Assembly: GCF_900221005.1 (NCBI RefSeq)
Contig: NZ_OBQI01000002.1
Coordinates: 744,001-808,000, forward strand
Length of the DNA: 64,000 bases
Direction of reading: 5' to 3'
Source of the DNA: Blastococcus aggregatus
Lineage (GTDB): Bacteria; Actinomycetota; Actinomycetes; Mycobacteriales; Geodermatophilaceae
In this document: in pieces, positions 1-64,000 of the stretch
Layout of the letters: every line of letters begins with the position of its first letter
Numbering within the stretch: the stretch's first letter is position 1
Notes under the pieces: model-generated
What the model saw: the letters and a program-made list of their open reading frames with translations, nothing else
Told to the model about the DNA's origin: nothing
The model's database searches: none
Translations under genes and position numbers: made by a program

Positions 1-702
1 CGAGTCCTCGAGCCGGCCGAGCAGCTCGCGGGTGCGGGCGTCGCTGGTGCGGCACTCGACGGCGAGCGCGCCCTGCGCCGGCGCGGGCAGCACCTGCAGC
101 GGGTCGAGGGTCTCGGTGATCTCGCCGGCCCGGCCGAGCCGGGACAGCCCGGCCCGCGCGAGGACGACGGCGTCGAGGTCGCCCGGGCCCGTCGCGGAGC
201 CGGCGACCCGGCCCAGCCGGGTGTCGACGTTGCCGCGGATCGGCACGATCTCCAGGCCGAGCCCGAGGGCCCGCAGCTGGGCGACACGGCGGGGGGCGCC
301 GGTGCCGACCTTCGAGCCCGCGGGCAGCTCGCCGAGGGTGAGGCCGTCACGGGCGATCAGCGCGTCGCGCGGGTCCTCGCGGGGCGGGACGGCGGCGAGG
401 ATCAGGCCGGGCGCGGGCGCGGTCGGCAGGTCCTTGTAGCTGTGCACCGCCAGGTCGATCTCGCCGGCCAGGAGCGCGTCGCGCAGCGCGGTCACGAAGA
501 CGCCCGTGGTGCCCATCGACGCGATCGCGGCCTGCGACCGGTCGCCCTCGGTGGTGATGTGCACCAGCTCCACCGGATGACCGGTGGCGGCGGTGATGGC
601 GTCGGCCACGCCCTGCGACTGGGTGTGCGCCAGCGCGCTGGCGCGGGTGCCCAGCCGGAGGACGGCGGTGCTCTTCTCGGCGGGGGCGCTGAGGGTGGTC
701 AC
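1..702 (-). CDS. hemC: Porphobilinogen deaminase (hydroxymethylbilane synthase), 3' end outside window
   Basis: Polymerises four porphobilinogen molecules to hydroxymethylbilane in cytoplasmic tetrapyrrole synthesis. The 234 visible residues carry the family signatures [10 protein letters not shown], the H-S-Y-K-D-L-P segment (around residue 90) and [12 protein letters not shown], followed by IRGNVDTRL. The window edge cuts the gene before the dipyrromethane-cofactor cysteine, so the 3' third is missing. The GTG start at 702 overlaps the hemA stop codon in a GTGA quartet, which supports both the start choice and translational coupling to hemA. It is the third gene of a rex-hemA-hemC operon, an order known from Streptomyces and, without rex, from mycobacteria. 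Confidence 0.96.
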
Positions 703-2063
703 GCCGCACCTCCGGCGCGCTCGGGGTCGACGGTGACGGCGTCGGCCAGGCTGGCGACCTCGCTCGCGACGTCGGCGTCGATGCCCAGGCCGAACAGCGC
801 ACGCAGCGCGCCGGCGTAGTCGGTGCCGCCGGGTACGGCGGCCAGTTCCTTCACCCGGACGGTCGGCTCGTGCAGCAGCTTGTCCACGACCCGCCGGACG
901 GTGCGGGCGATCTCCTGCCGCGAGCGGGGGTCGAGGTCGGGCAGGCGGGTGGAGAGCCGGAGCAGCTCGGCGTCGACGACCTCGGCGGCCTGGGTGCGCA
1001 GGGCCGAGACCGTGGGGGCGACGGCGGCGGCCTGCTGCTCGGCGCGCAGCAGCGTCGTCTCGGCCTCGATCATCGCGTGCGCGGTGGAGATGTCGTCGGC
1101 GGCGACCGGGCCGAGGGAGCCGTCGCCGGACCCGCGGGCGGCGACGCGCTCGCCCTGGAGCAGGGCGAGGTCGACGACGTGCACGCCCGGCAGCGCGGCC
1201 ACACCCGGGTCCACGTCGCGGGGCAGCGCGAGATCGACCACGGCCATGGGACGGCCCCCGCGGCGCTGCATCGCCATGGCCACGGCGTCGGTGCTCACCA
1301 CGATCCCGGAGGCGCCGGTGCAGGAGATCAGCACGTCGGCGTGCACGAGCTCCTCGTCGGCGTGGACGAGCTCGATCGCGCGGCCACCGAGCGTGGTCGC
1401 CAGCCGCCGCGCGGAGGCGTGGGTCCGGCTGCCGATGACGACGTCGGCGCCGCGGCGGGCCAGCGTGGTCGCGGCCAGCGCGCCCATCGACCCGGCGCCG
1501 ACGACGAGCGCCCGGCGGCCGGAGAGGTCCCCGATGCGCGCCTCGGCGCGGTCCAGCGCGACGGACACCAGCGAGGCGCCGGCCCGGTCGATGCCGGTCT
1601 CGGAGTGCACCCGCTTGCCCACGCGCAGGGCGCGCTGGGCGATCGGGTGCAGGGCCCGCCCGACGGTGCCCTCCTCGCGGGCGAGGGCGTAGGCGGCGCG
1701 CAGCTGGCCGAGCACCTGGGTCTCTCCGACGACCATCGAGTCGAGGCCGGCGGCGACGGTGAACAGGTGGGTGACGGCCTGGTCCTCGTAGTGGACCGTG
1801 ACGTAGGGGGAGAGCTCCTCGACCGAGGCCCCGGCCTGGCGGGCCAGCACCCGGCTCACGTCGGTGACGCCGCCGTGGAAGCGCTCCACCTCGGCGAAGA
1901 CCTCGATGCGGTTGCAGGTCGCGAGGACGAGCGCCTCGGCGACGTGGTCGCCGTCGACGAGCTCGTGCAGGGCCTTGACCCGGTCGACGTCGCTCATGGC
2001 GAACTGCTCGAGCAGCGCGACCGGCGCGGTCCGGTGGCTGATGCCGACTGCCAGGAGGCTCAT
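699..2063 (-). CDS. hemA: Glutamyl-tRNA reductase
   Basis: NADPH-dependent reduction of glutamyl-tRNA(Glu) to glutamate-1-semialdehyde, the first committed step of C5 heme synthesis. The protein has 454 residues, close to the family norm. The N-terminal catalytic domain shows GISHRTAPV and the ATCNRIEVF motif, with the thioester-forming cysteine at residue 50. The signature [10 protein letters not shown] follows, then a Rossmann NADPH domain with [10 protein letters not shown], and a C-terminal helical dimerisation region. The ATG start overlaps the rex stop (ATGA), and the stop overlaps hemC (GTGA), so the three genes are probably one transcript. Regulation by Rex through the upstream operator candidate is likely. 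Confidence 0.97.
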
Positions 2064-2734
2064 GCCGATTCCCCCACGCTCGCGGTGCCGGCAGCCGCGG
2101 GCACCCGCTGCTGGCCCAGGAAGGCCAGCACCTGGAGCTCCACCGACAGGTCGACCTTGCGGACGTCGACCCCGGCGGGGGCCGCGAGCGGAACCGGCGC
2201 GAAGTTCAAGATGCTCCTCACCCCGGCGGCGGCCAGCCGGTCGCAGACCGACTGGGCCACCTCGGCCGGTGTCGTGATGACCCCGATGGAGGCGCCGGTC
2301 GCGGTGACGACGTCCTCGAGGTCGTCGAGGGCGCGCACCTCCAGGTCGCCGATGCGCTGGCCGATCCGGGTGGGCGAGGCGTCGAACAGCGCCACGAACT
2401 CGAACCCCCGGGTGCCGAAGCCGGCGTAGTCGGCCAGGGCCGAGCCCAGGTTGCCGATGCCGACCAGGACGCAGGCGCGGGCGCTGCCCACGCCGAGGAC
2501 GCCGGTGAGCCGGTCGCGCAGCGCGCCGACGTCGTAGCCCACGCCGCGCACGCCGCAGGGGCCCAGGTGGGAGAGGTCCTTGCGCAGTCCGGCGGGGTTG
2601 ACCCCCGCGGCCGAGGCGAGCTCACCGGAGGAGACGGTGCTCCGGCCGCCGTCGGCGAGCGTGGTCAGCACCCGGAGGTACACGGCCAAGCGGGCGACGG
2701 TGGCCTCCGGGATGGACCGGGGCCGCGGCTGCAT
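2060..2734 (-). CDS. rex: Redox-sensing transcriptional repressor Rex
   Basis: Rex senses the NADH/NAD+ ratio and represses respiratory and heme genes. From the chosen start [10 protein letters not shown] the protein is 224 residues, the usual Rex length. Residues about 5-75 form the winged-helix domain ([25 protein letters not shown]), and a Rossmann domain follows with [10 protein letters not shown] for NADH. An open frame extends upstream to about 2989, but that extension is arginine-rich and has no family similarity, so it was trimmed. The 3' end overlaps hemA by 4 bp. A candidate Rex operator lies about 155 bp upstream of the start. Confidence 0.95.
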
Positions 2735-2889
2735 CAACGGGCTCTCCCACAGCGGCCGCACCCGAGGACCCGGTGTGGACCGGGCGGGGCGAAGCACGCA
2801 GAATGACGACGGGACGACTGGGCACAGGACGACGAGGAACGAGCGCGTGTCGCGGGCACCGGAGTGCCTGCGATGGTCACGGTAGCCGC

Positions 2890-2907
2890 TTGTGAACGCA
2901 GGAACAA
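2890..2907. promoter_or_regulatory. Candidate Rex operator (ROP site)
   Basis: The sequence TTGTGAACGCAGGAACAA has a perfect left half-site TTGTGAA and a partly matching right half (AACAA against TTCACAA). This matches the known Rex consensus TTGTGAA-N4-TTCACAA at 11 of 14 defined positions. It lies about 156 bp upstream of the rex start in the only AT-richer patch before the operon, which fits Rex autoregulation as known for the Streptomyces rex-hemACD operon. Confidence 0.5.
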
Positions 2908-3007
2908 AGTCCCCGACGGCGCCGCGGCGTCCTGACCGGCCCGAACGGGTGGCGCTGTGGCGGACACCACGTCGGCGCCCGCCGTGCACCGGCCGTTCAG
3001 CCCTCGT

Positions 3008-3259
3008 TCAGCCGATCCCGAGGTCGCGGCGCAGGCGCGGGACGTCGACGGTGAAGTAGGAGTGCTCGCGCCCGTCCAGCAGCACGACCGGCACCCGGTC
3101 GCCGAACTCGGCCTGCAGCTCGGGGTCGGCGTCCACGTCGACGGCCTCCGTGCGCAGCCCGGCGTCGCCGGCGATCCGCTCGAGCGTCTCGGCTGCCACC
3201 TCGCAGAGATGGCACCCGGCCCGGGTCAGCAGCCGCAGCCGGGGCGCGCCCTCAGTCAT
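3008..3259 (-). CDS. Glutaredoxin-family thiol-disulfide protein
   Basis: Small thioredoxin-fold protein of 83 residues (from MTEGAPRLRL). The N-terminal RAGCHLCEVA carries a CxxC redox motif, and a later VPVVLLDG segment has the cis-proline typical of glutaredoxins. It corresponds to the DUF836/glutaredoxin-like gene that sits near hemA in mycobacteria. The start ATG lies inside the 3' end of the acyl-CoA synthetase gene (8-bp overlap), so the two are translationally linked. Its partner is unknown; in an organism that makes mycothiol it may use mycothiol rather than glutathione. Confidence 0.85.
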   Translation of the reverse strand: MTEGAPRLRLLTRAGCHLCEVAAETLERIAGDAGLRTEAVDVDADPELQAEFGDRVPVVLLDGREHSYFTVDVPRLRRDLGIG

Positions 3260-4820
3260 CCTGGTCCTCATCGGCCCCGGTCAGGCCGAGCTCGCGCAGC
3301 CGCGCGCGGCTGACCTTGCCGGTGAGCGAGTGCGGCAGGCTCGGCAGGAAGTGCACCGAGGTGGGCACCTTGTAGCGGGCCAGCGAGCCGGCGGCGTGCT
3401 CGCGCAGCTCCTCGAAGGTGAGCTTCTCCCCCGGCTCCAGGGCCACGACCGCACGCACCGCGGAGCCCGTGCGCGGGTCGGGCACGCCGATGACCGCGCT
3501 CTCGGCGACCGCCGGGTGGGCGTCGAGCACCCGCTCGACCTCGGCGGGGTAGACGTTGAAGCCGCTCACCAGGATCAGGTCGCTGCGCCGGTCGACCAGG
3601 TGCAGGTCACCGTCGGCGTCCCGGTAGGCGAGGTCACCGGTGCCCAGCCAGCCGTCGGCGTCGGGCCCGTCCGCGCCGTCCGGCCAGTAGCCGGAGAAGA
3701 GGTTCGGCCCGCGGATCCAGAGCTCGCCCGGCCCGTCGTCGGGGCCCTCCTCCTCGGCCCCCTCCCGGGGTTCGTCCGGGGCGGAGGTGTCGATGTCGGC
3801 CGGGTCCGCGGAGTCCGCGGTGTCGCGCAACGCCACCTCGATGCCGGGCAGCGGCCCGCCGATGCAGTCCGGCTTGGGCCGGCCGGTGACCAGGGTGCTG
3901 GCGACGACGGGCGCCGCCTCGGTCAGCCCGTAGCCCTCCCAGACGGTGATCGCCGCTCGCTCGCGCATCGCCGTCCACACCTCCTCGGGCAGCGGCGCGG
4001 CGCCGGAGGAGGCCAGCCGGACGGCGGCGAACGCCCGGCGCAGGGACGTGTCGCTGCCGACGGCATCGGCCACGGCGAGCCACGCCTGGTACATCGGCGG
4101 GGCACCGGGCACCGCGGAGACGTGCTCCTCGGCCATGACGGTGAGGGTGGCGCGCGGATCGAAGGTCTCCTCGAGCACCGCGCACGCCCCGGTGGCGGCG
4201 ACCAGGCCGAAACCGGCGTTCAGCCCGTAGACGTGGAACAGCGGGAGCACCAGCAGGACGCGGTCGTCGGCGCGCACCGGTGGGGGCTCCATCGCCAGGC
4301 ACTGCTCCTGGTTGGCACGCAGCGCGCCGGAGGTCAGCATCGCGCCGCGCGGGCGGCCGGTCGTGCCGCTCGTGTAGCAGAGGAAGGCCAGCGCGTCGGG
4401 GTCGTCGGCGACCGCCGGCGGGGGGCCGTCGCCCTCCGGAGCGCCGGGGCAGACCGGCACGCCGGCGATCTCGTCGCGCTCCGCAGGGGCGACGAGCAGG
4501 GCGGCGCCCGCGTCGGTGAGCACGTACTCGAGCTCGGGCTCGGTGTACGCGGTGTTGACCGGCACGACGACCAGGCCCGCACGCAACGCGCCCAGCACGG
4601 CGCGCAGCCAGGGCAGCCCGTTGGGCAGCTGGACCGCGACCCGGTCGCCGACCGCCAGGCCGCGGGCGGCGTACCCCGCGGCGGCCACGTCGGCCGCCGC
4701 GTCGAGCTCTTCCCAGGTCAGCCGCTCGTCACGCGTGACGACGGCCGGCGCGTCGGGGCGCTGACGGGCCGCGGCGCGCACGAGCGCGGCCAGCGACCTT
4801 CCTGCCTCCAGGTCCGACAC
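3252..4820 (-). CDS. AMP-forming acyl-CoA synthetase / long-chain fatty-acid CoA ligase family
   Basis: Adenylates a carboxylic acid and transfers it to coenzyme A. At 522 residues it has the ANL superfamily motifs in order: CYTSGTTGRPRGAML (P-loop), GYGLTEAAPV, GWLGTGDLAYRDADG, DRRSDLILVSGFNVYPAEVE (hinge), and the C-terminal LTGKVSR with the catalytic lysine. A GGAGGAG ribosome site precedes the GTG start. An acidic, low-complexity insertion (roughly residues 328-365, rich in D, E and P) interrupts the region before GELWIRGPNLFSGYW and is unusual for the family. The substrate cannot be read from sequence; FadD-like medium or long-chain acids are the usual guess. Confidence 0.9.
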   Translation of the reverse strand: MSDLEAGRSLAALVRAAARQRPDAPAVVTRDERLTWEELDAAADVAAAGYAARGLAVGDRVAVQLPNGLPWLRAVLGALRAGLVVVPVNTAYTEPELEYVLTDAGAALLVAPAERDEIAGVPVCPGAPEGDGPPPAVADDPDALAFLCYTSGTTGRPRGAMLTSGALRANQEQCLAMEPPPVRADDRVLLVLPLFHVYGLNAGFGLVAATGACAVLEETFDPRATLTVMAEEHVSAVPGAPPMYQAWLAVADAVGSDTSLRRAFAAVRLASSGAAPLPEEVWTAMRERAAITVWEGYGLTEAAPVVASTLVTGRPKPDCIGGPLPGIEVALRDTADSADPADIDTSAPDEPREGAEEEGPDDGPGELWIRGPNLFSGYWPDGADGPDADGWLGTGDLAYRDADGDLHLVDRRSDLILVSGFNVYPAEVERVLDAHPAVAESAVIGVPDPRTGSAVRAVVALEPGEKLTFEELREHAAGSLARYKVPTSVHFLPSLPHSLTGKVSRARLRELGLTGADEDQDD

Positions 4821-5010
4821 TTCTCCTCCGGTGGCGCGGGCCTCGCGCTCCCGCCGGATCCCGGTGCGCGTCCGGCGGGCTGGCGTGGACGGGCTGGGGC
4901 GATGTTGTCACCATGGGACGAACCCCGCAGCTCGCACGCCGGATCGTGCCGTGCCGCACCGGGGACGAGACGGTCCAGGATCGCGGGCCGACGAGGAGGT
5001 CGACGCCCGC

Positions 5011-5772
5011 ATGCCGCACCCCCTGGACGCCGAGCAGCCGGCACCCGCCGCTGTCCGGCGACCGCGGCCGTCGCCGCGGCCGCGGCCCACGCCGCATCCG
5101 CGGGCGAGTGCGGAGAGGCTCGCGGACGAGGTCGCCGGGCCGGCCATCGAGGCGGAGATCGAGGACGACGCGCCGGTCGAGGACGTCGCGCAGGTCGAGG
5201 CCGCCGCCCCCCCGCCGCCCGAGGACGGGCCGGACGTGTGGGACTGGGTGCGGCGCACCCAGGAGGGCGACGCCGAGGCCTTCGGGCAGCTGTACGACCA
5301 CTACGTCACGCTGGTCTTCCGGTACGTCTACAACCGGGTGGGTGACCGGGCCACGGCCGAGGACGTCACCAGCGAGACCTTCGTGCGGGCGCTGCGTCGC
5401 ATCGACTCGCTGAGCTACCAGGGCCGCGACGTCGGCGCGTGGCTGGTCACGATCGCCCGCAACATCGTCCTGGACCAGGTGAAGAGCAGCCGGTACCGGC
5501 TGGAGGTGGCCACCGCGGACATGCGCGACGCCGACCGGGCCACCGACGGGCCCGAGGACGCGGTCGTGGCGCACCTGACCAACCGCGAGCTGCTCGCCTG
5601 CGTGCAGCAGCTCGGCAGCGAGCAGCAGGAGTGCATCGTGCTGCGCTTCATCCACGGTCTGTCGGTGTCCGAGACCGCCGAGATCATGGGGAAGAAGGAC
5701 GGCGCGATCAAGGCGCTGCAGCACCGGGCCGTCCGCCGGCTGGCCGGCCTCGTCCCGGACGGGTTGCGGTGA
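5011..5772 (+). CDS. BldN-like ECF RNA polymerase sigma factor with N-terminal extension
   Basis: ECF sigma factor of 253 residues. Region 2 runs from about residue 86 (EGDAEAFGQLYDHYV) through FVRALRRIDSL and QGRDVGAWLVTIARNIV. Region 4 is QQLGSEQQECIVLRFIHGLSVSETAEIMGKKDGAIKALQHRAVRRL. The match to Streptomyces BldN is close, including the QGRD-GAWLVTIARN and GAIK-LQ-RAVR segments. The first 80 residues are a proline/arginine then acidic extension; Streptomyces BldN is made as a pro-sigma with an extension of similar length that is removed. The start at 5011 (MPHPLDAE) has an AGGAGG site 11 bases upstream. The next gene encodes its likely anti-sigma factor. Confidence 0.9.
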   Translation: MPHPLDAEQPAPAAVRRPRPSPRPRPTPHPRASAERLADEVAGPAIEAEIEDDAPVEDVAQVEAAAPPPPEDGPDVWDWVRRTQEGDAEAFGQLYDHYVTLVFRYVYNRVGDRATAEDVTSETFVRALRRIDSLSYQGRDVGAWLVTIARNIVLDQVKSSRYRLEVATADMRDADRATDGPEDAVVAHLTNRELLACVQQLGSEQQECIVLRFIHGLSVSETAEIMGKKDGAIKALQHRAVRRLAGLVPDGLR

Positions 5773-5794
5773 CTCCGATTATCAGGTACTGCGC

Positions 5795-5823
5795 CGTAAC
5801 CTCACGGCGTTCGGTGTCGTTGG
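5795..5823 (+). promoter_or_regulatory. Candidate BldN-type promoter for the anti-sigma gene
   Basis: CGTAAC (5795-5800) followed after 17 bases by CGTTGG (5818-5823). The BldN consensus I recall is CGTAAC-N16-CGTTNA, so the -35 is exact and the -10 matches four bases with one extra spacer base. It sits about 60 bp before the anti-sigma start, where a direct BldN-dependent promoter is known for rsbN in S. venezuelae. Confidence 0.45.
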
Positions 5824-5881
5824 GCCGTGTGCGAGGCAGTGCACCGACCAGCGGCCACGCTCGGACGACCGGAGGAACCCC

Positions 5882-7030
5882 GTGACCACGCACGAGAGCA
5901 ACGCGGCGCCGTCCCGCCGTGCTGCCCGTCGCGGGGACGATCCGGCGGCGCAGGTCGTCACCATGCTGCAGGAACTCGCCCCCCACCTCGAGGTGGAGCC
6001 CGACCCGGCGTTCCGTGCGGCCACCCGGCAGCGACTGGTCGCGATGGCCGCCGTCCGCACGCCCGAGCCGGTCCGCCCCTCCCGGCTGCGCAGGCTCCTG
6101 GCCGCGCGCGCGTCCGACGCCCCCGCCGGCCACTGGCGCACCCGGGCCACGGCCGGGCTGGCCGGTGCCGCCCTCACGGTGACCTCGCTGGCGACGCTGG
6201 TGGCGCTGTCCACCGGAGCCGGCCCGGGTGACGTCCTCTACGGCCTCAAGCGCGGGACGGAGCAGACCCAGCTGGCGCTGGCCGGCGACTCCCGCGGACA
6301 GGTCCTGCTGGACCTCGCACGCACCCGCCTCGACGAGCTCGGGGACCTGGACGGCGACGCCGGCCGGGCCGAGTCCACGCTCGCGACGATGGACGACCAG
6401 ACCCGGGAGGGTGCCGCGTGGCTCGCGGCGCGAGCGCTCGACACCGCCAGTGCCGCCCCTCTGGACGACCTGTCCGGGTGGGCCGCCGAGCAGTCCGTGC
6501 GACTGAGCGCGGTGCGCGGCGAGGTGCCCGCCCCGGCCGCCGACGACGTCGACGGATCCCTGACGCTGCTCGGCGAGATCACCCGGCGCGCCGAAGCCCT
6601 GCGGACCGACCTCGCCTGCCCGAACGGCCCGGTCACCGCCGGAGCCGACCGGCTCGGCCCGGTGACCGCGGGCTGCCTGCCCGCAGCCTCAGGGCCGGGC
6701 GGTGCTCCGGAGCCGGTCCGGCCGGCGCCCGGCGGCACCGCTCCGGAGGCCGTTCCGACGCCCGCCCCCAGCATCCCGGTCCTCCCGCCGAGCGCACCGG
6801 CCGGCCCGACGGGGGGGCCGGCGCCCGGCACCGTGCCCTCTCCGGTGGTGACCGGCGCGCCCACGCCGAGGACGTCCACTCCGGGCGGGCTGCTGCCCTC
6901 GCTGCCCCCCGTGCTGCCCGCACCTCCGGCACCCGTGACCACCACGCCTCCGCCGGTGGTCGGCGTTCCGATCCCGCAGCTGCCGCTGGGGCTCTGCCTC
7001 GGCGGGCTGATCCAGGTGGGACGGTGCTGA
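5882..7030 (+). CDS. DUF5667-domain membrane anti-sigma factor, RsbN-like
   Basis: Predicted single-pass membrane protein of 382 residues, likely to hold the preceding BldN-like sigma inactive. Residues 1-88 are cytoplasmic and contain a short sigma-binding-like segment (VVTMLQELAPHLEVEPDPAFRAATRQRLVAM is typical of DUF5667 anti-sigmas). One membrane helix spans about 90-111. The extracytoplasmic DUF5667 core begins at GPGDVLYGLKRGTEQTQLAL. From about residue 230 the tail is Pro/Gly/Thr-rich and probably disordered in the cell wall. The GTG start lies 109 bp after the sigma gene. The order sigma-then-anti-sigma copies bldN-rsbN of Streptomyces. Confidence is high for the family and moderate for the partner. 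Confidence 0.85.
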   Translation: MTTHESNAAPSRRAARRGDDPAAQVVTMLQELAPHLEVEPDPAFRAATRQRLVAMAAVRTPEPVRPSRLRRLLAARASDAPAGHWRTRATAGLAGAALTVTSLATLVALSTGAGPGDVLYGLKRGTEQTQLALAGDSRGQVLLDLARTRLDELGDLDGDAGRAESTLATMDDQTREGAAWLAARALDTASAAPLDDLSGWAAEQSVRLSAVRGEVPAPAADDVDGSLTLLGEITRRAEALRTDLACPNGPVTAGADRLGPVTAGCLPAASGPGGAPEPVRPAPGGTAPEAVPTPAPSIPVLPPSAPAGPTGGPAPGTVPSPVVTGAPTPRTSTPGGLLPSLPPVLPAPPAPVTTTPPPVVGVPIPQLPLGLCLGGLIQVGRC

Positions 7031-7062
7031 GCAGCCGTCTCGGCTGAGCGGGGCCGACCCCG

Positions 7063-7068
7063 ATAGGG
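7063..7068 (+). promoter_or_regulatory. Candidate -10 box (TAGGGT) of the HAD-phosphatase gene
   Basis: TAGGGT in CGATAGGGTCG lies about 55 bp before the GTG start of the HAD gene, in a 93-bp gap after the anti-sigma gene. A GGGAGGA ribosome site follows before the start. It fits the actinobacterial TANNNT pattern, but no clear -35 is visible. Confidence 0.35.
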
Positions 7069-7123
7069 TCGCGTCCGACGGTGTCCCGCTTTCCGGGCGG
7101 GCCGGATCGCAGGGAGGACCCCC

Positions 7124-8047
7124 GTGCCGCGACTGCCCTTCCGCAGCCGCAAGGACCTCTCGGTGATGCCCGCTGACGCCGCAGGGGACGAGTCCCGCGC
7201 CTCCGTGGCCGGCGCCGCTTCCGCCGCGGCCGCCGAGGTCGAGGGGCCGCCGGCGGTCGAGCCCGATCGCACCGCGGCCGCGTTCTTCGACGTCGACAAC
7301 ACGATGATGATGGGCGCCTCGCTGTTCTGGTTCGCCCGCGGCCTGGCCGCCCGCAAGTACTTCACGACGCGGGACATGCTGGGCTTCGTCTGGCAGCAGG
7401 CGAAGTTCCGGATCGGCGGCAACGAGGGCAACCCCGACGACATGCTGACCATCCGGGAGAACGCGCTGGCGTTCGTCGCCGGCCGGCCGGTCTCGGAGAT
7501 CGTGCAGGCCAGCGAGGAGATCTACGACGAGCTGATGGCCGACCGGATCTGGGCCGGCACCCGGGCGCTCGCCCAGCAGCACCTCGACAACGGGCAGCGC
7601 GTCTGGCTGGTGACCGCGACGCCGGTCGAGCTCGCATCGATCATCGCCCACCGACTGGGCCTGACCGGGGCGCTCGGCACGGTCGCCGAGGTCGTCGACG
7701 GCCAGTACACGGGCCGGCTGGTCGGCGAGCTCATGCACGGGCCCGCGAAGGCCGAGGCCGTGCTGGCGCTGGCCGAGCGCGAGGGGCTGGACCTCACCCG
7801 CTGCACCGCCTACAGCGACTCGGCGAACGACCTGCCGATGCTGTCCCTGGTGGGCACTGCGGTGGCGGTCAACCCCGACACGGAGCTGCGCGCCGTCGCC
7901 AAGTCCAGCGGCTGGACGATCCGCGACTTCCGCACCGGCCGCAAGGCCGCGAAGATCGGCGTCCCCACGGTCGCCGCCGCGGCGCTCTCCGGTGGACTGG
8001 CCGGCGGCGCGATCGCCCTGCGGAGGCGCAACAAGTTCCCGTGGTGA
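7124..8047 (+). CDS. HAD-IB family (SerB-like) phosphatase
   Basis: HAD-superfamily hydrolase of 307 residues. Motif I is [11 protein letters not shown] (nucleophile Asp about residue 56), motif II is LVTATP, and motif III/IV is [11 protein letters not shown]. The cap region is short, as in subclass IB enzymes, and the last 30 residues contain a hydrophobic stretch before the basic RRRNKFPW end, suggesting loose membrane association. M. tuberculosis SerB1 (Rv0505c) occupies the equivalent place. Phosphoserine is the default substrate, but many HAD-IB members of this subgroup act on other phosphomonoesters, including lipid phosphates. The facing gene is a lipid acyltransferase; in mycobacterial PlsC the two domains are fused. 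Confidence 0.88.
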
Positions 8048-8135
8048 TCCTCCGGATCACACCGCGGTCAGGAGCCGTACCCCCCGTGCGTCGAGCGCGT
8101 CCTGCCCCTCGTCAGGGAGCCTCCGGCCCCACTCG
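8044..8135. repeat. Two-hairpin intergenic repeat element, copy 1
   Basis: Hairpin 1 is GTGATCC-TCC-GGATCAC (8044-8060), followed by ACCGCGGTCAGGAGCCGT. Hairpin 2 is GGGAGCC-TCC-GGCCCC (8114-8130), followed by ACTCG. The HAD stop codon lies inside the first stem. Loop TCC and downstream ACCGCGG agree with copies 2-4, while the stem bases differ in a compensating way. It fills the gap between two convergent genes. Confidence 0.7.
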
Positions 8136-8142
8136 TCGCGGC

Positions 8143-9051
8143 TCAGCCGAAGACGCCCTTGCGCTGCAGGAGCAGGCGGTAGAGGGACTGCTGGATGTTC
8201 TCGCGCACCTGATCGGTCAGGTTGAACACGAGCATCGGGTCCTCGGCGGCGTCCGGGCCGTAGGACGCCGTCTCGATCGGCTCGCCGAAGGCGATCAGCC
8301 ACTTCGACGGCAGCGGCACCAGGCCCAGCGGGCCGAGCAGCGGGAACGTCGGGGTGATCGGGAAGTACGGCAACCCGAGCAGCCGTGCGGCGACCCGGGC
8401 GTTGCCGAGCATCGGGTAGATCTCCTCGGCGCCCACGATCGCGCACGGGATGATCGGCGCACCGGTGCGCAGCGCCGCGCTGACGAAGCCGCCCCGGCCG
8501 AAGCGCTGCAGCGTGTACCGCTCCGAGAACGGCTTGCCGACGCCCTTGAAGCCCTCGGGGAAGACGCCGACGAGCTCGCCCTCGGTCAGGAGCCGCTCGG
8601 CGTCCTCGTTGCAGGCCAGCGTGGTGCCGAGCTTGCGCGACATCGATCCGAAGAACGGCAGTTCGAAGACGAGGTCCGCACCCAGCAGCCGCAGCCGCCG
8701 ACGGGCCGGGTGCTCGTCGTGCAGGGCGACCGTCGTCATCAGCGCGTCGACCGGGATGGTGCCGGAGTGGTTCGCCACCACGAGCCCGCCACCGGTGGCC
8801 GGCACGTTCTCCAGGCCCAGGGTCTCGACCCGGAACCACTTCTCGAAGAACGGCCGCAGGATCGGCAGCAGGACGTGGTCGGTCAGGTCGGGGTCGAAGC
8901 CGAACTCGTCGGTCTCGTACTCACCGGTCACCCGCCGGCGGAGGAACTCCAGCCCGCCGACGAGCTGCTCCTCCCACCCGGGCGGTGGGGACGGCGGGAC
9001 GAACGGCTCGTCGTCGTCGGGCCGCAGCGGGATCACGCGGGCCTCAGGCAT
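8143..9051 (-). CDS. Lysophospholipid acyltransferase family (PlsC-like)
   Basis: Probably transfers an acyl chain to a lysophospholipid or related acceptor at the inner face of the membrane. The 302-residue protein has the acyltransferase motifs VVANHSGTIPVDALM (H-x4-D, catalytic His/Asp) and GVFPEGFKGVGKPF (motif III, FPEG), then PIIPCAIVGAEEIYP (motif IV). The N-terminal 90 residues (PPPGWEEQLVGGLEFLRRRVTGEYETDEFGFD) are a lead region typical of the actinobacterial clade next to galE-like genes (Rv0502 type). The ATG start overlaps the end of the epimerase gene by 8 bp, so the two are co-translated. Confidence 0.88.
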   Translation of the reverse strand: MPEARVIPLRPDDDEPFVPPSPPPGWEEQLVGGLEFLRRRVTGEYETDEFGFDPDLTDHVLLPILRPFFEKWFRVETLGLENVPATGGGLVVANHSGTIPVDALMTTVALHDEHPARRRLRLLGADLVFELPFFGSMSRKLGTTLACNEDAERLLTEGELVGVFPEGFKGVGKPFSERYTLQRFGRGGFVSAALRTGAPIIPCAIVGAEEIYPMLGNARVAARLLGLPYFPITPTFPLLGPLGLVPLPSKWLIAFGEPIETASYGPDAAEDPMLVFNLTDQVRENIQQSLYRLLLQRKGVFG

Positions 9052-10150
9052 CGCGCACCGCCCGCAGCCCCGGGGCCGGCGGCGCCGGGTGCAGCCGCTC
9101 GCCCACCGCGGCGGCGGTCTCGCCGACCCGCCCGAGCAGCGCGCGCAGCCGGGAGGAGGTCGACTCGACCACCCCCGGGGCGACCACCGGCGGGACGGTG
9201 GTGGCGTAGTCGGCCAGCGCCTCGCTGGTCGTGTAGCGCGGGACCAGGCCGAACTCGGTCCGCAGCACCGTCGTGTCGACGACGCGGCCGAAGTTGAGGA
9301 AGCGCATCTGCTCGGGTGAGTAGTCGACGAAGCCGAAGCGGCGCGAGACCCGGCCCACCGAGCCCAGCGCGGGGGTGGGCAGCGGCACCTCGAGGCGGCC
9401 CAGCCGGCGGATGGCCTGGGAGAGCAGCAGCGTCCCCTCGCCCCCGACGTTCACCGTGCCGACGAACTCGCCCGTGGTGGCGCGGACGAGGACCGCCAGG
9501 GCGTCGTCCTCGTGCAGCAGCTGGACGCGGGCGTCGTAGCCCAGCGCCGTCGGGACGACGGGCATGCGCAGGAAGCCGGTCAGCAGGGAGTCGATCCGCG
9601 GACCGATGAAGTTGGTGAACCGGAGCACCGCGACGTCGACGTCGGGCCGGCGCCGCCCGAAGGAGCGCACGTAGCCCTCGATGTCGACGCTGTCCTTGGC
9701 GAAGCCGCCGGAGGGCACCTGACGGGCCTGCATCTTCTCGGTGAAGACCGCGGGGTCGCGCGACGAGGCGCCGTAGACCGCGCTCGTCGACTTGAGCACG
9801 AACCGCCGGACCGACGGTGCGGCCTGGCAGGCGGCGAGCAGCTGCATCGTGCCGATGACGTTGAGTTCCTTCATCGGCGTGCGCCCGCCCGCACCGGCCG
9901 GGGTGGAGCTGATGTTCATGTGCACGACGGTGTCCACGGACGCCGCCGAGATGACCTTGCCGATCAGGGGGTTGCGGATGTCGGCCCGCACGAACTCGGT
10001 GCGCCCGAGCCGGCGCAGCATGGCCGGCGACGGTGGCACGCTGTCCACCCCGATCACCCGCCCGATGGCGGGGTCGGCCGCGAGCTCGGCCGCCAGCGCT
10101 CCGCCCAGCCACCGGCTCACACCGGTGACGAGGACGACCGCGGGCGGCAC
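9044..10150 (-). CDS. NAD-dependent epimerase/dehydratase (extended SDR)
   Basis: Extended SDR of 368 residues. The nucleotide-binding motif is VLVTGVSRWLGGALA, slightly modified from TGxxGxxG. A DIRNP acid position follows the second strand, NISSTP and the STSAVYG active-site strand come next, and a substrate domain with FTNFIGPRID follows. It matches the mycobacterial Rv0501 (galE2) group in place and shape; the sugar substrate is not evident. The GTG start at 10150 is 10 bp after the bS22 stop. The gene overlaps the acyltransferase start, suggesting that both act on the same envelope lipid or sugar precursor, which is inference only. Confidence 0.85.
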   Translation of the reverse strand: MPPAVVLVTGVSRWLGGALAAELAADPAIGRVIGVDSVPPSPAMLRRLGRTEFVRADIRNPLIGKVISAASVDTVVHMNISSTPAGAGGRTPMKELNVIGTMQLLAACQAAPSVRRFVLKSTSAVYGASSRDPAVFTEKMQARQVPSGGFAKDSVDIEGYVRSFGRRRPDVDVAVLRFTNFIGPRIDSLLTGFLRMPVVPTALGYDARVQLLHEDDALAVLVRATTGEFVGTVNVGGEGTLLLSQAIRRLGRLEVPLPTPALGSVGRVSRRFGFVDYSPEQMRFLNFGRVVDTTVLRTEFGLVPRYTTSEALADYATTVPPVVAPGVVESTSSRLRALLGRVGETAAAVGERLHPAPPAPGLRAVRDA

Positions 10151-10160
10151 GAGCGTCAGC

Positions 10161-10259
10161 TCACTTCTTGTTGCGTCGCTGGACGCGCGTCTTCTTCAGC
10201 AGCTTGCGGTGCTTCTTCTTGGCCATCCGCTTGCGCCGCTTCTTGATGACAGAACCCAC
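10161..10259 (-). CDS. 30S ribosomal protein bS22 (AURKAIP1/COX24-type small basic protein)
   Basis: Very short basic protein of 32 residues: MGSVIKKRRKRMAKKKHRKL and ending RVQRRNKK. Actinobacterial bS22, found in mycobacterial small subunits, has this KKRRKRM-KKKH-KLL-RTRVQRR pattern. The GTG start has a GGGAG ribosome site 5 bases upstream. Its place between the HTH regulator and a galE-like gene is the same as Rv0500B in M. tuberculosis. Confidence 0.92.
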   Translation of the reverse strand: MGSVIKKRRKRMAKKKHRKLLKKTRVQRRNKK

Positions 10260-10387
10260 GTGGTGCTCCCGACTTCGTCGCAGATGATCAGCCCATACGC
10301 GACAGCGGGGCTCGGCCCCGGTGTCGCCCGGCGACCGAGCGTACCGGCCGGAACCCCGACGGCGCTGTCGGGGGACGCGACGACATG

Positions 10388-10480
10388 GTCACCCTCCGGG
10401 TGACACCGCGCCCACGTGCCCTCTCCCGTCGGATGGAGCGAGCCCGTCACGCCTGCGCGGACCCTCCGGGCCCACTCGGC
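10388..10480. repeat. Two-hairpin intergenic repeat element, copy 2
   Basis: Hairpin 1 is GTCACCC-TCC-GGGTGAC (10388-10404), followed by ACCGCG. Hairpin 2 is GGACCC-TCC-GGGCCC (10459-10473), followed by ACTCGGC. The spacer retains CACGCCTGCGC. This copy lies between two genes on the same (minus) strand, unlike the other three, which sit between convergent genes. Confidence 0.7.
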
Positions 10481-10525
10481 GCGCGCACTGCTCCCAGGCG
10501 ACGCCGTTGTCGCCGCGCGTCCCTC

Positions 10526-10867
10526 TCAGGCGATGTCGGTGTACGCGTCGCGCAGGTAGTCCTGCACGGCGCGCTCCGGGACGCGGAAGGAACGGCCGAC
10601 GCGGACGGCGGAGAGGTCACCGGCGTGGACGAGGCGGTACACGGTCATCTTGGAGACGCGCATCATCGCGGCGACCTCGGCGACGGTCAGGAAGGTGACG
10701 GCGGCGCGGGGGGCCGGGACGCTCGGGCGGCCGATCGGCATGGCGGCCGGGTGGGCGGCGGGCACGGGACGGGCGACGGCCGAGGCCTGCATCGGGCGGC
10801 CCATCGGGCGCTGCCCGGGGACACCCGGTCGGACGACGGTGGCTGCGTGGCGCTGGGGCATGGTCAT
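10526..10867 (-). CDS. Small helix-turn-helix DNA-binding protein (excisionase/MerR-like, BldC-related fold)
   Basis: DNA-binding protein of 113 residues. The C-terminal half is a winged-HTH excisionase-like domain: FLTVAEVAAMMRVSKMTVYRL, then HAGDLSAVRVGRSFRVPE and a helix AVQDYLRDAY. Residues 1-55 are Pro/Ala/Arg-rich and probably disordered. The start at 10867 (MTMPQRH) has a GGAG site 7 bases upstream. Mycobacteria have the same gene (Rv0500A) between proC and bS22. It is probably a regulator; its own upstream region is rich in dyad symmetry (11023-11103), which could be its operator. Confidence 0.85.
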   Translation of the reverse strand: MTMPQRHAATVVRPGVPGQRPMGRPMQASAVARPVPAAHPAAMPIGRPSVPAPRAAVTFLTVAEVAAMMRVSKMTVYRLVHAGDLSAVRVGRSFRVPERAVQDYLRDAYTDIA

Positions 10868-11208
10868 TTTCGTCTCCGCTACCTGGTCCACATCGTGGCG
10901 CCGGCTTCCCCACCGGCAACTGAACACGCATGAACTGACACTGAGCGTAAGGGGCCAGCGTGACTGGAGCGATGGATGAATCGAACAGACGGACCGATCC
11001 GTCCTGGGCAGATGTGCACCTATGTCGACCGATCGACAAGTGGATCGGCGCGTCACACGACCGTGTGACAAAGACACGACTCTGCGTACTCGATTTGTCG
11101 ACAGTCAGCCGCTAGTGTGCTCGCCCGCTCGCTCGGAGTGAGTACGACGAGGCGACAGGTGGCACATCGGTCACCGTCGTCCCGGCCCGGCCACCGGTAC
11201 CGCACGCC
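10868..11208. promoter_or_regulatory. 340-bp regulatory gap with three palindromes upstream of the HTH gene
   Basis: No coding potential was seen. The gap is distinctly richer in A and T than its surroundings. It holds TGTCGA-N4-TCGACA (11023-11038), GTCACACG-AC-CGTGTGAC (11052-11069, eight-base arms) and the perfect 8-mer TGTCGACA (11096-11103). TGTCGA is shared by two of the three. Nearer the gene (about 10915-10945) there is a repeated GTTCA on the minus strand. The region lies between the HTH gene and the end of proC, both on the minus strand. Confidence 0.55.
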
Positions 11209-12027
11209 TCAGCCCTGCGGACCGCCCAGCTCCACCGAGCGCGCGTGCGCGGCCGCCATCGCCGCCGCCATGGCGCCCCGGACGTCGTGCCGGTCGAGCT
11301 CCTCGATCGCGGCGACCGTCGTCCCGTTCGGGCTGCTCACCGCGGCCCGTAACGCGACCGGGTCCTGGCCGGAGTCGCGCATCATCACCGCCGCACCCAG
11401 CGCCGTCTGCACCATCAGGTCGCCGGCCAGCTCGCGGGGGACCCCCAGCGCCACCCCGGCGTCCACCATCGCCTCGACGAGGTAGAAGAAGTAGGCCGGC
11501 CCGCTGCCGGACAGCGCCGTGACGGCATCCTGCTGCGCCTCGGGCACCCGGCGCACCTGGCCGACCGCGGACAGCAGCCCCTCGGCCTCGTCCAGGTCGG
11601 CCTCGCTGGCGTGCGCTCCGGCAGAGAGGACGCTCATCCCCTCTTCGACCAGCGCCGGGGTGTTGGGCATGACCCGTACGACGGGCACGCCGGGGGGCAG
11701 GGCCGCCTCGATGCGGGCCGTGGTCACGCCGGCGGCCACCGACACCACGAGGTGGTCGGCGTCCACGTGCCCGGCGAGCAACCCCAGCGGGGTGGCGATG
11801 TCCTGCGGCTTCACCGCCAGGAGCAGGACGCGCGCCCGGGACGCCGCTCCGGCCAGGTCCACGACCTCGACGCCGTAGCGGTCGGCCAGTTCCGCCGCAC
11901 GCTCCTCGCTGCGCTCGCAGACGACGACGTCCGCCGGGCCGCTGCGCCGGACCAGCCCGGCCAGCAGCGCCTCCCCGATCCGGCCGCCACCGATCACGGC
12001 CAGGCCGCGCCGCACCGGGGCGCTCAC
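11209..12027 (-). CDS. proC: Pyrroline-5-carboxylate reductase
   Basis: Final step of proline synthesis: NAD(P)H reduction of pyrroline-5-carboxylate. The protein has 272 residues. An N-terminal Rossmann fold has LAVIGGGRIGEALLAGL, the LLLAVKPQD strand follows, then MPNTPALVEEGMS and the C-terminal signature ALSGSGPAYFFYLVEAMVDAG. The GTG start at 12027 overlaps the upstream gene by GTGA, while a longer open frame upstream has no family similarity. The unusual feature is its tight pairing with a degenerate proline dehydrogenase homologue, an enzyme of the opposite direction. Confidence 0.95.
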   Translation of the reverse strand: MSAPVRRGLAVIGGGRIGEALLAGLVRRSGPADVVVCERSEERAAELADRYGVEVVDLAGAASRARVLLLAVKPQDIATPLGLLAGHVDADHLVVSVAAGVTTARIEAALPPGVPVVRVMPNTPALVEEGMSVLSAGAHASEADLDEAEGLLSAVGQVRRVPEAQQDAVTALSGSGPAYFFYLVEAMVDAGVALGVPRELAGDLMVQTALGAAVMMRDSGQDPVALRAAVSSPNGTTVAAIEELDRHDVRGAMAAAMAAAHARSVELGGPQG

Positions 12028-12812
12028 CGCAGGCTCCCCGGGATCGCGGCCACGGCACCGCGACCGGACGGGACGGCGATGCGCACCGTGCTGCCGGCCG
12101 CGGCGAGCCGCTGCTGCTCGGCGGTTCGGATTCCCCAGGGCATGACGTGCTCCCAGCTCTCGGACGAGCGGCCGTGCCAGGCCGCCCGTTCTCCGGTGAT
12201 GGCGATCAGGCGGAGATCGCTCGTGGCGACGGCGGGTTCGCCCGCGCCGGCCATCAGGACGTCCAGGCAGCGCACGAACGCCAGCCGCGCCCCGCGGCCG
12301 CGGCCCGCCCGGAGCCGCACCCGCCCGCCGGCGAGCGCGCGGCACCTCGTCTCGGCGCCCCTTTCCTCCGATCCGACGACGACCCGCGCCGACGGCAGAT
12401 CGGGCAGCAGCGCCTCCACGCGCCCGGCGCTCCCCTCGAGCGCGAGGCCGAGCCCGGCCGCGGCGGCGCCGGCGCCCAGTGCCCGGGCCTCGTCGAGCCG
12501 GTCCACCGGCAGGGTCAGTTCGCAGGACTCGGCGAAAGTGCGCAGAGCGCAGGACCCGGCGAAGGTGCGCCGGTTCCCCAGCGGCCCGGCGGACGGCACC
12601 CCCGCGAGGAGCGCGGCGAACTCCTCGTCCGCGTCGTCCCCCGCGCCCGGCCGGTGCTCCACCGCGACGGCGCTGCCCGCGTCGGCCAGGCCGGCGGCCA
12701 CGCGCAGCCCGTCCGCGGGCCGCGGACCGGCGACCAGACGCCCGGCGAGCAGCCGGCCGAGCAGCGGCGCCTCGACCAGGCGCCGCACGTCGGGGCGGGG
12801 AGGGACGGACAC
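12024..12812 (-). CDS. Degenerate proline dehydrogenase-like protein
   Basis: 262-residue protein recognisable as a diverged monofunctional proline dehydrogenase. The N-terminus (RLVAGPRPADGLRVAAGLAD) matches the ProDH lead helix. FVRCLDVLMAGAGEPAVATS and DLRLIAI match the conserved VATHDPRLI region, and PWGIRTAEQQRLAAAGSTVR matches the QMLYGIR segment. Key residues are gone: RVRLVKGAY has become RVRLRAGRG, and the C-terminal YGYFMRRLAER with the proline-binding arginine pair is replaced by RGAVAAIPGSLR. Catalysis is therefore doubtful. A TACGGT box 6 bases before the GTG start suggests a leaderless transcript. The stop overlaps proC by 4 bp. Confidence 0.7.
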   Translation of the reverse strand: MSVPPRPDVRRLVEAPLLGRLLAGRLVAGPRPADGLRVAAGLADAGSAVAVEHRPGAGDDADEEFAALLAGVPSAGPLGNRRTFAGSCALRTFAESCELTLPVDRLDEARALGAGAAAAGLGLALEGSAGRVEALLPDLPSARVVVGSEERGAETRCRALAGGRVRLRAGRGRGARLAFVRCLDVLMAGAGEPAVATSDLRLIAITGERAAWHGRSSESWEHVMPWGIRTAEQQRLAAAGSTVRIAVPSGRGAVAAIPGSLR

Positions 12813-12869
12813 GGTCGAACCGTAGTGCGCCGGTGTGTGTGCCGTCGGGGCCCCGGGTAGCGCGGCCTC

Positions 12870-13442
12870 ATGGCAGGAGAACTGGACGGGATGAAGGTGG
12901 CGGTCCTGGCGACCGACGGCGTCGAGCAGGTCGAGCTCGACCGGCCGTGGCAGGCGCTGGAGGAGGCCGGGGCGGAGCCGGAGCTGGTGTCGCTGGCGCC
13001 GGGGTCGATCACCGCCTACGACCACATCGACAAGGGCGACACGAAGAAGGTCGACACCACGGTCGCCGACGCCGACCCCGACGACTACGCGGGCCTGGTG
13101 CTGCCGGGCGGGGTCATCAACGGCGACTTCGTGCGCGCCGACGCCGATGCGGTGGCGTTCGTGAAGGCGTTCTTCGAGGCGGGCAAGCCGGTGGCGGCGA
13201 TCTGCCACGCACCGTGGGTCCTCGTCGAGGCCGAGGTCGTCACGGGGCGGAGGATGACCTCCTGGCCCTCGCTGCAGACCGACCTGCGCAACGCCGGCGC
13301 CACCTGGGTGGACGAGGAGGTCGTCGTCGACGGCAACCTGATCACCAGCCGCAAGCCCGACGACCTGGACGCCTTCGGGGCGGCGATCGTGGAGGAGTTC
13401 GCGGCCGCGCGGGACGGCTCCTCGACCGACGCGACGGCCTGA
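12870..13442 (+). CDS. DJ-1/PfpI family protein (type 1 glutamine amidotransferase-like)
   Basis: 190-residue cytoplasmic protein with the DJ-1/PfpI fold. It shows KVAVLATDGVEQVEL at the start, GLVLPGGVINGDFVR in the middle, and the nucleophile elbow AICHAPWVLVEA with Cys112-His113. The glutamate of the first strand (E19-Q) sits where PfpI proteases and glyoxalase III-type members place an acid. General protein-repair or glyoxalase-like activity is the usual annotation, and neither can be confirmed here. It is divergent from the proline dehydrogenase-like gene. Confidence 0.87.
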   Translation: MAGELDGMKVAVLATDGVEQVELDRPWQALEEAGAEPELVSLAPGSITAYDHIDKGDTKKVDTTVADADPDDYAGLVLPGGVINGDFVRADADAVAFVKAFFEAGKPVAAICHAPWVLVEAEVVTGRRMTSWPSLQTDLRNAGATWVDEEVVVDGNLITSRKPDDLDAFGAAIVEEFAAARDGSSTDATA

Positions 13443-13450
13443 GCCGCCGG

Positions 13451-13479
13451 CTCGCCGCGCGCGCTCAGCTCGCGGCGAG
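13451..13479. terminator. Hairpin between convergent genes
   Basis: CTCGCCGCG and CGCGGCGAG form a perfect 9-bp stem around an 11-base loop, directly after the DJ-1 stop and covering the stop of the facing gene. There is no T-run, as is common for GC-rich actinobacterial terminators. It may serve both strands. Confidence 0.45.
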
Positions 13480-14385
13480 CAACTGGGCCGCGGGGACGAT
13501 GGTGAGCAGCGTGCCGGCGAGCACGAGGAGCGCCAGCAGGCGCGGGCCGACCGGCTCGGCCCCCTGCCGCTGCCGCCACAGGCCCACGCCGGCGACCAGG
13601 CCGGTCACGGCGAGGGGGACCAGCAGCAGCGCGACGTAGGGGGCCATCTCCCACAGCAGCGTGGCGGCGAAGAAGACGCCGACCCCCGCGGCCAGTGCGA
13701 TGACGAGCTCACCGACGAACCGCAGCCAGGCGAGCGGGCTGGCGTCCTCGTCGAGGTCGTCGACGTCATGGGCCCGGACGACGGGGATCGGGCCCGTGTG
13801 GGAGTGCTCGTCGCGGGGTCCGGAGCGCTGCCCGGGCCGGACGCCACGGTCGGTGACGCGACCGGTGTCCCGCCCGGTGACCCGGCCGGTGTCCCGGTCG
13901 GCGACGCGACCGGTGGCGCGGTCGCCGCGCAGGGCACCCAGCGGGATGTCGGGCAGCGGAGCGGAGGGGTGCGGCGCGGAGGGCTGCGGCACGGCCGGCG
14001 CGCGGTCCGGCCGGACATTCGGGATGGCGGCGGTCGAGGGGCCGGCCACGGCCCGCCGGTCCTCCGACGGCCGGACGGGCGGGAAGCCGGCACCGGACCC
14101 GCTCCGCGACGGGCCGGCCTGGAGCGCTCCGGCGCGCGCCGTGCCCGCGCGGGTGGCCCCCGATCCGGTCGCTGCGGCCACCTCGGCGTCGCTCCTGCGG
14201 CGGCCGAAGGCCGGCCGGTCGGCCGGCGGCTCGGCGTCGGGACGGCGCTGACGGACGACGGGCGCCTCGTCGGGCTCGTCCCACCGGCGACGGCGGGCCG
14301 CCCGGGAGGTGTCGATGCCCGCCTCGCGGAGGATCTCCGCGAGCGGCCGCCCTCCCGTGTCGGGGTTCCAGTCCGTCTCGGCCAT
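13465..14385 (-). CDS. Conserved actinobacterial membrane protein with disordered N-terminus
   Basis: 306-residue protein of unknown function. It begins MAETDWNPDTGGRPLAEILR, then has about 200 low-complexity residues rich in R, P, D and G. These include an imperfect tandem unit (GRV[AT][DG]RDT, three copies near residues 170-195). The C-terminus has two or three membrane helices (LVIALAAGVGVFFAATLLW, APYVALLLVPLAVTGLVAGV, LLALLVLAGTLLTIVPAAQL). It follows ppx/gppA with a 1-base TGATG overlap, as in the Rv0496-Rv0497 pair. The coupling suggests an envelope role, but nothing more can be read. Confidence 0.75.
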   Translation of the reverse strand: MAETDWNPDTGGRPLAEILREAGIDTSRAARRRRWDEPDEAPVVRQRRPDAEPPADRPAFGRRRSDAEVAAATGSGATRAGTARAGALQAGPSRSGSGAGFPPVRPSEDRRAVAGPSTAAIPNVRPDRAPAVPQPSAPHPSAPLPDIPLGALRGDRATGRVADRDTGRVTGRDTGRVTDRGVRPGQRSGPRDEHSHTGPIPVVRAHDVDDLDEDASPLAWLRFVGELVIALAAGVGVFFAATLLWEMAPYVALLLVPLAVTGLVAGVGLWRQRQGAEPVGPRLLALLVLAGTLLTIVPAAQLLAAS

Positions 14386-15329
14386 CACGCCCCTTCCAAC
14401 GAGTCCAGCCTGCGCAGGATCACGCCTTCGCGCAGCGCCCACGGGCAGATACGGACGAACGGTACGTCCAGCAGGCGCATGGAGGCGGCAGCGACAGCCG
14501 CTCCTGCGGGAACCTGGTGCGCACGCGTCGCCGAGACGCCCGGCAGCTCGGCCAGCGCGCTGGACTCGATGCGGGAGACGAACCGCACCACCTGGTCCAG
14601 ACCGGTCGCCGTCAGCCGGCGCGGCACCCGGATCCCGGCCGACGACGGCGCCGCCCCGCTGAGCCGCGCCAGGGTCCGGAAGGTCTTGCTCGTGGCGGCC
14701 ACGAGGTCGGGCGGGCCGGCCGCCTGCAGTCGCGCCACCGCCGGCTCCAGCAGCGTGGCCGCGTGCTCGTCCAGCGCCGCGAGCGCGTCGAGGTCGGGAC
14801 GCCCCCCGGAGAGCGCCTCGGGCAGGAAGCGCCGGGTCATGCGTCCCGCGCCCAGCGGCAGGGAGACGGCCACGTCGGGCAGCTCGTCGATGCCGACGGC
14901 CAGCTCCAGCGAGCCGCCTCCGATGTCCAGCACCAGCAGCCGGCCGGCGCTCCAGCCGAACCAGCGGCGGACCGCCAGGAAGGTCAGCCGCGCCTCGTCC
15001 TCGCCGGTGAGCACCTGGAGCTCCACGCCGGTGGACTGCCGGATGCGGTCCAGCACCTCCTCGCCGTTCCGTGCCTCGCGGATCGCCGACGTGGCCAGCG
15101 CCATGAAGTCGTCGCAGCCCTGCTTCTCGGCCTGGTCGCAGGCCTCCTGCACCGACTCCAGCAGGGCCTTCTCCCCCACGCGCGACAGCACGTCGTCCGG
15201 CCCGACGTGCTCGGCCAGCCGCACCGCCCACCGGTCGTCGTGCATCGGCGTCGGGTGGGCACCGCGGTGCGCGTCGACGACGAGCAGGTGGACGGTGTTG
15301 GAACCGACGTCGAGCACTCCCAGCCGCAT
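14385..15329 (-). CDS. Ppx/GppA phosphatase family protein
   Basis: ASKHA-fold exopolyphosphatase/guanosine pentaphosphate phosphatase family, 314 residues. Motifs are RLGVLDVGSNTVHLLVVDA (phosphate 1), ALATSAIREARNG, and VLDIGGGSLELAVG (phosphate 2) with the SLPLGAGRMTRRF segment. It is the short form without a C-terminal HD domain. M. tuberculosis Ppx1 (Rv0496) is the positional counterpart and degrades short polyphosphate. Nearness to the regX3/senX3/phoU phosphate genes supports a role in phosphate or polyphosphate balance. Confidence 0.92.
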   Translation of the reverse strand: MRLGVLDVGSNTVHLLVVDAHRGAHPTPMHDDRWAVRLAEHVGPDDVLSRVGEKALLESVQEACDQAEKQGCDDFMALATSAIREARNGEEVLDRIRQSTGVELQVLTGEDEARLTFLAVRRWFGWSAGRLLVLDIGGGSLELAVGIDELPDVAVSLPLGAGRMTRRFLPEALSGGRPDLDALAALDEHAATLLEPAVARLQAAGPPDLVAATSKTFRTLARLSGAAPSSAGIRVPRRLTATGLDQVVRFVSRIESSALAELPGVSATRAHQVPAGAAVAAASMRLLDVPFVRICPWALREGVILRRLDSLEGA

Positions 15330-15369
15330 GCGCCCAGTCTGCCGGGGACGGCCGCCCTAGGCTGGGCGG

Positions 15370-16197
15370 GTGCCGGACGACCCACCCCCCGAGGTCGACC
15401 TCGACTTTCCGCGGGAGTTCGTGGAGTTCACCGACCCGGCCGACCCGGACCACGTCGTCCGCGCCGACCTGACCTGGCTGACGTCGGCGTGGACGTGCGT
15501 CTACGGCCGCGGGTGCGCCGGCGTCGTCGAGGGCCGGCCGGACGACGGCTGCTGCAGCCACGGCGCGTTCTTCACCGACGAGGACGACCTGGCGCGCGTC
15601 ACCACCGCCGTCGCCGACCTCGGGGACGAGGACTGGCAGCTGGCCCCCGTCGGTCGCAGCAACTGGACCGAGGAGGACAGCTCGGACGACGCCGAGGACG
15701 GCGTCCGCTCGCTGCGGACCCGCGTGGTCGACGGCGCGTGCGTCTTCCTCAACCGGCCGGGGTTCCCGGGCGGGAGCGGGTGCGCCCTGCACCGGAGCGC
15801 GCTGCGCGCAGGCGTGCACCCGCTGACCACCAAGCCCGACGTCTGCTGGCAGCTGCCGGTGCGCCGGGAGCAGGAGCACGTCGAGCGCCCCGACGGCACG
15901 CGGGTCCTGGTGGACTCGGTGGGCGAGTTCGACCGCCGCGGCTGGGGCGCGGGCGGGCACGATCTGCACTGGTGGTGCACCGGCGCTCCCGCCGCGCACG
16001 TCTCCCCCGAACCGCTGGTCGAGACCTACGCCGCAGAGCTCACCGCGCTGCTCGGCGCCTCCGCCTACGCGGAGCTACGCCGGCTGGCCGAGCTGCGCCT
16101 CGACCAGGGCCTGATCGCCCCCCACCCCGCGAGCCCGGCCCCCACCCCCCGGCCCGGCGCGACGCCCGTCCAGCTGCACCGGCGCCGGCCCGGCTGA
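15370..16197 (+). CDS. Cysteine-rich conserved hypothetical protein (Rv0495c-like)
   Basis: 275-residue soluble protein without an assigned function. Cysteine-containing motifs are conserved in this family: [28 protein letters not shown] and KPDVCWQLP, with several histidines nearby. This suggests a metal or Fe-S site, as in the YkgJ/DUF3109-type cysteine clusters. A TAGGCT box lies 6 bases before the GTG start, so it may be leaderless. The last 41 codons run antisense through the 3' end of the facing GlxA-type gene. It occupies the place of Rv0495c, divergent from ppx. Confidence 0.8.
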
Positions 16198-17157
16198 CCG
16201 GAAGGTCTGCCGGTAGGCGCGCGGGGAGACCCCCCGCCGGCGGGCGAACTGCTCGCGCAGCCCCGCCGCGGTGCCGAAACCGACGAGCCGGGCGATCTCC
16301 TCGACCGGGGCATCGGTCTCCTCCAGCAGGGTCTCGGCGGCCGACAGCCGCTGCCCGAGCAGCCAGGCGTGCGGCGTCGTCCCCGTCGTCGCCTTGAAGC
16401 GCCGGGCGAACGTGCGCGGGCTCATCAGCGCGCGGCGGGCCAGGATGTCGACGCTCAGGTCGTCGGCCAGGTGGGCACTGGCCCACTCCAGGACGACGCC
16501 GAGGAGGTCGTCCTCGCAGCGGGCGACCGGCGCGTCGATGAACTGGGCCTGCCCGCCGTCGCGGTGCGGCGGAACGACCATCTCGCGGGCCAGCGCGTTC
16601 GAGGCGGCGGCGCCCCACTCCCGGCGCACGAGGTGCAGCAGGGTGTCCACGCCGGCGGCGGTGCCCGCGCCGGTGAGGATCGTCCCGTTGTCCACGTAGA
16701 GCACGCCCGCGTCCACGTCGAGCTCCGGGAAGCGCGCGGCGAGCTCGCCGGCCCACCGCCAGTGCGTGGTCACCCGCAGGCCCTCCAGCAGCCCCGCGGC
16801 GGCCAGGACGAAGACGCCGGTGCAGTGGCTGATGAGCATCGCGCCCCGGGCGTGCGCGGCTCGCAGCGCGTCGAGCAGCGCGTCGGACGGGACGTGGTCG
16901 AACAGTTCCCACGCGGTGATCAGCACGATGTCCGACCGCTCGAGGCGGTCCAGGCCGTGCTCGACGAGGACGCCGAGACCGGTGTCGGTGCGCAGGATGC
17001 CGGGGGTCTCGGCGACGACGGCGAAGTCGAACCGGGGCAGGCCGAGGTGCTGCCGGTCGTAGGCGAACACCTCGTGGCAGACGCCGAGGCCGAAGCTGCC
17101 GATCAGCCCGTCGGCGACGACCGTGCTGACCACCAGGGGCCGGTCGGGGAGGCTCAT
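16075..17157 (-). CDS. GlxA-family transcriptional regulator (DJ-1-like domain plus AraC HTH)
   Basis: 360-residue regulator. Residues 1-190 form a DJ-1/PfpI-like sensor with [20 protein letters not shown] around the elbow cysteine, and [14 protein letters not shown]. Residues about 225-325 form the AraC DNA-binding domain, with two HTHs ([21 protein letters not shown] and [20 protein letters not shown]) and the PRAYRQTF end. The normal domain ends near residue 325. The last 35 residues are Gly/Arg-rich and are read antisense through the neighbouring gene, so the true functional end is earlier. Targets are unknown; such regulators often control nitrogen or choline catabolism. Confidence 0.88.
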
Positions 17158-17238
17158 GGCGGGATCATGGCAGAAAACCTGCGTCCGCGGTCAGTCCTGC
17201 CACTCGTCCGCAGGACCCCGCCCGAGCAGGCTGACCGC

Positions 17239-17460
17239 ATGTTGATGATCACCTGCACCGTCACCGGGAACCGGGAACTGGCCTCGCTCGACGCCGTCCG
17301 CTCGATCGCCAACCACCCGGACTCCATCGCCGTCACCGTCACCTGCCCGGCCTGCGGTCAGGAGCACGTGCACCGCACCGGACGCCGGCTGGACGAGGCC
17401 CGCCGGGCCCGCGCCGTGGAGGTCGCCGTCCGGCGGGCGGTCGAGCTCACCTCGGCCTAG
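17239..17460 (+). CDS. Small hypothetical protein with one CxxC pair
   Basis: 73 residues from MLMITCTVTG. The centre has VTCPACGQEHVHR, which resembles half a zinc ribbon, followed by a basic helix rich in R and A. The start is uncertain: an in-frame ATG at 17167 would add 24 residues but lies only 10 bp from the divergent regulator start. It is probably cotranscribed with the DUF3072 gene 10 bp downstream, although that gene has its own promoter-like box. Confidence 0.6.
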   Translation: MLMITCTVTGNRELASLDAVRSIANHPDSIAVTVTCPACGQEHVHRTGRRLDEARRARAVEVAVRRAVELTSA

Positions 17461-17470
17461 CATCGAACAC

Positions 17471-17659
17471 ATGAGCGAATCGCAGCCGCAGGACCCGACG
17501 CTGGAGAAGGACCCGTCCGACTGGGTGACCGGCGACGAGCCGGCCACCGGGGCGCAGAAGAGCTACCTGGAGACCCTCGCCCGGGGCACCGACGAGGACG
17601 TGCCGGAGGACCTCACCAAGGCCGAGGCCTCGCAGAAGATCGACGACCTCAAGAACTGA
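17471..17659 (+). CDS. DUF3072 small acidic protein
   Basis: 62 residues, matching the DUF3072 pattern DPSDWVTGDEPATGAQKSYL and ending LTKAEASQKIDDLK. The family is common in actinobacteria and proteobacteria; its function is unknown, but it resembles stress-related SAP-like small domains. The box TAGCAT sits 7 bases before the ATG, suggesting leaderless transcription. Its stop is 10 bp from the stop of the convergent regX3. Confidence 0.88.
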   Translation: MSESQPQDPTLEKDPSDWVTGDEPATGAQKSYLETLARGTDEDVPEDLTKAEASQKIDDLKN

Positions 17660-17669
17660 CGCCTGCCGG

Positions 17670-18356
17670 TCAGGCCTCGAACTTGTAGCCGAGGCCGCGC
17701 ACGGTCAGCAGGTACTTCGGGTTGGCGGGGTCGGGCTCGAGCTTCGCCCGCAACCGCTTGACGTGGACGTCGAGGGTCTTGGTGTCGCCGACGTAGTCCG
17801 AGCCCCACACCCGGTCGATCAGCTGGGCGCGGGTCAGCACCCGGCCGGCGTTGCGCAGCAGCAGCTCGAGCAGGTCGAACTCCTTCAGCGGGAGGGGGAC
17901 CTGTGCACCGTCCATGGCGACGACGTGCCGCTCGACGTCCATCCGGACCGGCCCGGCCTCGAGCACGGCGTCCGCCGACACCGCCTCGACCGACTCGCCC
18001 CGGCGCCGGAGCACCGCCCGGATGCGGGCGACCAGCTCGCGGGCCGAGTAGGGCTTGGTGACGTAGTCGTCGGCGCCCAGTTCCAGGCCGACGACCTTGT
18101 CGATCTCGCTGTCCTTGGCGGTCAGCATGATGATCGGCACGCCGCTGCGGGCGCGCAGCTGGCGGCACACCTCCGTGCCCGGCAGCCCGGGCAGCATCAG
18201 GTCGAGCAGCACGATGTCGGCTCCGCCGCGGTCGAACTCGGCGAGCGCGTCCGGACCGGTCGAGGCCACGACGGCATCGAACCCCTCCCGGCGCAGCATG
18301 TAGGAGAGCGCGTCGGAGAAGGACTCCTCGTCCTCGACGACCAGCACGCGGGTCAT
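17670..18356 (-). CDS. regX3: Response regulator RegX3/PhoP-type (OmpR family)
   Basis: DNA-binding response regulator of 228 residues. The receiver domain has acidic EDE residues at 8-10, the phospho-acceptor Asp52 (VLLDLMLPG) and Lys101 (YVTKPYS). The winged-helix output domain has LLRNAGRVLTRAQLIDRVWG and KTLDVHVKRLRAKLE. The gene starts inside the kinase gene (ATGA overlap). With the kinase and a divergent phoU this is the phosphate-starvation system called SenX3-RegX3 in mycobacteria and PhoR-PhoP in Streptomyces. Confidence 0.95.
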   Translation of the reverse strand: MTRVLVVEDEESFSDALSYMLRREGFDAVVASTGPDALAEFDRGGADIVLLDLMLPGLPGTEVCRQLRARSGVPIIMLTAKDSEIDKVVGLELGADDYVTKPYSARELVARIRAVLRRRGESVEAVSADAVLEAGPVRMDVERHVVAMDGAQVPLPLKEFDLLELLLRNAGRVLTRAQLIDRVWGSDYVGDTKTLDVHVKRLRAKLEPDPANPKYLLTVRGLGYKFEA

Positions 18357-19558
18357 GCGGCCCCCTTTCCGGGGTCGGCGGCGACGATCTCGCCGCCGGG
18401 AGGTGCAGCAGGGGGTGGGGGCACGGCGGCGAGCGGGATGCGGAGCGTGAACGTCGAGCCCAGCCCCTCCTCGCTCCAGACGGTCACCGAACCGCCGTGG
18501 TTGCTCGCGACGTGCTTGACGATGGCCAGGCCCAGGCCGGTGCCGCCGGTGCTGCTGGCACGGGACTGGTCGACCCGGTAGAAGCGCTCGAACACCCGCT
18601 GCCGGTCCTGGCGGGGGATGCCGATGCCGCTGTCGGTCACGGCGATCTCGGCGAAGCCCGAGCGGGCACGGGCCGCGACGGCGATGCGTGACTTCCCCGT
18701 GCTGTAGGCGACCGCGTTGGCCAGCAGATTCGTCACAGCGGTGGCCAGCTGGCTCTCCACCCCGCGCACCACCAGGCCCTGCTGCCCGCCGACGGCGATG
18801 TCCAGCTGCTTGGCCCGCGCCGCGGTGCGGGTGCGGTCGACGGCCTCGGCCAGCACGCGGTCGACCGGCACCGGCGCGAGATCCGGCAGCGGCTCACCGC
18901 CCTGCAGCCGGGAGAGGTCGATGAGCTCGCGCACCAGCCGGCCCAGCCGGTCGGCCTCGAGCGCGATGCGGCCGGCGAAGCGCTGCACCGCCTCGGGGTC
19001 GTCGGCCGCGCCCTCGATCGCCTCCGCGAGCAGGGCGAGCGCGCCGACCGGCGTCTTCAGCTCGTGGCCGACGTTGGCGACGAAGTCGCGGCGCACCGCC
19101 TCCGTGCGGCGGGCCTCGGTGACGTCCTCCAGGACGAGGGCGACGGGGCCGGGCGGTGGCGCGGTGCCGCTGTCGAGCCGCACCCCGTGCACGCCCATCA
19201 TCCGGGGGCCGGCACCGACCAGGCTGCCCGGCAGCCGGACGTCGGTGCGCCGGCCGCCACCGCCGCGCACCGCGTGCGCCAGCTCGAGCAGCTCGGGCAC
19301 CAGCAGCCGGGTGCCGCGCACGATGCCCAGCGCGCGGGCGGCCGGATTGGCCAGCAGCACGGCGTCGTCGGCGTCGACGACGAGGACCGCCGGATCCATG
19401 AGGTCCAGCAGCCGGCGGGCCATCGCCGCCTCCGGCAGCGGCACGGCGGCGGCGTCGGGACCCGACCCGTTGAAGGTGCGCCGGGAGCCGAGCACGAGAG
19501 TGAGGGCCACGGCCCCACCCAGGGCGAGGCCCACCACGAGGGCGACCAGCGGACTCAC
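18353..19558 (-). CDS. senX3: Sensor histidine kinase SenX3/PhoR-type
   Basis: 401-residue membrane kinase. It has one N-terminal membrane helix (residues 3-23), a PAS-like domain (about 50-150), the H-box FVANVGHELKTPVGAL with His165, the N-box LLANAVAYS, and the G-boxes DSGIGIPRQD and GGTGLGLAIVKHV. The GTG at 19558 was chosen because TAGCAT lies 7 bases upstream, giving a leaderless start, and because the longer frame before it has no similarity. A single helix without a large extracellular domain means signals are likely sensed through PhoU and the Pst transporter, as known for SenX3. Confidence 0.94.
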   Translation of the reverse strand: MSPLVALVVGLALGGAVALTLVLGSRRTFNGSGPDAAAVPLPEAAMARRLLDLMDPAVLVVDADDAVLLANPAARALGIVRGTRLLVPELLELAHAVRGGGGRRTDVRLPGSLVGAGPRMMGVHGVRLDSGTAPPPGPVALVLEDVTEARRTEAVRRDFVANVGHELKTPVGALALLAEAIEGAADDPEAVQRFAGRIALEADRLGRLVRELIDLSRLQGGEPLPDLAPVPVDRVLAEAVDRTRTAARAKQLDIAVGGQQGLVVRGVESQLATAVTNLLANAVAYSTGKSRIAVAARARSGFAEIAVTDSGIGIPRQDRQRVFERFYRVDQSRASSTGGTGLGLAIVKHVASNHGGSVTVWSEEGLGSTFTLRIPLAAVPPPPAAPPGGEIVAADPGKGAA

Positions 19559-19630
19559 GGTGCCGATGCTAGGTGCGCCGGGGGCCCGGACCCGCCCGAA
19601 CACCTGATCGGGCGCCTCCGACGAGGGAGT

Positions 19631-19663
19631 GTTCACGTGGGAGTGGGTCGGCGTTCACCTCGA
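19631..19663 (+). promoter_or_regulatory. Candidate PHO box (RegX3/PhoP-type direct repeats)
   Basis: GTTCACGTGGG (19631-19641) and GTTCACCTCGA (19653-19663) are spaced exactly 22 bases apart, with a degenerate 11-mer between them. PhoP/RegX3-type operators are built from 11-base direct repeats beginning GTTCA. The box lies between divergent senX3 and phoU, centred about 56 bases before the presumed phoU start site (TAGGGT at 19691-19696). Confidence 0.6.
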
Positions 19664-19744
19664 TGCGTACGCACACCCCCGACACGGGCCTAGGGTCGAT
19701 CCCGACCGGCGCGGCAGCCTGCCGCACCCCCCGAGGAGGACGAC

Positions 19745-20401
19745 GTGCGGGACAGCTACCACGAGGAACTCGACGACATCCGCGGCTGCCTGGTCGAGAT
19801 GGCCAACACGGTCGGCTCCCAGATGAGCACCGCCACGACCGCACTGCTGGACGCCGACGTCGCACTGGCCGACCTCGTGATCGCCGGCGACGAGCAGATC
19901 GACGCGACCCGGGAGAGCATCGACCAGCGCTGCTTCACCGTGCTGGCGCGCCAGCAGCCCGTCGCGACCGACCTGCGCACGATCGTCGTCGCCACCCGCA
20001 TCGCCAGCGACCTCGAGCGCATGGGTGACCTCGCCGAGCACATCGCCAAGGTGGCGCGGATGCGCTTCCCGGACCACGCCGTCCCGCAGGAGGTGCGCCC
20101 GGCGTTCCTCGAGGCCGGGCACGTCGCGGAGATGCTGGTCGCCAAGGCCGGCACCGTCATCGCCACCCAGAACGTCGAGAAGGCCCGCGAACTCGAGACC
20201 GACGACGACGCGATGGACCGCATCCACCGCGGCCTGTTCCGCGAGCTGCTCGCCGACAGCTGGCCCTACGGCGTCGAGACCGCGATCGACGTGACGCTGC
20301 TCGGCCGCTACTACGAGCGGTTCGCCGACCACGCGGTCAGCGTCGCCCGCCGGGTCGTCTACCTGGTCACCGGCGAGCGGCACGTCGTCACTCCGTCATG
20401 A
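19745..20401 (+). CDS. phoU: Phosphate signalling protein PhoU
   Basis: 218-residue all-helical protein made of two PhoU repeats. Both metal-binding-type motifs are visible: TRIASDLERMGDLAEHIAKV and the second-repeat GRYYERFADHAVSVARRV. PhoU transmits Pst transporter status to the SenX3/PhoR kinase and shuts the response in high phosphate. The GTG start (MRDSYHEELDDIR) follows an AGGAGGA site. It is divergent from the kinase and shares the PHO-box region. Its stop codon is at the exact centre of a perfect palindrome. Confidence 0.95.
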   Translation: MRDSYHEELDDIRGCLVEMANTVGSQMSTATTALLDADVALADLVIAGDEQIDATRESIDQRCFTVLARQQPVATDLRTIVVATRIASDLERMGDLAEHIAKVARMRFPDHAVPQEVRPAFLEAGHVAEMLVAKAGTVIATQNVEKARELETDDDAMDRIHRGLFRELLADSWPYGVETAIDVTLLGRYYERFADHAVSVARRVVYLVTGERHVVTPS

Positions 20402-20414
20402 CGGAGTGACGACG
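20383..20414. terminator. Perfect 32-bp palindrome centred on the phoU stop codon
   Basis: The arm CGTCGTCACTCCGTCA (20383-20398) is followed directly by its exact reverse complement (20399-20414). The last six phoU codons and the TGA are part of it. As RNA it can form a hairpin of about 14 bp with CATG at the tip. A terminator or mRNA-end stabiliser is likely; a protein-binding dyad is an alternative. A partial repeat-element motif (GACACCGCGGCCACGAGCCGT) follows at about 20422. Confidence 0.6.
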
Positions 20415-20464
20415 CAGTCATGACACCGCGGCCACGAGCCGTCCCCTACCTGCGCTGTGACACC

Positions 20465-20560
20465 GTCGTCCTCCGGACGACACCGCGGCCAGGAGCCGTT
20501 CCCCCGCTGAGCTGAGCGCGTTCGTCGCGCCTGCGCGGACCCCTCCGGGGCCCACTCGGC
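20465..20560. repeat. Two-hairpin intergenic repeat element, copy 3
   Basis: Hairpin 1 is GTCGTCC-TCC-GGACGAC (20465-20481), followed by ACCGCGGCCAGGAGCCGT. The middle hairpin is GCGCG-TTCGT-CGCGC. Hairpin 2 is GGACCCC-TCC-GGGGCCC, followed by ACTCGGC. It lies between convergent phoU and gpmA. A partial first-hairpin module at 20417-20447 precedes it, so this gap holds one and a half copies. Confidence 0.75.
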
Positions 20561-20576
20561 ACGACAGTGCAGCGAC

Positions 20577-21332
20577 CTAGTGCTTGCCCTGGTTCTTGAC
20601 GGCCTCGATGGCGGCCGCCGCGGCGTCGGGGTCGAGGTACTGGCCGCCGGGCTGCACCGGACGCAGGTCGTCGTCCAGGTCGTAGCGCAACGGGACGCCG
20701 GTCGGGATGTTGAGGCCGACGACCTCGTCGTCACCGAGTCCGTCGAGGTGCTTCACCAGCGCCCGCAGGCTGTTGCCGTGCGCCGCGACCAGCACGGTCC
20801 TCCCCTCGCGCAGGTCCGGCACGATCGCGTCGTACCAGTACGGCAGCATCCGGACGACGACGTCGGCCAGGCACTCCGTCGCCGGCCGCGCCTCCGGCGG
20901 GAGGAACGAGTAGCGCGCGTCGACGTCTTGGGCGAACTCGCTGCCGGGCTCGATCGGCGGCGGCGGGGTGTCGTACGAGCGGCGCCAGGTCATGAACTGC
21001 TCCTCGCCGAACTCCGCGAGCGTCTGCGCCTTGTCCTTGCCCTGGAGCGCGCCGTAGTGCCGCTCGTTGAGGCGCCACGAGCGCTTCACCGGGATCCAGT
21101 GCCGGTCGGCCTCGTGCAGCGCCAGCTCGGCGGTCATGATCGCCCGCCGCAGCAGGGAGGTGTGCAGGACGTCGGGCAGCAGGTCGTGCTCGGCGAGCAG
21201 CTGGCCACCGCGGGCGGCCTCGACGCGCCCCTTGTCCGTCAGGGGGACGTCGACCCAGCCGGTGAACAGATTGGCCTTGTTCCACTCGCTCTCGCCGTGG
21301 CGGAGCAGCACGAGGGTTCCCGTAGAAGTCAC
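20577..21332 (-). CDS. gpmA: 2,3-bisphosphoglycerate-dependent phosphoglycerate mutase
   Basis: Interconverts 3- and 2-phosphoglycerate in glycolysis. The 251-residue protein has the phosphohistidine signature [12 protein letters not shown] (His12), [17 protein letters not shown], and the second histidine in [17 protein letters not shown]. The GTG start gives the family-standard N-terminus [12 protein letters not shown]; the longer open frame is not similar to any GpmA. It is placed beside phoU/senX3/regX3 as in mycobacteria (gpm1, Rv0489). Confidence 0.96.
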
Positions 21333-21378
21333 GCCCTCATCCTGCCCGAACGCCGTCCGGCCGCAGCCCGGGCCCGCA

Positions 21379-22665
21379 TCACGCGACGCTCCGCCGGGCC
21401 GGGACGTCGTCCCCGTACCGGTCCTGGGCCGCGTGCACGGCGGCCGCGACGAGCTCGCCGGCGGCGCGCAGCTGGGCGTCGGTGTGCGTCGCCATGACCG
21501 TGAGCCGCAGGACTCCCCGCCCGCGCGGGACCGCCGGGTAGGCGACGGCGTTGGTGTAGACGCCGCCGTCGAAGGCGGTGCGCCAGGCGGCGCCGGTGGC
21601 CTCGTCCGACCCGGTGGGGACGGCGACCACCGCGCCCCGGCCCTCGATCGGCTCGGCACCGGCCTCGGCGAGCACCCGGCGCAGCAGCGCGCAGTTCTCC
21701 TGCAGCCGGACGATCCGCTCGGGTTCGGCGCGCAGGATCCGCACCGCGGTGAGGGCCGCGGCGACCGAGGCCGGGTCGTTGGCGGCGCTGAACACGTAGG
21801 GCATCGCCCCGGCGCGGATGCCGTCGGCGGCGGCCCGGCTGGTCATCACCGCGCCGCCGACGCTGGCCAGCGACTTGCTCAGCGCGATCGTCACCGCGTC
21901 GACGTCGGCCAGGACGCCGAGCTCCTCGCCGGCACCCCGACCGCCCTCGCCCAGCACGCCCAGGCCGTGTGCCTCGTCGACCACGAGCCGCGCGCCGTGC
22001 TGCGCACAGAGCGCGGTGATCTCCCGCAGCGGGGCGAGCTCGCCGGTCATGGAGTAGACGCCGTCCACGACGACGACGGCGCCGGCCCGCGGGTCGAGCC
22101 GCTCCAGGCGCGCGGCCAGCGACGCCAGGTCGTTGTGCCGCCAGCGCACCACCCGGCCACGGCTGGCCGCCGCGGCCGCGTGCAGGCTGGCGTGCACGTG
22201 CGCGTCGACCAGCAGCACGTCGTCGGGGGTGCAGATCGTGGACAGCAGCGCGATGTTGGCGTTCACGCCCGACGAGGTGAGCACCGCGGCCTCGGTGCCG
22301 TAGAGGTCGGCCAGCTCCTCCTCCAGCTGCAGGTGCAGCCCGGTGGTCCCGTTGAGCACCCGGCTGCCCGAGGTGCTGGTGCCGTACCGGCGCAGCGCGG
22401 CGGTCGCGGACTCGATCATCCGCGGGTCGCCGGCCAGGCCGAGGTAGTTGCCGGTGCCCAGGTTGATCCGGTCGTGGCCGTCGGCGTACCGGGTGAGCGG
22501 CAGCGGAGCGCCGCCGGTGGGCACGGCGACGGACGCCGCACCGGGATGACGCGGATCGCGGAGCAGGGCCGCGAGGGCGTTCTCGTGCAACGGCGCGAAC
22601 GGATCGCGGCGGTTCAGCCTGGCTGCGGGCAGGTCAGGGCGGGCGGCGGCGAGGCCGTCGGTCAC
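21379..22665 (-). CDS. PLP-dependent alpha-oxoamine synthase family (KBL/AONS/SPT-like)
   Basis: 428-residue fold-type I PLP enzyme. It contains [43 protein letters not shown] (residues 228-240) and the Schiff-base lysine in [13 protein letters not shown] (Lys264). The family condenses an amino acid with an acyl-CoA: 2-amino-3-ketobutyrate CoA ligase, 8-amino-7-oxononanoate synthase, serine palmitoyltransferase or ALA synthase. Sequence alone does not settle which. GTG at 22665 is preceded by a GGGGGAG site. There is no biotin or threonine-degradation gene next to it, so a lipid or ketone product is possible. Confidence 0.85.
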
Positions 22666-22773
22666 AAGTGCTTCTCCCCCACGTACGTCCGTACGCGGCT
22701 CCCCGGCCCGCACGCGACCCGGCCAGCCTGTGCGTCCGGTGACGGAGCGTCAACGTTCTGCGCGATCGTTCCC

Positions 22774-24345
22774 TCACGTGGGGGGCGGCATCACCCGATC
22801 GCGGCGCCCCGGTAGCCAGACCAGCACGACGACGACCGCGACGGCCCCCGCGGCCGCCGTCCCCACGGCGGTGACGTGCATGGCGTCGACGAAGGCCTCG
22901 CGGGCCGGCTGCACCAGCCCGGCCGCCGCCTGCGCGGCCTCCGGGTCGTCCCCGGCCTGCACCCGGCCCACCGCCGCGAGGGTGCCGACGATGGACTCCC
23001 CCGCCTGCTCGCGGGCGTCGGCGGGCAGCACGTCGGTGGCGTCGCCCAGGTTCGCCGCGTAGACCCCGGCCAGCACCGAACCGAGGATCGCCACCCCCAG
23101 CGCCCCGCCGACCTGGCGGACGGAGTTGTTCACCGCCGCGCCTGCCCCGGCCTTCTCGCGCGGGACGACGGACATGATCGACTCGGTGGCGGGAGCCATC
23201 ACCATGCCCGTGCCCGTGCCCTGGACGGACAGGATCACGATCAGCAGCCAGGCGGGCGAGTCGGCGTCCAGGAGCTGGAAGCCGAGGAACGACGTCGTGA
23301 TGAGCGTGAAGCCGACCGCGCAGACGGCCTTGGCGCCGTACTTCTCGGCCAGCACGGAACTGCGCAGCCCCATGATCGCCATGCCCAGCGCCACCGGGAT
23401 GAGCGTCGCGCCGGCCTGCAGCGGGCTGTAGCCCAGCACCCCCTGCAGGTAGAAGACGACGTAGAACGTGGCGCCGAGCAGTGCGAAGAAGTTCAGGCCC
23501 AGGGCGGCGGCGGCCGCGGAGAAGGCCGGGTTGCGGAAGAGCGAGACGTCCAGCGCCGGGTGGGCCGAGCGCCGCTGCAGCTGGACGAACAGGGCCAGCA
23601 GCACAATGCCGCCGAGCAGCGGGACCAGCACGCCCGGCGTCGTCCAGCCGGCGCCCTCGCCGCCGCGGATGATGCCGTAGACCAGGCCGACGAGCGCCAC
23701 GATCGACAGCAGCACGCCCGGGATGTCGAGGCGGCCGGGCGAGGGGTCCTTCGACTCCGGGACGATCGCCAGCACGCCGATGATGCCGAGGACGGCCACG
23801 GGCACGCCGACGAGGAAGACCGCACCCCACCAGAAGTGCTCGAGGACCGCGCCACCGGCCAGCGGACCGCCGGCGACGGCGATGCCCGCGGTGCCCGCCC
23901 ACACGCCGATCGCCCGCCCGCGCTCCGGACCGGGGAAGACGTTGGTGATGACCGCGAGGGTCGTGGGCTGGACCGCGGCACCGCCGACGCCCATGAGCGC
24001 GCGGTAGGCGATCAGCTCGGCCGGGCTGTCGCTCATCGCGGCCAGCACCGAGCCGAGCGCGAAGATCGACAGGCCGATGACCAGCACCCGCCGCCGGCCG
24101 ATGCGGTCACCGATGACGCCCCAGGAGAACAGCAGGCCGGCGAACACGAGGATGTAGGCGTCCACCGCCCACTGGAGCTCCGCCTGGGTGGCGCCGAGAT
24201 CGCGCTGCAGCGTCGGCAGGGCGACGTTGAGGATCGTGTTGCCCATGATCACCACGAGCAGGCACACCGTCATGGTGGCGAGCACCCACCAGCGGCGGGC
24301 GTAGCCGGGAGGAGCCTCCTCGGCCGAGGTGACGTCCGTCGTCAC
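22774..24345 (-). CDS. MFS drug-resistance-type exporter (DHA2, 14 helices)
   Basis: Proton-driven export protein of 523 residues, with about 14 hydrophobic helices. Motif A is GVIGDRIGRRRVLVIGL, motif C is GGPLAGGAVLEHFWWGAVFLVGVP, and NTILNVALPTLQRDLG in helix 1 is typical of EmrB/QacA proteins. Substrate unknown. The GTG start overlaps the stop of the YbjN gene (GTGA), so YbjN and exporter are coupled downstream of mshA. The 108-bp gap after the preceding PLP-synthase start probably carries that gene's promoter. Confidence 0.92.
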   Translation of the reverse strand: MTTDVTSAEEAPPGYARRWWVLATMTVCLLVVIMGNTILNVALPTLQRDLGATQAELQWAVDAYILVFAGLLFSWGVIGDRIGRRRVLVIGLSIFALGSVLAAMSDSPAELIAYRALMGVGGAAVQPTTLAVITNVFPGPERGRAIGVWAGTAGIAVAGGPLAGGAVLEHFWWGAVFLVGVPVAVLGIIGVLAIVPESKDPSPGRLDIPGVLLSIVALVGLVYGIIRGGEGAGWTTPGVLVPLLGGIVLLALFVQLQRRSAHPALDVSLFRNPAFSAAAAALGLNFFALLGATFYVVFYLQGVLGYSPLQAGATLIPVALGMAIMGLRSSVLAEKYGAKAVCAVGFTLITTSFLGFQLLDADSPAWLLIVILSVQGTGTGMVMAPATESIMSVVPREKAGAGAAVNNSVRQVGGALGVAILGSVLAGVYAANLGDATDVLPADAREQAGESIVGTLAAVGRVQAGDDPEAAQAAAGLVQPAREAFVDAMHVTAVGTAAAGAVAVVVVLVWLPGRRDRVMPPPT

Positions 24346-24875
24346 TCCTCGCCGGCGGGAGCGGCGTCCCCGCGGCGCGACGGGTCGGCGAAGGCAGCGA
24401 AGGCCTCCAGGTTGCGCAGCGACTCGCCGCGCTTCACCCGCCAGTCCCACTCTCGGCGGATGGAGGTGCCGAAGCCGATCTCCAGCATGGTGTTGAAGTG
24501 GTCGTCGGCGTAGCTGAGCACCGAGCCGAGGATGCGGTCGAGCTCCTCGGCGGTCACGGCGGCGTGCGGGAGCCGGCCGGTCAGGTACACGTCACCGACG
24601 TTGTCGATGGAGTACGAGACGCCGTACATCCGGGCGTTGTGCTGCAGCAGGAAGGTCCACAGCTGCTCGCGGTTCTCGTCGGGCTGGCGGCAGACGAACG
24701 CCTCGACCCGCAGCGCGTGCTCACCGACGACGAGCCCGCACACCGTCTTGAGCTTCTTGGTGCCCGGCAGGTCGACCAGCCAGGTGCCGGGCGTCGGGTG
24801 CTCGTGCACCAGCTCGCCGTCGCGGAGCACCTGCTCGATGACGGCGTCCAGCTCGTCGACGGTCCTGCTGCTCAT
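24342..24875 (-). CDS. YbjN-domain protein
   Basis: 177-residue soluble protein with the YbjN/type III chaperone-like fold: [40 protein letters not shown] and [17 protein letters not shown] are typical. M. tuberculosis has the same gene (Rv0487) directly after mshA. The ATG overlaps the mshA stop (ATGA) and its stop overlaps the exporter gene, giving a three-gene chain. Role unknown, probably chaperone-like or regulatory. Confidence 0.88.
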
Positions 24876-26209
24876 CGCGCCACCTGCACTCCGGGGAGGA
24901 CGCGCAGCGGGCCGAGCAGCCGCTCGCGCGCGGGACGGACGGGGGCGGCGGCCATGTCGCGGGCCGCCGAGGCGTAGGCCTCGACGAGCGCGTCGGCGGT
25001 GCGGTCCCAGGAGAACATGGCGGCGTGGCGGCGCGCGCCCGCGGCGAGCAGCTCCCGCCGGGCCAGCACCGCCCGCACGGCGACGGCGTAGTCGGCCGGG
25101 TGGTGACCGGCCACCAGCACGCCGGAGACGCCGTCGCGGACCGCCGTCGGCAGGCCACCCACCGCCGCGGCGACGACCGGCGTCCCGCAGGCCTGCGACT
25201 CCAGCGCGACGAGGCCGAAGGACTCGTTGTGGCTGGGGACGACCGTGACGTCGGCGGCGCGGTAGTGCTCCGCGAGCCGCTCGGGCGGCTGCGGCGGGAA
25301 GAACGTGACGACGTCGGCGATCCCGAGCGAGCCGGCGAGCTTCTGCAGCTGCTCGGGGGCTTCCAGCCCGGAGCCGCTGGGAGCGCCCACGACGTGCACG
25401 CGCAGGCGGCTGCGCAGGGCCGGGTCGTCGGCGAGCAGCCGGGCCGCGGTGTGCAGCAGGACGTCGGGCGCCTTGAGCGGCTGGATGCGGCCGACGAACA
25501 GGAGCACGACGGCGTCCGGGGGCATGCCGACCGCGCGCCGGGCGGCCGCCCGGTCACCGGGTGAGAAGCGGTCGAGATCCACACCCGGCGGGACGACGAG
25601 GGTGCGGGCCGGCTCGGCGCCGTAGAGGCGGACCAGCTGGCGGGCCTCCTCGTCGGTGTTCGCGATCAGCCGGTCGGCCTCGGCGACGACCTGCTGCTCG
25701 CCGATCACGCGGGAGCGCGGCTCGGGCCGGTCGCCGTCGGCGAGCGCCTCGTTCTTGACCTTGGCGAGGGTGTGCGCGGTGTGGATCAGCGGCACGCTCC
25801 ACCGGTCCCGGGCCAGCCAGCCGACCTGACCGGACAGCCAGTAGTGGGAGTGGACGACGTCGTAGAAGCCGGGCTCGTGCTGGGCCTCCTCGCGCAGCAC
25901 GGCGGCGGTGAAGGCGCACAGCTGGGCGGGCAGCTCCTCCTTGCCCAGGCCCTCGAACGGCCCGGCGACGACGTGCCGGACGGTGACGCCGGGGCACATC
26001 TCGACCACGGGTGGCAGGTCGCTGGAGGTGGCGCGGGTGAAGATGTCGACGGCGATGCCGCGCGCGGCCAGCCGCCGGGACGCCTCGACGATGTAGACGT
26101 TCATGCCGCCCGCGTCACCGGCACCCGGCTGGTCGAGCGGGCTGGTGTGCACCGACAGCGTGGCGACGCGCCGGGGCAGGCCGGGGCGGAACGTGCGGGA
26201 AGCAGGCAC
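24872..26209 (-). CDS. mshA: D-inositol-3-phosphate glycosyltransferase (mycothiol synthesis)
   Basis: First step of mycothiol synthesis: transfers N-acetylglucosamine from UDP-GlcNAc to 1D-myo-inositol 3-phosphate. GT-B glycosyltransferase of 445 residues. The N-terminal domain has [20 protein letters not shown] (the family signature), [14 protein letters not shown] and [13 protein letters not shown]. The C-terminal domain has [28 protein letters not shown] and the E-x7-E type [18 protein letters not shown]. The GTG at 26209 has a GGGAGGA site; the longer frame upstream is not conserved. It shows that the host makes mycothiol. Confidence 0.96.
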
Positions 26210-26313
26210 GTGCTGTCCTCCCGCTCTGCAGTTCCTGGAGTCCGGACCGTCGTGGGAGCCAACGTCGTGGACCCCGCCGGTCTTCCATCCTGCAACAGCG
26301 GGAGGATGAGCAC

Positions 26314-27102
26314 ATGTCAGGTGGCTCACCTCTCACCCGGTCCGGTACCTCCGCGCTGCCCGGAGCCGGCCGCACCGCGGTCGTCACCGGCGCCTCGAGC
26401 GGCATCGGGGCGGCCACCGCGACACGGCTGGTCGCGGAGGGCTTCGACGTCGTCCTGGGTGCGCGGCGGATGGAGCGGCTGACCGAGCTGGCCGATTCCA
26501 TCGGGGCCCGGGCGCTCCCGCTGGACGTCACGGACGCGGCGTCGGTCGAGGCGTTCGCCGGGGAGCTGGACCGGGTGGACGTGCTGGTCAACAACGCGGG
26601 CGGGGCCTTCGACGCCAACCGGGTGGAGGACGCCGACCTGGACTCGTGGGCCCGAACCTACGAGGTGAACGTGCTCGGAACCGTGCGCGTCACCCGGGCG
26701 CTGCTGCCCGCGCTGGTCGCCTCGGGCGCCGGTGACGTGCTGTTCGTCAGCTCGACGGCGGGGCTGGTCACCTACGAGGGCGGCAGCTCGTACACCGCGG
26801 CCAAGCACGGCCTGCACGCCATGGTCGGGGCGCTCCGGCTGGAGCTGGTGGCCGAACCGGTGCGGGTCATCGAGATCGCGCCCGGGATGGTGCACACCGC
26901 GGAGTTCTCGCTCAACCGGCTGGGCTCGGAGGAGAAGGCGGAGGCCGTGTACCGGGGCGTGCGCGAGCCGCTCGTCGCCGACGACGTCGCCGACTGCATC
27001 GCCTGGGCGCTCACCCGTCCGCACCACGTGAACATCGACCTCATGGTCGTGCGGCCGAGAGCGCAGGCCGCCCAACACAAGGTCCACCGCGAGGAGGCCT
27101 GA
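26314..27102 (+). CDS. Short-chain dehydrogenase/reductase
   Basis: Classical SDR of 262 residues. It has [17 protein letters not shown] for cofactor binding, LGARRMERL (Arg-rich, suggesting NADP(H)), [10 protein letters not shown], and catalytic Ser plus YTAAKHGL. The closest positional counterpart is Rv0484c, divergent from mshA, as here. Similarity to YdfG-type enzymes (short-chain hydroxy acids) is a possibility. A GGGAGGA site precedes the ATG. Confidence 0.9.
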
Positions 27103-27105
27103 GCA

Positions 27106-27214
27106 CTCTGTCGTCCTCCGGACGACACCGCGGCCAGGTAGCCCCTTACGGCCGGGCGGAGCGCGTCCGTCGCGCCTGCGCGGGACCCTCCGGGCCCCAC
27201 TCGGCACGACAGAG
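27106..27214. repeat. Two-hairpin intergenic repeat element, copy 4, with terminal inverted repeats
   Basis: Hairpin 1 is GTCGTCC-TCC-GGACGAC (27110-27126). The middle hairpin is GCGCG-TCCGT-CGCGC. Hairpin 2 is GGGACCC-TCC-GGGCCCC (27182-27198), followed by ACTCGGC. The whole element is bracketed by CTCTGTCGT (27106-27114) and ACGACAGAG (27206-27214), a perfect 9-bp inverted repeat. It ends exactly at the murB stop codon and fills the gap to the convergent SDR gene. Confidence 0.75.
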
Positions 27215-28222
27215 CTATGGGCGGACGGCGGTGGGTTCCGGCTCCAGCGTCACGCCGAACCTCTCGCGCACGGTGGCGACGATGCGGTCGGCGAAGGCCA
27301 GCAGCTCGGTCGCGGTGGCGCCGTCCTCGGTGGTGAGGGCCAGGCTGTGCCGGGACGACGTCCCGACGTGGCCCTCGCGGGTGCCGCGGCCGAAGCCGGC
27401 GTGCTGCACCAGCCAGGCGGCGCTGAGCTTGACGTGGTCGGCGCCGGCGGGCCAGCTCGGGCAGCCCTCGACCGCCTGCCCGGCCGGGACGATCGGGTTG
27501 GTGAAGAACGAGCCGGCGCTGCGCGAGTCGGGGTCGGCCGGGTCCCAGACCATGCCCTTGCCGCGGCGCAGGCCCAGCACGGCCTCTCGGACGGCGGCCA
27601 GCGGCGCCGGCTGCCCGATCTCCACGTCGAGCGTCCGCGCCAGCTCCGCATACCCGACGGGCATGGACAGCGGTCCCGGGTGCAGGTCGAAGGCGACCTC
27701 GAGGACGACGAACCGGCCGGGTTCGCGCTTGAGCCGGCTGTCGCGGTAGGCGAATCCGCACTCGGCCGGGGTCAGGTCGCGCGCGGTCTTCTCGGCGCGG
27801 TCGTAGACCCGGACCGCGCTGATGGTCTGCGCGACCTCCTGGCCGTAGGCGCCCACGTTCTGCACGGGAGTGGCGCCCGTCGAGCCGGGGATCCCGGACA
27901 GCGCCTCCATCCCCGCGAGCTGCTCCTCGACGGTGCGGGCGACCAGTCCGTCCCAGTCCTCCCCCGCCTGCACGGTGAGCCGGTCGCCGTCCCGGGCGAT
28001 GCCGCGGGTGCGGACGGCGACGACGTCGCCGGGCCAGCCCTCGTCCGGCGCGACGACGTTGGAGCCGCCCCCGAGGAGCAGCAGCGGGCGGCCGGCCTCG
28101 TCGGCGTCGCGGACGGCGTCGACCAGCTCCGCGGCCGTCTCCACCTCCAGCAGCCGCTCGATCGGGCCGCCGACGGCGAGGGTGGTGAGCTCCGCCAACC
28201 GGGCGCCGCGTCGAACCTGCAC
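27215..28222 (-). CDS. murB: UDP-N-acetylmuramate dehydrogenase
   Basis: Reduces UDP-N-acetylenolpyruvoylglucosamine to UDP-MurNAc in peptidoglycan synthesis; FAD enzyme. The 335-residue protein has TTLAVGGPIERLLEVE, LLLGGGSNVVAPDEG (FAD loop), GIPGSTGATPVQNVGAYGQEV, YRDSRLK and KNEP-type NPIVPAG and SAAWLVQHAGF segments of type I MurB. GTG start, with TAGCGT 6 bases upstream (leaderless pattern). It shares a 34-bp divergent promoter region with the methyltransferase gene. Confidence 0.95.
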   Translation of the reverse strand: MQVRRGARLAELTTLAVGGPIERLLEVETAAELVDAVRDADEAGRPLLLLGGGSNVVAPDEGWPGDVVAVRTRGIARDGDRLTVQAGEDWDGLVARTVEEQLAGMEALSGIPGSTGATPVQNVGAYGQEVAQTISAVRVYDRAEKTARDLTPAECGFAYRDSRLKREPGRFVVLEVAFDLHPGPLSMPVGYAELARTLDVEIGQPAPLAAVREAVLGLRRGKGMVWDPADPDSRSAGSFFTNPIVPAGQAVEGCPSWPAGADHVKLSAAWLVQHAGFGRGTREGHVGTSSRHSLALTTEDGATATELLAFADRIVATVRERFGVTLEPEPTAVRP

Positions 28223-28256
28223 GGCGCCACGCTAGCCCGGACTACCCTGACGCCCG
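28223..28256. promoter_or_regulatory. Back-to-back leaderless promoters of murB and the methyltransferase gene
   Basis: On the minus strand TAGCGT (28229-28234) lies 6 bases before the murB GTG. On the plus strand TACCCT (28243-28248) lies 8 bases before the methyltransferase GTG. The two -10 boxes are separated by only 8 bp, so the polymerases must compete for overlapping sites. Confidence 0.5.
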
Positions 28257-29120
28257 GTGAGCGAGGCGGGCAGCGAGCACAAGAAGCGGGCCTCGCTGTC
28301 CCCGCAGCCGCAGCGCAAGGCGCCCCGGCTGGCCGCCGGACGCGCCCGCGCGCTCGGGCTGCCCACGCGCGGCACCACCAACGCCAACCGGCTGCGCCGG
28401 GTCGACCGCTGGCTGCTGGCCACGCAGGTCCCGCGGCTGCGCGACTCGCCCCGGCCGCTGGTCGTGGACCTCGGTTACGGGGCGTCGGCCGTCACGACGC
28501 TGGAGCTGGTGGAGCGGCTGGGCCCCGAGGTGCACGGGCTGGAGGTCGTGGGCCTGGAGATCGACCCGGACCGCGTCACCGCGGTCGCCGCCGACCGGGA
28601 TCCCCCTCGGGTGGACTTCCGCGTCGGCGGGTTCGAGCTGGCCGGGCTGCGGCCGGTGATCGTCCGGGCCTTCAACGTGCTGCGCCAGTACGACGAGGAG
28701 TCCGCGGCCCGCGCCTGGGACACGATGCGCGCCCGGCTGGCCCCCGGCGGTCTGGTCGTCGAGGGCACGTGTGACGAGTGGGGACGCCGCTCGGCCTGGG
28801 TCGCCCTGGACGACGACGGTCCGCTCACCCTGACGCTGGCCGCCCGGGTGTCGGACATCGAGCGGCCGTCGGACCTGGCCGAGCGGCTGCCCAAGGCGCT
28901 CATCCACCACAACGTCCCCGGCCAGCCGGTGCACGAGTTCCTCCGCGCCTTCGACGCCGCCTGGGCGACCGCGGCCGGGCTGTCGACCTTCGGGCCGCGG
29001 CAGCGCTGGGTCGGGGCCGTCGAGGCGCTGGCCGAGCAGGGCTGGCCGCTGGTCGGTTCCAGCCGGCGGTGGCGGCACGGCGAGGTCACCGTGCGCTGGT
29101 CGGCGGTCGCCCCCGTCTGA
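28257..29120 (+). CDS. Class I SAM-dependent methyltransferase-like protein
   Basis: 287-residue protein with a Rossmann-like methyltransferase core: PLVVDLGYGASAVTTLELV (motif I), VVGLEIDPDRVTAVA (motif II acid), VDFRVGGFELAGL and a later LAPGGLVVEGTCDEWG (motif IV-V). The basic N-terminus (KKRASLSPQPQRKAPRLAAGR) could contact nucleic acid. The substrate is unknown. It is divergent from murB. Confidence 0.78.
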   Translation: MSEAGSEHKKRASLSPQPQRKAPRLAAGRARALGLPTRGTTNANRLRRVDRWLLATQVPRLRDSPRPLVVDLGYGASAVTTLELVERLGPEVHGLEVVGLEIDPDRVTAVAADRDPPRVDFRVGGFELAGLRPVIVRAFNVLRQYDEESAARAWDTMRARLAPGGLVVEGTCDEWGRRSAWVALDDDGPLTLTLAARVSDIERPSDLAERLPKALIHHNVPGQPVHEFLRAFDAAWATAAGLSTFGPRQRWVGAVEALAEQGWPLVGSSRRWRHGEVTVRWSAVAPV

Positions 29121-29137
29121 CCCGGTCCGGACGCCCC

Positions 29138-29204
29138 CCGGACTTTCTGCACCGAAAGTCCGGACACGACGTTCCCCCGGCGGACTTTCGGTGCAGAAAG
29201 TCCG
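29138..29204. repeat. Nested inverted repeat between convergent genes
   Basis: The 22-mer at 29140-29161 (GGACTTTC-TGCACC-GAAAGTCC) is itself a hairpin with an 8-bp stem. The 22-mer at 29182-29203 (GGACTTTC-GGTGCA-GAAAGTCC) is its exact reverse complement. Either two small hairpins or one long 22-bp stem can form. It fills the gap between two convergent genes. It could be a bidirectional terminator or a mobile repeat. Confidence 0.65.
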
Positions 29205-29220
29205 CCAGGAGAACCTCGTC

Positions 29221-29976
29221 TCAGCGCCAGGCGGGGTCCCACTCGTCCGGCGGCGTCGAGCAGCGCTCGTCGCGGTGGGCCGCGGGCACCGCCCACCACT
29301 GTTCGTCCGGCCCGCTCTCCAGCACGATCACGTCCTCCACGCCCCGGAAGTCGGGCGCGGCGATCGACCACTGCTCCCAGGAGGTGGTGGTGTCGAAGTC
29401 GGGATAGCTGCAGATCCGGCCGACGGCGGCGTGGTACTGCCCCTCGCGGGTGCAGCCCTGCGTGGTGGGCAGGTCGAGGGGGACGTCGTCGAGCGAGCAG
29501 TCGACCGTGACGATCCCGTCCGGTGGCGGCAGGGAGCGCAGCTCGTCGCAGCGGTACTCGACGAGCATCGTGAGCGGCGTCCGGAGGAACGCGATGCGCG
29601 CCATCCGCGATCCGACCCAGGGCTGCCCGGTGGCGGCCATCAGCCCGGCGTCGGGCAGGAACACGACGGCGGCCTCGTCGGCCAGCTCCTGCTCCCTCCC
29701 GCCCCCCGGCAGCAGCCCGCGGAGGCCGGAGCACTCGTAGCCATAGGACCGGACCGCCGCGCCGCCGTCGGTCACGCAGCCGTTCCACGCCGGGTCCTCT
29801 CCGACGGGACCGAGCTCGGTCCCGAGCAGCTCGGAGCAGGCCGGAACGGGCCCGGGTGCGGCCTCCGCCGGGGTTCCGGTGCCGCGCAGGGCCAGCCAGG
29901 TGACCAGTGCCCCGCCCAGCAGCACGGCGACGACGACAGCGACGACGCGTCCGGCGGTCCGCTTCCCGGCGGCCAT
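29221..29976 (-). CDS. Membrane-anchored extracytoplasmic protein of unknown function
   Basis: 251 residues. An N-terminal anchor (residues 8-28, VVAVVVAVLLGGALVTWLAL) is followed by an exported domain with about eight cysteines (PACSEL, NGCVTD, YECSGL, YRCDEL, VDCSLD, QGCTREG, RICSYP, ERCSTP) that probably form disulfides. No family recognised. The ATG overlaps the stop of the preceding gene by one base (TGATG), so it is the third gene of an ECF sigma operon. Its role as sensor or target of that sigma is inference. Confidence 0.7.
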   Translation of the reverse strand: MAAGKRTAGRVVAVVVAVLLGGALVTWLALRGTGTPAEAAPGPVPACSELLGTELGPVGEDPAWNGCVTDGGAAVRSYGYECSGLRGLLPGGGREQELADEAAVVFLPDAGLMAATGQPWVGSRMARIAFLRTPLTMLVEYRCDELRSLPPPDGIVTVDCSLDDVPLDLPTTQGCTREGQYHAAVGRICSYPDFDTTTSWEQWSIAAPDFRGVEDVIVLESGPDEQWWAVPAAHRDERCSTPPDEWDPAWR

Positions 29977-30851
29977 CAGTCCTCCAGGGATTCGAACGGA
30001 ACCACCCGGGCCGGCTGGCGGGCCGCCTCGCGCAGGCTGTCCAGCGTGGGCGTCGCGGCGAGCCACCGTTCCGCGAAGTAGGGCTCCGCGGCCGGCAGGC
30101 TGAGCCGGCCGTCGTCCGCGATCTCGGCCAGCACCTCGCCGTCGAAGACGATGCTCCAGATGCCGGGTTCGTAGTCGAAGACCCCCGAGTCCGCGTTCAG
30201 GAAGAGAACCAGGTCGCCCAGCGCGGGGAGCCCGTTCACCGGGACCTCGACCGGCGTCTGCGGGCTCAGCGAGAGCCCGAAGGTGACCGTGTTCCCGGGC
30301 ACCTCACCTGCGAGGACCTCCGTGACGGCAACCTCGGCATGGACGGTCCGCCACATCGCGCGGGGGTCGTCGAAGGGCACCTCGATGCTGGCGGTGTCGT
30401 CGTCCTCGGGAACGTAGAACGCGCGGCCCGGACCGACGCTCGTAACGTGCCCGACGACGACCGCGTCGGACAGGCTGGTCGTGGACCCGTTGCGGATGAG
30501 GTAGGTGATGGTGGGCAGGAACTCGACCAGCGACGCCGGGGCGATGGCACGCGAGCCTCCTCCGCCGCGGTTCGCGATCACCTCCCGATAGGCCTCCGCG
30601 GCGGCCTCGGGGTCGACGACCGCGGTCGCGGCGGCACCCCCGTCCGCACTCCGGTCCTGCTCCCGCGCTCCGTCGAGGGTCGAGACGCCGGCCACCGCCA
30701 CCGCGACCGCGCATGCGCAGGCCAGAGCCGTGGCCCAGCGGCGGCGGCCGCGCCGGCGCAGGCCCGCCACCCGGTGGACCAGGTCGGTCGGCGGCAGGCC
30801 GGCCAGCTCGGCGTCGCGGCGCAGCTCGTCGCGCAGGTCGCTGGTGTTCAT
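29976..30851 (-). CDS. Putative membrane anti-sigma or regulated protein, ECF operon second gene
   Basis: 291 residues. The cytoplasmic N-terminus (residues 1-37, DLRDELRRDAELAGLPPTDL) has the look of short anti-sigma-like heads found after SigE-family sigmas. A membrane helix spans about 39-57 (WATALACACAVAVAVAGVST). The outer domain contains VVVGHVTSVGPGRAF and AEVAVTEVLAGEVPGNTVTF, a beta-rich module seen in many actinobacterial surface proteins. No cysteines or enzyme motifs. The start overlaps the sigma stop (ATGA). Confidence 0.68.
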   Translation of the reverse strand: MNTSDLRDELRRDAELAGLPPTDLVHRVAGLRRRGRRRWATALACACAVAVAVAGVSTLDGAREQDRSADGGAAATAVVDPEAAAEAYREVIANRGGGGSRAIAPASLVEFLPTITYLIRNGSTTSLSDAVVVGHVTSVGPGRAFYVPEDDDTASIEVPFDDPRAMWRTVHAEVAVTEVLAGEVPGNTVTFGLSLSPQTPVEVPVNGLPALGDLVLFLNADSGVFDYEPGIWSIVFDGEVLAEIADDGRLSLPAAEPYFAERWLAATPTLDSLREAARQPARVVPFESLED

Positions 30852-31360
30852 GACGCGTCCTCTCGGGAGCCCACCAGGTCGGCGGCGGGAGACAGGTCGA
30901 CGCGCAGCCGCGCCAGGCCGCGGGATGCCTGGCTCTTGACCGAGCCGACCGAGCAGCCCAGGGCCGCGGCGGTGTCGGCCTCCGAGAGGTCCTCGTAGTA
31001 GCGCAGCACGATCACCGCCCGCATCCGCGGGGGCAGCGCCTCCAGCGCCGCCACCGCCCGGCCCGGAGCCGCCGCGCCGCCCGCCGTCGCCGGCTCGGGC
31101 AGCCGGTCGGTGAGCACCTCCCCCACCCGACGACGGCGGCGCCAGCTCGCCGACGTCGTGACCAGCACCCGCCGCACGTAGGGGTAGGCGGCCTGCCGGT
31201 CGGCGATCCGCGACCACCGGCGCGACGTCTTCAGCAGCGCCGTCTGCAGCAGGTCCTCGGCCAGGCCGCGGTCACCGGTCAGCAGGAACGCCACCCGCAG
31301 CAGCGCCGGTGACCACTGCGCGACGAAATCGGCGAACTCCGCATCGCTGCCCCCGCTCAC
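30848..31360 (-). CDS. SigE-family ECF RNA polymerase sigma factor
   Basis: 170-residue two-domain sigma factor. Region 2: EFADFVAQWSPALLRVAFLLTGDRGLAEDLLQTALLK and AYPYVRRVLVTTSASWRRRRR. Region 4: LEALPPRMRAVIVLRYYEDLSEADTAAALGCSVGSVKSQASRGLARLR. This is the actinobacterial SigE/SigM-type ECF subfamily, in which the next gene is usually a short membrane anti-sigma. GTG start with a GGAGGG site. A GCACCCG-GG-CGGGTGC dyad lies just upstream (31377-31392). Confidence 0.92.
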   Translation of the reverse strand: MSGGSDAEFADFVAQWSPALLRVAFLLTGDRGLAEDLLQTALLKTSRRWSRIADRQAAYPYVRRVLVTTSASWRRRRRVGEVLTDRLPEPATAGGAAAPGRAVAALEALPPRMRAVIVLRYYEDLSEADTAAALGCSVGSVKSQASRGLARLRVDLSPAADLVGSREDAS

Positions 31361-31460
31361 GACACCCTCCGGCCCGGCACCCGGGCGGGTGCGCCTCCAC
31401 CCCTAGACACGCTCCGCCGCATGCCCGAGGTTGAGAGCGGCCCGGAGAATCTCGGGAACG

Positions 31461-32051
31461 TCACGGACCGGCGCTGCGGATCCGGTCGAGGATCGCGTCG
31501 ACGAGCGCGGTCTGCCGCTCCGCCGGGGCGCTGTGCGGGTACAGCGCCGCCTGGATGCTCAGCCCGTCGTTGAGGACGTGCAGCTCGTGCACGACCGCGT
31601 CGACGTCGACCTCCGGCCGCAGCTCGCCCTGGTGCTGCGCCTGCTCCAGCCGGACCCGCAGCCGCCCGCGGAACCCCTCGACCTCGCCGGCGTACACGTC
31701 GACCAGCCGGGGATCGCCGACCGCCTGCCCCCAGAAGCTCGCCTCGACGACGGCGAGGAACCGGCGCCGCTCGTCCAGCGGCAGGCACTCGAGCATGTAC
31801 TGGCGGACCGACGCCAGCCCGGTCAGCTCCGGATCCATCCGCGCGTGCACCTCGGCGTGCGCGGCCAGCATCGCCGAGGCCATGAGCTCGGCCTTGTCGG
31901 CGAAGTAGTGCGCGAGGACCCCGCTGGAGCAGCCGGCCTCGCGGGCGATCCCGCGGGTCGTCGCGTTGGCGATGCCCTCCCGCGCGATCACCCGCCAGGT
32001 GGCCTCGATGAGCGACCGGCGGCGCTCGTCGTGGTCGACGATCTTCGGCAC
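31461..32051 (-). CDS. TetR-family transcriptional regulator
   Basis: 196 residues. The N-terminal HTH is RRRSLIEATWRVIAREGIAN with ATTRGIAREAGCSSGVLAHYFADKAEL, resembling BetI-type members. The C-terminal domain matches the TetR_C_6-like ligand pocket. It is the last gene of the large minus-strand operon (25 bp after the amidase), so it probably controls that operon in response to its substrate. An operator candidate is the TATC/GATA dyad at 39658-39673. Confidence 0.9.
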   Translation of the reverse strand: MPKIVDHDERRRSLIEATWRVIAREGIANATTRGIAREAGCSSGVLAHYFADKAELMASAMLAAHAEVHARMDPELTGLASVRQYMLECLPLDERRRFLAVVEASFWGQAVGDPRLVDVYAGEVEGFRGRLRVRLEQAQHQGELRPEVDVDAVVHELHVLNDGLSIQAALYPHSAPAERQTALVDAILDRIRSAGP

Positions 32052-32076
32052 GTCTGCTCCCGCTGGACGACGACGC

Positions 32077-33501
32077 TCAGGACAGCGCCGGCCACCGGTC
32101 CACGAGCCCGAGGCGCTGCTCGAGCACGTGCGCGACCTGGAGGACGTCGATGTCCTGGTTCCGCCGGCCGACGATCTGCACGCCGACCGGGAGGCCCGCC
32201 TCGGTCCAGCCGCAGGGGATCGAGATGGCCGGCTGCCCGGTCAGGTTGAAGGGGTTCAGCGCGTAGGAGCGGCCGCGTGAGCCCAGCCGCACGCCGTCGA
32301 TCTCCTGCGGCCCGGGGCCGGGCTCGGCGGACCAGGCCTCGAGCGGCATCGCGGGCGTGACGAGGAAGTCGATCTCCTCGAAGAGGGTGCGGGCGGCGTC
32401 GTAGAGGCGGCCGCGCTGCGCCTCGGCGGCCTTGAGGTCGACCGCCGACAGCGAGCGGCCGTACTCGATCAGCCGCCGCAGGTCCTCCTCGACCCACTCC
32501 GGCTGCCGGTCGGCGAACGGGCCGACGCCCACGGCGAGGCCGCTGCTGTAGATGACCCGGTGGAAGCGGCTCGGATCCTCCCAGCCCGGCGCCTTCTCCT
32601 CGATCGAGCACCCGAGCTGCTCCAGCACGGACACCGCCTCGGCCACGATCTGCGCCACCTCGGCGCTCACCGCGCCGTAGCCGAGGTCGGCGCTCCAGCG
32701 GACCTTCCGGCCGGCGAGCGGCCGGTCGGACTCCGGCAGCGGCACGAACTCCCCCATGTCGCTGGGAAGGGAGAGCGGGTCGCGGTCGTCGTTCCCCGCC
32801 ATCACCGACGTCATGAGCGCGGCGTCGGCCACCGTCCGGGTCAGCGGGCCGACGTGCGTGCGGTGCGCCCAGTACTCGCGGATCGGGTGCACCGGGATCC
32901 GCCCGAACGACGGCTTGAAGCCGACGACGCCGCACAGCGCCGCGGGGATGCGGATCGAGCCCGCGCCGTCCGATCCCTGCGCCAGCGGACCCAGCCCCGC
33001 CGCCACCGCGGCCGCGGCCCCGCCGGAGGAGGCACCGGTGGTCCGCGAGGTGTCCCACGGGTTCACCGTCGTCTCGGCGACCTGGTTGTCGGCCATGTCC
33101 TTCCACCCGAAGGCCGGGGTGTTGGTCTTGCCGAGCAGGACGCCGCCGCTGGAGCGGAGCCGGCCCGCGACGACGCTGTCGGTGTCGGGGACGTCGTCGG
33201 CGAAGAACCTCGAGCCCTGCGTGGTGCGGATCCCGGCGGTGTTCTCCAGGTCCTTGATCGAGTACGGGATCCCGTCCATGGCGCTGATCCGCTCGCCCCG
33301 GGCGGCCCGCTCGGTGGCGGCGGCCGCCTCGGTCCGCGCGAGCTCCTCGGTGACGGTGACGGTGACGAAGGCGTGGACCTGCGGCTCGACGGCGGCCATC
33401 CGGTCGAGCACCGCGTCGAGGATCTCGGTCGGCGAGACCTCCTTCGCCTCGATCATCCGGTCGAGCTCCGTCGCCGGCGTCGCCCACAGCTGGTCGCTCA
33501 C
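32077..33501 (-). CDS. Amidase-signature family hydrolase
   Basis: 474-residue amidase (AS family, Ser-cisSer-Lys triad). The Lys lies in PYSIKDLENTAGI, and the cis-Ser/nucleophile Ser region is TGASSGGAAAAVAAGLGPLA followed by SDGAGSIRIPAALCG. The final half has NPFNLTGQPAISIPCGW. GASSGG replaces the more frequent GGSSGG, which is tolerated. Substrate unknown; AS enzymes cleave linear and aromatic amides and carbamates. It lies between the penicillin-acylase-family gene and TetR in the operon. Confidence 0.9.
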   Translation of the reverse strand: MSDQLWATPATELDRMIEAKEVSPTEILDAVLDRMAAVEPQVHAFVTVTVTEELARTEAAAATERAARGERISAMDGIPYSIKDLENTAGIRTTQGSRFFADDVPDTDSVVAGRLRSSGGVLLGKTNTPAFGWKDMADNQVAETTVNPWDTSRTTGASSGGAAAAVAAGLGPLAQGSDGAGSIRIPAALCGVVGFKPSFGRIPVHPIREYWAHRTHVGPLTRTVADAALMTSVMAGNDDRDPLSLPSDMGEFVPLPESDRPLAGRKVRWSADLGYGAVSAEVAQIVAEAVSVLEQLGCSIEEKAPGWEDPSRFHRVIYSSGLAVGVGPFADRQPEWVEEDLRRLIEYGRSLSAVDLKAAEAQRGRLYDAARTLFEEIDFLVTPAMPLEAWSAEPGPGPQEIDGVRLGSRGRSYALNPFNLTGQPAISIPCGWTEAGLPVGVQIVGRRNQDIDVLQVAHVLEQRLGLVDRWPALS

Positions 33502-33544
33502 GTGCGCTCCTGTCGTCGTATCGGGTCGGCTGGGGTGGGACAGC

Positions 33545-35809
33545 TCAGTCAGCGGGACGCAGCAGGGTCAGCCGGCCCGCGGCCGCGATCGTCGTCCAGT
33601 CGTAGCGCATCGGAACCGTCTCGCCGGCCGCCCAGAGCGCGTGCTGGTCCAGGTGGTGCGGGCTGTCCGGGTCGCCGGACGCCCCGGTGACGACGACCCA
33701 GGAGCTGTTGTCCCAGGCCCCGACGTCGAAGACGTAGCGCGCCACCGCCCCGTAGACCGCCCGCGTGCCCGCCGAGGCGTAGCAGCCGTTGGCGAGGACG
33801 GTGTCGTTGTCGCCGCCCACGTGCGCGCCGGGCGCGTTCAGCCGGCCCGTCTCGGCGGGGAACGCGGCGGTCAGCGGGTGCTGGAAGGCGACCTGGTGCC
33901 GGTCGGCCCACGGGGCGCCGTCCACCACGTCCGCCGCGCGGTGCAGCGCCTCGACCGCGGCCTGCGCCCACGTCCAGCCGTCCAGCAGGGAGGTGTCATC
34001 GGCCCGGACGAGCCCGGGCAGTGCCCACCAGAGCTGGTTCGTGGCGTCGACGCCGGGCTGCATCGGGACGACGAGCGGGTCGCTGCCCGCCGCGGCCAGC
34101 CCCGACCGCTCGGTCAGCACCCCGGCCAGCGCCCAGCGGAAGGACGTGTACGCCGCGGCGGCGACCGAGTCCGCGCCCATCTGCGCGTCCCATCCCACGA
34201 CGACGTCGCGCAGCTCCGCGCACCACGGGTCCGGCACGTCGGTCGCCGAGAGCAGCCGCTGGAACACCGGCGCGCCGAGGCTCCGCACGTCGGAGGAGAT
34301 GGCCCGCATGTCCTCCGTCGTGGCGTCGGGAAGCTCCGACAGCCGGTCCTCCACGCGACGGACGCGGTGGGAGGGATGGCAGTCGGTCATCAGGTAGTCG
34401 CCGTCGCCCGCGTCCGCGACCACCCGGTTGTTCGCCGTGGCGAGGTAGCCGCGGGCCGGGTCGGAGGTCCGCGGCATCGCGTCGAACGGGAGCATTCCGT
34501 CCCAGTCGTGCTCCCCCGTCCAGCCGGGCACCGGCAGCCAGCCGTTGAGCCGGGGACGGCGGGGGACGACGGCGCGGACGAGGTGCCCGATGCTGCCTGC
34601 GGTGTCGGCGGCCACGAGGTTGTGGTCGATCAACCCCCAGCCCTCGCAGGCGTCGAACAGCTCGGCGGACGTCCGCGCCCGGAGCATCGGCAGCAGGCAG
34701 TCGAACGACCGGTCGGTCTCGGCGAACTGCATCGACCGCAGGGTGAGTGCGGCGCCCTGCCTCGGGTCACCGGCGACGACCGGGCCGTGGTGGGTCTCGA
34801 CGACCTCGACGTCGACCGGGTCGGCGCCGGCCACGAGGACCCGCTCGGTGCGGACGCTCGTGGGCCGCCACCCGTCCTCGAACCGGTAGCGGGCGGCGTC
34901 GGGCGAGAACAGGTCGACGTACAGGTCGTGGATGTCGGCGAAGGCGTGCGTCACCGACCAGGCCACGGAGCCGTTGTGCGCGAAGTGGGGGAAGCCCGGC
35001 ACGCCCGGGACGGTCAGGCCGATGGCGTCGAACGCGTCGCAGGCGAGGTGCGCCTGGGTGTACATCCCCGGCATCTCGAACGCGCGGTGCGGATCACCGG
35101 CGAGCAGCGGCCGGCCCGAGGCGGTGCGTGCCCCGGACACCGCCCAGTTGTTGCTGCCGCCCCCGGTGGCGTCCGCGTCGGCGAGCGCGGCCATCGCCTC
35201 GAGGGCCGGGGCCAGGGATTCCAGCGTGGCGACCCAGCGCTCGGCGTCGGCGCCGGGCGGAATGGCGAGGCGGTCCGAGCCGCCGTCGTCGTACCGGAGC
35301 AGGCCGACCCGGTCGGGGCCGATGGCCCGCACCGCCGCGGCCCGCCAGAGCTTGAACCAGACCGAGCCCATGAGGTAGCCCCGCTGCCGCATCGCCGCGA
35401 TGCTGTGCCACGGCTCCCAGGCCTCGGGCTCGACGCCGAGCAGCCCGTACTCCATCGGCAGCCGGTCCAGGCCCGCGAGGTGGGCGTTCACCCCGGCCGC
35501 GTAGGCGTCGAGCATCCGACGGGTCTCGTCGTTCGCGACGGCGAGGTCGCGCCGGCAGGCCGCGACCACCCCGAGCCTGCGGGCGAGGGTGTCGGCGGGC
35601 ACGCCCGCGGGCCCCACCCACTCGGCCCAGCGGCCCTCCATCTTGCGGCGGGCGGCGTCCATCTGGAACAGCCGGTCCTGCGCGTGCACGTACCCCTGGG
35701 CGAAGAAGGCGTCGTCGGCCGACCGGGCCCGGACGTGCGGGATGCCCCACTCGTCCCGGTGGATCTCGACGTCGTCGGACAGGCCGGCCAGGTGGACCGT
35801 GCTGGTCAT
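33545..35809 (-). CDS. Penicillin acylase family Ntn hydrolase
   Basis: 754-residue precursor of the penicillin/cephalosporin/aculeacin acylase family. It matures by self-cleavage before a serine: GGGSNNWAVSG places the N-terminal nucleophile at Ser219. The alpha part begins VEIHRDEWGIPHVRA and has FAQGYVHAQDRLFQMD; the beta part has GDPHRAFEMPGMY, HNGSVAWSVTHAFADIHDLY and LATANNRV. No clear secretion signal is seen, so it may be cytoplasmic. Its ATG overlaps the PfkB stop. It would hydrolyse an N-acyl or amide bond of the operon substrate. Confidence 0.92.
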   Translation of the reverse strand: MTSTVHLAGLSDDVEIHRDEWGIPHVRARSADDAFFAQGYVHAQDRLFQMDAARRKMEGRWAEWVGPAGVPADTLARRLGVVAACRRDLAVANDETRRMLDAYAAGVNAHLAGLDRLPMEYGLLGVEPEAWEPWHSIAAMRQRGYLMGSVWFKLWRAAAVRAIGPDRVGLLRYDDGGSDRLAIPPGADAERWVATLESLAPALEAMAALADADATGGGSNNWAVSGARTASGRPLLAGDPHRAFEMPGMYTQAHLACDAFDAIGLTVPGVPGFPHFAHNGSVAWSVTHAFADIHDLYVDLFSPDAARYRFEDGWRPTSVRTERVLVAGADPVDVEVVETHHGPVVAGDPRQGAALTLRSMQFAETDRSFDCLLPMLRARTSAELFDACEGWGLIDHNLVAADTAGSIGHLVRAVVPRRPRLNGWLPVPGWTGEHDWDGMLPFDAMPRTSDPARGYLATANNRVVADAGDGDYLMTDCHPSHRVRRVEDRLSELPDATTEDMRAISSDVRSLGAPVFQRLLSATDVPDPWCAELRDVVVGWDAQMGADSVAAAAYTSFRWALAGVLTERSGLAAAGSDPLVVPMQPGVDATNQLWWALPGLVRADDTSLLDGWTWAQAAVEALHRAADVVDGAPWADRHQVAFQHPLTAAFPAETGRLNAPGAHVGGDNDTVLANGCYASAGTRAVYGAVARYVFDVGAWDNSSWVVVTGASGDPDSPHHLDQHALWAAGETVPMRYDWTTIAAAGRLTLLRPAD

Positions 35810-36774
35810 GACTGCTCCACTCGTCCGGGCCGGCGGTCGTCGAGGAAGGCCAGCGTCGAGTCCAGGTCCCGGAGGCCCGCATCGGAACCCAGGCCGCCGG
35901 CGGTGAGCGTGCCCGCGGCGATGCCCAGCCAGGCCGCCTCCTCCAGCGGCCGGCCGAGCGTCAGCCCCCGGATCACCCCGGCGCAGAAGGCGTCGCCGCA
36001 GCCGGTGGAGTCGACGACGTCCCCAGGGATGGCCGGCAACGCGAACTCGCCCTCCGCGCTCACGCCCAGGCACCCCTCGGCGTCCATCTTCACGATCACG
36101 GCCCGCGCACCCAGGTCCAGCAGCGCCCGGGCGCCGTCGCGGGGCGAGGACAGGCCGGTCAGCCGGGCGACCTCGTCGCGGTTGGGCATGAAGACGTCGA
36201 CGTGCGGGAGCGAGGCGGCGAAGGTGGCGAGCGCGTCGGTGCGCTTGACGCCCAGGCAGTCGGCCGTGGTGATCGCGCCGTGCGACCGGGCGAAGGCCAG
36301 CAGCTCCCGGGAGACCTCCCCGTCGAGCCCCGGCAGCGCCGAGACCCCGCCGTAGTGCAGGACGTCGACGTCGGCGAGCGCGTCCCAGGGCAGGTCGTCC
36401 CGCCCGAGCGCGGCGTTCGCGCCCCGCACGTGCCAGGCGGGACGGACGCCGGCGCTGCTGATCGGGAGCATCGTGGCCGAGGTCGGCAGCTCCGGCTTCA
36501 CCACCAGGCCGCTCGCGTCGACGCCCTCCTGGTCCAGCAGGGTGCGCACGAAGGCGCCCACGTTGTCCGCCCCCACGGCGCCGACGGCGAGCACGTCGGC
36601 GCCCAGCCGGGCGAGGTCGACCGCCGTCCCCCCGGCCGTGCCGGCCACCGTCATCCGGATCTCGTCGACGATGACGGCCGTCTGGGTGGTGGGCAGCACG
36701 TCGATCGCCCGGCCCAGGACGTCGAGGATGTAGACGCCGACGCAGGCGATGCGCGGACGCGGGGCGCCGGTCAC
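35806..36774 (-). CDS. PfkB-family carbohydrate/nucleoside kinase
   Basis: 322-residue ribokinase-fold kinase. It contains TVAGTAGGTAVDLARLGADV, VFMPNRDEVARLTG, and the PfkB signature 2 VVDSTGCGDAFCAGVIRGL with the catalytic Asp of GxGD. Phosphorylates an alcohol, often a sugar or a related small molecule. The GTG start overlaps the cyclase stop (GTGA) and the stop overlaps the acylase start. Its presence with a class II aldolase suggests that the pathway phosphorylates an intermediate before carbon-carbon cleavage. Confidence 0.9.
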   Translation of the reverse strand: MTGAPRPRIACVGVYILDVLGRAIDVLPTTQTAVIVDEIRMTVAGTAGGTAVDLARLGADVLAVGAVGADNVGAFVRTLLDQEGVDASGLVVKPELPTSATMLPISSAGVRPAWHVRGANAALGRDDLPWDALADVDVLHYGGVSALPGLDGEVSRELLAFARSHGAITTADCLGVKRTDALATFAASLPHVDVFMPNRDEVARLTGLSSPRDGARALLDLGARAVIVKMDAEGCLGVSAEGEFALPAIPGDVVDSTGCGDAFCAGVIRGLTLGRPLEEAAWLGIAAGTLTAGGLGSDAGLRDLDSTLAFLDDRRPGRVEQS

Positions 36775-37730
36775 TTGATCGCCAGGGCGTTCGCCGGGGA
36801 GCCGATGCCGCCGGCCACGTGCAGCGGCGCGCTGGTGAGCAGGAACTCGTACCGCCCGTCCTCGGCGCAGTCCGCCGCGAGGGCGTCCAGCTCCCACAGC
36901 TCGCCGATCGCCAGCCCGAACTGCCCGATGAGGACGTTGTGCAGGAAGCCGAAGGGCGCCGCCTCGGGGCGCGGGTCCGGCGGCCACACCTCGAGCGCCG
37001 GCGCGTCGCTGACGAACGCGGCGGCACCGCTGTCCCAGACGTAGCGGGCCATCGCCTCGGTGTGCTCGACGCCGGCCGCGGTCAGCCGGCCGCGGGCCAT
37101 CGCCTGCCGCGCCCGCTCGTCCTGCTGCCGGTACCAGCCCACGAAGCCGGTGCGCACCAGCACGACGTCACCGGGCCGGAACTCCAGCCCGGCCTGCGTG
37201 CGCGCCAGCTCGAGGTCGTCCACCGTCAGGGCCGTGCTGGACCCCGGATCGAGCGGCCGGCCCGCCGCCTCGAGCGCGCGGGCGACGTCGAGGAGGACGC
37301 CCCGGCCGGCGATGCCGCGTCGCGCCCACACGTCGATGCCGTTGCGGCCCTCGCGCGCGACGTCGTCGGCCGAGACGCCCTGGTAGAAGACGTCGGGCCG
37401 GTACGCCACGTGCGAGAGCGCGTCCCACTGGCTGGAGGCCTGCGGGTAGTAGTTGTCGTACACGTCGTCGAAGCCGGTGCCCCCTGGGCTGGGCAGCCGG
37501 GTGTGGCGGATCGCGCCGCGGCCGTACAGCGGCGGGTCGAACAGGTCCTGCGGTGCGTTCAGCGGGAAGACGGCGCCGCTCACGACGGACTGCGCGGCCG
37601 CGGCGACCGCGGCCGGCGACTGGAGGTTCATCCGGCCGACGGTGTCGCCCGCGCCGAAGACGCCCCAGCCCACCGGCGCACCGGCCTCGTCGCGCGGCAG
37701 CTCGTCGTACGGGGGGATCCCGCCGCTCAT
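36771..37730 (-). CDS. Cyclase-family (kynurenine formamidase-like) hydrolase
   Basis: 319-residue member of the cyclase family (PF04199). It contains VGRMNLQSPAAVAAAA, SSQWDALSHVAY (corresponding to the metal-binding HxGTHxD-xxH region in a modified form), and GDVVLVRTGFVGWYRQQ. The first histidine of the usual HxGTH motif is not obvious: the segment reads YYPQASSQWDALSH, as in the long SQWD subgroup. These proteins hydrolyse amides, lactams or lactones. It is linked by ATGA to the aldolase gene and by GTGA to the kinase gene. Confidence 0.85.
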   Translation of the reverse strand: MSGGIPPYDELPRDEAGAPVGWGVFGAGDTVGRMNLQSPAAVAAAAQSVVSGAVFPLNAPQDLFDPPLYGRGAIRHTRLPSPGGTGFDDVYDNYYPQASSQWDALSHVAYRPDVFYQGVSADDVAREGRNGIDVWARRGIAGRGVLLDVARALEAAGRPLDPGSSTALTVDDLELARTQAGLEFRPGDVVLVRTGFVGWYRQQDERARQAMARGRLTAAGVEHTEAMARYVWDSGAAAFVSDAPALEVWPPDPRPEAAPFGFLHNVLIGQFGLAIGELWELDALAADCAEDGRYEFLLTSAPLHVAGGIGSPANALAIK

Positions 37731-38398
37731 CGCGTCGTCCCCACGGCCGCGCCGTACCGGCGGCGGGCGGACTCCGAGGCGACCTGGCCGAGCTCCTCGT
37801 CGGTCAGGATGCGCGGGGTGCCGAACCCGGACGCGGCGAGGTGCACGTCGGCCAGCCACTCGACCAGCTGGGCCCGTTCGTAGGCGTCGGCCAGGTCCCT
37901 GCCGTAGGTGATCGCCCCGTGGTTCTGGAGCAGCACCGCCGTCCGTCCCTCCAGTCCCGCCACCGCCGCCCGGGCCAGCTCGTCGGAGCCGAACCGCTCG
38001 TAGGGCGCGACGCGGATCGTCGGGCCGCCTCCGGCCCGCAGGATCGAGTAGTGGACCGCCGGCAACTCGTCCACCACGGTCGACGCCGCCACGGCCCGCG
38101 GTGAGTGGGTGTGCACGACCGCCCCTGCGTTCGTGGTCCGGTAGACCGACAGGTGCATGGGCGTCTCCGAGGAGACCCGGCCCTCGCCCCCGACGTGCTC
38201 GCCGTCCAAGGTCACGAAGCAGATCGACTCGACCGTGACCTCGTCGTAGCGGATCTGCGACGGCGTGATCGCGACGACGTCGTCGAGCCGCACGCTGAGG
38301 TTCCCGGCCGGGCCGACCGCGAGGCCATCGGGGTTCATCCGCCGCCCGTACCGGACCAGGCTCTCCGCGGCCGCGCGCCGGCGGGGGTCGGTGAGCAC
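37727..38398 (-). CDS. Class II aldolase/adducin family protein
   Basis: 223-residue zinc-dependent aldolase of the L-fuculose-phosphate/ribulose-5-phosphate epimerase family. GPAGNLSVRLDD is the substrate-binding N-terminus, and Zn ligands lie in VVHTHSPRAVAAS (HTH) and LLQNHGAITYG (NHG). Acid E at ETPMHLSVY is the usual catalytic position. Acts on hydroxyl-phosphates, or as a decarboxylase of ketoacid phosphates. GTG start, one base after the aminotransferase stop; the stop overlaps the cyclase start. Confidence 0.92.
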   Translation of the reverse strand: MLTDPRRRAAAESLVRYGRRMNPDGLAVGPAGNLSVRLDDVVAITPSQIRYDEVTVESICFVTLDGEHVGGEGRVSSETPMHLSVYRTTNAGAVVHTHSPRAVAASTVVDELPAVHYSILRAGGGPTIRVAPYERFGSDELARAAVAGLEGRTAVLLQNHGAITYGRDLADAYERAQLVEWLADVHLAASGFGTPRILTDEELGQVASESARRRYGAAVGTTR

Positions 38399-38399
38399 G

Positions 38400-39647
38400 T
38401 CAGCCCTGACGCGCGAGGCGGGCGAGCTCGGCGAACGCGTCGTCGGTCCGCTCGAGGGCCAGGTCGATGTCGTCGCTGGTGTGGGCGGCGCTGAGGAACC
38501 AGTTGTGCACCGGGTGCAGGTACACCCCGCGCTTCACGGCCTCGTTGGTCCACGTCCGCGCCAGCGTCGACCCGGCGTCGTCGTCCGCGAAGCGCAGCAG
38601 CGGCATCTGGACCGGGCCGGTCTGGGTCGTGACGAAGCCGTGGGCGGCCGACTGGGCGGCCAGCCCGTCGCGGAGCCGCTGCCCCGAGGCGGCCATGCGG
38701 GCCAGCGCGTCGGTGTCCCGCAGCTGGGTGAGCGTGGCCATCGACGCCGCCATGGACACCGCCGAGTACCAGAAGGAGCCGGTGACGTAGATGCTCGAGG
38801 CCGCCGAGCGCAGCCCGTCCCGGCCGGTGATCGCGGCGAGCGAGTAGCCGTTCGCGATCGCCTTGGACCAGGCGGCGAGGTCGGGCTGGACCCCGAGCGG
38901 CTCCCAGCTGCCACCGAGGTCGAGGCGGAACCCGCAGCGGACGTCGTCCAGGATCATCACCGCGCCCGTCCGGTCGCAGACCGTCCGGATCGCGCGGGCG
39001 AACTCGACGGTCGCCATCTCCTGGTCGCGGGCGAGCTCCTGGCGCACCGGCGAGACGATGATGCCGGCGAGGTCGTCGCCGGCCTCGGCGACCGCGGCCT
39101 CCAGCGAGGCGACGTCGTTGTAGTCGAAGTAGCCCAGGTGCGCCCGGTCCTCGGGGAGCACGCCGCCCGGTCGGGGCGTGCACCACGGGATCGCGCCGTG
39201 GTACGCCCCGGTCGCGACGAGGACCTTCCGCCGGCCGGTGGAGGCCCGCGCGATGCTGACGCACGCGGTCGTGGCGTCGGTGCCGTTCTTGGCCAGCATC
39301 GCCCAGTCCGCGTGCGGGACCAGCTCGACCAGCAGCTCCGCGAGGTCGACCATCACCGGCGACGGGCCGTCGAGCAGGTCGCCGAGCTCGAGCTGGGCGC
39401 GGACCGCCGCCTCGACGACCGGGTCCTTGCGCCCCAGGACGATCGGGCCCCAGCCGCACATGAAGTCGAGGTACTCGTTGCCGTCGGCGTCCCACACGCG
39501 ACTGCCCTCGCCGCGGGTCATGAACTGCGGATACGCCTCCGGCAGGCCCGCGGCGTTCATGTGGCCGTACATGCCGCCGGGGATCACCGACGCCGCGCGC
39601 GTGCGCAGGGCCGCGTCGGCCGTCCGCTGGACGAGGACCTGGGTCAT
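38400..39647 (-). CDS. Class III aminotransferase (glutamate-1-semialdehyde aminomutase-like)
   Basis: 415-residue fold-type I PLP enzyme. It has SVIPGGMYGHMN, WDADGNEYLDFMCGWGP, FGTDATT-type KNGTDATTACVSIARASTGR, ILDDVRCGFR (Asp235) and the PLP lysine in WSKAIANGYS (Lys262). Class III enzymes transfer amino groups from omega-amines or act as mutases. It is not a true HemL, since the N-terminus and surroundings differ. It probably deaminates or aminates an intermediate of the operon pathway. Its upstream region is AT-rich and contains an operator-like dyad. Confidence 0.9.
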   Translation of the reverse strand: MTQVLVQRTADAALRTRAASVIPGGMYGHMNAAGLPEAYPQFMTRGEGSRVWDADGNEYLDFMCGWGPIVLGRKDPVVEAAVRAQLELGDLLDGPSPVMVDLAELLVELVPHADWAMLAKNGTDATTACVSIARASTGRRKVLVATGAYHGAIPWCTPRPGGVLPEDRAHLGYFDYNDVASLEAAVAEAGDDLAGIIVSPVRQELARDQEMATVEFARAIRTVCDRTGAVMILDDVRCGFRLDLGGSWEPLGVQPDLAAWSKAIANGYSLAAITGRDGLRSAASSIYVTGSFWYSAVSMAASMATLTQLRDTDALARMAASGQRLRDGLAAQSAAHGFVTTQTGPVQMPLLRFADDDAGSTLARTWTNEAVKRGVYLHPVHNWFLSAAHTSDDIDLALERTDDAFAELARLARQG

Positions 39648-39657
39648 CGCTTTTTTC

Positions 39658-39673
39658 TATCAGCCGTCCGATA
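39658..39673. promoter_or_regulatory. Operator-like dyad inside the amide-catabolic operon
   Basis: TATCAGCCGTCCGATA forms an imperfect palindrome (six of eight base pairs match) in a 40-bp AT-rich gap that breaks the otherwise tight gene chain. It lies directly before the class III aminotransferase gene and is followed by a T-run on the plus strand (A-run before the start codon). The TetR regulator of the cluster is a candidate ligand. Confidence 0.4.
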
Positions 39674-39687
39674 AAAGCACCAGGCCC

Positions 39688-41274
39688 TCAGACGGCGACG
39701 GCGGCGCCGATGATCGCCCGGGCGTCCGACGCGCCGCGCGGCGGCCCGTCGACCGGGAGATCGATGAGGTGCGCGTGCCCGAAGCCGGCCGGGTCGGGCC
39801 GCACGACCTCGACCTCGTGGCCGCGCTCCTCGAGCCCCGACCGCCAGGAGGCCGGGGCGTGCGCCTCGATGCGGACGCGGTGCGCCTCGGGCCGCTCCCA
39901 CACGTTGAAGCCCGTTCCGCCGTCGACGGCGAGCACCCACCGCGGCGCGCCGATCACCGCGGCCGGGTCGGCTCCGGTGCGCAGCAGGCGGGCGAGCAGC
40001 TGCAGGACGAGCTGGGTCTGCGAGTCCCCGCCCATCGTGCCGAGGACGGCGCGGAGCGAGCCGTCGGGCCGGGTGACCAGCGTCGGCGACAGCGTGTGCG
40101 GTGGCCGCCGGCCGGGCCGGTACTCGGCCGGGTGGCCGGGCTGCAGGCTGAAGCTGATCCCGCGGTTGTGCAGCAGGATGCCGGTGCCGGGCACCGCCAC
40201 GTGGCAGCCGAACTCCTTGGCGTTGGACTGGATCAGGCTCACCGCCATGCCGTCGCGGTCGGCGACGGCCAGGTGGATCGTCCCGCCGTCGCGGTAGCTG
40301 TCCGCGAGCGGCAGCCGCCTACGCGGGTCGAGCATCGCCGCCCGGGCGTCCAGCCGGTCCGGCGCCAGCAGCGCCGGCCCGTCGGCGTCCTCGGAGAGCT
40401 GCTGCACCCGGTCGAACCCGGCCAGCCGGGCCGCCTCCACGGTGAGGTGGGCCCACGCGCCGTCCTCGGCGTCGGTGGGCAGCCCCGCGCGCTCGGCGAT
40501 CCCGGCGCCGGCCAGCGCCACGTAGCCCGCGGAGTTCGGGGGCACGGTCCAGACCCGGTGACCCCAGACGTCCAGCGCCAGACCCGGCACCCAGTCGGCC
40601 AGGGAGGTGGTGAGGTCCTCGGGCAGGTACTCCCCCGCGCCGGCCTCCAGCAGTCGCTCGCCGAACTCCCCGCCGTAGAAGCCGTCGCGGCCCTCGGCGA
40701 CGATCGCCCGCAGCATCCGGGCCGGCCCGGGCCGGCGCAGGTGGTCACCCGCCTTCACCCCGGACAGCACCAGCTCGTCGCAGCCGGCCACCCCGGCCAG
40801 CCCGGGCAGCAGGAACGCCAGCAGCGGCGAGGTGGGGAACCCGGCCTCGGCCAGCTCGATCGCCGGCGCCAGCACGTCGGCCAGCGGCAGCCGGCCGAGG
40901 CGCGCGTGCAGGGTCAGCCAGCCGTCCACGCAGCCCGGCACCGGAGCGCTGCGGACGTCGCCCAGCACCGGCATGCTGCGGTGCCCCTCGGCGCGCAGCC
41001 GGTCCGGATCGGCCCCGCTGCCCGCGCGACCGGTGGCGTTCAGCACCAGCGGCTCCGCCGAACCGGTGCCCGGCCCGGCGATCAGCGCCATCAGGTCGCC
41101 ACCCATCCCGCACATGTGCGGGGTGGTGACGGTGAGCGCCGCGCTCGTCGCGATCGCGGCGTCGACGGCGTTCCCGCCGGCGCGCAGGACGGCGACGCCG
41201 GCGTCGGAGGCCAGCCGGTCCACGCAGCAGACCAGGCCGTCGGGGCCCTCGACGGTCTCGGTCTCCCAGGTCAT
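39688..41274 (-). CDS. Gamma-glutamyltransferase family protein
   Basis: 528-residue Ntn-type GGT homologue. The large-subunit part begins DRLASDAGVAVLRAGGNAVDAA, the standard GGT opening. MCGMGGDLMALI follows, and self-cleavage is expected before Thr332 in DGGTIHLAVADRDGMAVS. Later segments HTLSPTLVTRPDG and LGTMGGDSQTQLV are canonical. The lid and glutamate-binding Arg are less clear, so the substrate may be an amide other than gamma-glutamyl. No signal peptide. It follows the second amidase by 13 bp. Confidence 0.9.
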   Translation of the reverse strand: MTWETETVEGPDGLVCCVDRLASDAGVAVLRAGGNAVDAAIATSAALTVTTPHMCGMGGDLMALIAGPGTGSAEPLVLNATGRAGSGADPDRLRAEGHRSMPVLGDVRSAPVPGCVDGWLTLHARLGRLPLADVLAPAIELAEAGFPTSPLLAFLLPGLAGVAGCDELVLSGVKAGDHLRRPGPARMLRAIVAEGRDGFYGGEFGERLLEAGAGEYLPEDLTTSLADWVPGLALDVWGHRVWTVPPNSAGYVALAGAGIAERAGLPTDAEDGAWAHLTVEAARLAGFDRVQQLSEDADGPALLAPDRLDARAAMLDPRRRLPLADSYRDGGTIHLAVADRDGMAVSLIQSNAKEFGCHVAVPGTGILLHNRGISFSLQPGHPAEYRPGRRPPHTLSPTLVTRPDGSLRAVLGTMGGDSQTQLVLQLLARLLRTGADPAAVIGAPRWVLAVDGGTGFNVWERPEAHRVRIEAHAPASWRSGLEERGHEVEVVRPDPAGFGHAHLIDLPVDGPPRGASDARAIIGAAVAV

Positions 41275-41287
41275 GTCGTGCCCCAGC

Positions 41288-42682
41288 TCATCGGGCCCTC
41301 GCCGACGGCGCCACCAGCGGCCACGGCCGCTCGCGCTCGAACAGCGCCGCGACCGAGAGCAGCAGCGCGTCGCTGTGCCGCGGCCCGACGATCTGCAGCC
41401 CGATCGGCATCCCGCGCGGCGAGAGCCCGGCCGGCACGCTGATCGCCGGCACGCCGGTGATGTTCATGCCCATCGTCAGCCGGCCGGTGTTGCCCGCGCC
41501 CTCGACGTCGACGTCGCCCACGCGCACCGGGGAGGGACCCTCCGCGGGGTAGGCGTCGTCGGGGTTGGTGGCGGCGAGCACCAGGTCCACCGACTCGAAC
41601 AGGTCGGCGAAGGACTCGTTGAGCTGCTTGCGCAGCGGGTCGACGGCGGCCGCGTCGGCGATGGTGAACGTCTCGGAGCGGGCCATCAGCGCCGCCACCT
41701 CGTCGGTGAGCAGCTCGCGGATCTGCGGCCAGTAGGCGTGCATGCCGTGCCACATCGTGGGCAGCGACGCCCCGGACCACACCGCGGCCATGTCCGGCAC
41801 GGTGAAGTCGACGTCGACCCGCCGCATGCCGGCCGCGGCGATGAGCGCGGCCGCGGCGTCCTCGATCCCGGCGACGACGTCGGGGTGCACGACCGCGCCG
41901 CCGAAGTCGGGCAGCACCGCGACCCGCAGCCCGGCCAGTTCGTGGCTGCCCAGCCCGGCCTCGAAGCCCTCGACCCGCGGCAGGCTGAACGGGTCGCGCG
42001 GGTGCGCCCCGTTCGCGACGTCCAGCCAGCGGGCGGTGTCGCGCACCGAGCGGGACAGGCAGCCGACGGTGGAGTGCAGCGGCTCGATCTGGGCCATCGG
42101 CGCGAACGGGATGGTGCGGAAGCTCGTCTTGATGCCGACCAGTCCGGTGTAGCCGGCCGGGATGCGGATGGAGCCGCCGCCGTCGGTCCCGGTGCCGATC
42201 GGCACCACGCCCCCGGCCACGGCGGCCGCCGTCCCGCCGCTGGAGCCGCCCGGCGTGCGCGCCGGGTCCCACGGGTTGCGGGTGGTGCCGTGCAGCAACG
42301 TGTGCGTGTAGCCGACGAGGCCGAACTCGCTGCTGGTCGTCTGCACCACGGGGATCGCGCCGCCGCGGTCGCGGATCCGCTCGACGTGCACGGTGGTGAA
42401 CGGCCCGGTCGCCCCCTCCAGCAGCTTGCTGCCGCGCGGGAACGGCCAGCCCTCGACCGGCTCGAGCTCTTTGACCGCGAACGGCACCCCGCCGAAGGGC
42501 TTCGAGACGTCGGCCGTCCGCGCCGCGGCGAGGGCGTTCTCGGCGTCGACGTGGCAGATCGCGTTGAGGTCGCTGGCCTCGGCGGCGTCGAGCACCGCCT
42601 GCACCGCTTCGGCCGGGCTGAGCTCGCCGGCGCGGAACGCGTCGACCAGCGAGCAGGCGTCCTGCAGCCAGGGCTCGCTCAC
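41288..42682 (-). CDS. Amidase-signature family hydrolase, second copy
   Basis: 464-residue AS-family amidase with the full triad: [13 protein letters not shown] (Lys), [19 protein letters not shown] (cis-Ser and structural Ser) and [15 protein letters not shown] (nucleophile Ser). Only about 30 percent of residues look shared with the first amidase of this operon, so it is not a recent duplicate. The final part has [18 protein letters not shown]. The GTG start overlaps the decarboxylase stop (GTGA). Confidence 0.92.
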
Positions 42683-43959
42683 GAGGAGCTCCCCCCGGTC
42701 GGGCGCGCGGCGCCGTAGACGGCCGGCGCGGCATCCGAGGTGCCCCCGTCCCGGGCCACCTCGACCGCTTCGGCGAGGGCGACCAGGAACTCGTCGGCCA
42801 CCTTCAGGTGGTACGGCGACACCATCAGGTGCAGGCCGCCGGGCTGCCGGTTCGGGAACCAGCCCCGGTCGGCCAGCGCCTCGGCCACGACGTCCATGTC
42901 CAGGACGTCGCTGCCGAACTGGAAGACGCACAGGTCCGGCGTGGAGGTGATGGTCAGCCCGTCGATCGCCTCGACCCCGGCCATCAGCCGGCGGGTGGCG
43001 TCGCGCACCTTCGCGGCCTGGCGCACGTAGCCCGCCTCGCCGAGGTGGCGCAGCGCCGCCCAGGCACCGGCGATCGGCGGGGCCGGACGCGTGCCGGCCG
43101 CCGTCGGCGACCCGTACAGCCCGCCGCCCCAGGCGCCGTCGTCGAACCACCACTGGGTCCGGTACTGCGCGACGTCGCGGTGCAGCAGCACGCTGGCGCC
43201 CTTGAACGCGTAGCCGTACTTGTGCAGGTCGGCGCTGATGCTCGTGACGCCCTCGACCCGGAAGTCCCACGGCGGCACCGGCTCCCCGAGCCGCTCCCAG
43301 AACGGCAGCATCATCCCGCCCAGGCAGGCGTCCACGTGGCAGAGCACGCCGGCCTCCAGCGCGATGGCCGCGACCTCGGTCACCGGGTCCATCACGCCGT
43401 ACGGGTAGCAGGGCGCGCTGGCCACGACCATGGCGGTGTCCGGGCCCACGGCCGCGCGCATCGCCTCGACGTCCAGCCGGTAGCCCTCGTCCACCGACAC
43501 CCGGATCTGGCGCATGTCGAGCAGGTGGCACGCCTTGGCGAACGCCGGGTGCGCGGTCACCGCGGTGACCAGCACCGGCTCGGCGATCCCCTTCTTGCGG
43601 GCCGTCTCGCGCGCGACCAGGACCGACATGAAGATCGACTCGGTGCCGCCGCTGGTGAGCCCACCCGCGCCGGGCGTGCCGTGCAGCAGGCCGGCGACCA
43701 TGTCCGCCGTCTCCCGCTCCATCCGGGCCAGGCTCGGGAAGCGCACCGGGTTGAGCGCGTTCTCCGCCAGGTACTCGCGGCTGACGTCGGCGAGCAGCTC
43801 CTCGAGCTCCTCGTCGTCCGGGTGGAAGATCAGCCCGAAGATGCGGCCGTTGCGCCAGTCGGCGTCGTCGTGCCGGTTCGCCACCATCCGGGCGAGGACG
43901 GCCGGGCCGTCGGTCCCCTCGGCGGGCAGTTCGGCGGGTGCGGGCGGTGCGGTGGACAC
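42679..43959 (-). CDS. PLP-dependent decarboxylase/lyase (group II decarboxylase, sphingosine-phosphate-lyase-like)
   Basis: 426-residue fold-type I PLP enzyme and first gene of the operon. It has LTSGGTESIFMSVLVARE, VTAHPAFAKACHLL, HVDACLGGMMLPF (Asp210 holding the pyridinium) and SISADLHKYGYAFKGASV with the Schiff-base Lys247. The closest pattern is the Dpl1/sphingosine-1-phosphate-lyase-type group, but bacterial members decarboxylate amino acids or cleave phospho-amino-alcohols. The N-terminus begins MSTAPPAPAELPAEG. It could release an amine or aldehyde for the next steps. Confidence 0.88.
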   Translation of the reverse strand: MSTAPPAPAELPAEGTDGPAVLARMVANRHDDADWRNGRIFGLIFHPDDEELEELLADVSREYLAENALNPVRFPSLARMERETADMVAGLLHGTPGAGGLTSGGTESIFMSVLVARETARKKGIAEPVLVTAVTAHPAFAKACHLLDMRQIRVSVDEGYRLDVEAMRAAVGPDTAMVVASAPCYPYGVMDPVTEVAAIALEAGVLCHVDACLGGMMLPFWERLGEPVPPWDFRVEGVTSISADLHKYGYAFKGASVLLHRDVAQYRTQWWFDDGAWGGGLYGSPTAAGTRPAPPIAGAWAALRHLGEAGYVRQAAKVRDATRRLMAGVEAIDGLTITSTPDLCVFQFGSDVLDMDVVAEALADRGWFPNRQPGGLHLMVSPYHLKVADEFLVALAEAVEVARDGGTSDAAPAVYGAARPTGGSSS

Positions 43960-44056
43960 GGGGCCTCCCGGATGTGTCGGCGGTCACCTTCCGCCGTCCG
44001 GCGGGGACACTAGCGCCCGCCGTCGGTCGGTCCGCAGCCGCCGTTATGGTCGGCCG

Positions 44057-45028
44057 GTGAGGATCCTGGTGCTGGGCGGTACGTCGTTCGTCGGTCGCGC
44101 GATCGTCGAGGAGGCGCTCCGCCGGGGCGACGAGCTGACGCTGTTCAGCCGGGGCCGCACCGGTACCGACCTGTTCCCCGACGTCGCCCGCCTGGTCGGC
44201 GACCGGGCGAGCGGCGACTACGGCTCCCTCCAAGGCACCGACTGGGACGCCGTCGTCGACGTGAGCGGCTACGTCCCCCGGCACGTGGCGCAGGCCGCCG
44301 ACGCGCTGGCCGGCTCGACCGGCCGGTACCTGTTCATCTCCACCGGGGCGGTCTACGACGGCAAGGCCGACGGTCCCCTCGACGAGTCCGCCCCCCGGCG
44401 CGAGCCGGAGCTCGGCACCGAGGAGGTCGACGGGCGCACCTACGGCCCGCTCAAGGTGGCCTGCGAGGACGAGGCGCTGGGCCGGTTCGGCGACCGCGCC
44501 ACGCTGGTCCGCCCCGGCATCGTCGCCGGCCCGCACGACCAGACCGACCGGTTCACCTGGTGGGCCCGCCGGGCCGCCCGCGGCGGCACGATCCCCCTGC
44601 CCGGACGGCCGGACCAGCCGGTGCAGGTCGTGGACAGCCGCGACCTGGCGAACCTGGTCGTCACGCTCCTGCACGACGACCGCGCGGGCACGTACAACGC
44701 CGCCGGCCCGGCCGAGCCGGTGACGCTGAGGGGCCTCGTCGAGGCCTGCGCCCGCGGCACCGGCGCGACCGTCGACGTCGTCCCGGTCGACCCCGCGCTG
44801 GGCGGCGGAGCGGTCCCGCTCGTGCTGGCCGACCCGCGGTTCGACGTCGGCATGCGCCGGAACGCCGACCTGGCCCGCACGGTGGGGCTCACCTCCACCC
44901 CCCTGGAGCAGACGGCGGCCGACGTCGTCGCCTGGGACCGGGAGCGCGGCGAGCCCCCGCTGGCCGTGGACCTGCCGGCCGACCGCGAGGCGGCGCTGCT
45001 GGCGGCCGCCGGCGCGGCCGGGAGCTGA
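44057..45028 (+). CDS. NAD-dependent epimerase/reductase (atypical or extended SDR)
   Basis: 323 residues. The start VRILVLGGTSFVGRAIVEEAL carries the GGTxFxGR fingerprint of the SDR_a7/CSP41-like or isoflavone-reductase-like group. It has the VDVSGYVPRHVAQAADAL and FISTGAVYDGK strands, TYGPLKVACE (catalytic Tyr-x3-Lys), and a C-terminal substrate domain. TATGGT lies 6 bases before the GTG, a leaderless pattern. It is divergent from the catabolic operon and overlaps the spermidine-synthase-like gene by one base. Confidence 0.85.
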   Translation: MRILVLGGTSFVGRAIVEEALRRGDELTLFSRGRTGTDLFPDVARLVGDRASGDYGSLQGTDWDAVVDVSGYVPRHVAQAADALAGSTGRYLFISTGAVYDGKADGPLDESAPRREPELGTEEVDGRTYGPLKVACEDEALGRFGDRATLVRPGIVAGPHDQTDRFTWWARRAARGGTIPLPGRPDQPVQVVDSRDLANLVVTLLHDDRAGTYNAAGPAEPVTLRGLVEACARGTGATVDVVPVDPALGGGAVPLVLADPRFDVGMRRNADLARTVGLTSTPLEQTAADVVAWDRERGEPPLAVDLPADREAALLAAAGAAGS

Positions 45029-45867
45029 TGCGGATCCCTCCGGGGCCGATGCCCGTGGCCGGTGGCACCGCCGAGTTGCTGGGTGACGCCGACCGCGACG
45101 GCTCGTGGGTGCTCATGGTGGACGGCACCCCGCAGTCGCACGTCGACCTCGAGGACCCGACCCACCTCGAGTTCGAGTACGTCCGCCGGATGGGCCACGT
45201 GCTCGACCTCGCCGCCCCGGCCGGTGCGGCGCTGGACGTCGTGCACCTGGGCGGGGGCGCGCTCACCCTGCCCCGGTACGTGGCGACGAGCCGGGCGGGC
45301 TCCCGCCAGCGGGTGGTGGAGATCGACCAGGCGCTCACCGACCTGGTCCGCGAGTACCTGCCCCTGCCGCGCAATGCCCGCGTGCGGGTCCGCGCCGAGG
45401 ACGCCCGCACCGCACTCACCCTGCTGCACCCGGCCAGCGCCGACGTCGTCGTCACCGACGTGTTCGCCGGCGCGCGGACCCCGGCCCACCTGACCACGGT
45501 CGAGTTCGCCCGGGAGGTCGCCCGCGTGCTGCGCCCCGGCGGGCTCTACGCCGCGAACGTCGCCGACGGCCCGCCGCTGCGGTTCGCGCGGGGCCAGGTC
45601 GCGACGCTGCGCTCGGTGTTCGCGCACGTCTGCCTGCTCGCCGAGCCGGGCACGATGCGCGGCCGCCGGTTCGGCAACCTGGTGGCCGTCGCCTCGGACG
45701 ACGAACTGCCGCTGGCCGACCTCAGCCGGGCCTGCGCGCGCGACCCGATGCCCTCCCGGGTCGTGGACGGCGCCGACCTCGAGCGGTTCGTCGGGCGCAC
45801 GCCGCCGGTGACCGACGCCGAGGCGCAGCCGTCGCCCGAGCCTCCGGCGGGCGTCTTCGGGCGCTGA
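45028..45867 (+). CDS. Spermidine synthase-like methyltransferase-fold protein
   Basis: 279-residue protein of the polyamine aminopropyltransferase-like family. It has FEYVRRMGHVLDLA, VVHLGGGALTLPRYVATSRA (nucleotide-binding glycine loop), VVEIDQALTDLVREYLPL (acidic residue for the SAM-derived ligand) and VVVTDVFAGARTPAHLTTVEF. The aspartates that bind polyamine are not all present, so it may be a spermidine-synthase-like methyltransferase as in many actinobacteria. TGATG overlap with the upstream reductase gene. Confidence 0.83.
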   Translation: MRIPPGPMPVAGGTAELLGDADRDGSWVLMVDGTPQSHVDLEDPTHLEFEYVRRMGHVLDLAAPAGAALDVVHLGGGALTLPRYVATSRAGSRQRVVEIDQALTDLVREYLPLPRNARVRVRAEDARTALTLLHPASADVVVTDVFAGARTPAHLTTVEFAREVARVLRPGGLYAANVADGPPLRFARGQVATLRSVFAHVCLLAEPGTMRGRRFGNLVAVASDDELPLADLSRACARDPMPSRVVDGADLERFVGRTPPVTDAEAQPSPEPPAGVFGR

Positions 45868-45882
45868 GGGCTCAGCGCCCGG

Positions 45883-46167
45883 TCACCAGCTGTTGCCGCG
45901 GCTCAGGCCGCGCACGGCCGGGCGCACGTCGACCAGGTAGACGGTGGCGGCGATGACCGCCGGCAGCCCGAGGAAGCTCATCGCCCCGAACAGGTAGACG
46001 AAGACCGCCGCCAGGCCCGTGATGCCGGCCCACGCGGGCTTGCTCAGCTTGCCCATCGCGACGAAGTTCGGGGCCGGGCGGATCAGCGCGTCGACGAACG
46101 CCCACAGGGTGAGTACCTGCGCGGCCACGTAGAGGCCGCTGAAGAGCAGTCCGTCGAACTCCGCCAT
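45883..46167 (-). CDS. DUF2516 membrane protein
   Basis: 94 residues with three hydrophobic segments (LYVAAQVLTLWAFVDALI, WAGITGLAAVFVYLFGAMSFL, LPAVIAATVYLVDVRP). It matches DUF2516, which is found after hbhA in mycobacteria (Rv0476). ATG at 46167 was chosen because TACCCT lies 7 bases upstream (leaderless); a GTG two codons earlier is the alternative. Function unknown. Confidence 0.86.
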   Translation of the reverse strand: MAEFDGLLFSGLYVAAQVLTLWAFVDALIRPAPNFVAMGKLSKPAWAGITGLAAVFVYLFGAMSFLGLPAVIAATVYLVDVRPAVRGLSRGNSW

Positions 46168-46192
46168 GGCCACGAGGGTACCCGGACGCGAC

Positions 46193-46227
46193 AGGGCCCC
46201 GGAGCGCTCTCGCAGCTCCGGGGCCCT
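46193..46227 (-). terminator. Strong stem-loop after the HbhA-like gene
   Basis: AGGGCCCCGGAGC and GCTCCGGGGCCCT pair perfectly over 13 bp around a 9-base loop. It lies 18 bp after the HbhA-like stop and before the DUF2516 promoter. No T-run, so an actinobacterial-type intrinsic terminator. Confidence 0.75.
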
Positions 46228-46245
46228 GGTTCGTGGGGTGGTGCG

Positions 46246-47076
46246 TCAGCCGTTGCGCTTGGCCGGCACAGCCGCCGGGTCGGTCCGCTTCGCGGTCCGG
46301 GCCCGGGTGACGCGCGCCGAGGTGGCCTTGGTGGCCGAGGTACCGGCGGCGGCACTGCTCTTCTTACCGGTCGTCTTGCGGGCGGGCTTCGGCGCCTCGA
46401 CGGCGTCCTCGAGCTCGCTCTTCGTGACCTCGGCGGTCTTCTCGACCGACGACTCGGCCTTCGCGGCGACCTTCGTCGCCTTGGCGGCGGTCTTCTGCGC
46501 GACCGAGGTGACCTCGTTGGAGGCGTCGGCGACGGCCTCGGCGGTCTCCTCGAGGATGTCCTCGAGCGCGTCCTCGACCGTGTCGACGGCCCGCTCGGCG
46601 CGACGCACGACCCGGCGGAAGCCGGGCTGGCGGCGCAGCTCCTCGACGACCTCGGCGCCGCGCTCGGCCAGCGTGCCGACGGTCGCGGTCGCCTGGGTGC
46701 GGGCGGTGTCGACCAGGCCGGCGACGGTGCTGCGCAGGGCGTCGGGGCGGACGGCGTCGGCCAGCTGGTGCGCCGTGGTGCGCGCGCTGCCGGCGGCCTC
46801 GTTGGCCCGAGCACGCGCGGTGTCGGCGGCCTCGGTGGCCCGGGTGCGGGCTTCGCGGACGGCGAGGTCGGCCTGGACCTGCGCCTCGCCCGGCAGGGCC
46901 AGCACGGAGGAGGTGGCCTTCGAGCGGAACTGGTCGAGGACGGTGCGGGCGCTCTGGACGGCCAGGTCACCGGCGCCGACGACGGCGAGGATGGGGGTGC
47001 GGGCCTGCTCGGCCAGCGAGCGGCCCTGGGCCACAGCGAGCTCGCCGTACTGCTTCACGGTCTGGGTGGGGGTCAT
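46246..47076 (-). CDS. HbhA-like coiled-coil protein with basic C-terminal tail
   Basis: 276 residues, related to mycobacterial heparin-binding hemagglutinin. The N-terminal part has TVKQYGELAVAQGRSLAEQA and AVVGAGDLAVQSARTVL. A long helical, Ala/Glu/Arg-rich coiled coil spans residues 70-215. The tail is rich in Lys, Ala and Ser (KTTGKKSSAAAGTSATKATS, then ARTAKRTDPAAVPAKRNG) and may bind polyanions or nucleic acid. No signal peptide, as in HbhA. In non-pathogens the role is unknown; lipid-body and cell-shape roles have been proposed. It is cotranscribed with the XRE regulator (ATGA overlap). Confidence 0.85.
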   Translation of the reverse strand: MTPTQTVKQYGELAVAQGRSLAEQARTPILAVVGAGDLAVQSARTVLDQFRSKATSSVLALPGEAQVQADLAVREARTRATEAADTARARANEAAGSARTTAHQLADAVRPDALRSTVAGLVDTARTQATATVGTLAERGAEVVEELRRQPGFRRVVRRAERAVDTVEDALEDILEETAEAVADASNEVTSVAQKTAAKATKVAAKAESSVEKTAEVTKSELEDAVEAPKPARKTTGKKSSAAAGTSATKATSARVTRARTAKRTDPAAVPAKRNG

Positions 47077-47603
47077 GCCGACTCCTTGGAAGGGTGGGAG
47101 GGGTTCTCGGGTGCGGCCTGGGGAGCGGCCGAGGACGCCGTGCTGACGCCGTGCTCGCGGACGTAGGTCTCGTAGAGCTCCAGCAGCACGGCCTTGTGCC
47201 GTTCGGACAGCGCCTCGTCCGACCGGATCGCCGCCACGGTGTCCGGGTTGCCGGACCGCCGGTCGAGGATCCCCGCCTGCTCGTAGAGCGACTCGGCCGA
47301 GATCTTCAGGCCCCGGGCGATCGACGCGAGGATCTCCGCTGACGGCTTGCGGAGGCCCCGCTCCACCTGGGACAGGTAGGGGTTGCTGACGCCGGCGGTG
47401 CGGGCCAGCTCCCTCAGGGACACCTGGGCGGCACTGCGCTGCTCGCGGATGTAGTTGCCCACCTGCGAACCGACGGCGGTGACGTTGCTCGCCGAGGCGT
47501 TCGTGGCCTCGGCGACGGACTCGGCCACGGTGCCGGCGACCCGGTCCACCGTCGAGCGGACCGTGCTCACCTGCTCGCGGACGAACTCTCCCGGTGTCTG
47601 CAC
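47073..47603 (-). CDS. XRE-family transcriptional regulator (Rv0474-like)
   Basis: 176 residues. The N-terminus (VQTPGEFVREQVSTVRSTVD) is helical. The HTH domain is QVSLRELARTAGVSNPYLSQVERGLRKPSAEILASIARGL, of the Cro/C1 type. A short C-terminal region ends STASSAAPQAAPENPSHP. The GTG at 47603 has TAGTCT 7 bases upstream, implying a leaderless transcript. An exact 11-bp inverted repeat centred near -36 to -37 is the likely self-operator. It is the first gene of the regulator-hbhA pair. Confidence 0.9.
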   Translation of the reverse strand: MQTPGEFVREQVSTVRSTVDRVAGTVAESVAEATNASASNVTAVGSQVGNYIREQRSAAQVSLRELARTAGVSNPYLSQVERGLRKPSAEILASIARGLKISAESLYEQAGILDRRSGNPDTVAAIRSDEALSERHKAVLLELYETYVREHGVSTASSAAPQAAPENPSHPSKESA

Positions 47604-47622
47604 GTGTCCGAGACTAGCCCGG

Positions 47623-47656
47623 AGTGCTAGCTCCTGCAAGCAGATGAGCTAGCACT
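47623..47656. promoter_or_regulatory. Perfect inverted repeat operator upstream of the XRE gene
   Basis: AGTGCTAGCTC (47623-47633) and GAGCTAGCACT (47646-47656) are exact reverse complements separated by 12 bp. The centre is about 36 bases before the presumed leaderless start at 47603. A third CTAG lies at about 47614. This is a likely operator for the adjacent XRE regulator. Confidence 0.7.
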
Positions 47657-47690
47657 CGGCTGTCTGCCGCGTCACACCCGGAATCGCAGT

Positions 47691-48635
47691 TCAGCCCGCC
47701 AGCGCCGGCGCCGCGCGCACGGCACCCACGATCCCCTCGCCTCCGGACAGCGGGAGCTGCAACCACGGCGCGAGCACGTCGGCCAGCACCCCGAGCCGGA
47801 GCAGGCCCGCGGTCAGCGCGGGCATCCGCCCGCGGTCGCCGCCGTCGTCGAGCTTGAGCGCCACCGCGCCCGCCCCGGGCAGCGCGGCGACGTGCACGCC
47901 GTCGGCGCCGCCCTTGACCAGCAGGCCGGGGACGGCGCGCATCAGGTCGGTGTCCTCGCGGCCGGTGCCCGCCACGAACCAGGGCTGGGCGCGCATGGCG
48001 TCGGCGACCGCGCGCTCCGGGGAGCCGGCGTCGGCCTGCACCAGGGAGAGGACACCGCGGGCCAGGCCGGTCGGCGAGAGCGCGTGCTGCGGCGCACCGC
48101 AGCCGTCGACGACGACGGCCGTCACCGGCTCACCCGCCGCCTCGCCCAGCCGCGCGTCGATCGCCTGCTGCAGCGGGTGCGCGCGGTCGAGGTAGCCCTC
48201 GACCGGCCAGCCGGCCGCCACGCACGCGGCGAGCATCGCCGCGTGCTTGCCCGAGCAGTTCATCACCAGCCGGTCGGGCGCGCGGCCCTCGACCAGCCAG
48301 GCCGCCCGCGTCGCCTCGTGCGAGGGCAGCGCCGGCGGGCAGCCCAGGTGCTCGGGCCCGAGCCCGGCGGCGGCGAGGATCGCCGCCGCGAGCTCCCGGT
48401 GCCCGTCCTCGCCGTTGTGCGAGCCGGCCCCGATCGCCAGCTCGGCCTCGTCGCGCGGCGCCCAGCCGGCGGCGAGCAGCGCCGTCGCCTGCACGGGCTT
48501 GTTCGACGAGCGCGGCAGCATCGGCCGGTCCACGGCGCCCGCGCCGAAGCGCACGTCCCCGTCCGCGCCGAGCACGACCAGGGAGCCGCGGTGCACCGAC
48601 TCGAGGAACCCGGACCGCTCGACCTCGACCAGCAC
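47691..48635 (-). CDS. L-asparaginase II-type protein
   Basis: 314 residues. The family pattern is LVEVERSGFLESVHRGSLVVL, PMLPRSSNKPVQATALLAAG (catalytic SSNKP region), GAGSHNGEDGHRELAAAIL and LVMNCSGKHAAMLAACVAAG. This is the Rhizobium-type asparaginase (AnsA/AsnA II, PF06089), unrelated to the E. coli enzymes. Hydrolyses asparagine to aspartate and ammonia. The GTG start was chosen; no strong ribosome site. It is 32 bp after the RsiG-like gene on the same strand. Confidence 0.9.
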   Translation of the reverse strand: MLVEVERSGFLESVHRGSLVVLGADGDVRFGAGAVDRPMLPRSSNKPVQATALLAAGWAPRDEAELAIGAGSHNGEDGHRELAAAILAAAGLGPEHLGCPPALPSHEATRAAWLVEGRAPDRLVMNCSGKHAAMLAACVAAGWPVEGYLDRAHPLQQAIDARLGEAAGEPVTAVVVDGCGAPQHALSPTGLARGVLSLVQADAGSPERAVADAMRAQPWFVAGTGREDTDLMRAVPGLLVKGGADGVHVAALPGAGAVALKLDDGGDRGRMPALTAGLLRLGVLADVLAPWLQLPLSGGEGIVGAVRAAPALAG

Positions 48636-48667
48636 CGGGTTCCCTGGCCAGGAACGGTCGTCGTCGT

Positions 48668-49228
48668 TCAGTGCCGGCCCTCGTCGGCCAGCAGCGCCGC
48701 GACGTCGGCCTCGCCGTCGCGGTAGCGGCGACCCAGCTCCCCGGCGAGCGCATCCATGACCTGCTGGACGCCGCGCCGCCGCTCGGAGAGGCCGACCTCG
48801 GCCTCGGCGAGCGCGCGGGCGCCCTGCTCGAGCTTGGCGTCGGGGAGGTCGGTGATCGAGGAGAGGTCGACCCCGGGGGTCAGCGCGTTCACCCAGGACT
48901 CGTACTCGTCGGGGTTGGCCGGCTGCACCGTCTGGTGGCGCCCGAGACCGTGCGCCGGGCCGCGGCCCTTCTCGGACAGGATCTCCGGGAGCAGCTCGAC
49001 CAGCGACCGGCCGTCGTGCTCGGCCCGGCGCTGCACCTCGCGGCGCACGATGTCCAGCCGGCCCTGCAGCAGCCGCCGCGTGTAGGAGAGGTTGACCTCC
49101 TCCTGCTCGGCCTGGCGGCGCAGCGAGCGCACCTCGGTCATCGACCGCCGGGTCGCGTCCTCGAGGAACGCGGGGTCCAGCAGCGCGTCGACGGCGGCGC
49201 CCCCCGCGGGACTGGTCTTGGTGCTCAC
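48668..49228 (-). CDS. rsiG: RsiG-like c-di-GMP-binding anti-sigma factor (WhiG/FliA antagonist)
   Basis: 186-residue, mostly helical protein. It has two exact copies of the c-di-GMP-binding signature E-x3-S-x2-R-x3-Q-x3-D: EVNLSYTRRLLQGRLD (E44, S48, R51, Q55, D59) and EVGLSERRRGVQQVMD (E144, S148, R151, Q155, D159), 100 residues apart. In Streptomyces RsiG two such helices form an antiparallel coiled coil that binds a c-di-GMP dimer and sequesters the sigma factor WhiG. The GTG start has GAGGAGA upstream; a longer frame is not conserved. The sigma partner is not in this window. In motile relatives it would govern flagellar sigma activity. Confidence 0.88.
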   Translation of the reverse strand: MSTKTSPAGGAAVDALLDPAFLEDATRRSMTEVRSLRRQAEQEEVNLSYTRRLLQGRLDIVRREVQRRAEHDGRSLVELLPEILSEKGRGPAHGLGRHQTVQPANPDEYESWVNALTPGVDLSSITDLPDAKLEQGARALAEAEVGLSERRRGVQQVMDALAGELGRRYRDGEADVAALLADEGRH

Positions 49229-49331
49229 GTGTTCTCCTCGCTGGCGCTCGTCGCCGACGTTCGCCGGGCTGCTGTGCTCTCGGGTGAGCTCGCGAGCTCG
49301 CTCACTGCGGCCTCCATCGGTCGTCTTCTCG

Positions 49332-50453
49332 TCACGCACGCGGCATGGTCGCAGACCGGACGGCTCGGATGCGGTCGCGCGCCGCCGCCCGGGTGTCGTC
49401 GACCTCCGCGGGGGCGTCGTCCGGATCGATCGCGGCGACCGATCCGCCCACGGTCAGCGCGGCGTCGGGAGCGACCGACTGCTTCACCAGCGCCAGCGCG
49501 ATCACGCCGAGCTCGTGGTGCCGCACGACCGTGCCGACCCGGCCCACCTCGCGGGCGCCGGCGAGCACCGGGGCGCCGGGCTCGGTGAGGTCCTCGCTGA
49601 CGCCGTCCAGGTGCAGCAGCACCAGCCGGCGCGGCGGCCGACCCAGGTTGTGCACCCGGGCGACGGTCTCCTGCCCGCGGTAGCAGCCCTTGTCCAGGTG
49701 CACCGCGCTGGTCAGCCACTCCAGCTCGTTGGGGATGGTGCGGTGGTCGCTGTCGGCGCCCAGCCGCGGCCGGCGGGCCTCCACGCGCAGCGCCTCGTAG
49801 GCCTGCACCCCCGCGAGCCGGGCCCCGGCGGTCAGCAGCCGGTCGGCGACGGCGTCGACCGAGCCGCGCGGCACGACCAGGTCCACGACGACGGCGCTGC
49901 CGTCGCCGATCGGGCGCATCCGGCGGGCGAACCCGCCGTCGGCCAGCGGCTCCACCGCGTACTCGACGGCGGGCGCGGGCAGGCCGGCGGCGCCCAGCAC
50001 GTCGAGCGCGCTCGGCCCCACCAGCGAGAGGACGGCCCACTGCGCCGTCACCAGCTCCGGCTCGACGCGGAGCATGAAGCGCATCTTCTGCAGGAAGGCG
50101 TGCAGTGCGACACCCGTGCCGGGCTCGACGTCGGCCCAGGTGGTGCCGCCGAGCTCGGCGATCACCAGGTGGTGCTCGACGTGCCCCTGCGGGGAGAGGA
50201 CCAGCGCCTCGCTGCCGGTGGCGTCGGCCAGCCGGTCGAGGTGCTGGCTGGTGAGGCTGTGCAGCCAGGAGAGCCGGTCGGCGCCGGGGACGACGAGCAC
50301 GTCCCGGTCGCTGCGGTCCACCAGCCCGGCGCCCTCGGCGAGCAGCCGCTGCTCGCGCAGCGGGTCCCCGTAGTGGGCGGCCACCGCGACGGCGGCGTCC
50401 ACCGGCTTCTCGACGGCGACGGCGCCCGGGCGGGACAGCAGGGTGGAACTCAT
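49332..50453 (-). CDS. ygfZ: YgfZ/GcvT-domain folate-binding protein
   Basis: 373 residues. It is related to aminomethyltransferase, with the YgfZ-specific tag HLDKGCYRGQETVARVHNLG (K-G-C-Y-x-G-Q-E). It has DRDVLVVPGADRLSWLHSLTSQHL in the N-terminal domain. YgfZ supports the assembly or repair of Fe-S enzymes with tetrahydrofolate. The ATG overlaps the Fur gene stop (ATGA), which links it to metal regulation. The Fur-YgfZ pair is frequent in actinobacteria. Confidence 0.92.
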   Translation of the reverse strand: MSSTLLSRPGAVAVEKPVDAAVAVAAHYGDPLREQRLLAEGAGLVDRSDRDVLVVPGADRLSWLHSLTSQHLDRLADATGSEALVLSPQGHVEHHLVIAELGGTTWADVEPGTGVALHAFLQKMRFMLRVEPELVTAQWAVLSLVGPSALDVLGAAGLPAPAVEYAVEPLADGGFARRMRPIGDGSAVVVDLVVPRGSVDAVADRLLTAGARLAGVQAYEALRVEARRPRLGADSDHRTIPNELEWLTSAVHLDKGCYRGQETVARVHNLGRPPRRLVLLHLDGVSEDLTEPGAPVLAGAREVGRVGTVVRHHELGVIALALVKQSVAPDAALTVGGSVAAIDPDDAPAEVDDTRAAARDRIRAVRSATMPRA

Positions 50454-50944
50454 GGGGTCTCCGATGCTCGTTCGCGGCATGCGCGGCACGTCCCGGACAG
50501 GGCGACGTGCCCCACGTCCACGGTGAAACCCAGATCGGCGGCCAGACGTTCCGCCGCGCTGTCCAGCAGGTCGGGGGCGACCGAGGAGATCTCGCCGCAG
50601 GAGGCGCACACCACGTGCAGGTGGGCGTGCTCGGAGGCGTGGTAGATCGGCGCCCCCTTGCCCAGGTGGGTGTGCCACACCAGGCCCAGCCGCTCGAGCA
50701 GCTCCAGGTTGCGGTAGACCGTGGAGGCGTCCGGCGCGGGGGACCCGGGCCCGGCCTCCTCGCGCAGCCACGCCCCGATCGCCTCGGGCGTCGCGTGCTC
50801 CAGAGCCTCCACGGCCGCCAGCACGCGGCGGCGCTGGGCCGTCAGGCGCAGCCCGCGGGACCGCAGCCGCTCGGCCAGCGGTGCCGCGTCGCCGGCGGTG
50901 CGGCCCGCGCTGCCACCCTCGACCGCATGGCCCTCGTGCTCCAT
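50450..50944 (-). CDS. Fur-family metalloregulator
   Basis: 164 residues. The winged HTH is LAERLRSRGLRLTAQRRRVLAAV and ATPEAIGAWL with DASTVYRNLELLERLGLV. The metal-binding and dimerisation domain has HASEHAHLHVVCASCGEI, then CRACR. The two CxxC pairs are the structural Zn site, and HxH residues form the regulatory site. It could be Fur, Zur or PerR-like; the residues seen do not settle it. TAGGGT lies 6 bases before the ATG, hence leaderless. The divergent IR at 50982-51005 may be its operator. Confidence 0.9.
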   Translation of the reverse strand: MEHEGHAVEGGSAGRTAGDAAPLAERLRSRGLRLTAQRRRVLAAVEALEHATPEAIGAWLREEAGPGSPAPDASTVYRNLELLERLGLVWHTHLGKGAPIYHASEHAHLHVVCASCGEISSVAPDLLDSAAERLAADLGFTVDVGHVALSGTCRACRERASETP

Positions 50945-50981
50945 GGCGCGACCCTATGCCCGGCGTCGGGCACCCTGGGCC

Positions 50982-51005
50982 CGTGACCGAGCTTGCGAGG
51001 TCACG
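50982..51005. promoter_or_regulatory. Inverted repeat between fur-like and aminotransferase genes
   Basis: CGTGACC (50982-50988) and GGTCACG (50999-51005) are perfect 7-bp arms with a 10-base spacer. They lie in the 114-bp divergent gap, on the side of the aminodeoxychorismate lyase-like gene. Arm spacing differs from a typical Fur box, so the ligand is uncertain. Confidence 0.4.
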
Positions 51006-51058
51006 CGAGGACACTGCACCCAGGGCACGTGCCCGACGAGCGTCAGCGAGGAGGGTCC

Positions 51059-51907
51059 GTGACCGATCTGCGCAGCGTGGCCGTCTGGCGGAACGGAGCC
51101 GCCGTCGCCGTCCCCGCCGACGAGGCCGTGGTGACCGCCTGGGACCAGGGCCTGGTCCGCGGCGACGGCGCCTTCGAGTCGGTGGCGGTGCTCGACGGCG
51201 GCACCCCGCACCTGCCGGCGCACCTGGCCCGGCTGACCCGGTCGGCCGCGCTGCTGGAGATCCCCCACCCGGGCGACGACGCCTGGCGCGCCCTCGTCGG
51301 GGCGGTGCTGGCGGGCTGGCCGGTGGACACCGAGGGCGTGATCCGGCTGCTGCTCACCCGGGGGCCGGGAGACGACGCACCGCCGACCGCGCTCGCCCTG
51401 CTGGCACCCGTGCCCGCCGAGACCGTCCGACAGCGCACCACGGGCGTCTCGGTGATCAGCCTCTCCCTCGGCGTCCCGGCGGACTTCCGCGCGCGGGCGC
51501 CGTGGCTGCTGGGCGGCGCGAAGACGCTCTCCTACGCGGTGAACATGGCCGCCTACCGGCACGCGCACTCCCTCGGCGCGGACGACGTCGTCCTCACCTC
51601 GCTCGAGGGCGAACTGCTCGAGGGGCCGACGTCGACGGTGGCGTGGGCGGCCGGCGGCACGCTGCACACCCCGCCGACCGAGACCGGCATCCTGCCCGGT
51701 ACCACCGTCGCCCGGCTGTTCGAGCGCGCATCGGCCGAGGGCTGGCCGACGGCGCGGACGCGGGCCACCGTCGACGACCTGCACGCCGCCGACGCCGTCT
51801 GGCTGCTGTCCGGGGTGCGCGGGGCCGCGCCGGTGCACACGCTCGACGGCGTGCGCCGCGGTGACGCGGGCCTGACGTCGCGCGTGCGGGAGCTCCTCGC
51901 CCGGTAA
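51059..51907 (+). CDS. Aminodeoxychorismate lyase-like class IV aminotransferase
   Basis: 282 residues of fold-type IV PLP enzyme. It has [57 protein letters not shown] (PLP lysine in AKTLSY) and [19 protein letters not shown]. Substrates of this family are 4-amino-4-deoxychorismate (PabC), branched-chain amino acids or D-amino acids; the GEL-EGPTS and short length favour PabC (folate). The GTG at 51059 has GAGGAGGG upstream. It is near YgfZ, which binds folate, a loose functional link. Confidence 0.85.
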
Positions 51908-51960
51908 CCTGTCTCCCGGTGCGCCGGGAAGTCTGGTCGGCAACGTCCTTCTCGACCCTT
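51905..51960 (+). ncRNA. Structured leader of nhaA (nhaA-associated RNA motif, riboswitch candidate)
   Basis: TAACCT (51905-51910) overlaps the previous stop codon and is a -10 candidate. The transcript would begin with a TCCCGG-TGCG-CCGGGA hairpin. AGTCTGGTCGGCAACG follows, then a GGTCG/CGACC pairing. Actinobacterial nhaA leaders often carry a sequence like GCGCCGGGAAGTCTGGTCGG, which I recall as an nhaA-associated RNA motif (some of which bind Li+ or Na+). No database check was possible. Confidence 0.5.
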
Positions 51961-51977
51961 CCCCCGGAGCCGCCCCC

Positions 51978-53396
51978 GTGAGCACCTCGTCCTCCCCCCG
52001 CCTCCTCGGCCGCGGCTCGTGGCCCGAGGCGCAACGGATCGCCTCGGTGCTCCGGCGCGAGACCGTCGGCGGCGCCCTGCTGCTCGTCGGTGCCGCGATC
52101 GCGCTCGTCTGGGCCAACTCCCCGTGGGCGGAGAGCTACGAGTCGCTGCGGGACACCCGCGTCGGCCCGTCGGCGCTGCACCTGGACCTGACGCTCGGCA
52201 CGTGGGCGGCCGACGGCCTGCTGGCGATCTTCTTCTTCGTGGCCGGCCTGGAGCTCAAGCGCGAGTTCGTCGCCGGCGACCTGCGCGAACCGCGGCGCGC
52301 GGCGCTGCCGATCGCCGCGGCCGTGGGCGGCATGGCGGTGCCCGCGCTGATCTTCGTGCTGTTCAACCTGGGCGGGACCGACGGCGCGCTGCGCGGCTGG
52401 GCCATCCCGTCGGCCACCGACATCGCCTTCGCCCTGGCCGTCCTCGCGGTGATCAGCACTCACCTGCCGACGGCGCTGCGCACCTTCCTGCTCACCCTCG
52501 CCGTCGTCGACGACCTGCTGGCGATCGTCGTCATCGCGATCTTCTACACCGCGGCGCTGGACGTCCCGGCCCTGCTGCTCTCCCTGCTGCCGCTGGCCGT
52601 CTTCGGCTTCCTCGTGCAGAAGCGGATCCGCTCCTGGTGGCTGCTGCTGCCGCTGGCCGCGCTCACCTGGGTGCTGATGCACGAGTCCGGCGTGCACGCC
52701 ACCGTCGCCGGCGTGCTGCTGGCCTTCACCGTGCCCGTCGTCCGCAGCGCGGCGGCCGGCGGACCGGACGCGGGCCCCGGGCTCGCCGAGCACTTCGAGC
52801 ACCGGCTCCGGCCGCTCTCGGCCGGGTTCGCCGTGCCCGTCTTCGCGTTCTTCTCCGCGGGCGTGGCGTTCGGCGGCATCTCGGGACTGGGCGAGTCGCT
52901 GGGCGACAGCATCGCCATCGGCATCATGGTGGGCCTGGTCGCCGGAAAGGCGATCGGCATCACCGGAGCCACCTGGCTGGTCTCGCGGTTCACCCGCGCG
53001 CAGCTCGACGAGAACCTGAGCTGGACCGACGTCGTGGGGCTCGCCCTGCTCGGCGGGATGGGGTTCACCGTCTCGCTGCTGATCACCGAGCTCGCCTACG
53101 TCGACGACCCCGAGAGCTTCGACCACGCCAAGGTCGGCATCCTGCTCGGCACCGTGATCGCCGCCGCGCTGGCCGCGGTCATCCTGCGACTGCGCAACCG
53201 CCAGTACCGGGAGATCGCCGCCCAGGAGCGGGTCGACGTCGACGCCGACGGCATCCCCGACGTCTACGAGGCGCCCGAGAACATCGGGCCCGCGCGACCG
53301 GCCTGGCCGACGGTGGACGACGCGGCCGACCACGACCCCGGCCGGCGCTGGACGCCGCCCCCGGGGCGGCCCGGCGGGCCGTTCGCCGACAGCTGA
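51978..53396 (+). CDS. nhaA: Na+/H+ antiporter NhaA
   Basis: 472-residue membrane antiporter. About 11-12 helices are visible. Family motifs: [50 protein letters not shown] (the unwound ATD segment) and [17 protein letters not shown] with the paired aspartates corresponding to Asp163/Asp164 of E. coli NhaA. The C-terminal tail ([20 protein letters not shown]) is acidic and proline-rich, longer than in E. coli. Exchanges Na+ or Li+ for protons at the plasma membrane. A structured leader precedes it. Confidence 0.95.
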
Positions 53397-53711
53397 CTTT
53401 TTCGGTTGCCGACGCTCTCGGGCCGGACGTACCGTCGTCGTACACGAGAGAGGAGGTGGTCCGTAACTTTGCTGAGCTACAGGACTCGTGAGGTGGCTGT
53501 CCGCTAGCCGCCGTCCAGATGGGCCGCCCGTTCAGCGTCCGCGCTGAGCGACGGCAGATCGCCCGTCCGTCGTACGGCGGCGAGCGAGAACCGGACAGTC
53601 ACCCGACCCCCGGGCCGCCGACCGTTGTCCAGTCGGCCCGCACGCAGCTCCCTCCGGGGAGCGCGGCGGAGCAGCCCGGGGGTTGTCCGTTCTCCGGGTA
53701 GGTTGCGCCCC
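53397..53711 (+). other. 315-bp gap holding a mini-ORF with promoter and ribosome site
   Basis: Between nhaA and the next gene. It has a TTGCCG-N18-TACCGT promoter-like pair (53406-53435), AGGAGG (53451-53456) and two short overlapping reading frames (below). The remainder to 53711 is GC-rich with no ORF of note. TAGGTT at 53699-53704 is a leaderless promoter for the following gene. Confidence 0.5.
53469..53507 (+). CDS. Candidate 12-residue mini-protein (LSYRTREVAVR)
   Basis: TTG start with AGGAGG 12 bases upstream, giving MLSYRTREVAVR. I recall similar actinobacterial mini-ORFs ending in xxYRTREVA, but cannot confirm. A second frame, GTG at 53456, would give MVRNFAELQDS and ends at 53491 inside the first. 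Either one could be a leader peptide or a real microprotein. Only the promoter, ribosome site and AT-rich composition support it. Confidence 0.35.
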   Translation: MLSYRTREVAVR

Positions 53712-54443
53712 ATGGAGCTGGGCGGCCTGCCGGTCGAGACCGACGTCTGGCAGGGCGTGTGGATCTCCGTCGCCTGCCGCCTCGGCGCCCCCGGCACGGT
53801 CTCCGCCCTGCTCCCCGCCTTCGAGGCCCACGCGCGGGTCTTCCACCCGGCGGTCCGCTACGCCGGGGACGACGACATCGAGGTGCCCTGGGCCGAGGTC
53901 GCCGCGCACAACGGCACCCGAGCGCACCCGCTCATGCAGTGGCACACGATCACCGGCAGCTGGGACGCCCAGCCCCCCGAGCTCCAGGCCGCGGTGTGGG
54001 ACGACGGCCCGGCCGAGGGGCATCTGCCGGTCGCCGTGGCCGCCCGCCTGGCCGCCGTCCTCGCCGGGCACACCGCCACTCCGCAGGACTGCCTGTTCGG
54101 GCGGTGGGACGGCTACGGCTTCGACCTGCCGGACCCCGACTCGCCCCCGCGGATGCCGCTGCGCGGCAACCACGACGTGGTGCTGGTCCGTGGCACCGTC
54201 GCCGACGCCGTCCGGAACCTCGCGCCCGAGCCGCACGAGCAGAGCGCCAACCTGTGGTGGCCGGCCGACCGCGCCTGGTGCGTGGTCACCGACATCGACC
54301 TGACCAGCACCTACGTCGGCGGCAGCGCCGCGTGCATCGCCGAGCTCCTGGCCACCCCGGGGATCGAGGCGCTCCCCGCCCGGCCGGAGGACTCGACCGC
54401 CTTCGCCGCAGACACCCTCAACCCGCTGCCCGGAGGGCGCTGA
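53712..54443 (+). CDS. Conserved hypothetical protein
   Basis: 243-residue soluble protein without recognised domain. It has VWQGVWISVACRLGAPGTV, HPLMQWHTITGSW, TPQDCLFGRWDGYGFDLPDP and NLWWPADRAWCVVTDIDLTS. The GRWDGYG and D-x-D-L-T-S segments suggest a small alpha-beta protein seen in Streptomyces and related genera. Leaderless start: TAGGTT lies 7 bases before the ATG. No operon partner. Confidence 0.7.
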   Translation: MELGGLPVETDVWQGVWISVACRLGAPGTVSALLPAFEAHARVFHPAVRYAGDDDIEVPWAEVAAHNGTRAHPLMQWHTITGSWDAQPPELQAAVWDDGPAEGHLPVAVAARLAAVLAGHTATPQDCLFGRWDGYGFDLPDPDSPPRMPLRGNHDVVLVRGTVADAVRNLAPEPHEQSANLWWPADRAWCVVTDIDLTSTYVGGSAACIAELLATPGIEALPARPEDSTAFAADTLNPLPGGR

Positions 54444-54461
54444 GCGCACCCGTTCTGCGGC

Positions 54462-55256
54462 ATGCTGCGCGGCGTGCGCCTCGCTGCCGCCCGCGCTCTC
54501 GCCGCGCTCTGGACCCTGACCTGGCTGCTGCTCCCCGGCTTCGGGCTGATCGACCTCTCCGTCTCCTGGGACGAGGACTGGGCGGTCGTGCTCGAGGCGA
54601 GCTGGGGGATCACGATGACCGTGCTGGTCGGCGGCTCGTTCCTCGCCGTCGCCGTCCGGCCGCGCGGCGCGCGCGCCGCCTGGGCCACCCTCGGCGTCAC
54701 GGGAGCCGGCTGGCTGGTGGCGGTGGCCGCCGGGCTGGAGTGGCCACTGCTCGGCTTCGTCGCCCTGCTGGCGGTGCAGGCGGCACTGCTGCTCGCGCTG
54801 CTGCCCACCCGACCGCGGTGGCAGCCGCTCACCTGGTCGGTCTCGCCGGCGCTGCTCGCCCTCGCCACGCTGGGCGCCGTCCCGTGGCTGGTGCACGCGG
54901 CGGACATGTGGCGGGCCAATCGGCGGGGCGCCGGCGTCGCCCTCGGCGAGGTCACCAACGGCATCGACCACCACGCCGTGCAGGGCGCCCTGGCACTGTC
55001 GCTGGTGGTCCTGCCGCTGCTGGCGGCCTGCTGGCCGGAGGGACGGCGGTTCCTCGGCACGTCGGCCGGGGTGTGCGCCGGCTACGTGGGTCTGGTGTCG
55101 GCCGCTTTCCCCGGCGAGTGGGCAGGGTTCTCCCCCGTCTGGTCCTGGCTCTGCCTGGGCTGGGCCGCGGCGCTGATCATGCTGTCCGCGCCCCCGCGCC
55201 GGTCAGAGCTGCGCGAGCTCGGCCTCGAGGTCGTCGAGCCCCAACGACCCCTGTGA
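54462..55256 (+). CDS. Multi-pass membrane protein of unknown function
   Basis: 264 residues with about 7-8 hydrophobic segments (for example LAALWTLTWLLLPGFGLI, ITMTVLVGGSFLAVAV, LGVTGAGWLVAVAAGL, LSLVVLPLLAACW). A conserved loop reads MWRANRRGAGVALGEVTNGIDHH. No enzyme motif. The last 18 codons overlap the 3' end of the convergent DUF885 gene by 54 bp. Confidence 0.7.
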   Translation: MLRGVRLAAARALAALWTLTWLLLPGFGLIDLSVSWDEDWAVVLEASWGITMTVLVGGSFLAVAVRPRGARAAWATLGVTGAGWLVAVAAGLEWPLLGFVALLAVQAALLLALLPTRPRWQPLTWSVSPALLALATLGAVPWLVHAADMWRANRRGAGVALGEVTNGIDHHAVQGALALSLVVLPLLAACWPEGRRFLGTSAGVCAGYVGLVSAAFPGEWAGFSPVWSWLCLGWAAALIMLSAPPRRSELRELGLEVVEPQRPL

Positions 55257-56912
55257 GAGCGCGGCCATGTGCCACGCCTTGAGGTCGAACGCCTCACCCC
55301 GCGCCTGCCGCGCCTGCTCCCGGCCGGCCAGCCAGGCCCGCTCGCCCAGCTTGTAGCCGATCGCCTGCCCGGGGATGCCGAGGTAGCGGACCAGCTCGCT
55401 GTCGAGGAAGGCCAGCGCGGCGCCGGAGTTCTCACCGAGGAAGGCGCGCGCGAGGTCCGGCGTCCACGGCTCGCCGCGGTGCGCGGCCAGCGCACCCTCG
55501 GCGTCGTCGGGGATCGGGAGCTGCAGGTGCATGCCGATGTCGATGACCACGCGCACCGAGCGCAGCTGCTGGGCGTCGAGGAAGCCCAGCCGGGTGCCGG
55601 GGTCGGCGAAGTAGCCGAGCTCGTCCATGAACCGCTCGGCGTAGAGCGCCCAGCCCTCGACGTTCGCGCTGACCGAGCCCACCGAGGTCTGGTAGGTGGA
55701 CAGCTGCTGCGAGACGTACGCCCACTGGGCCAGCTGCAGGTGGTGTCCCGGGACGCCCTCGTGGTACCAGATCGACACCAGGTCCCAGAGCGGGAAGCGG
55801 GTCCTCCCCAGCGTCGGCAGCCAGGTGCGGCCGGGCCGGGAGAAGTCCTGCGAGGGCCGGGTGTAGTACGGAGCCGCCGCACTGCCGGGGGGCGCGATCA
55901 TGGCCTCGACCCGGCGCAGCGGCTCGGCGAGGTCGAAGTGCGTGCCGTCGAGCTCGGCGATCGCCTCGTCCATCATCGCCTGCAGCCGGACGCGGATCTC
56001 CTCCACGCCCTCGACGGCGGGGCCGCTGGTGGCCAGCACCCGCATCGCCTCCATCGGCGTCGCGCCGGCCTGGACGCGGTCGGCCTCGATCCGCTGCTCG
56101 GCGAGGATCCGCTTGTGCTCGGCCCAGCCCCAGGCGTACGCCTCCTCGAGGCCCCCGTCGGGCCCGAGGTCCGAGCCGGACCAGCGGCGCACGGCCAGTG
56201 CGTAGCGCTCGCGGCCGACGGCGTCGGGCACGCCCTCGGTGCGCGGGCCGTACTCGTCGCGCAGGTGGTCGCGGATCGCGGCCACGGCGGCGTCGGCGTC
56301 CGCCGCGGCCGCCAGCAGCTCCGGCTGCAGCGCCTCGGGACCGGTCGCGACGAAGGTCGTGAAGTACGGGCCGGCCAGCCACTCGTCGAGCTGCTCGACG
56401 ATGGTGCGCACCTGGCGCGGGGCGACCAGCAGGTCGCGGCGCACCGCCTCCTCGAGCGTCTCCCGGTAGCCGCGGTACGCCTCGGGGACGCGGGCGATCC
56501 GGCGGGCGATGACCGCCCAGTCCTCGTCGGTCGCGGTGGGCATCAGGCTGAACACCTGGCGGACCGAGTGCACGGGCGAGAACAGGATGTTCAGCGACCG
56601 GAAGCTCTCCCCCGCCCAGTGCCCGTCGAGCTCGGAGGTGAGCCGCTCGCGCAGCAGCCGGGCGCAGCGCCGCTCGACCGGGTCGTCCTCGAGGGCGGGG
56701 TTCTCCGCCAGCACGCGGTCGAGCTCGGCGAGGGTCTCCCGCACCAGCGAGACCTCGGCCTCGAGCCCCTCCGGGGAGAGGTCGGGCAGCCGGTCGTCGC
56801 CGGGGCGGGCGCCGAGCTGGGTGGCCAGGATCGGGTCGAGCTCGCAGGCGGCGGCGACGTAGGCGTCGGCCACCTGGCGGGGGGTGGTCGGCGTCGTCGG
56901 CGTCTCGGTCAT
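55203..56912 (-). CDS. DUF885-family metallopeptidase-like protein
   Basis: 569-residue soluble protein. The signature is SIWYHEGVPGHHLQLAQWAY (HEGxPGHH), followed by a conserved NVEGWALYAERFMDELGYFADP acidic helix that would supply the third metal ligand. This arrangement resembles M32-type zinc carboxypeptidases, and DUF885 proteins are thought to be peptidases. No signal peptide. The ATG overlaps the nitrobindin-like stop (ATGA). Substrate unknown. Confidence 0.85.
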   Translation of the reverse strand: MTETPTTPTTPRQVADAYVAAACELDPILATQLGARPGDDRLPDLSPEGLEAEVSLVRETLAELDRVLAENPALEDDPVERRCARLLRERLTSELDGHWAGESFRSLNILFSPVHSVRQVFSLMPTATDEDWAVIARRIARVPEAYRGYRETLEEAVRRDLLVAPRQVRTIVEQLDEWLAGPYFTTFVATGPEALQPELLAAAADADAAVAAIRDHLRDEYGPRTEGVPDAVGRERYALAVRRWSGSDLGPDGGLEEAYAWGWAEHKRILAEQRIEADRVQAGATPMEAMRVLATSGPAVEGVEEIRVRLQAMMDEAIAELDGTHFDLAEPLRRVEAMIAPPGSAAAPYYTRPSQDFSRPGRTWLPTLGRTRFPLWDLVSIWYHEGVPGHHLQLAQWAYVSQQLSTYQTSVGSVSANVEGWALYAERFMDELGYFADPGTRLGFLDAQQLRSVRVVIDIGMHLQLPIPDDAEGALAAHRGEPWTPDLARAFLGENSGAALAFLDSELVRYLGIPGQAIGYKLGERAWLAGREQARQARGEAFDLKAWHMAALSQGSLGLDDLEAELAQL

Positions 56913-57457
56913 CGAAGCCTCTCCAGCCGGGCGGACATGGTGGGACGGAGCTCTCCGCCGCCCACCGCGCGGTCGACGGCGTACATGAGCGCGCCCTCGA
57001 CGATGCCGTAGAGGCGGACCGCCCGGGTCACCTCCGGCGCGTCCGGCGTGCGGGCGACGAGGTCGGTGGCGAGCTCCCAGCTGGTCGTGGTCCGGGCGGC
57101 GCCGACGTACATCTCCAGCAGGCCGTCGGCGCCCGCCACCAGCAGCTCGACGTCGTCACCCTCGCCGCGGGAACGCCAGAAGCCGGTCTCCCGGACGTCC
57201 GGGCCGACGACCTGACCGTCGTCGGTGAGCCGCCAGGTGCGCGAGTCGTAGGCGAGGAACCCGCGGCCGTCGTGGCTGAACCGCACCCACTGGCCGAACC
57301 GGAGATCCGCGCCGGACCCCGCCGCAGCGCCGGCCAGGATGCCCTCGCCGTGCCACTCGCCCAGCAGCGGCAGCACCGACAGCAGCTGGTCGGACACCTC
57401 CGGGCCGGTGCGGACGTCGACGGTGTCGGGGACCGGCAGCTCCGTCGGCGCGCTCAT
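56909..57457 (-). CDS. Nitrobindin-like (FABP-fold) protein lacking the heme histidine
   Basis: 182 residues. It has the nitrobindin GxWxGxG motif (LLGEWHGEGIL) and the beta-barrel strands DLRFGQWVRFSHDGRGFLAYD, RETGFWRSR and TSWELATDLVAR. Heme-binding nitrobindins end in a short segment with a proximal histidine (pattern H-L-x-A-x-L-R); here the end is LRPTMSARLERLR with threonine in its place. It thus belongs to the group annotated as nitrobindin-like without heme. Function unknown. The ATG overlaps the stop of a 34-residue upstream ORF. Confidence 0.8.
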   Translation of the reverse strand: MSAPTELPVPDTVDVRTGPEVSDQLLSVLPLLGEWHGEGILAGAAAGSGADLRFGQWVRFSHDGRGFLAYDSRTWRLTDDGQVVGPDVRETGFWRSRGEGDDVELLVAGADGLLEMYVGAARTTTSWELATDLVARTPDAPEVTRAVRLYGIVEGALMYAVDRAVGGGELRPTMSARLERLR

Positions 57458-57558
57458 CGCCGCGCCCCCGTCGGGCGGCGCGAGAGGCGCACGGCGCCGT
57501 AGCCGCAGGAGAGCGCGGCCAGCGCCGCCAGGGCGACCAGGACCCAGGCAGAAACCAT
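57454..57558 (-). CDS. 34-residue single-pass membrane microprotein
   Basis: The sequence begins MVSAWVLVALAALAALSCGY, followed by GAVRLSRRPTGARR. One hydrophobic helix of about 15-18 residues has a basic tail inside. TACCGT lies 7 bases before the ATG (leaderless). Its stop overlaps the next start (ATGA), the same coupling as for real genes here. It could be a small membrane anchor or coupling ORF. Only 17 bp separate it from the divergent DUF4184 gene. Confidence 0.55.
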   Translation of the reverse strand: MVSAWVLVALAALAALSCGYGAVRLSRRPTGARR

Positions 57559-57575
57559 GCATGCCACGGTAGTGA

Positions 57576-58301
57576 GTGCCGTTCACCCCGAGCCACGCGG
57601 CGGTCGTGCTGCCGTTCCTGCGCACCCCGCTGCCCGCGTCGGCGCTGATCGCCGGCAGCGTCGCGCCCGACCTGCCCTTCTACCTGCCGTTCGAGCTGCC
57701 GTGGCCGACGCACACCGCCGGCGCCGTCGTCACCACCGACGTGCTGATCGGGCTCGCCGCCTGGGCGCTGTGGCACGGGCTGCTCGCGGAGCCGGCCGTC
57801 CGGGCCGCACCCGCGGCGCTGCGCGCGCGGGTGACCGGCGTCCCCCTCGGGCTCCGGATCCGGCTGGCGTCCCCGGCGCGGGGAGCCTGGACGCTGCTCG
57901 CGCTGGCGGTGGGCGCCGGCACCCACGTGCTGTGGGACGAGTTCACCCACGCCCGGCGCTGGGGCCCGGAGACGTTCCCCGTGCTGGCCGAGCAGTGGGG
58001 CCTGATGCCCGGCTATCGGTGGCTGCAGTACGGCATGAGCGTGCTCGGCGGGCTGGCCCTGCTCGGCTGGGCCCTGCACTGGTGGCTCCGGACACCGGCC
58101 CGGACGTCGGCACCGGCCGGACGGCGGTGGCCCTGGGTGCTGCTCGGAGCGGTCGGCACCGTCGTCGGCACCGCAGCCGCGCTGCCCGCGGGCGACCTCG
58201 GCGAGGCCATCTACGACGCCGCGACCTGGGGCGGCGGCACCGCGCTGGGCCTCGCGGTGCTGCTGGCGGCGGCCTGGCAGCTCCGCCCCCGGCGCCGCTG
58301 A
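57576..58301 (+). CDS. DUF4184 family membrane protein
   Basis: 241 residues. The N-terminus PFTPSHAAVVLPFLRTP is the DUF4184 signature. It has about five membrane helices and a conserved GTHVLWDEFTHARRWGPE loop with His and Asp residues that resemble a metal site. Often described as a membrane-bound hydrolase-like family of unknown role. GTG start; the promoter must lie inside the divergent microprotein gene. Confidence 0.85.
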   Translation: MPFTPSHAAVVLPFLRTPLPASALIAGSVAPDLPFYLPFELPWPTHTAGAVVTTDVLIGLAAWALWHGLLAEPAVRAAPAALRARVTGVPLGLRIRLASPARGAWTLLALAVGAGTHVLWDEFTHARRWGPETFPVLAEQWGLMPGYRWLQYGMSVLGGLALLGWALHWWLRTPARTSAPAGRRWPWVLLGAVGTVVGTAAALPAGDLGEAIYDAATWGGGTALGLAVLLAAAWQLRPRRR

Positions 58302-58327
58302 GCGACCGGGCCCCGCTGTCCCGGCGC

Positions 58328-58333
58328 TTATAG
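58328..58333 (+). promoter_or_regulatory. Candidate -10 box of the PAS-SpoIIE phosphatase gene
   Basis: TATAGT in GCTTATAGTCC about 61 bp before the GTG start. The strongest AT-rich -10-like box in this part of the window. GGAGG lies close to the start codon. Confidence 0.4.
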
Positions 58334-58393
58334 TCCTCCCAGCGGGACCAGCGATCGCCGGCGCCCCGTCCGGCACGGTCCGGGACGACGGAG

Positions 58394-59641
58394 GTGCGCG
58401 TGCGAACGCCCGAGGAGGAGCTCGCGCGTGCGCTCATCCGCTACGAGTGGGTGCTGGCCAACGTCGCCGACGGGATCTACGGCCTCGACACCGAGGGCCG
58501 GGTCGAGTTCGTCAATCCCGCCGCCGTGCGCCTCACCGGCTACCCCTCCGTCGAGCAGCGCGGCATCGACCAGCACGCCCTGCTGCACCACTCGCACCTC
58601 GACGGCTCCCCGTACCCGCGCGAGGAGTGCCCGGTCTGGCAGGCCATCCGCAGCGGCCGCACCGTCTTCGCCGACGACGAGGTGTTCTGGCGCAAGGACG
58701 GCGTCCCGGTCCCCGTGGAGCTGGTCGCCGTCCCCACGGTCGAGGAGGGCGGGGTCACCGGCGTCATCGTCTCCTTCCGCGACCTCACCGAACGGCGCGC
58801 GGCCGAGGCGCAGGCCGCCGAGCTCGACCGGCTGGCGCGCGAGGCGGCCGCGTCGCGGGCGCTCGCCGACCAGCTGCAGCAGGCCCTGCTCACCCCACCG
58901 CCCGAGCCGGACCACCTGCACGTCGTCGTCCGGTACCTCCCCGCCGGTCACGAGGCCCAGGTCGGCGGCGACTGGTACGACGCGTTCCTGCAGCCCGACG
59001 GCGCCACGATGCTCGCGATCGGCGACGTCGTCGGCCACGGCAGCGGCGCCGCGGCCGCTATGGGCCAGCTCCGCGGGATCCTCCGGGCGCTCGCCTACGA
59101 CAACGACGAGACTCCGGCGGAGACCCTGGGGCGCACCGACCGGGCCGCCTCCGGCCTGGCCGTCTCGACCCTGGCGACCGCGATCCTCGCCCGCGTCGAG
59201 CGGCATCCCGACGTGCCCGTGGCCGGGCGGCGGGTGGTCCGCTGGAGCAACGCCGGCCACGTCCCCCCGCTGCTGCTGGCGCCGGACGGCAGCTCCCGCG
59301 TGCTCGAGACGACGCCGGACCTGATGCTCGGCGTCGAGCCGTCGGCTCCGCGCCGCGATCACACCGTCGAGCTGGACTCCGACCACACGCTGCTGCTGGT
59401 CACCGACGGGCTGGTCGAGAAGCGGAGTTCCGATCTGGACGAGGGCATGGCCCGGCTGCAGGACGCGCTGCGCGATCTGGGCCGGACCCCGCTTCCGGAG
59501 TTGCTCGACACCGTGCTCCACCGGCTCGTCCCCCGGGCCGGCGAGGACGACGTCGCCGTGGTGGCCGTGCGTGCCTATCCCGAGGACCGTCCGCGGCCGG
59601 CCGAGGCCGGGCCGAACGTCCTCCCGCCCGGCATCAGCTGA
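58394..59641 (+). CDS. PAS-domain SpoIIE/RsbU-type protein phosphatase
   Basis: 415 residues. A PAS domain (about residues 15-135) has ADGIYGLDTEGRVEFVNPAA and WRKDGVPVPVELVAVPT. A helical linker (RRAAEAQAAELDRLAREAAA) leads to the PPM/SpoIIE domain: VGGDWYDAFLQPDGATMLAI (first metal Asp), IGDVVGHGSGAAAAMGQLRG, and GEDDVAVVAVR at the end. Such proteins dephosphorylate an anti-anti-sigma factor in response to a sensed signal. No anti-sigma or STAS gene is near, so the target is elsewhere. The start could also be the second GTG at 58400. Confidence 0.9.
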   Translation: MRVRTPEEELARALIRYEWVLANVADGIYGLDTEGRVEFVNPAAVRLTGYPSVEQRGIDQHALLHHSHLDGSPYPREECPVWQAIRSGRTVFADDEVFWRKDGVPVPVELVAVPTVEEGGVTGVIVSFRDLTERRAAEAQAAELDRLAREAAASRALADQLQQALLTPPPEPDHLHVVVRYLPAGHEAQVGGDWYDAFLQPDGATMLAIGDVVGHGSGAAAAMGQLRGILRALAYDNDETPAETLGRTDRAASGLAVSTLATAILARVERHPDVPVAGRRVVRWSNAGHVPPLLLAPDGSSRVLETTPDLMLGVEPSAPRRDHTVELDSDHTLLLVTDGLVEKRSSDLDEGMARLQDALRDLGRTPLPELLDTVLHRLVPRAGEDDVAVVAVRAYPEDRPRPAEAGPNVLPPGIS

Positions 59642-59648
59642 GCACACG

Positions 59649-59686
59649 GCAGCGCCCGCCCCGGCCGGAGCCGGGACGGGCGCTGC
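59649..59686. terminator. Long hairpin between convergent genes
   Basis: GCAGCGCCCGCCCCGGC and GCCGGGACGGGCGCTGC pair over 17 bp with a single mismatch, around a 4-base loop. It starts 8 bp after the phosphatase stop and lies 17 bp before the SseC stop. It is likely a bidirectional terminator. Confidence 0.7.
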
Positions 59687-59702
59687 ATCGTCCGGAGGGA
59701 CG

Positions 59703-59996
59703 TCAGTCGATGACGATGGTCGTCTCGTTCAGGCCGACCTCGGCGTCGAGGACCCGCTCACCCTTGCCCACGGGGGCCAGCGAGCGGACCTTCCAGGTGC
59801 CGGGGGCGGCGAAGAACCGGAACTCGCCCTCCGGGCTGGTGACGACTTCGGCGGTGAACTCGTCGGTGCCGTCCAGCAGCCGGACGTACGCGCCGGCCAC
59901 GGGTGCGCCGTCGTGCCACACCTGACCCTGGATCACCGTCTGGGTGTTCAGGTCGATGCCCGCGAGGGCACCACCCTGCTTCGGGGCTCCGCACAT
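59703..59996 (-). CDS. sseC: SseC-like DUF1416 protein
   Basis: 97 residues. DUF1416 pattern: MCGAPKQGGALAGIDLNTQT, then VIQGQVWHDGAPVAGAYVRL. The protein looks like a small beta-sandwich (carboxypeptidase-regulatory-like). In mycobacteria sseC lies after the thiosulfate sulfurtransferase cysA/sseA, as here (9 bp). Exact role in sulfur metabolism unknown. Confidence 0.92.
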   Translation of the reverse strand: MCGAPKQGGALAGIDLNTQTVIQGQVWHDGAPVAGAYVRLLDGTDEFTAEVVTSPEGEFRFFAAPGTWKVRSLAPVGKGERVLDAEVGLNETTIVID

Positions 59997-60005
59997 TTCA
60001 GCTGC

Positions 60006-60833
60006 TCACTTCTCGATCGGGACGCCGACGAGCGAGCCGTACTCGACCCAGCTGCCGTCGTAGTTCTTGACGTTCTTCTTGCCGAGCAGCTCGCTGAGCA
60101 CGAACCAGGTGTGGCTCGAGCGCTCGCCGATCCGGCAGTAGGCGATGGTCTCGCGGCTGTCGTCGAAGCCCTGCTCGCCGTAGAGGGCGGCCAGCTGCTC
60201 GTCGCTCTTGAAGGTGCCGTCCTCGTTGGCGGCCTTGCTCCACGGGATGTTGATCGCCGTGGGCACGTGGCCGGCCCGCTGCGACTGCTCCTGCGGCAGG
60301 TGCGCGGGGGCGAGGATCTTGCCGGAGAACTCGTCGGGCGAGCGCACGTCGACCAGGTTCTTGCTGCCGATCGCGGCCACGACCTCGTCGCGGAAGGCGC
60401 GGATGGAGAGGTCGGGCTCGCTCGCGACGTACTGCGTCGCGGGGCGCGCGACGGCGTCCTTCGACAGCGGGCGCCCGTCGAGCTCCCACTTCTTGCGGCC
60501 GCCGTCCATCAGCTTGACGTCGCGGTGGCCGTAGATCTTGAAGTACCAGTAGGCGTAGGCGGCGAACCAGTTGTTGTTGCCGCCGTAGAGGACCACGGTG
60601 TCGTCGTTGCCGATGCCGCGCGAGGACAGCAGCGCCTCGAAGGCGGTCTTGTCCAGGTAGTCGCGGCGCAGCGGGTCCTGCAGGTCCTGCTTCCAGTCCA
60701 GCTTGACGGCGCCCTCGAGGTGGCCGCCGTCGTAGGCGCTGGTGTCCTCGTCGACCTCGACGAAGACGAGGCCGGGCGTGCCCAGGTTGTCCTGGACCCA
60801 GTCGACGGTGACGAGCACGTCGTTGCGGCTCAT
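60006..60833 (-). CDS. sseA: Thiosulfate sulfurtransferase (two-domain rhodanese)
   Basis: 275 residues. Domain 1 (residues 1-130): EDTSAYDGGHLEGAVKLDWK; domain 2 has VDVRSPDEFSGKIL and the active loop AYCRIGERSSHTWF with Cys233. CRIGERSS is characteristic of the CysA2/SseA mycobacterial group. Transfers sulfane sulfur from thiosulfate to an acceptor. Second gene of the sulfur operon behind the cysteine leader peptide, so expression probably rises in low cysteine. Confidence 0.94.
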   Translation of the reverse strand: MSRNDVLVTVDWVQDNLGTPGLVFVEVDEDTSAYDGGHLEGAVKLDWKQDLQDPLRRDYLDKTAFEALLSSRGIGNDDTVVLYGGNNNWFAAYAYWYFKIYGHRDVKLMDGGRKKWELDGRPLSKDAVARPATQYVASEPDLSIRAFRDEVVAAIGSKNLVDVRSPDEFSGKILAPAHLPQEQSQRAGHVPTAINIPWSKAANEDGTFKSDEQLAALYGEQGFDDSRETIAYCRIGERSSHTWFVLSELLGKKNVKNYDGSWVEYGSLVGVPIEK

Positions 60834-60877
60834 GGGGTAGCTCCCTGTGATCGGTCGTGCGGTGGTCGGGTGGTCGG

Positions 60878-61312
60878 TCAGGCGGTGCGGGCGGGCAGCG
60901 CCCGCCGGGCGGTGAGGTACAGCTCGCAGCCCAGGCAGAAGCCGGTGGCCGCGTTGAGCAGGGCCGCCACGAGCGCGAGACCGGTGGCGACGGCGCCGAG
61001 CGCGGGGGCGCCGAGCAGGTAGCCGGCGGCCCCGACGACGGTGAACAGCAGGCCGACGAGCTGGGCGAAGCGCGGCGGCGCCTCGGGCTCGCGCTCGCGG
61101 ACCGGCCCGAGCCGCGGCGCCACGAGCGTGCGGAACAGCAGGCCGTAGGGCGAGAACCGGAGGCCGGCCAGCGCACCGACGGCGAAGACCAGCGCCTGGG
61201 CGGCGACCAGCCAGCCGCCGGCGGTGAGCAGGGCGACGGCGAGGACGACCGAGGTGAGCCCGGCGGCGAACCGCGGGGCACGCACGTCGACGTGCGGAGA
61301 GGGTGCAGTCAT
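60878..61312 (-). CDS. DUF4395 membrane protein
   Basis: 144 residues with three or four helices (SVVLAVALLTAGGWLVAAQA, LVFAVGALAGL, FAQLVGLLFTVVGAAGYLL, AVATGLALVAALLNAATG). The FCLGCELYL segment near the end has two cysteines that might be redox active. DUF4395 genes often sit beside sulfurtransferases and thioredoxin-like proteins. First structural gene after the leader peptide. Confidence 0.88.
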   Translation of the reverse strand: MTAPSPHVDVRAPRFAAGLTSVVLAVALLTAGGWLVAAQALVFAVGALAGLRFSPYGLLFRTLVAPRLGPVREREPEAPPRFAQLVGLLFTVVGAAGYLLGAPALGAVATGLALVAALLNAATGFCLGCELYLTARRALPARTA

Positions 61313-61355
61313 TGCGGAAGAGGACCTCAGAACGGCGGACAGGGCGCGTCTGGTC

Positions 61356-61382
61356 GGTCGGGTGCCGACCTCAGGAGGTCGG
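61356..61382 (-). promoter_or_regulatory. Two mutually exclusive hairpins after the leader peptide (attenuator candidate)
   Basis: In transcript order, CCGACCT-CCTG-AGGTCGG (61382-61365) forms hairpin 1 and spans the leader stop codon. GGTCGG-CAC-CCGACC (61370-61356) forms hairpin 2. Both need the same GGTCGG segment (61370-61365), so only one can exist at a time. Ribosome position on the leader would decide. Confidence 0.55.
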
Positions 61383-61445
61383 ACAGAGGGTGCTGCCGAC
61401 GCGGCACAGGTCCACTGTGCGTCGCGAAGTCAGCAGGATGCCCAC
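61371..61445 (-). CDS. Cysteine-sensing leader peptide (uORF) of the sulfur operon
   Basis: 24 residues: MGILLTSRRTVDLCRVGSTL then CPTS. It matches the actinobacterial leader-peptide pattern LTSRRxVDLxRVxS-x2-C, with cysteines at 14 and 21. TACCCT lies 6 bases before the GTG, so translation is leaderless. In mycobacteria, cysteine-codon leaders before cysA2-type operons are known attenuators responding to cysteine. It sits 58 bp before the DUF4395 start. Confidence 0.75.
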   Translation of the reverse strand: MGILLTSRRTVDLCRVGSTLCPTS

Positions 61446-61462
61446 GGCGCGAGGGTAGCTGA

Positions 61463-61912
61463 TCACCCGGACACCCCCGCGTGGGCGTCCACCAGGGCCG
61501 TGAGCTCGTCGGGCCGGGGAGCGCCGCTGCTGCGCCCGACGAGGGCGCCGGACCGGTCGAGGTAGAACAGCGTCGGGGTGCGGCGGACGTCCAGTTCGCG
61601 CACCTCGTCGAGGTGGCTCTCGGCGTCGACCTGGACGACGGCCAGCCCCGGCCGGGTGGTCTGCAGCTGCGCGAGCCGGGCCTTGGTCGCCCGGCAGGGG
61701 CCGCAGAACGCGGTGGAGAACTGGACGACGGTGAGGTCGGCGTCGGCCGGGCGCACACCGAGCCGCTCGAACGCCGCGGATCCCGCCATGCCCGCCTCCT
61801 CGTCGTCGTCCGGAACAGCGCGCACGGCGCCGTTCCGCGTGCGCTGCCACCACGCCGCGGCCGCCGTGGCGGCGAGCGCCACCGCGAGGACGACGATCCC
61901 GATCGTGCTCAT
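61463..61912 (-). CDS. Thioredoxin-like protein (ThiX-like), membrane-anchored
   Basis: 149 residues from MSTIGIVVLA. An N-terminal helix (residues 3-22, IGIVVLAVALAATAAAAWW) anchors a thioredoxin fold: TVVQFSTAFCGPCRATKARL with CGPC, and the cis-Pro in VRRTPTLFYLD. Which face of the membrane is uncertain; basic residues after the helix (WQRTRNG) favour cytoplasmic. No clear ribosome site; a GTG three codons upstream is the alternative start. Linked with sulfur genes as in mycobacterial thiX. Confidence 0.85.
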   Translation of the reverse strand: MSTIGIVVLAVALAATAAAAWWQRTRNGAVRAVPDDDEEAGMAGSAAFERLGVRPADADLTVVQFSTAFCGPCRATKARLAQLQTTRPGLAVVQVDAESHLDEVRELDVRRTPTLFYLDRSGALVGRSSGAPRPDELTALVDAHAGVSG

Positions 61913-61941
61913 CGACGGCACAACCCGATCGGGGCGGTGGA

Positions 61942-62634
61942 CTATTCCGCCACCAGCACCGCATCGGTCGCCTCGACCCGCACCTCGACGCCGTCCGCCG
62001 CGGGCGCGACCCCGGTGAGCTGCAGGCCGAACGGCAGTTCGGGGACCGTGTAGCGCAGGTCGAGCAGGTCGCTGACCTGGCTGACCAGGAAGCTCGGGAT
62101 CTCGACGCCGGCGCCCGTGGCCCGATCGACGTCGACCACCAGCTGGTCGCCGTCGAGCGCGACGGTGCCGGCCGCACCGACCGGCAACGTGTAGCCGAGG
62201 AGCTCGACCGTGCGCGTGATCCGGAGCCCCGCCCCCTCGGGTGAGACGGTGGCGTCGCCGCCGAGCTCGGCGGCCAGCAGGTCGTAGGCGAGCGTCGCGC
62301 GGCCGTCGATGCGCTCCACCGGCACCTCGGCGACCGATCCGTCCAGCACCGACGACAGGGGCACGTGCACCCCGCGCAGCGAGACCGCGGCCCGCGTGCC
62401 CTCCGGCTGGCCCAGCTCCTCGGCGTCCAGCGCGATGCGCACGTCCTCGTACCGGCCCGAGATCGCCTGGGTGAGGAACGGGAAGCCGGTGATGTCGACC
62501 TCGGGGGTGCCGACGAGGCCGCCCTTGCCGGCCAGCTGCCCGGCCACCTGCCCCTCGGCGACGCCGACGGCGACCCGGTCGGCCAGGAGCGCGAGGCCGG
62601 CGAGCAGGAGGAGTGCGACCAGCAGCGCCCTCAC
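61942..62634 (-). CDS. LmeA-family phospholipid-binding protein (DUF2993)
   Basis: 230 residues. It has an N-terminal signal or anchor (RALLVALLLLAGLALLADR), then GGLVGTPEVDITGFPFLTQA and GRYEDVRIALDAEEL, and a C-terminal VPELPFGLQLTGVAPAADGV. LmeA in mycobacteria helps lipomannan elongation in the periplasm. The GTG start overlaps the stop of a 17-codon linker ORF (GTGA). It is the gene upstream of ThiX, as Rv0817c. Confidence 0.88.
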   Translation of the reverse strand: MRALLVALLLLAGLALLADRVAVGVAEGQVAGQLAGKGGLVGTPEVDITGFPFLTQAISGRYEDVRIALDAEELGQPEGTRAAVSLRGVHVPLSSVLDGSVAEVPVERIDGRATLAYDLLAAELGGDATVSPEGAGLRITRTVELLGYTLPVGAAGTVALDGDQLVVDVDRATGAGVEIPSFLVSQVSDLLDLRYTVPELPFGLQLTGVAPAADGVEVRVEATDAVLVAE

Positions 62635-62684
62635 GGGCGGCCGATCGCAGAGCCGGTCATAGAGCCGGTCATAGAGCCGGTCAC
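62631..62684 (-). CDS. 17-codon linker ORF made of a 12-bp tandem repeat
   Basis: Encodes [17 protein letters not shown] (GTG start). The DNA is three copies of a 12-mer (AGAGCCGGTCAT on the plus strand, 62649-62684). The start overlaps the upstream membrane gene stop (GTGA), and the stop overlaps the LmeA start (GTGA). It would act as a coupling bridge between the two genes. A real peptide function is not required. Confidence 0.5.
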   Translation of the reverse strand: MTGSMTGSMTGSAIGRP

Positions 62685-63523
62685 AGCGCCGCCTGCAGGG
62701 CGAGGGCGACCGGCGCGCAGGCGGCGACCGGGAGCGCCACCTGCACGACGGCGAGCGTCCAGGGGGAGAAACGCTGCTCGTCGTCGAGCGCGCCGCCGGG
62801 GGTGACCTCGACCACGAGGTAGCTGGCCACCAGCGCGGCCAGCGCCGCGACCCCCCCGATCACCACGCCGTGCACCAGGGACCGCTCGGCGTCCAGCGCG
62901 TCGCCGGTGCCGGCCGCGAGGACCGCCGCCGCGGCACCCGCACCGACCGCGAGGACCACGCCGAGCAGCCCGCGCGGCACGCCGTCGGCCAGCTGCGGCC
63001 GGGGCAGACCTGCGTCGACGAGGTGGCCGACGACCAGCGCCGCGCCCATGGCCAGGAGCGCCACGCGCGCGCGCTCGGACCCGGCGTCGGTGCTCCCGAG
63101 CAGCAGCAGGGCGGCCAGCGAGGCGACGGCGACCATCATCAGCACCGCCCCGGAGAGCGAGGCGACGAGCTCGTGCCGCGGCCGGCGCAGCATCTGCTGC
63201 ACCACCACCGCCAGGAAGCCGATGCCGATCACCGCGAGCAGGTCGCCGAGCTCGGGGTCCTCCGGCAGCACGAGGGCCAGGTCCGCGGCGACGGCGGCGC
63301 CGGCGCCCACCGCCAGCGAGCCGGCGAAGCCCTGGACGCCGGTGACCAGCACCCAGCACAGGACCAGCCCCAGCTGCAGCACGAGCACGGCGGCCAGCCG
63401 GCCGGTCTGGCCCAGCACCTCGGGCAGTCCCACGAGCAGGGCGACGGCGAGCGCTGCGCACGCCGCCGCGGGCAGGTGGTGCTCCCGCGCGGTCAGGCGG
63501 GACGACGGCGCGGCGGTGCTCAC
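62681..63523 (-). CDS. Multi-pass membrane protein of unknown function
   Basis: 280 residues with about 7-8 helices (for example [74 protein letters not shown]). A basic loop [15 protein letters not shown] lies after the third. No transporter signature. It is first in a minus-strand chain leading to LmeA and ThiX and is divergent from the GlnR-like gene. Confidence 0.75.
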
Positions 63524-63692
63524 GGCGTCGATGGTGGCAGACCGCGGGCGCCGAGACCGTCACCGGCGCGAGGGAGGTTCCGGGCCGGAATCTGCCGGGT
63601 CAGGGGCGCGTCGGCTATTCTTCGCTCTCACCTCGACAGCGTCGTCGACGGCCGCCACGGCTGCGCGTCGTGGGAACCCGCGAGGAGACGAC
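63524..63692 (+). promoter_or_regulatory. Divergent promoter region of the membrane gene and the GlnR-like gene
   Basis: 169 bp without coding signal. TATTCT (63616-63621) is the only strong -10-like box and points toward the GlnR-like gene, giving a leader of about 65 bases. Confidence 0.4.
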
Positions 63693-64000
63693 ATGCGACT
63701 GGTCCTCATGACCTCGGCGCGCCAGGCCACGACCGAGGTCCTGCCCGCACTCGGGTTGCTCGGCCACCAGGTCCGCGTCGTCGCCCCCGAGCTGTCCAGC
63801 CTGCTCGACGGTGACTCGGGCGACGTCGTGCTGGTCGATGCCCGGCACGACCTCATCCGCGCCCGCACCCTGTGCGGCCTGCTCTCCTCCACGGGTGTGG
63901 CCGCAGCGCTCGTCGCCGTCCTCTCCGAGGGCGGCCTGGTCGCGCTGTCCGCCGACTGGGGGGTCGACGACGTCCTGCTCGACACCGCCGGCCCCGCGGA
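63693..64000 (+). CDS. GlnR-like response regulator, 3' end outside window
   Basis: The 102 visible residues match the GlnR/Rv0818 receiver domain: [60 protein letters not shown]. The conserved phosphorylation pocket is atypical, as in GlnR orphan regulators. It likely controls nitrogen assimilation with a C-terminal winged helix beyond the window. CGAGGAGACG gives a ribosome site 3 to 10 bases before the ATG. TATTCT at 63616-63621 is a -10 candidate. Confidence 0.88.

Follow-up and report, generated by a model that had tools for sequence, protein, structure and literature searches.

A twin-motif RsiG of Geodermatophilaceae, its likely WhiG partner, and candidate sigma-28-type sites before flagellar and GGDEF genes

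The rsiG locus and its product

The window analyzed here is a stretch of 64,000 nucleotides (C8:744001-808000) of the 4.62-Mb genome of Blastococcus aggregatus. It contains an open reading frame of 186 aa, read from the sequence with a GTG start and an AGGAG five bases upstream of it, that very probably encodes RsiG, an already described protein. The features of the locus are collected in Table 1.

Table 1. Features of the rsiG locus (positions in the window).
Feature	Position	Strand	Evidence or remark
rsiG	48668..49228	-	PF22802 E 1.6e-25; PDB 6pfj_T E 3.7e-22; Foldseek
Motif 1, residues 44-59 (E44, S48, R51, Q55, D59)	49052..49099	-	translation; predicted helix 30-72
Motif 2, residues 144-159 (E144, S148, R151, Q155, D159)	48752..48799	-	translation; predicted helix 130-170
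ygfZ (CAF17-like protein), upstream of rsiG	49332..50474	-	TIGR03317 E 5.2e-29; context, not part of the switch
L-asparaginase II family gene, 32 bp downstream of rsiG	47691..48635	-	PF06089 E 1.1e-100; context only

The protein carries two motifs, EVNLSYTRRLLQGRLD and EVGLSERRRGVQQVMD, which begin at residues 44 and 144, respectively, and are thus exactly 100 residues apart. According to the translation, both are exact copies of E-x3-S-x2-R-x3-Q-x3-D, and the protein thereby shows the twin arrangement defined by two E-x3-S-x2-R-x3-[Q/H]-x3-D motifs. The motifs and their spacing are as claimed in the sequence-only reading. Among 100,000 shuffles of its residues, 60 contained at least one motif and none contained two. 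Both motifs, always spaced by 100 residues, are found in 40 out of 40 proteins (39 relatives and the window protein), all of them close relatives from one family, the Geodermatophilaceae.

The identification as RsiG, which the sequence-only reading had called RsiG-like, is supported by three types of comparison. Pfam family PF22802 (RsiG) matches with 89 bits against a cut-off of 27; NCBIfam yields a single match, far below its cut-off. Using phmmer against the PDB, RsiG of Streptomyces venezuelae (6pfj_T) is matched over residues 7-181, and three shorter RsiG sequences (7lq2-7lq4), which belong to the Rubrobacter RsiG structures (Schumacher et al., 2021; PMC8325347, cited here and below from part of its text), are matched over motif 1. 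The AlphaFold2 model (22 sequences, mean pLDDT of 81.3) predicts two long motif-bearing helices packed in an antiparallel coiled coil, as expected for RsiG and in line with the earlier placement of the motifs on helices; a predicted fold lacking such a coiled coil would have counted against the sequence-only reading. The pLDDT falls below 50 at residues 1-3 and 86-98. The latter stretch, by our inferred mapping, may correspond to the loop of S. venezuelae RsiG that reportedly becomes ordered through c-di-GMP and WhiG (PMC8325347). The top four Foldseek matches of the model, and the only ones with an E-value below 0.001, are RsiG chains of the S. venezuelae complex (6pfv/6pfj; E-values from 1.3e-4 to 3.9e-4), with a TMq of 0.56-0.59 and an rmsd of 5.7-5.8, indicating a likeness in overall fold and not in detail. 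Membership in the RsiG family is hence as well founded as sequence alone can make it.

The host genome contains a single rsiG copy. The 39 relatives come from Blastococcus, Geodermatophilus, Klenkia, Modestobacter, and other Geodermatophilaceae, the nearest being a Blastococcus protein with 96% identity. The neighborhood fur, ygfZ, rsiG, asparaginase, and XRE regulator is conserved among the 39 loci, some of which are short stretches: asparaginase, XRE, and ygfZ genes are each present in 38 and fur in 37 of them. The position of rsiG between ygfZ and the asparaginase gene, which had been regarded as unusual, is therefore ordinary for Geodermatophilaceae. The same applies to the presence of a twin-motif RsiG in this family: in the published survey, 134 RsiG homologs came from an initial search of 3,962 genomes, and the twin-motif form is reported for 16 out of 16 Geodermatophilaceae species (PMC8325347).

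WhiG, a FliA-like protein and candidate promoter sites

One gene of the host genome (C8:43609-44535) encodes a FliA/WhiG match above the cut-off (279.4 bits), and it is the sole one. Its product is a WhiG equivalog (NF004935, 386.8 bits against a cut-off of 343) whose best PDB match is the sigma chain in the S. venezuelae complex structure (E 2.1e-91). A genome devoid of any WhiG/FliA homologue would have spoken against the sequence-only reading; here, a possible partner is present. Judged by eye, the neighbors of whiG are xerC-like and tsf-, pyrH-, and frr-like open reading frames. In S. venezuelae WhiG, residues K57, G61, and R62 touch c-di-GMP (PMC8325347). Host WhiG retains K, G, and R at these positions, as do all 32 WhiG loci examined (the host, the relative G071, and 30 of the 100 matches above the cut-off).

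A second sigma-28-type protein (C4:521971-522969) is encoded in the flagellar cluster beside flagellin. This FliA-like protein scores 156 bits, below the FliA/WhiG cut-off, and has S, N, and A where WhiG has K, G, and R in both alignments made; an alternative gap placement could retain the R, but neither the K nor the G. The corresponding segment was found by pattern search in 13 of 21 flagellar loci, none of which has a K at that position. Since WhiG keeps the contact residues and the sigma factor of the flagellar cluster lacks them, WhiG is the likely partner of RsiG.

The flagellar cluster of the host also encodes a protein (L072:11248-12351, C4:516248-517351) that is about 360 aa long, matches sigma factors weakly, and has a conserved VFGGIPEADGW stretch. 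It is present in the flagellar stretches of 20 out of 20 relatives (one partial) and, with 59% identity, near whiG in G071 (L110:1501-2583). No Pfam match was found for it at an E-value of 0.01, and its NCBIfam sigma matches are weak.

At a spacing of 14-16, the host genome has no perfect match to the published flagellar consensus. With up to two mismatches, there were 15 matches against seven for a reversed-pattern control. Ten of the 15 lie inside called open reading frames, including L068, which is the site called L137 below and was counted as internal because the called frame extends upstream past the likely start. The published consensus was abandoned and the form seen before fliC was used instead. 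A FliA consensus of Actinoplanes was looked for in PMC13293333 and not found there.

The form TCAAG-N14-16-GCCG(A/T) occurs upstream of fliC in 19 of 21 genomes, where shuffles expect 0.016. This count is sensitive to which flagellin copy is chosen, two runs having taken different upstream stretches for L124 and L125. From the first base of the candidate site to the fliC start codon, the distance is 93-107 nt. In all 21 genomes, a related site faces the operon that diverges from fliA and, by eye, looks like flgN-flgK-flgL; this count allowed TTGA or TCAA as -35 and had no shuffle control. The fliA gene itself is preceded by a candidate site in 10 of the 21. In relatives, TCAAG-N15-GCCGWA is also matched at places other than fliC. 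The window contains a single match to TCAAG-N14-16-GCCGW where 0.48 are expected, and we claim nothing for it. An additional sigma-28-type site (L073:13488-13512, C4:538488) is located directly before a flbD-like open reading frame (by eye), upstream of a motA-like one. Its -10 overlaps a possible ATG; it may therefore be a coding coincidence.

The host genome has 34 GGDEF matches. We scored TCAAG plus GCCGWWA, requiring at least 11 of 12 positions and a spacer of 14-16. From -200 to +400 of the 34 GGDEF open frames, four frames reach 11 (shuffled mean 0.095), and the full surroundings of the 34 matches (141 kb; 135 kb without overlaps) contain five sites scoring at least 11 (L133, L136, L137, L143, and L159). 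In each of the five, the first -10 base lies 14-20 nt before a start codon that opens a GGDEF-containing frame, making them near-leaderless candidate promoters. The L133 start is uncertain because about 280 codons of the longest open frame precede the site, and the L137 site was known before the scoring pattern was fixed. Paralogs account for three of the five genes. Read from stretches that end soon after GGDEF, three encode a GGDEF domain together with the beginning of an EAL domain, one a GAF-GGDEF protein, and one GGDEF alone.

The same scoring form matches four times in the 60-kb flagellar region and once in 504 kb of non-flagellar control DNA (400 kb taken from across the genome together with the window and the 40 kb surrounding whiG), the latter match not being so placed before a start. 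At this control rate, which rests on one match, P is about 1e-5 for at least five matches and 0.003 for at least three. The comparison is less favorable with a first-order Markov model, which was built on 164 kb from the host and expects 1.83 matches per 164 kb and 1.6 in 141 kb, giving the GGDEF stretches a P of 0.02 for at least five and 0.21 for at least three matches; this model expects 5.6 matches in the 504-kb control, where one is seen.

Co-occurrence with flagella and the pilus operon of a relative

Among 112 Geodermatophilaceae genomes, in which WhiG was counted only above the cut-off, 100 have WhiG, 100 have RsiG, and 100 have FlhA. All three are present in 97 genomes (one of them also with PilM), none in 10, and five are mixed. 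The mixed genomes are all less than 90% complete: two have RsiG and FlhA without WhiG, one has WhiG alone, one has WhiG and FlhA without RsiG, and one has WhiG, RsiG, and PilM without FlhA. Of the 96 genomes with at least 90% completeness and at most 5% contamination, 92 have all three and the other four have none of them. We should note that the latter four fall in two genera (g6 and g7), and that the joint absence may reflect few loss events.

Type IV pili were considered as a Rubrobacter-like target in the host and rejected, as the host has no PilM match. Such a match is found in only two of the 112 genomes, G071 and G101. The latter (L112) also has FlhA, WhiG, and RsiG. G071 (C255; 74% complete, no FlhA match) encodes a divergent RsiG of 165 aa within L109:3188-7951, with F and E replacing Q and D in the second motif. 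Its gene lies between two T2SSE ATPase genes (pilT- and pilB-like), overlapping the second by four bases, with a PilM gene nearby. This placement may stem from mis-binning or horizontal transfer. Allowing up to three mismatches, the WhiG site matches 15 times in the pilus operon against 4.7 and 4.9 in two shuffles; many of these matches are inside called genes, and the gap between pilM and pilT has weak ones only.

The proposed switch and its relation to known systems

By homology, we consider it quite probable that the host rsiG encodes a protein that, armed by c-di-GMP, holds WhiG inactive; this estimate covers the switch itself and not its regulon. RsiG would fold as a coiled coil of two antiparallel helices, and its two motifs would hold c-di-GMP as a dimer. 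When c-di-GMP is high, this armed form would bind sigma-WhiG and keep it from RNA polymerase, and WhiG would be released once c-di-GMP falls. The output is less certain. It might comprise the late flagellar genes (fliC, fliA, and the operon that diverges from fliA) as well as about five GGDEF genes with near-leaderless sites, which would close a feedback loop. The co-occurrence and the candidate sites together suggest that flagella are gated by c-di-GMP, with feedback, and we offer as a hypothesis that swimming genes and some c-di-GMP enzymes may be under the RsiG switch.

In its full form, the proposal is that RsiG takes the role of FlgM in motile Geodermatophilaceae, with c-di-GMP instead of flagellar export gating sigma-28. 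Low c-di-GMP would then free WhiG to express fliA, late flagellar genes, and near-leaderless cyclase/phosphodiesterase genes, rewriting its own signal, and the switch would have come to lie within a type IV pilus operon in one relative that has no FlhA match. Taken as a whole, we regard this chain as tentative and rather unlikely. The overall interpretation of the sequence-only reading is supported for the identity of RsiG and the presence of WhiG and not supported for the unusual position; its link to motility gains indirect support from the FlhA co-occurrence and the promoter-like sites, which the FliA-like sigma factor could also read.

It is possible, though less likely than not, that RsiG holds WhiG as in Streptomyces, that the flagellar and GGDEF sites belong to the FliA-like sigma factor, and that WhiG and RsiG control, e.g., budding, a rod/coccus change, or stress. 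The gene of the FliA-like protein lies in the flagellar cluster, adjoins flagellin, and has its own upstream site in the 10 genomes mentioned above; without the c-di-GMP contact residues, its product would escape the switch. Against such a division of labor, RsiG and WhiG are missing from just those of the 96 good genomes that lack FlhA, and WhiG is said to share the promoter specificity of flagellar sigma factors (PMC8325347), so that it could read the same sites. Binding of RsiG to the FliA-like protein instead of WhiG is very improbable: both sigma factors belong to the FliA/WhiG family (34% identity) and no FlgM-like protein is described, in the available text of a 2013 review, for the simple actinobacteria with WhiG that it surveyed (PMC4255298), but WhiG is the equivalog, and S, N, and A replace the contacting residues in the FliA-like protein. 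That the coiled coil resembles RsiG by chance or has lost its function is scarcely credible, with nothing in favor beyond the general risk with coiled coils and, against it, the nearly full-length match to a solved RsiG, the Pfam score far above the cut-off, the motif pair in all 40 proteins, and the exclusive Foldseek matches to RsiG chains.

The protein itself is thus of a known kind; a switch on WhiG that may govern swimming genes and signal enzymes is the less expected hint. The candidate sites listed here point to genes that RsiG may control in a motile, unicellular actinobacterium. If the proposal is true, the RsiG-WhiG switch would rewrite its own c-di-GMP signal. A limited literature search found no publication on these sigma-28-type sites in Geodermatophilaceae.

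FlgM-FliA is the enteric flagellar system, in which the anti-sigma factor FlgM is exported through the flagellum. The proposed switch shares with it the anti-sigma control of a sigma-28 factor and differs in that RsiG is armed by c-di-GMP. At the time of the 2013 review, WhiG had, according to the text available, not been analyzed in the motility of simple actinobacteria (PMC4255298). A 2026 paper, likewise cited from part of its text, describes a phosphodiesterase that antagonizes RsiG by binding WhiG (PMC13232838).

The (RsiG)2-(c-di-GMP)2-WhiG complex of Rubrobacter radiotolerans (7lq2-7lq4) shares the motif and comes from a unicellular actinobacterium. WhiG promoters are reported there before five DGC/PDE genes, similar to our proposal for the host (PMC8325347). 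Unlike the twin-motif host protein, Rubrobacter RsiG is a single-motif homodimer, and its reported target is type IV pili, with WhiG promoters in the pilus cluster (PMC8325347), for which the host lacks a PilM match. The RsiG-(c-di-GMP)2-WhiG complex of S. venezuelae (6pfj, 6pfv) corresponds to the host system in the twin motifs, in the similarity over residues 7-181, in the overall predicted fold, and in the WhiG equivalog encoded in the same genome. Streptomyces is non-motile and its switch serves sporulation (PMC8325347), whereas flagellar genes and a further sigma-28-type protein are present in the host.
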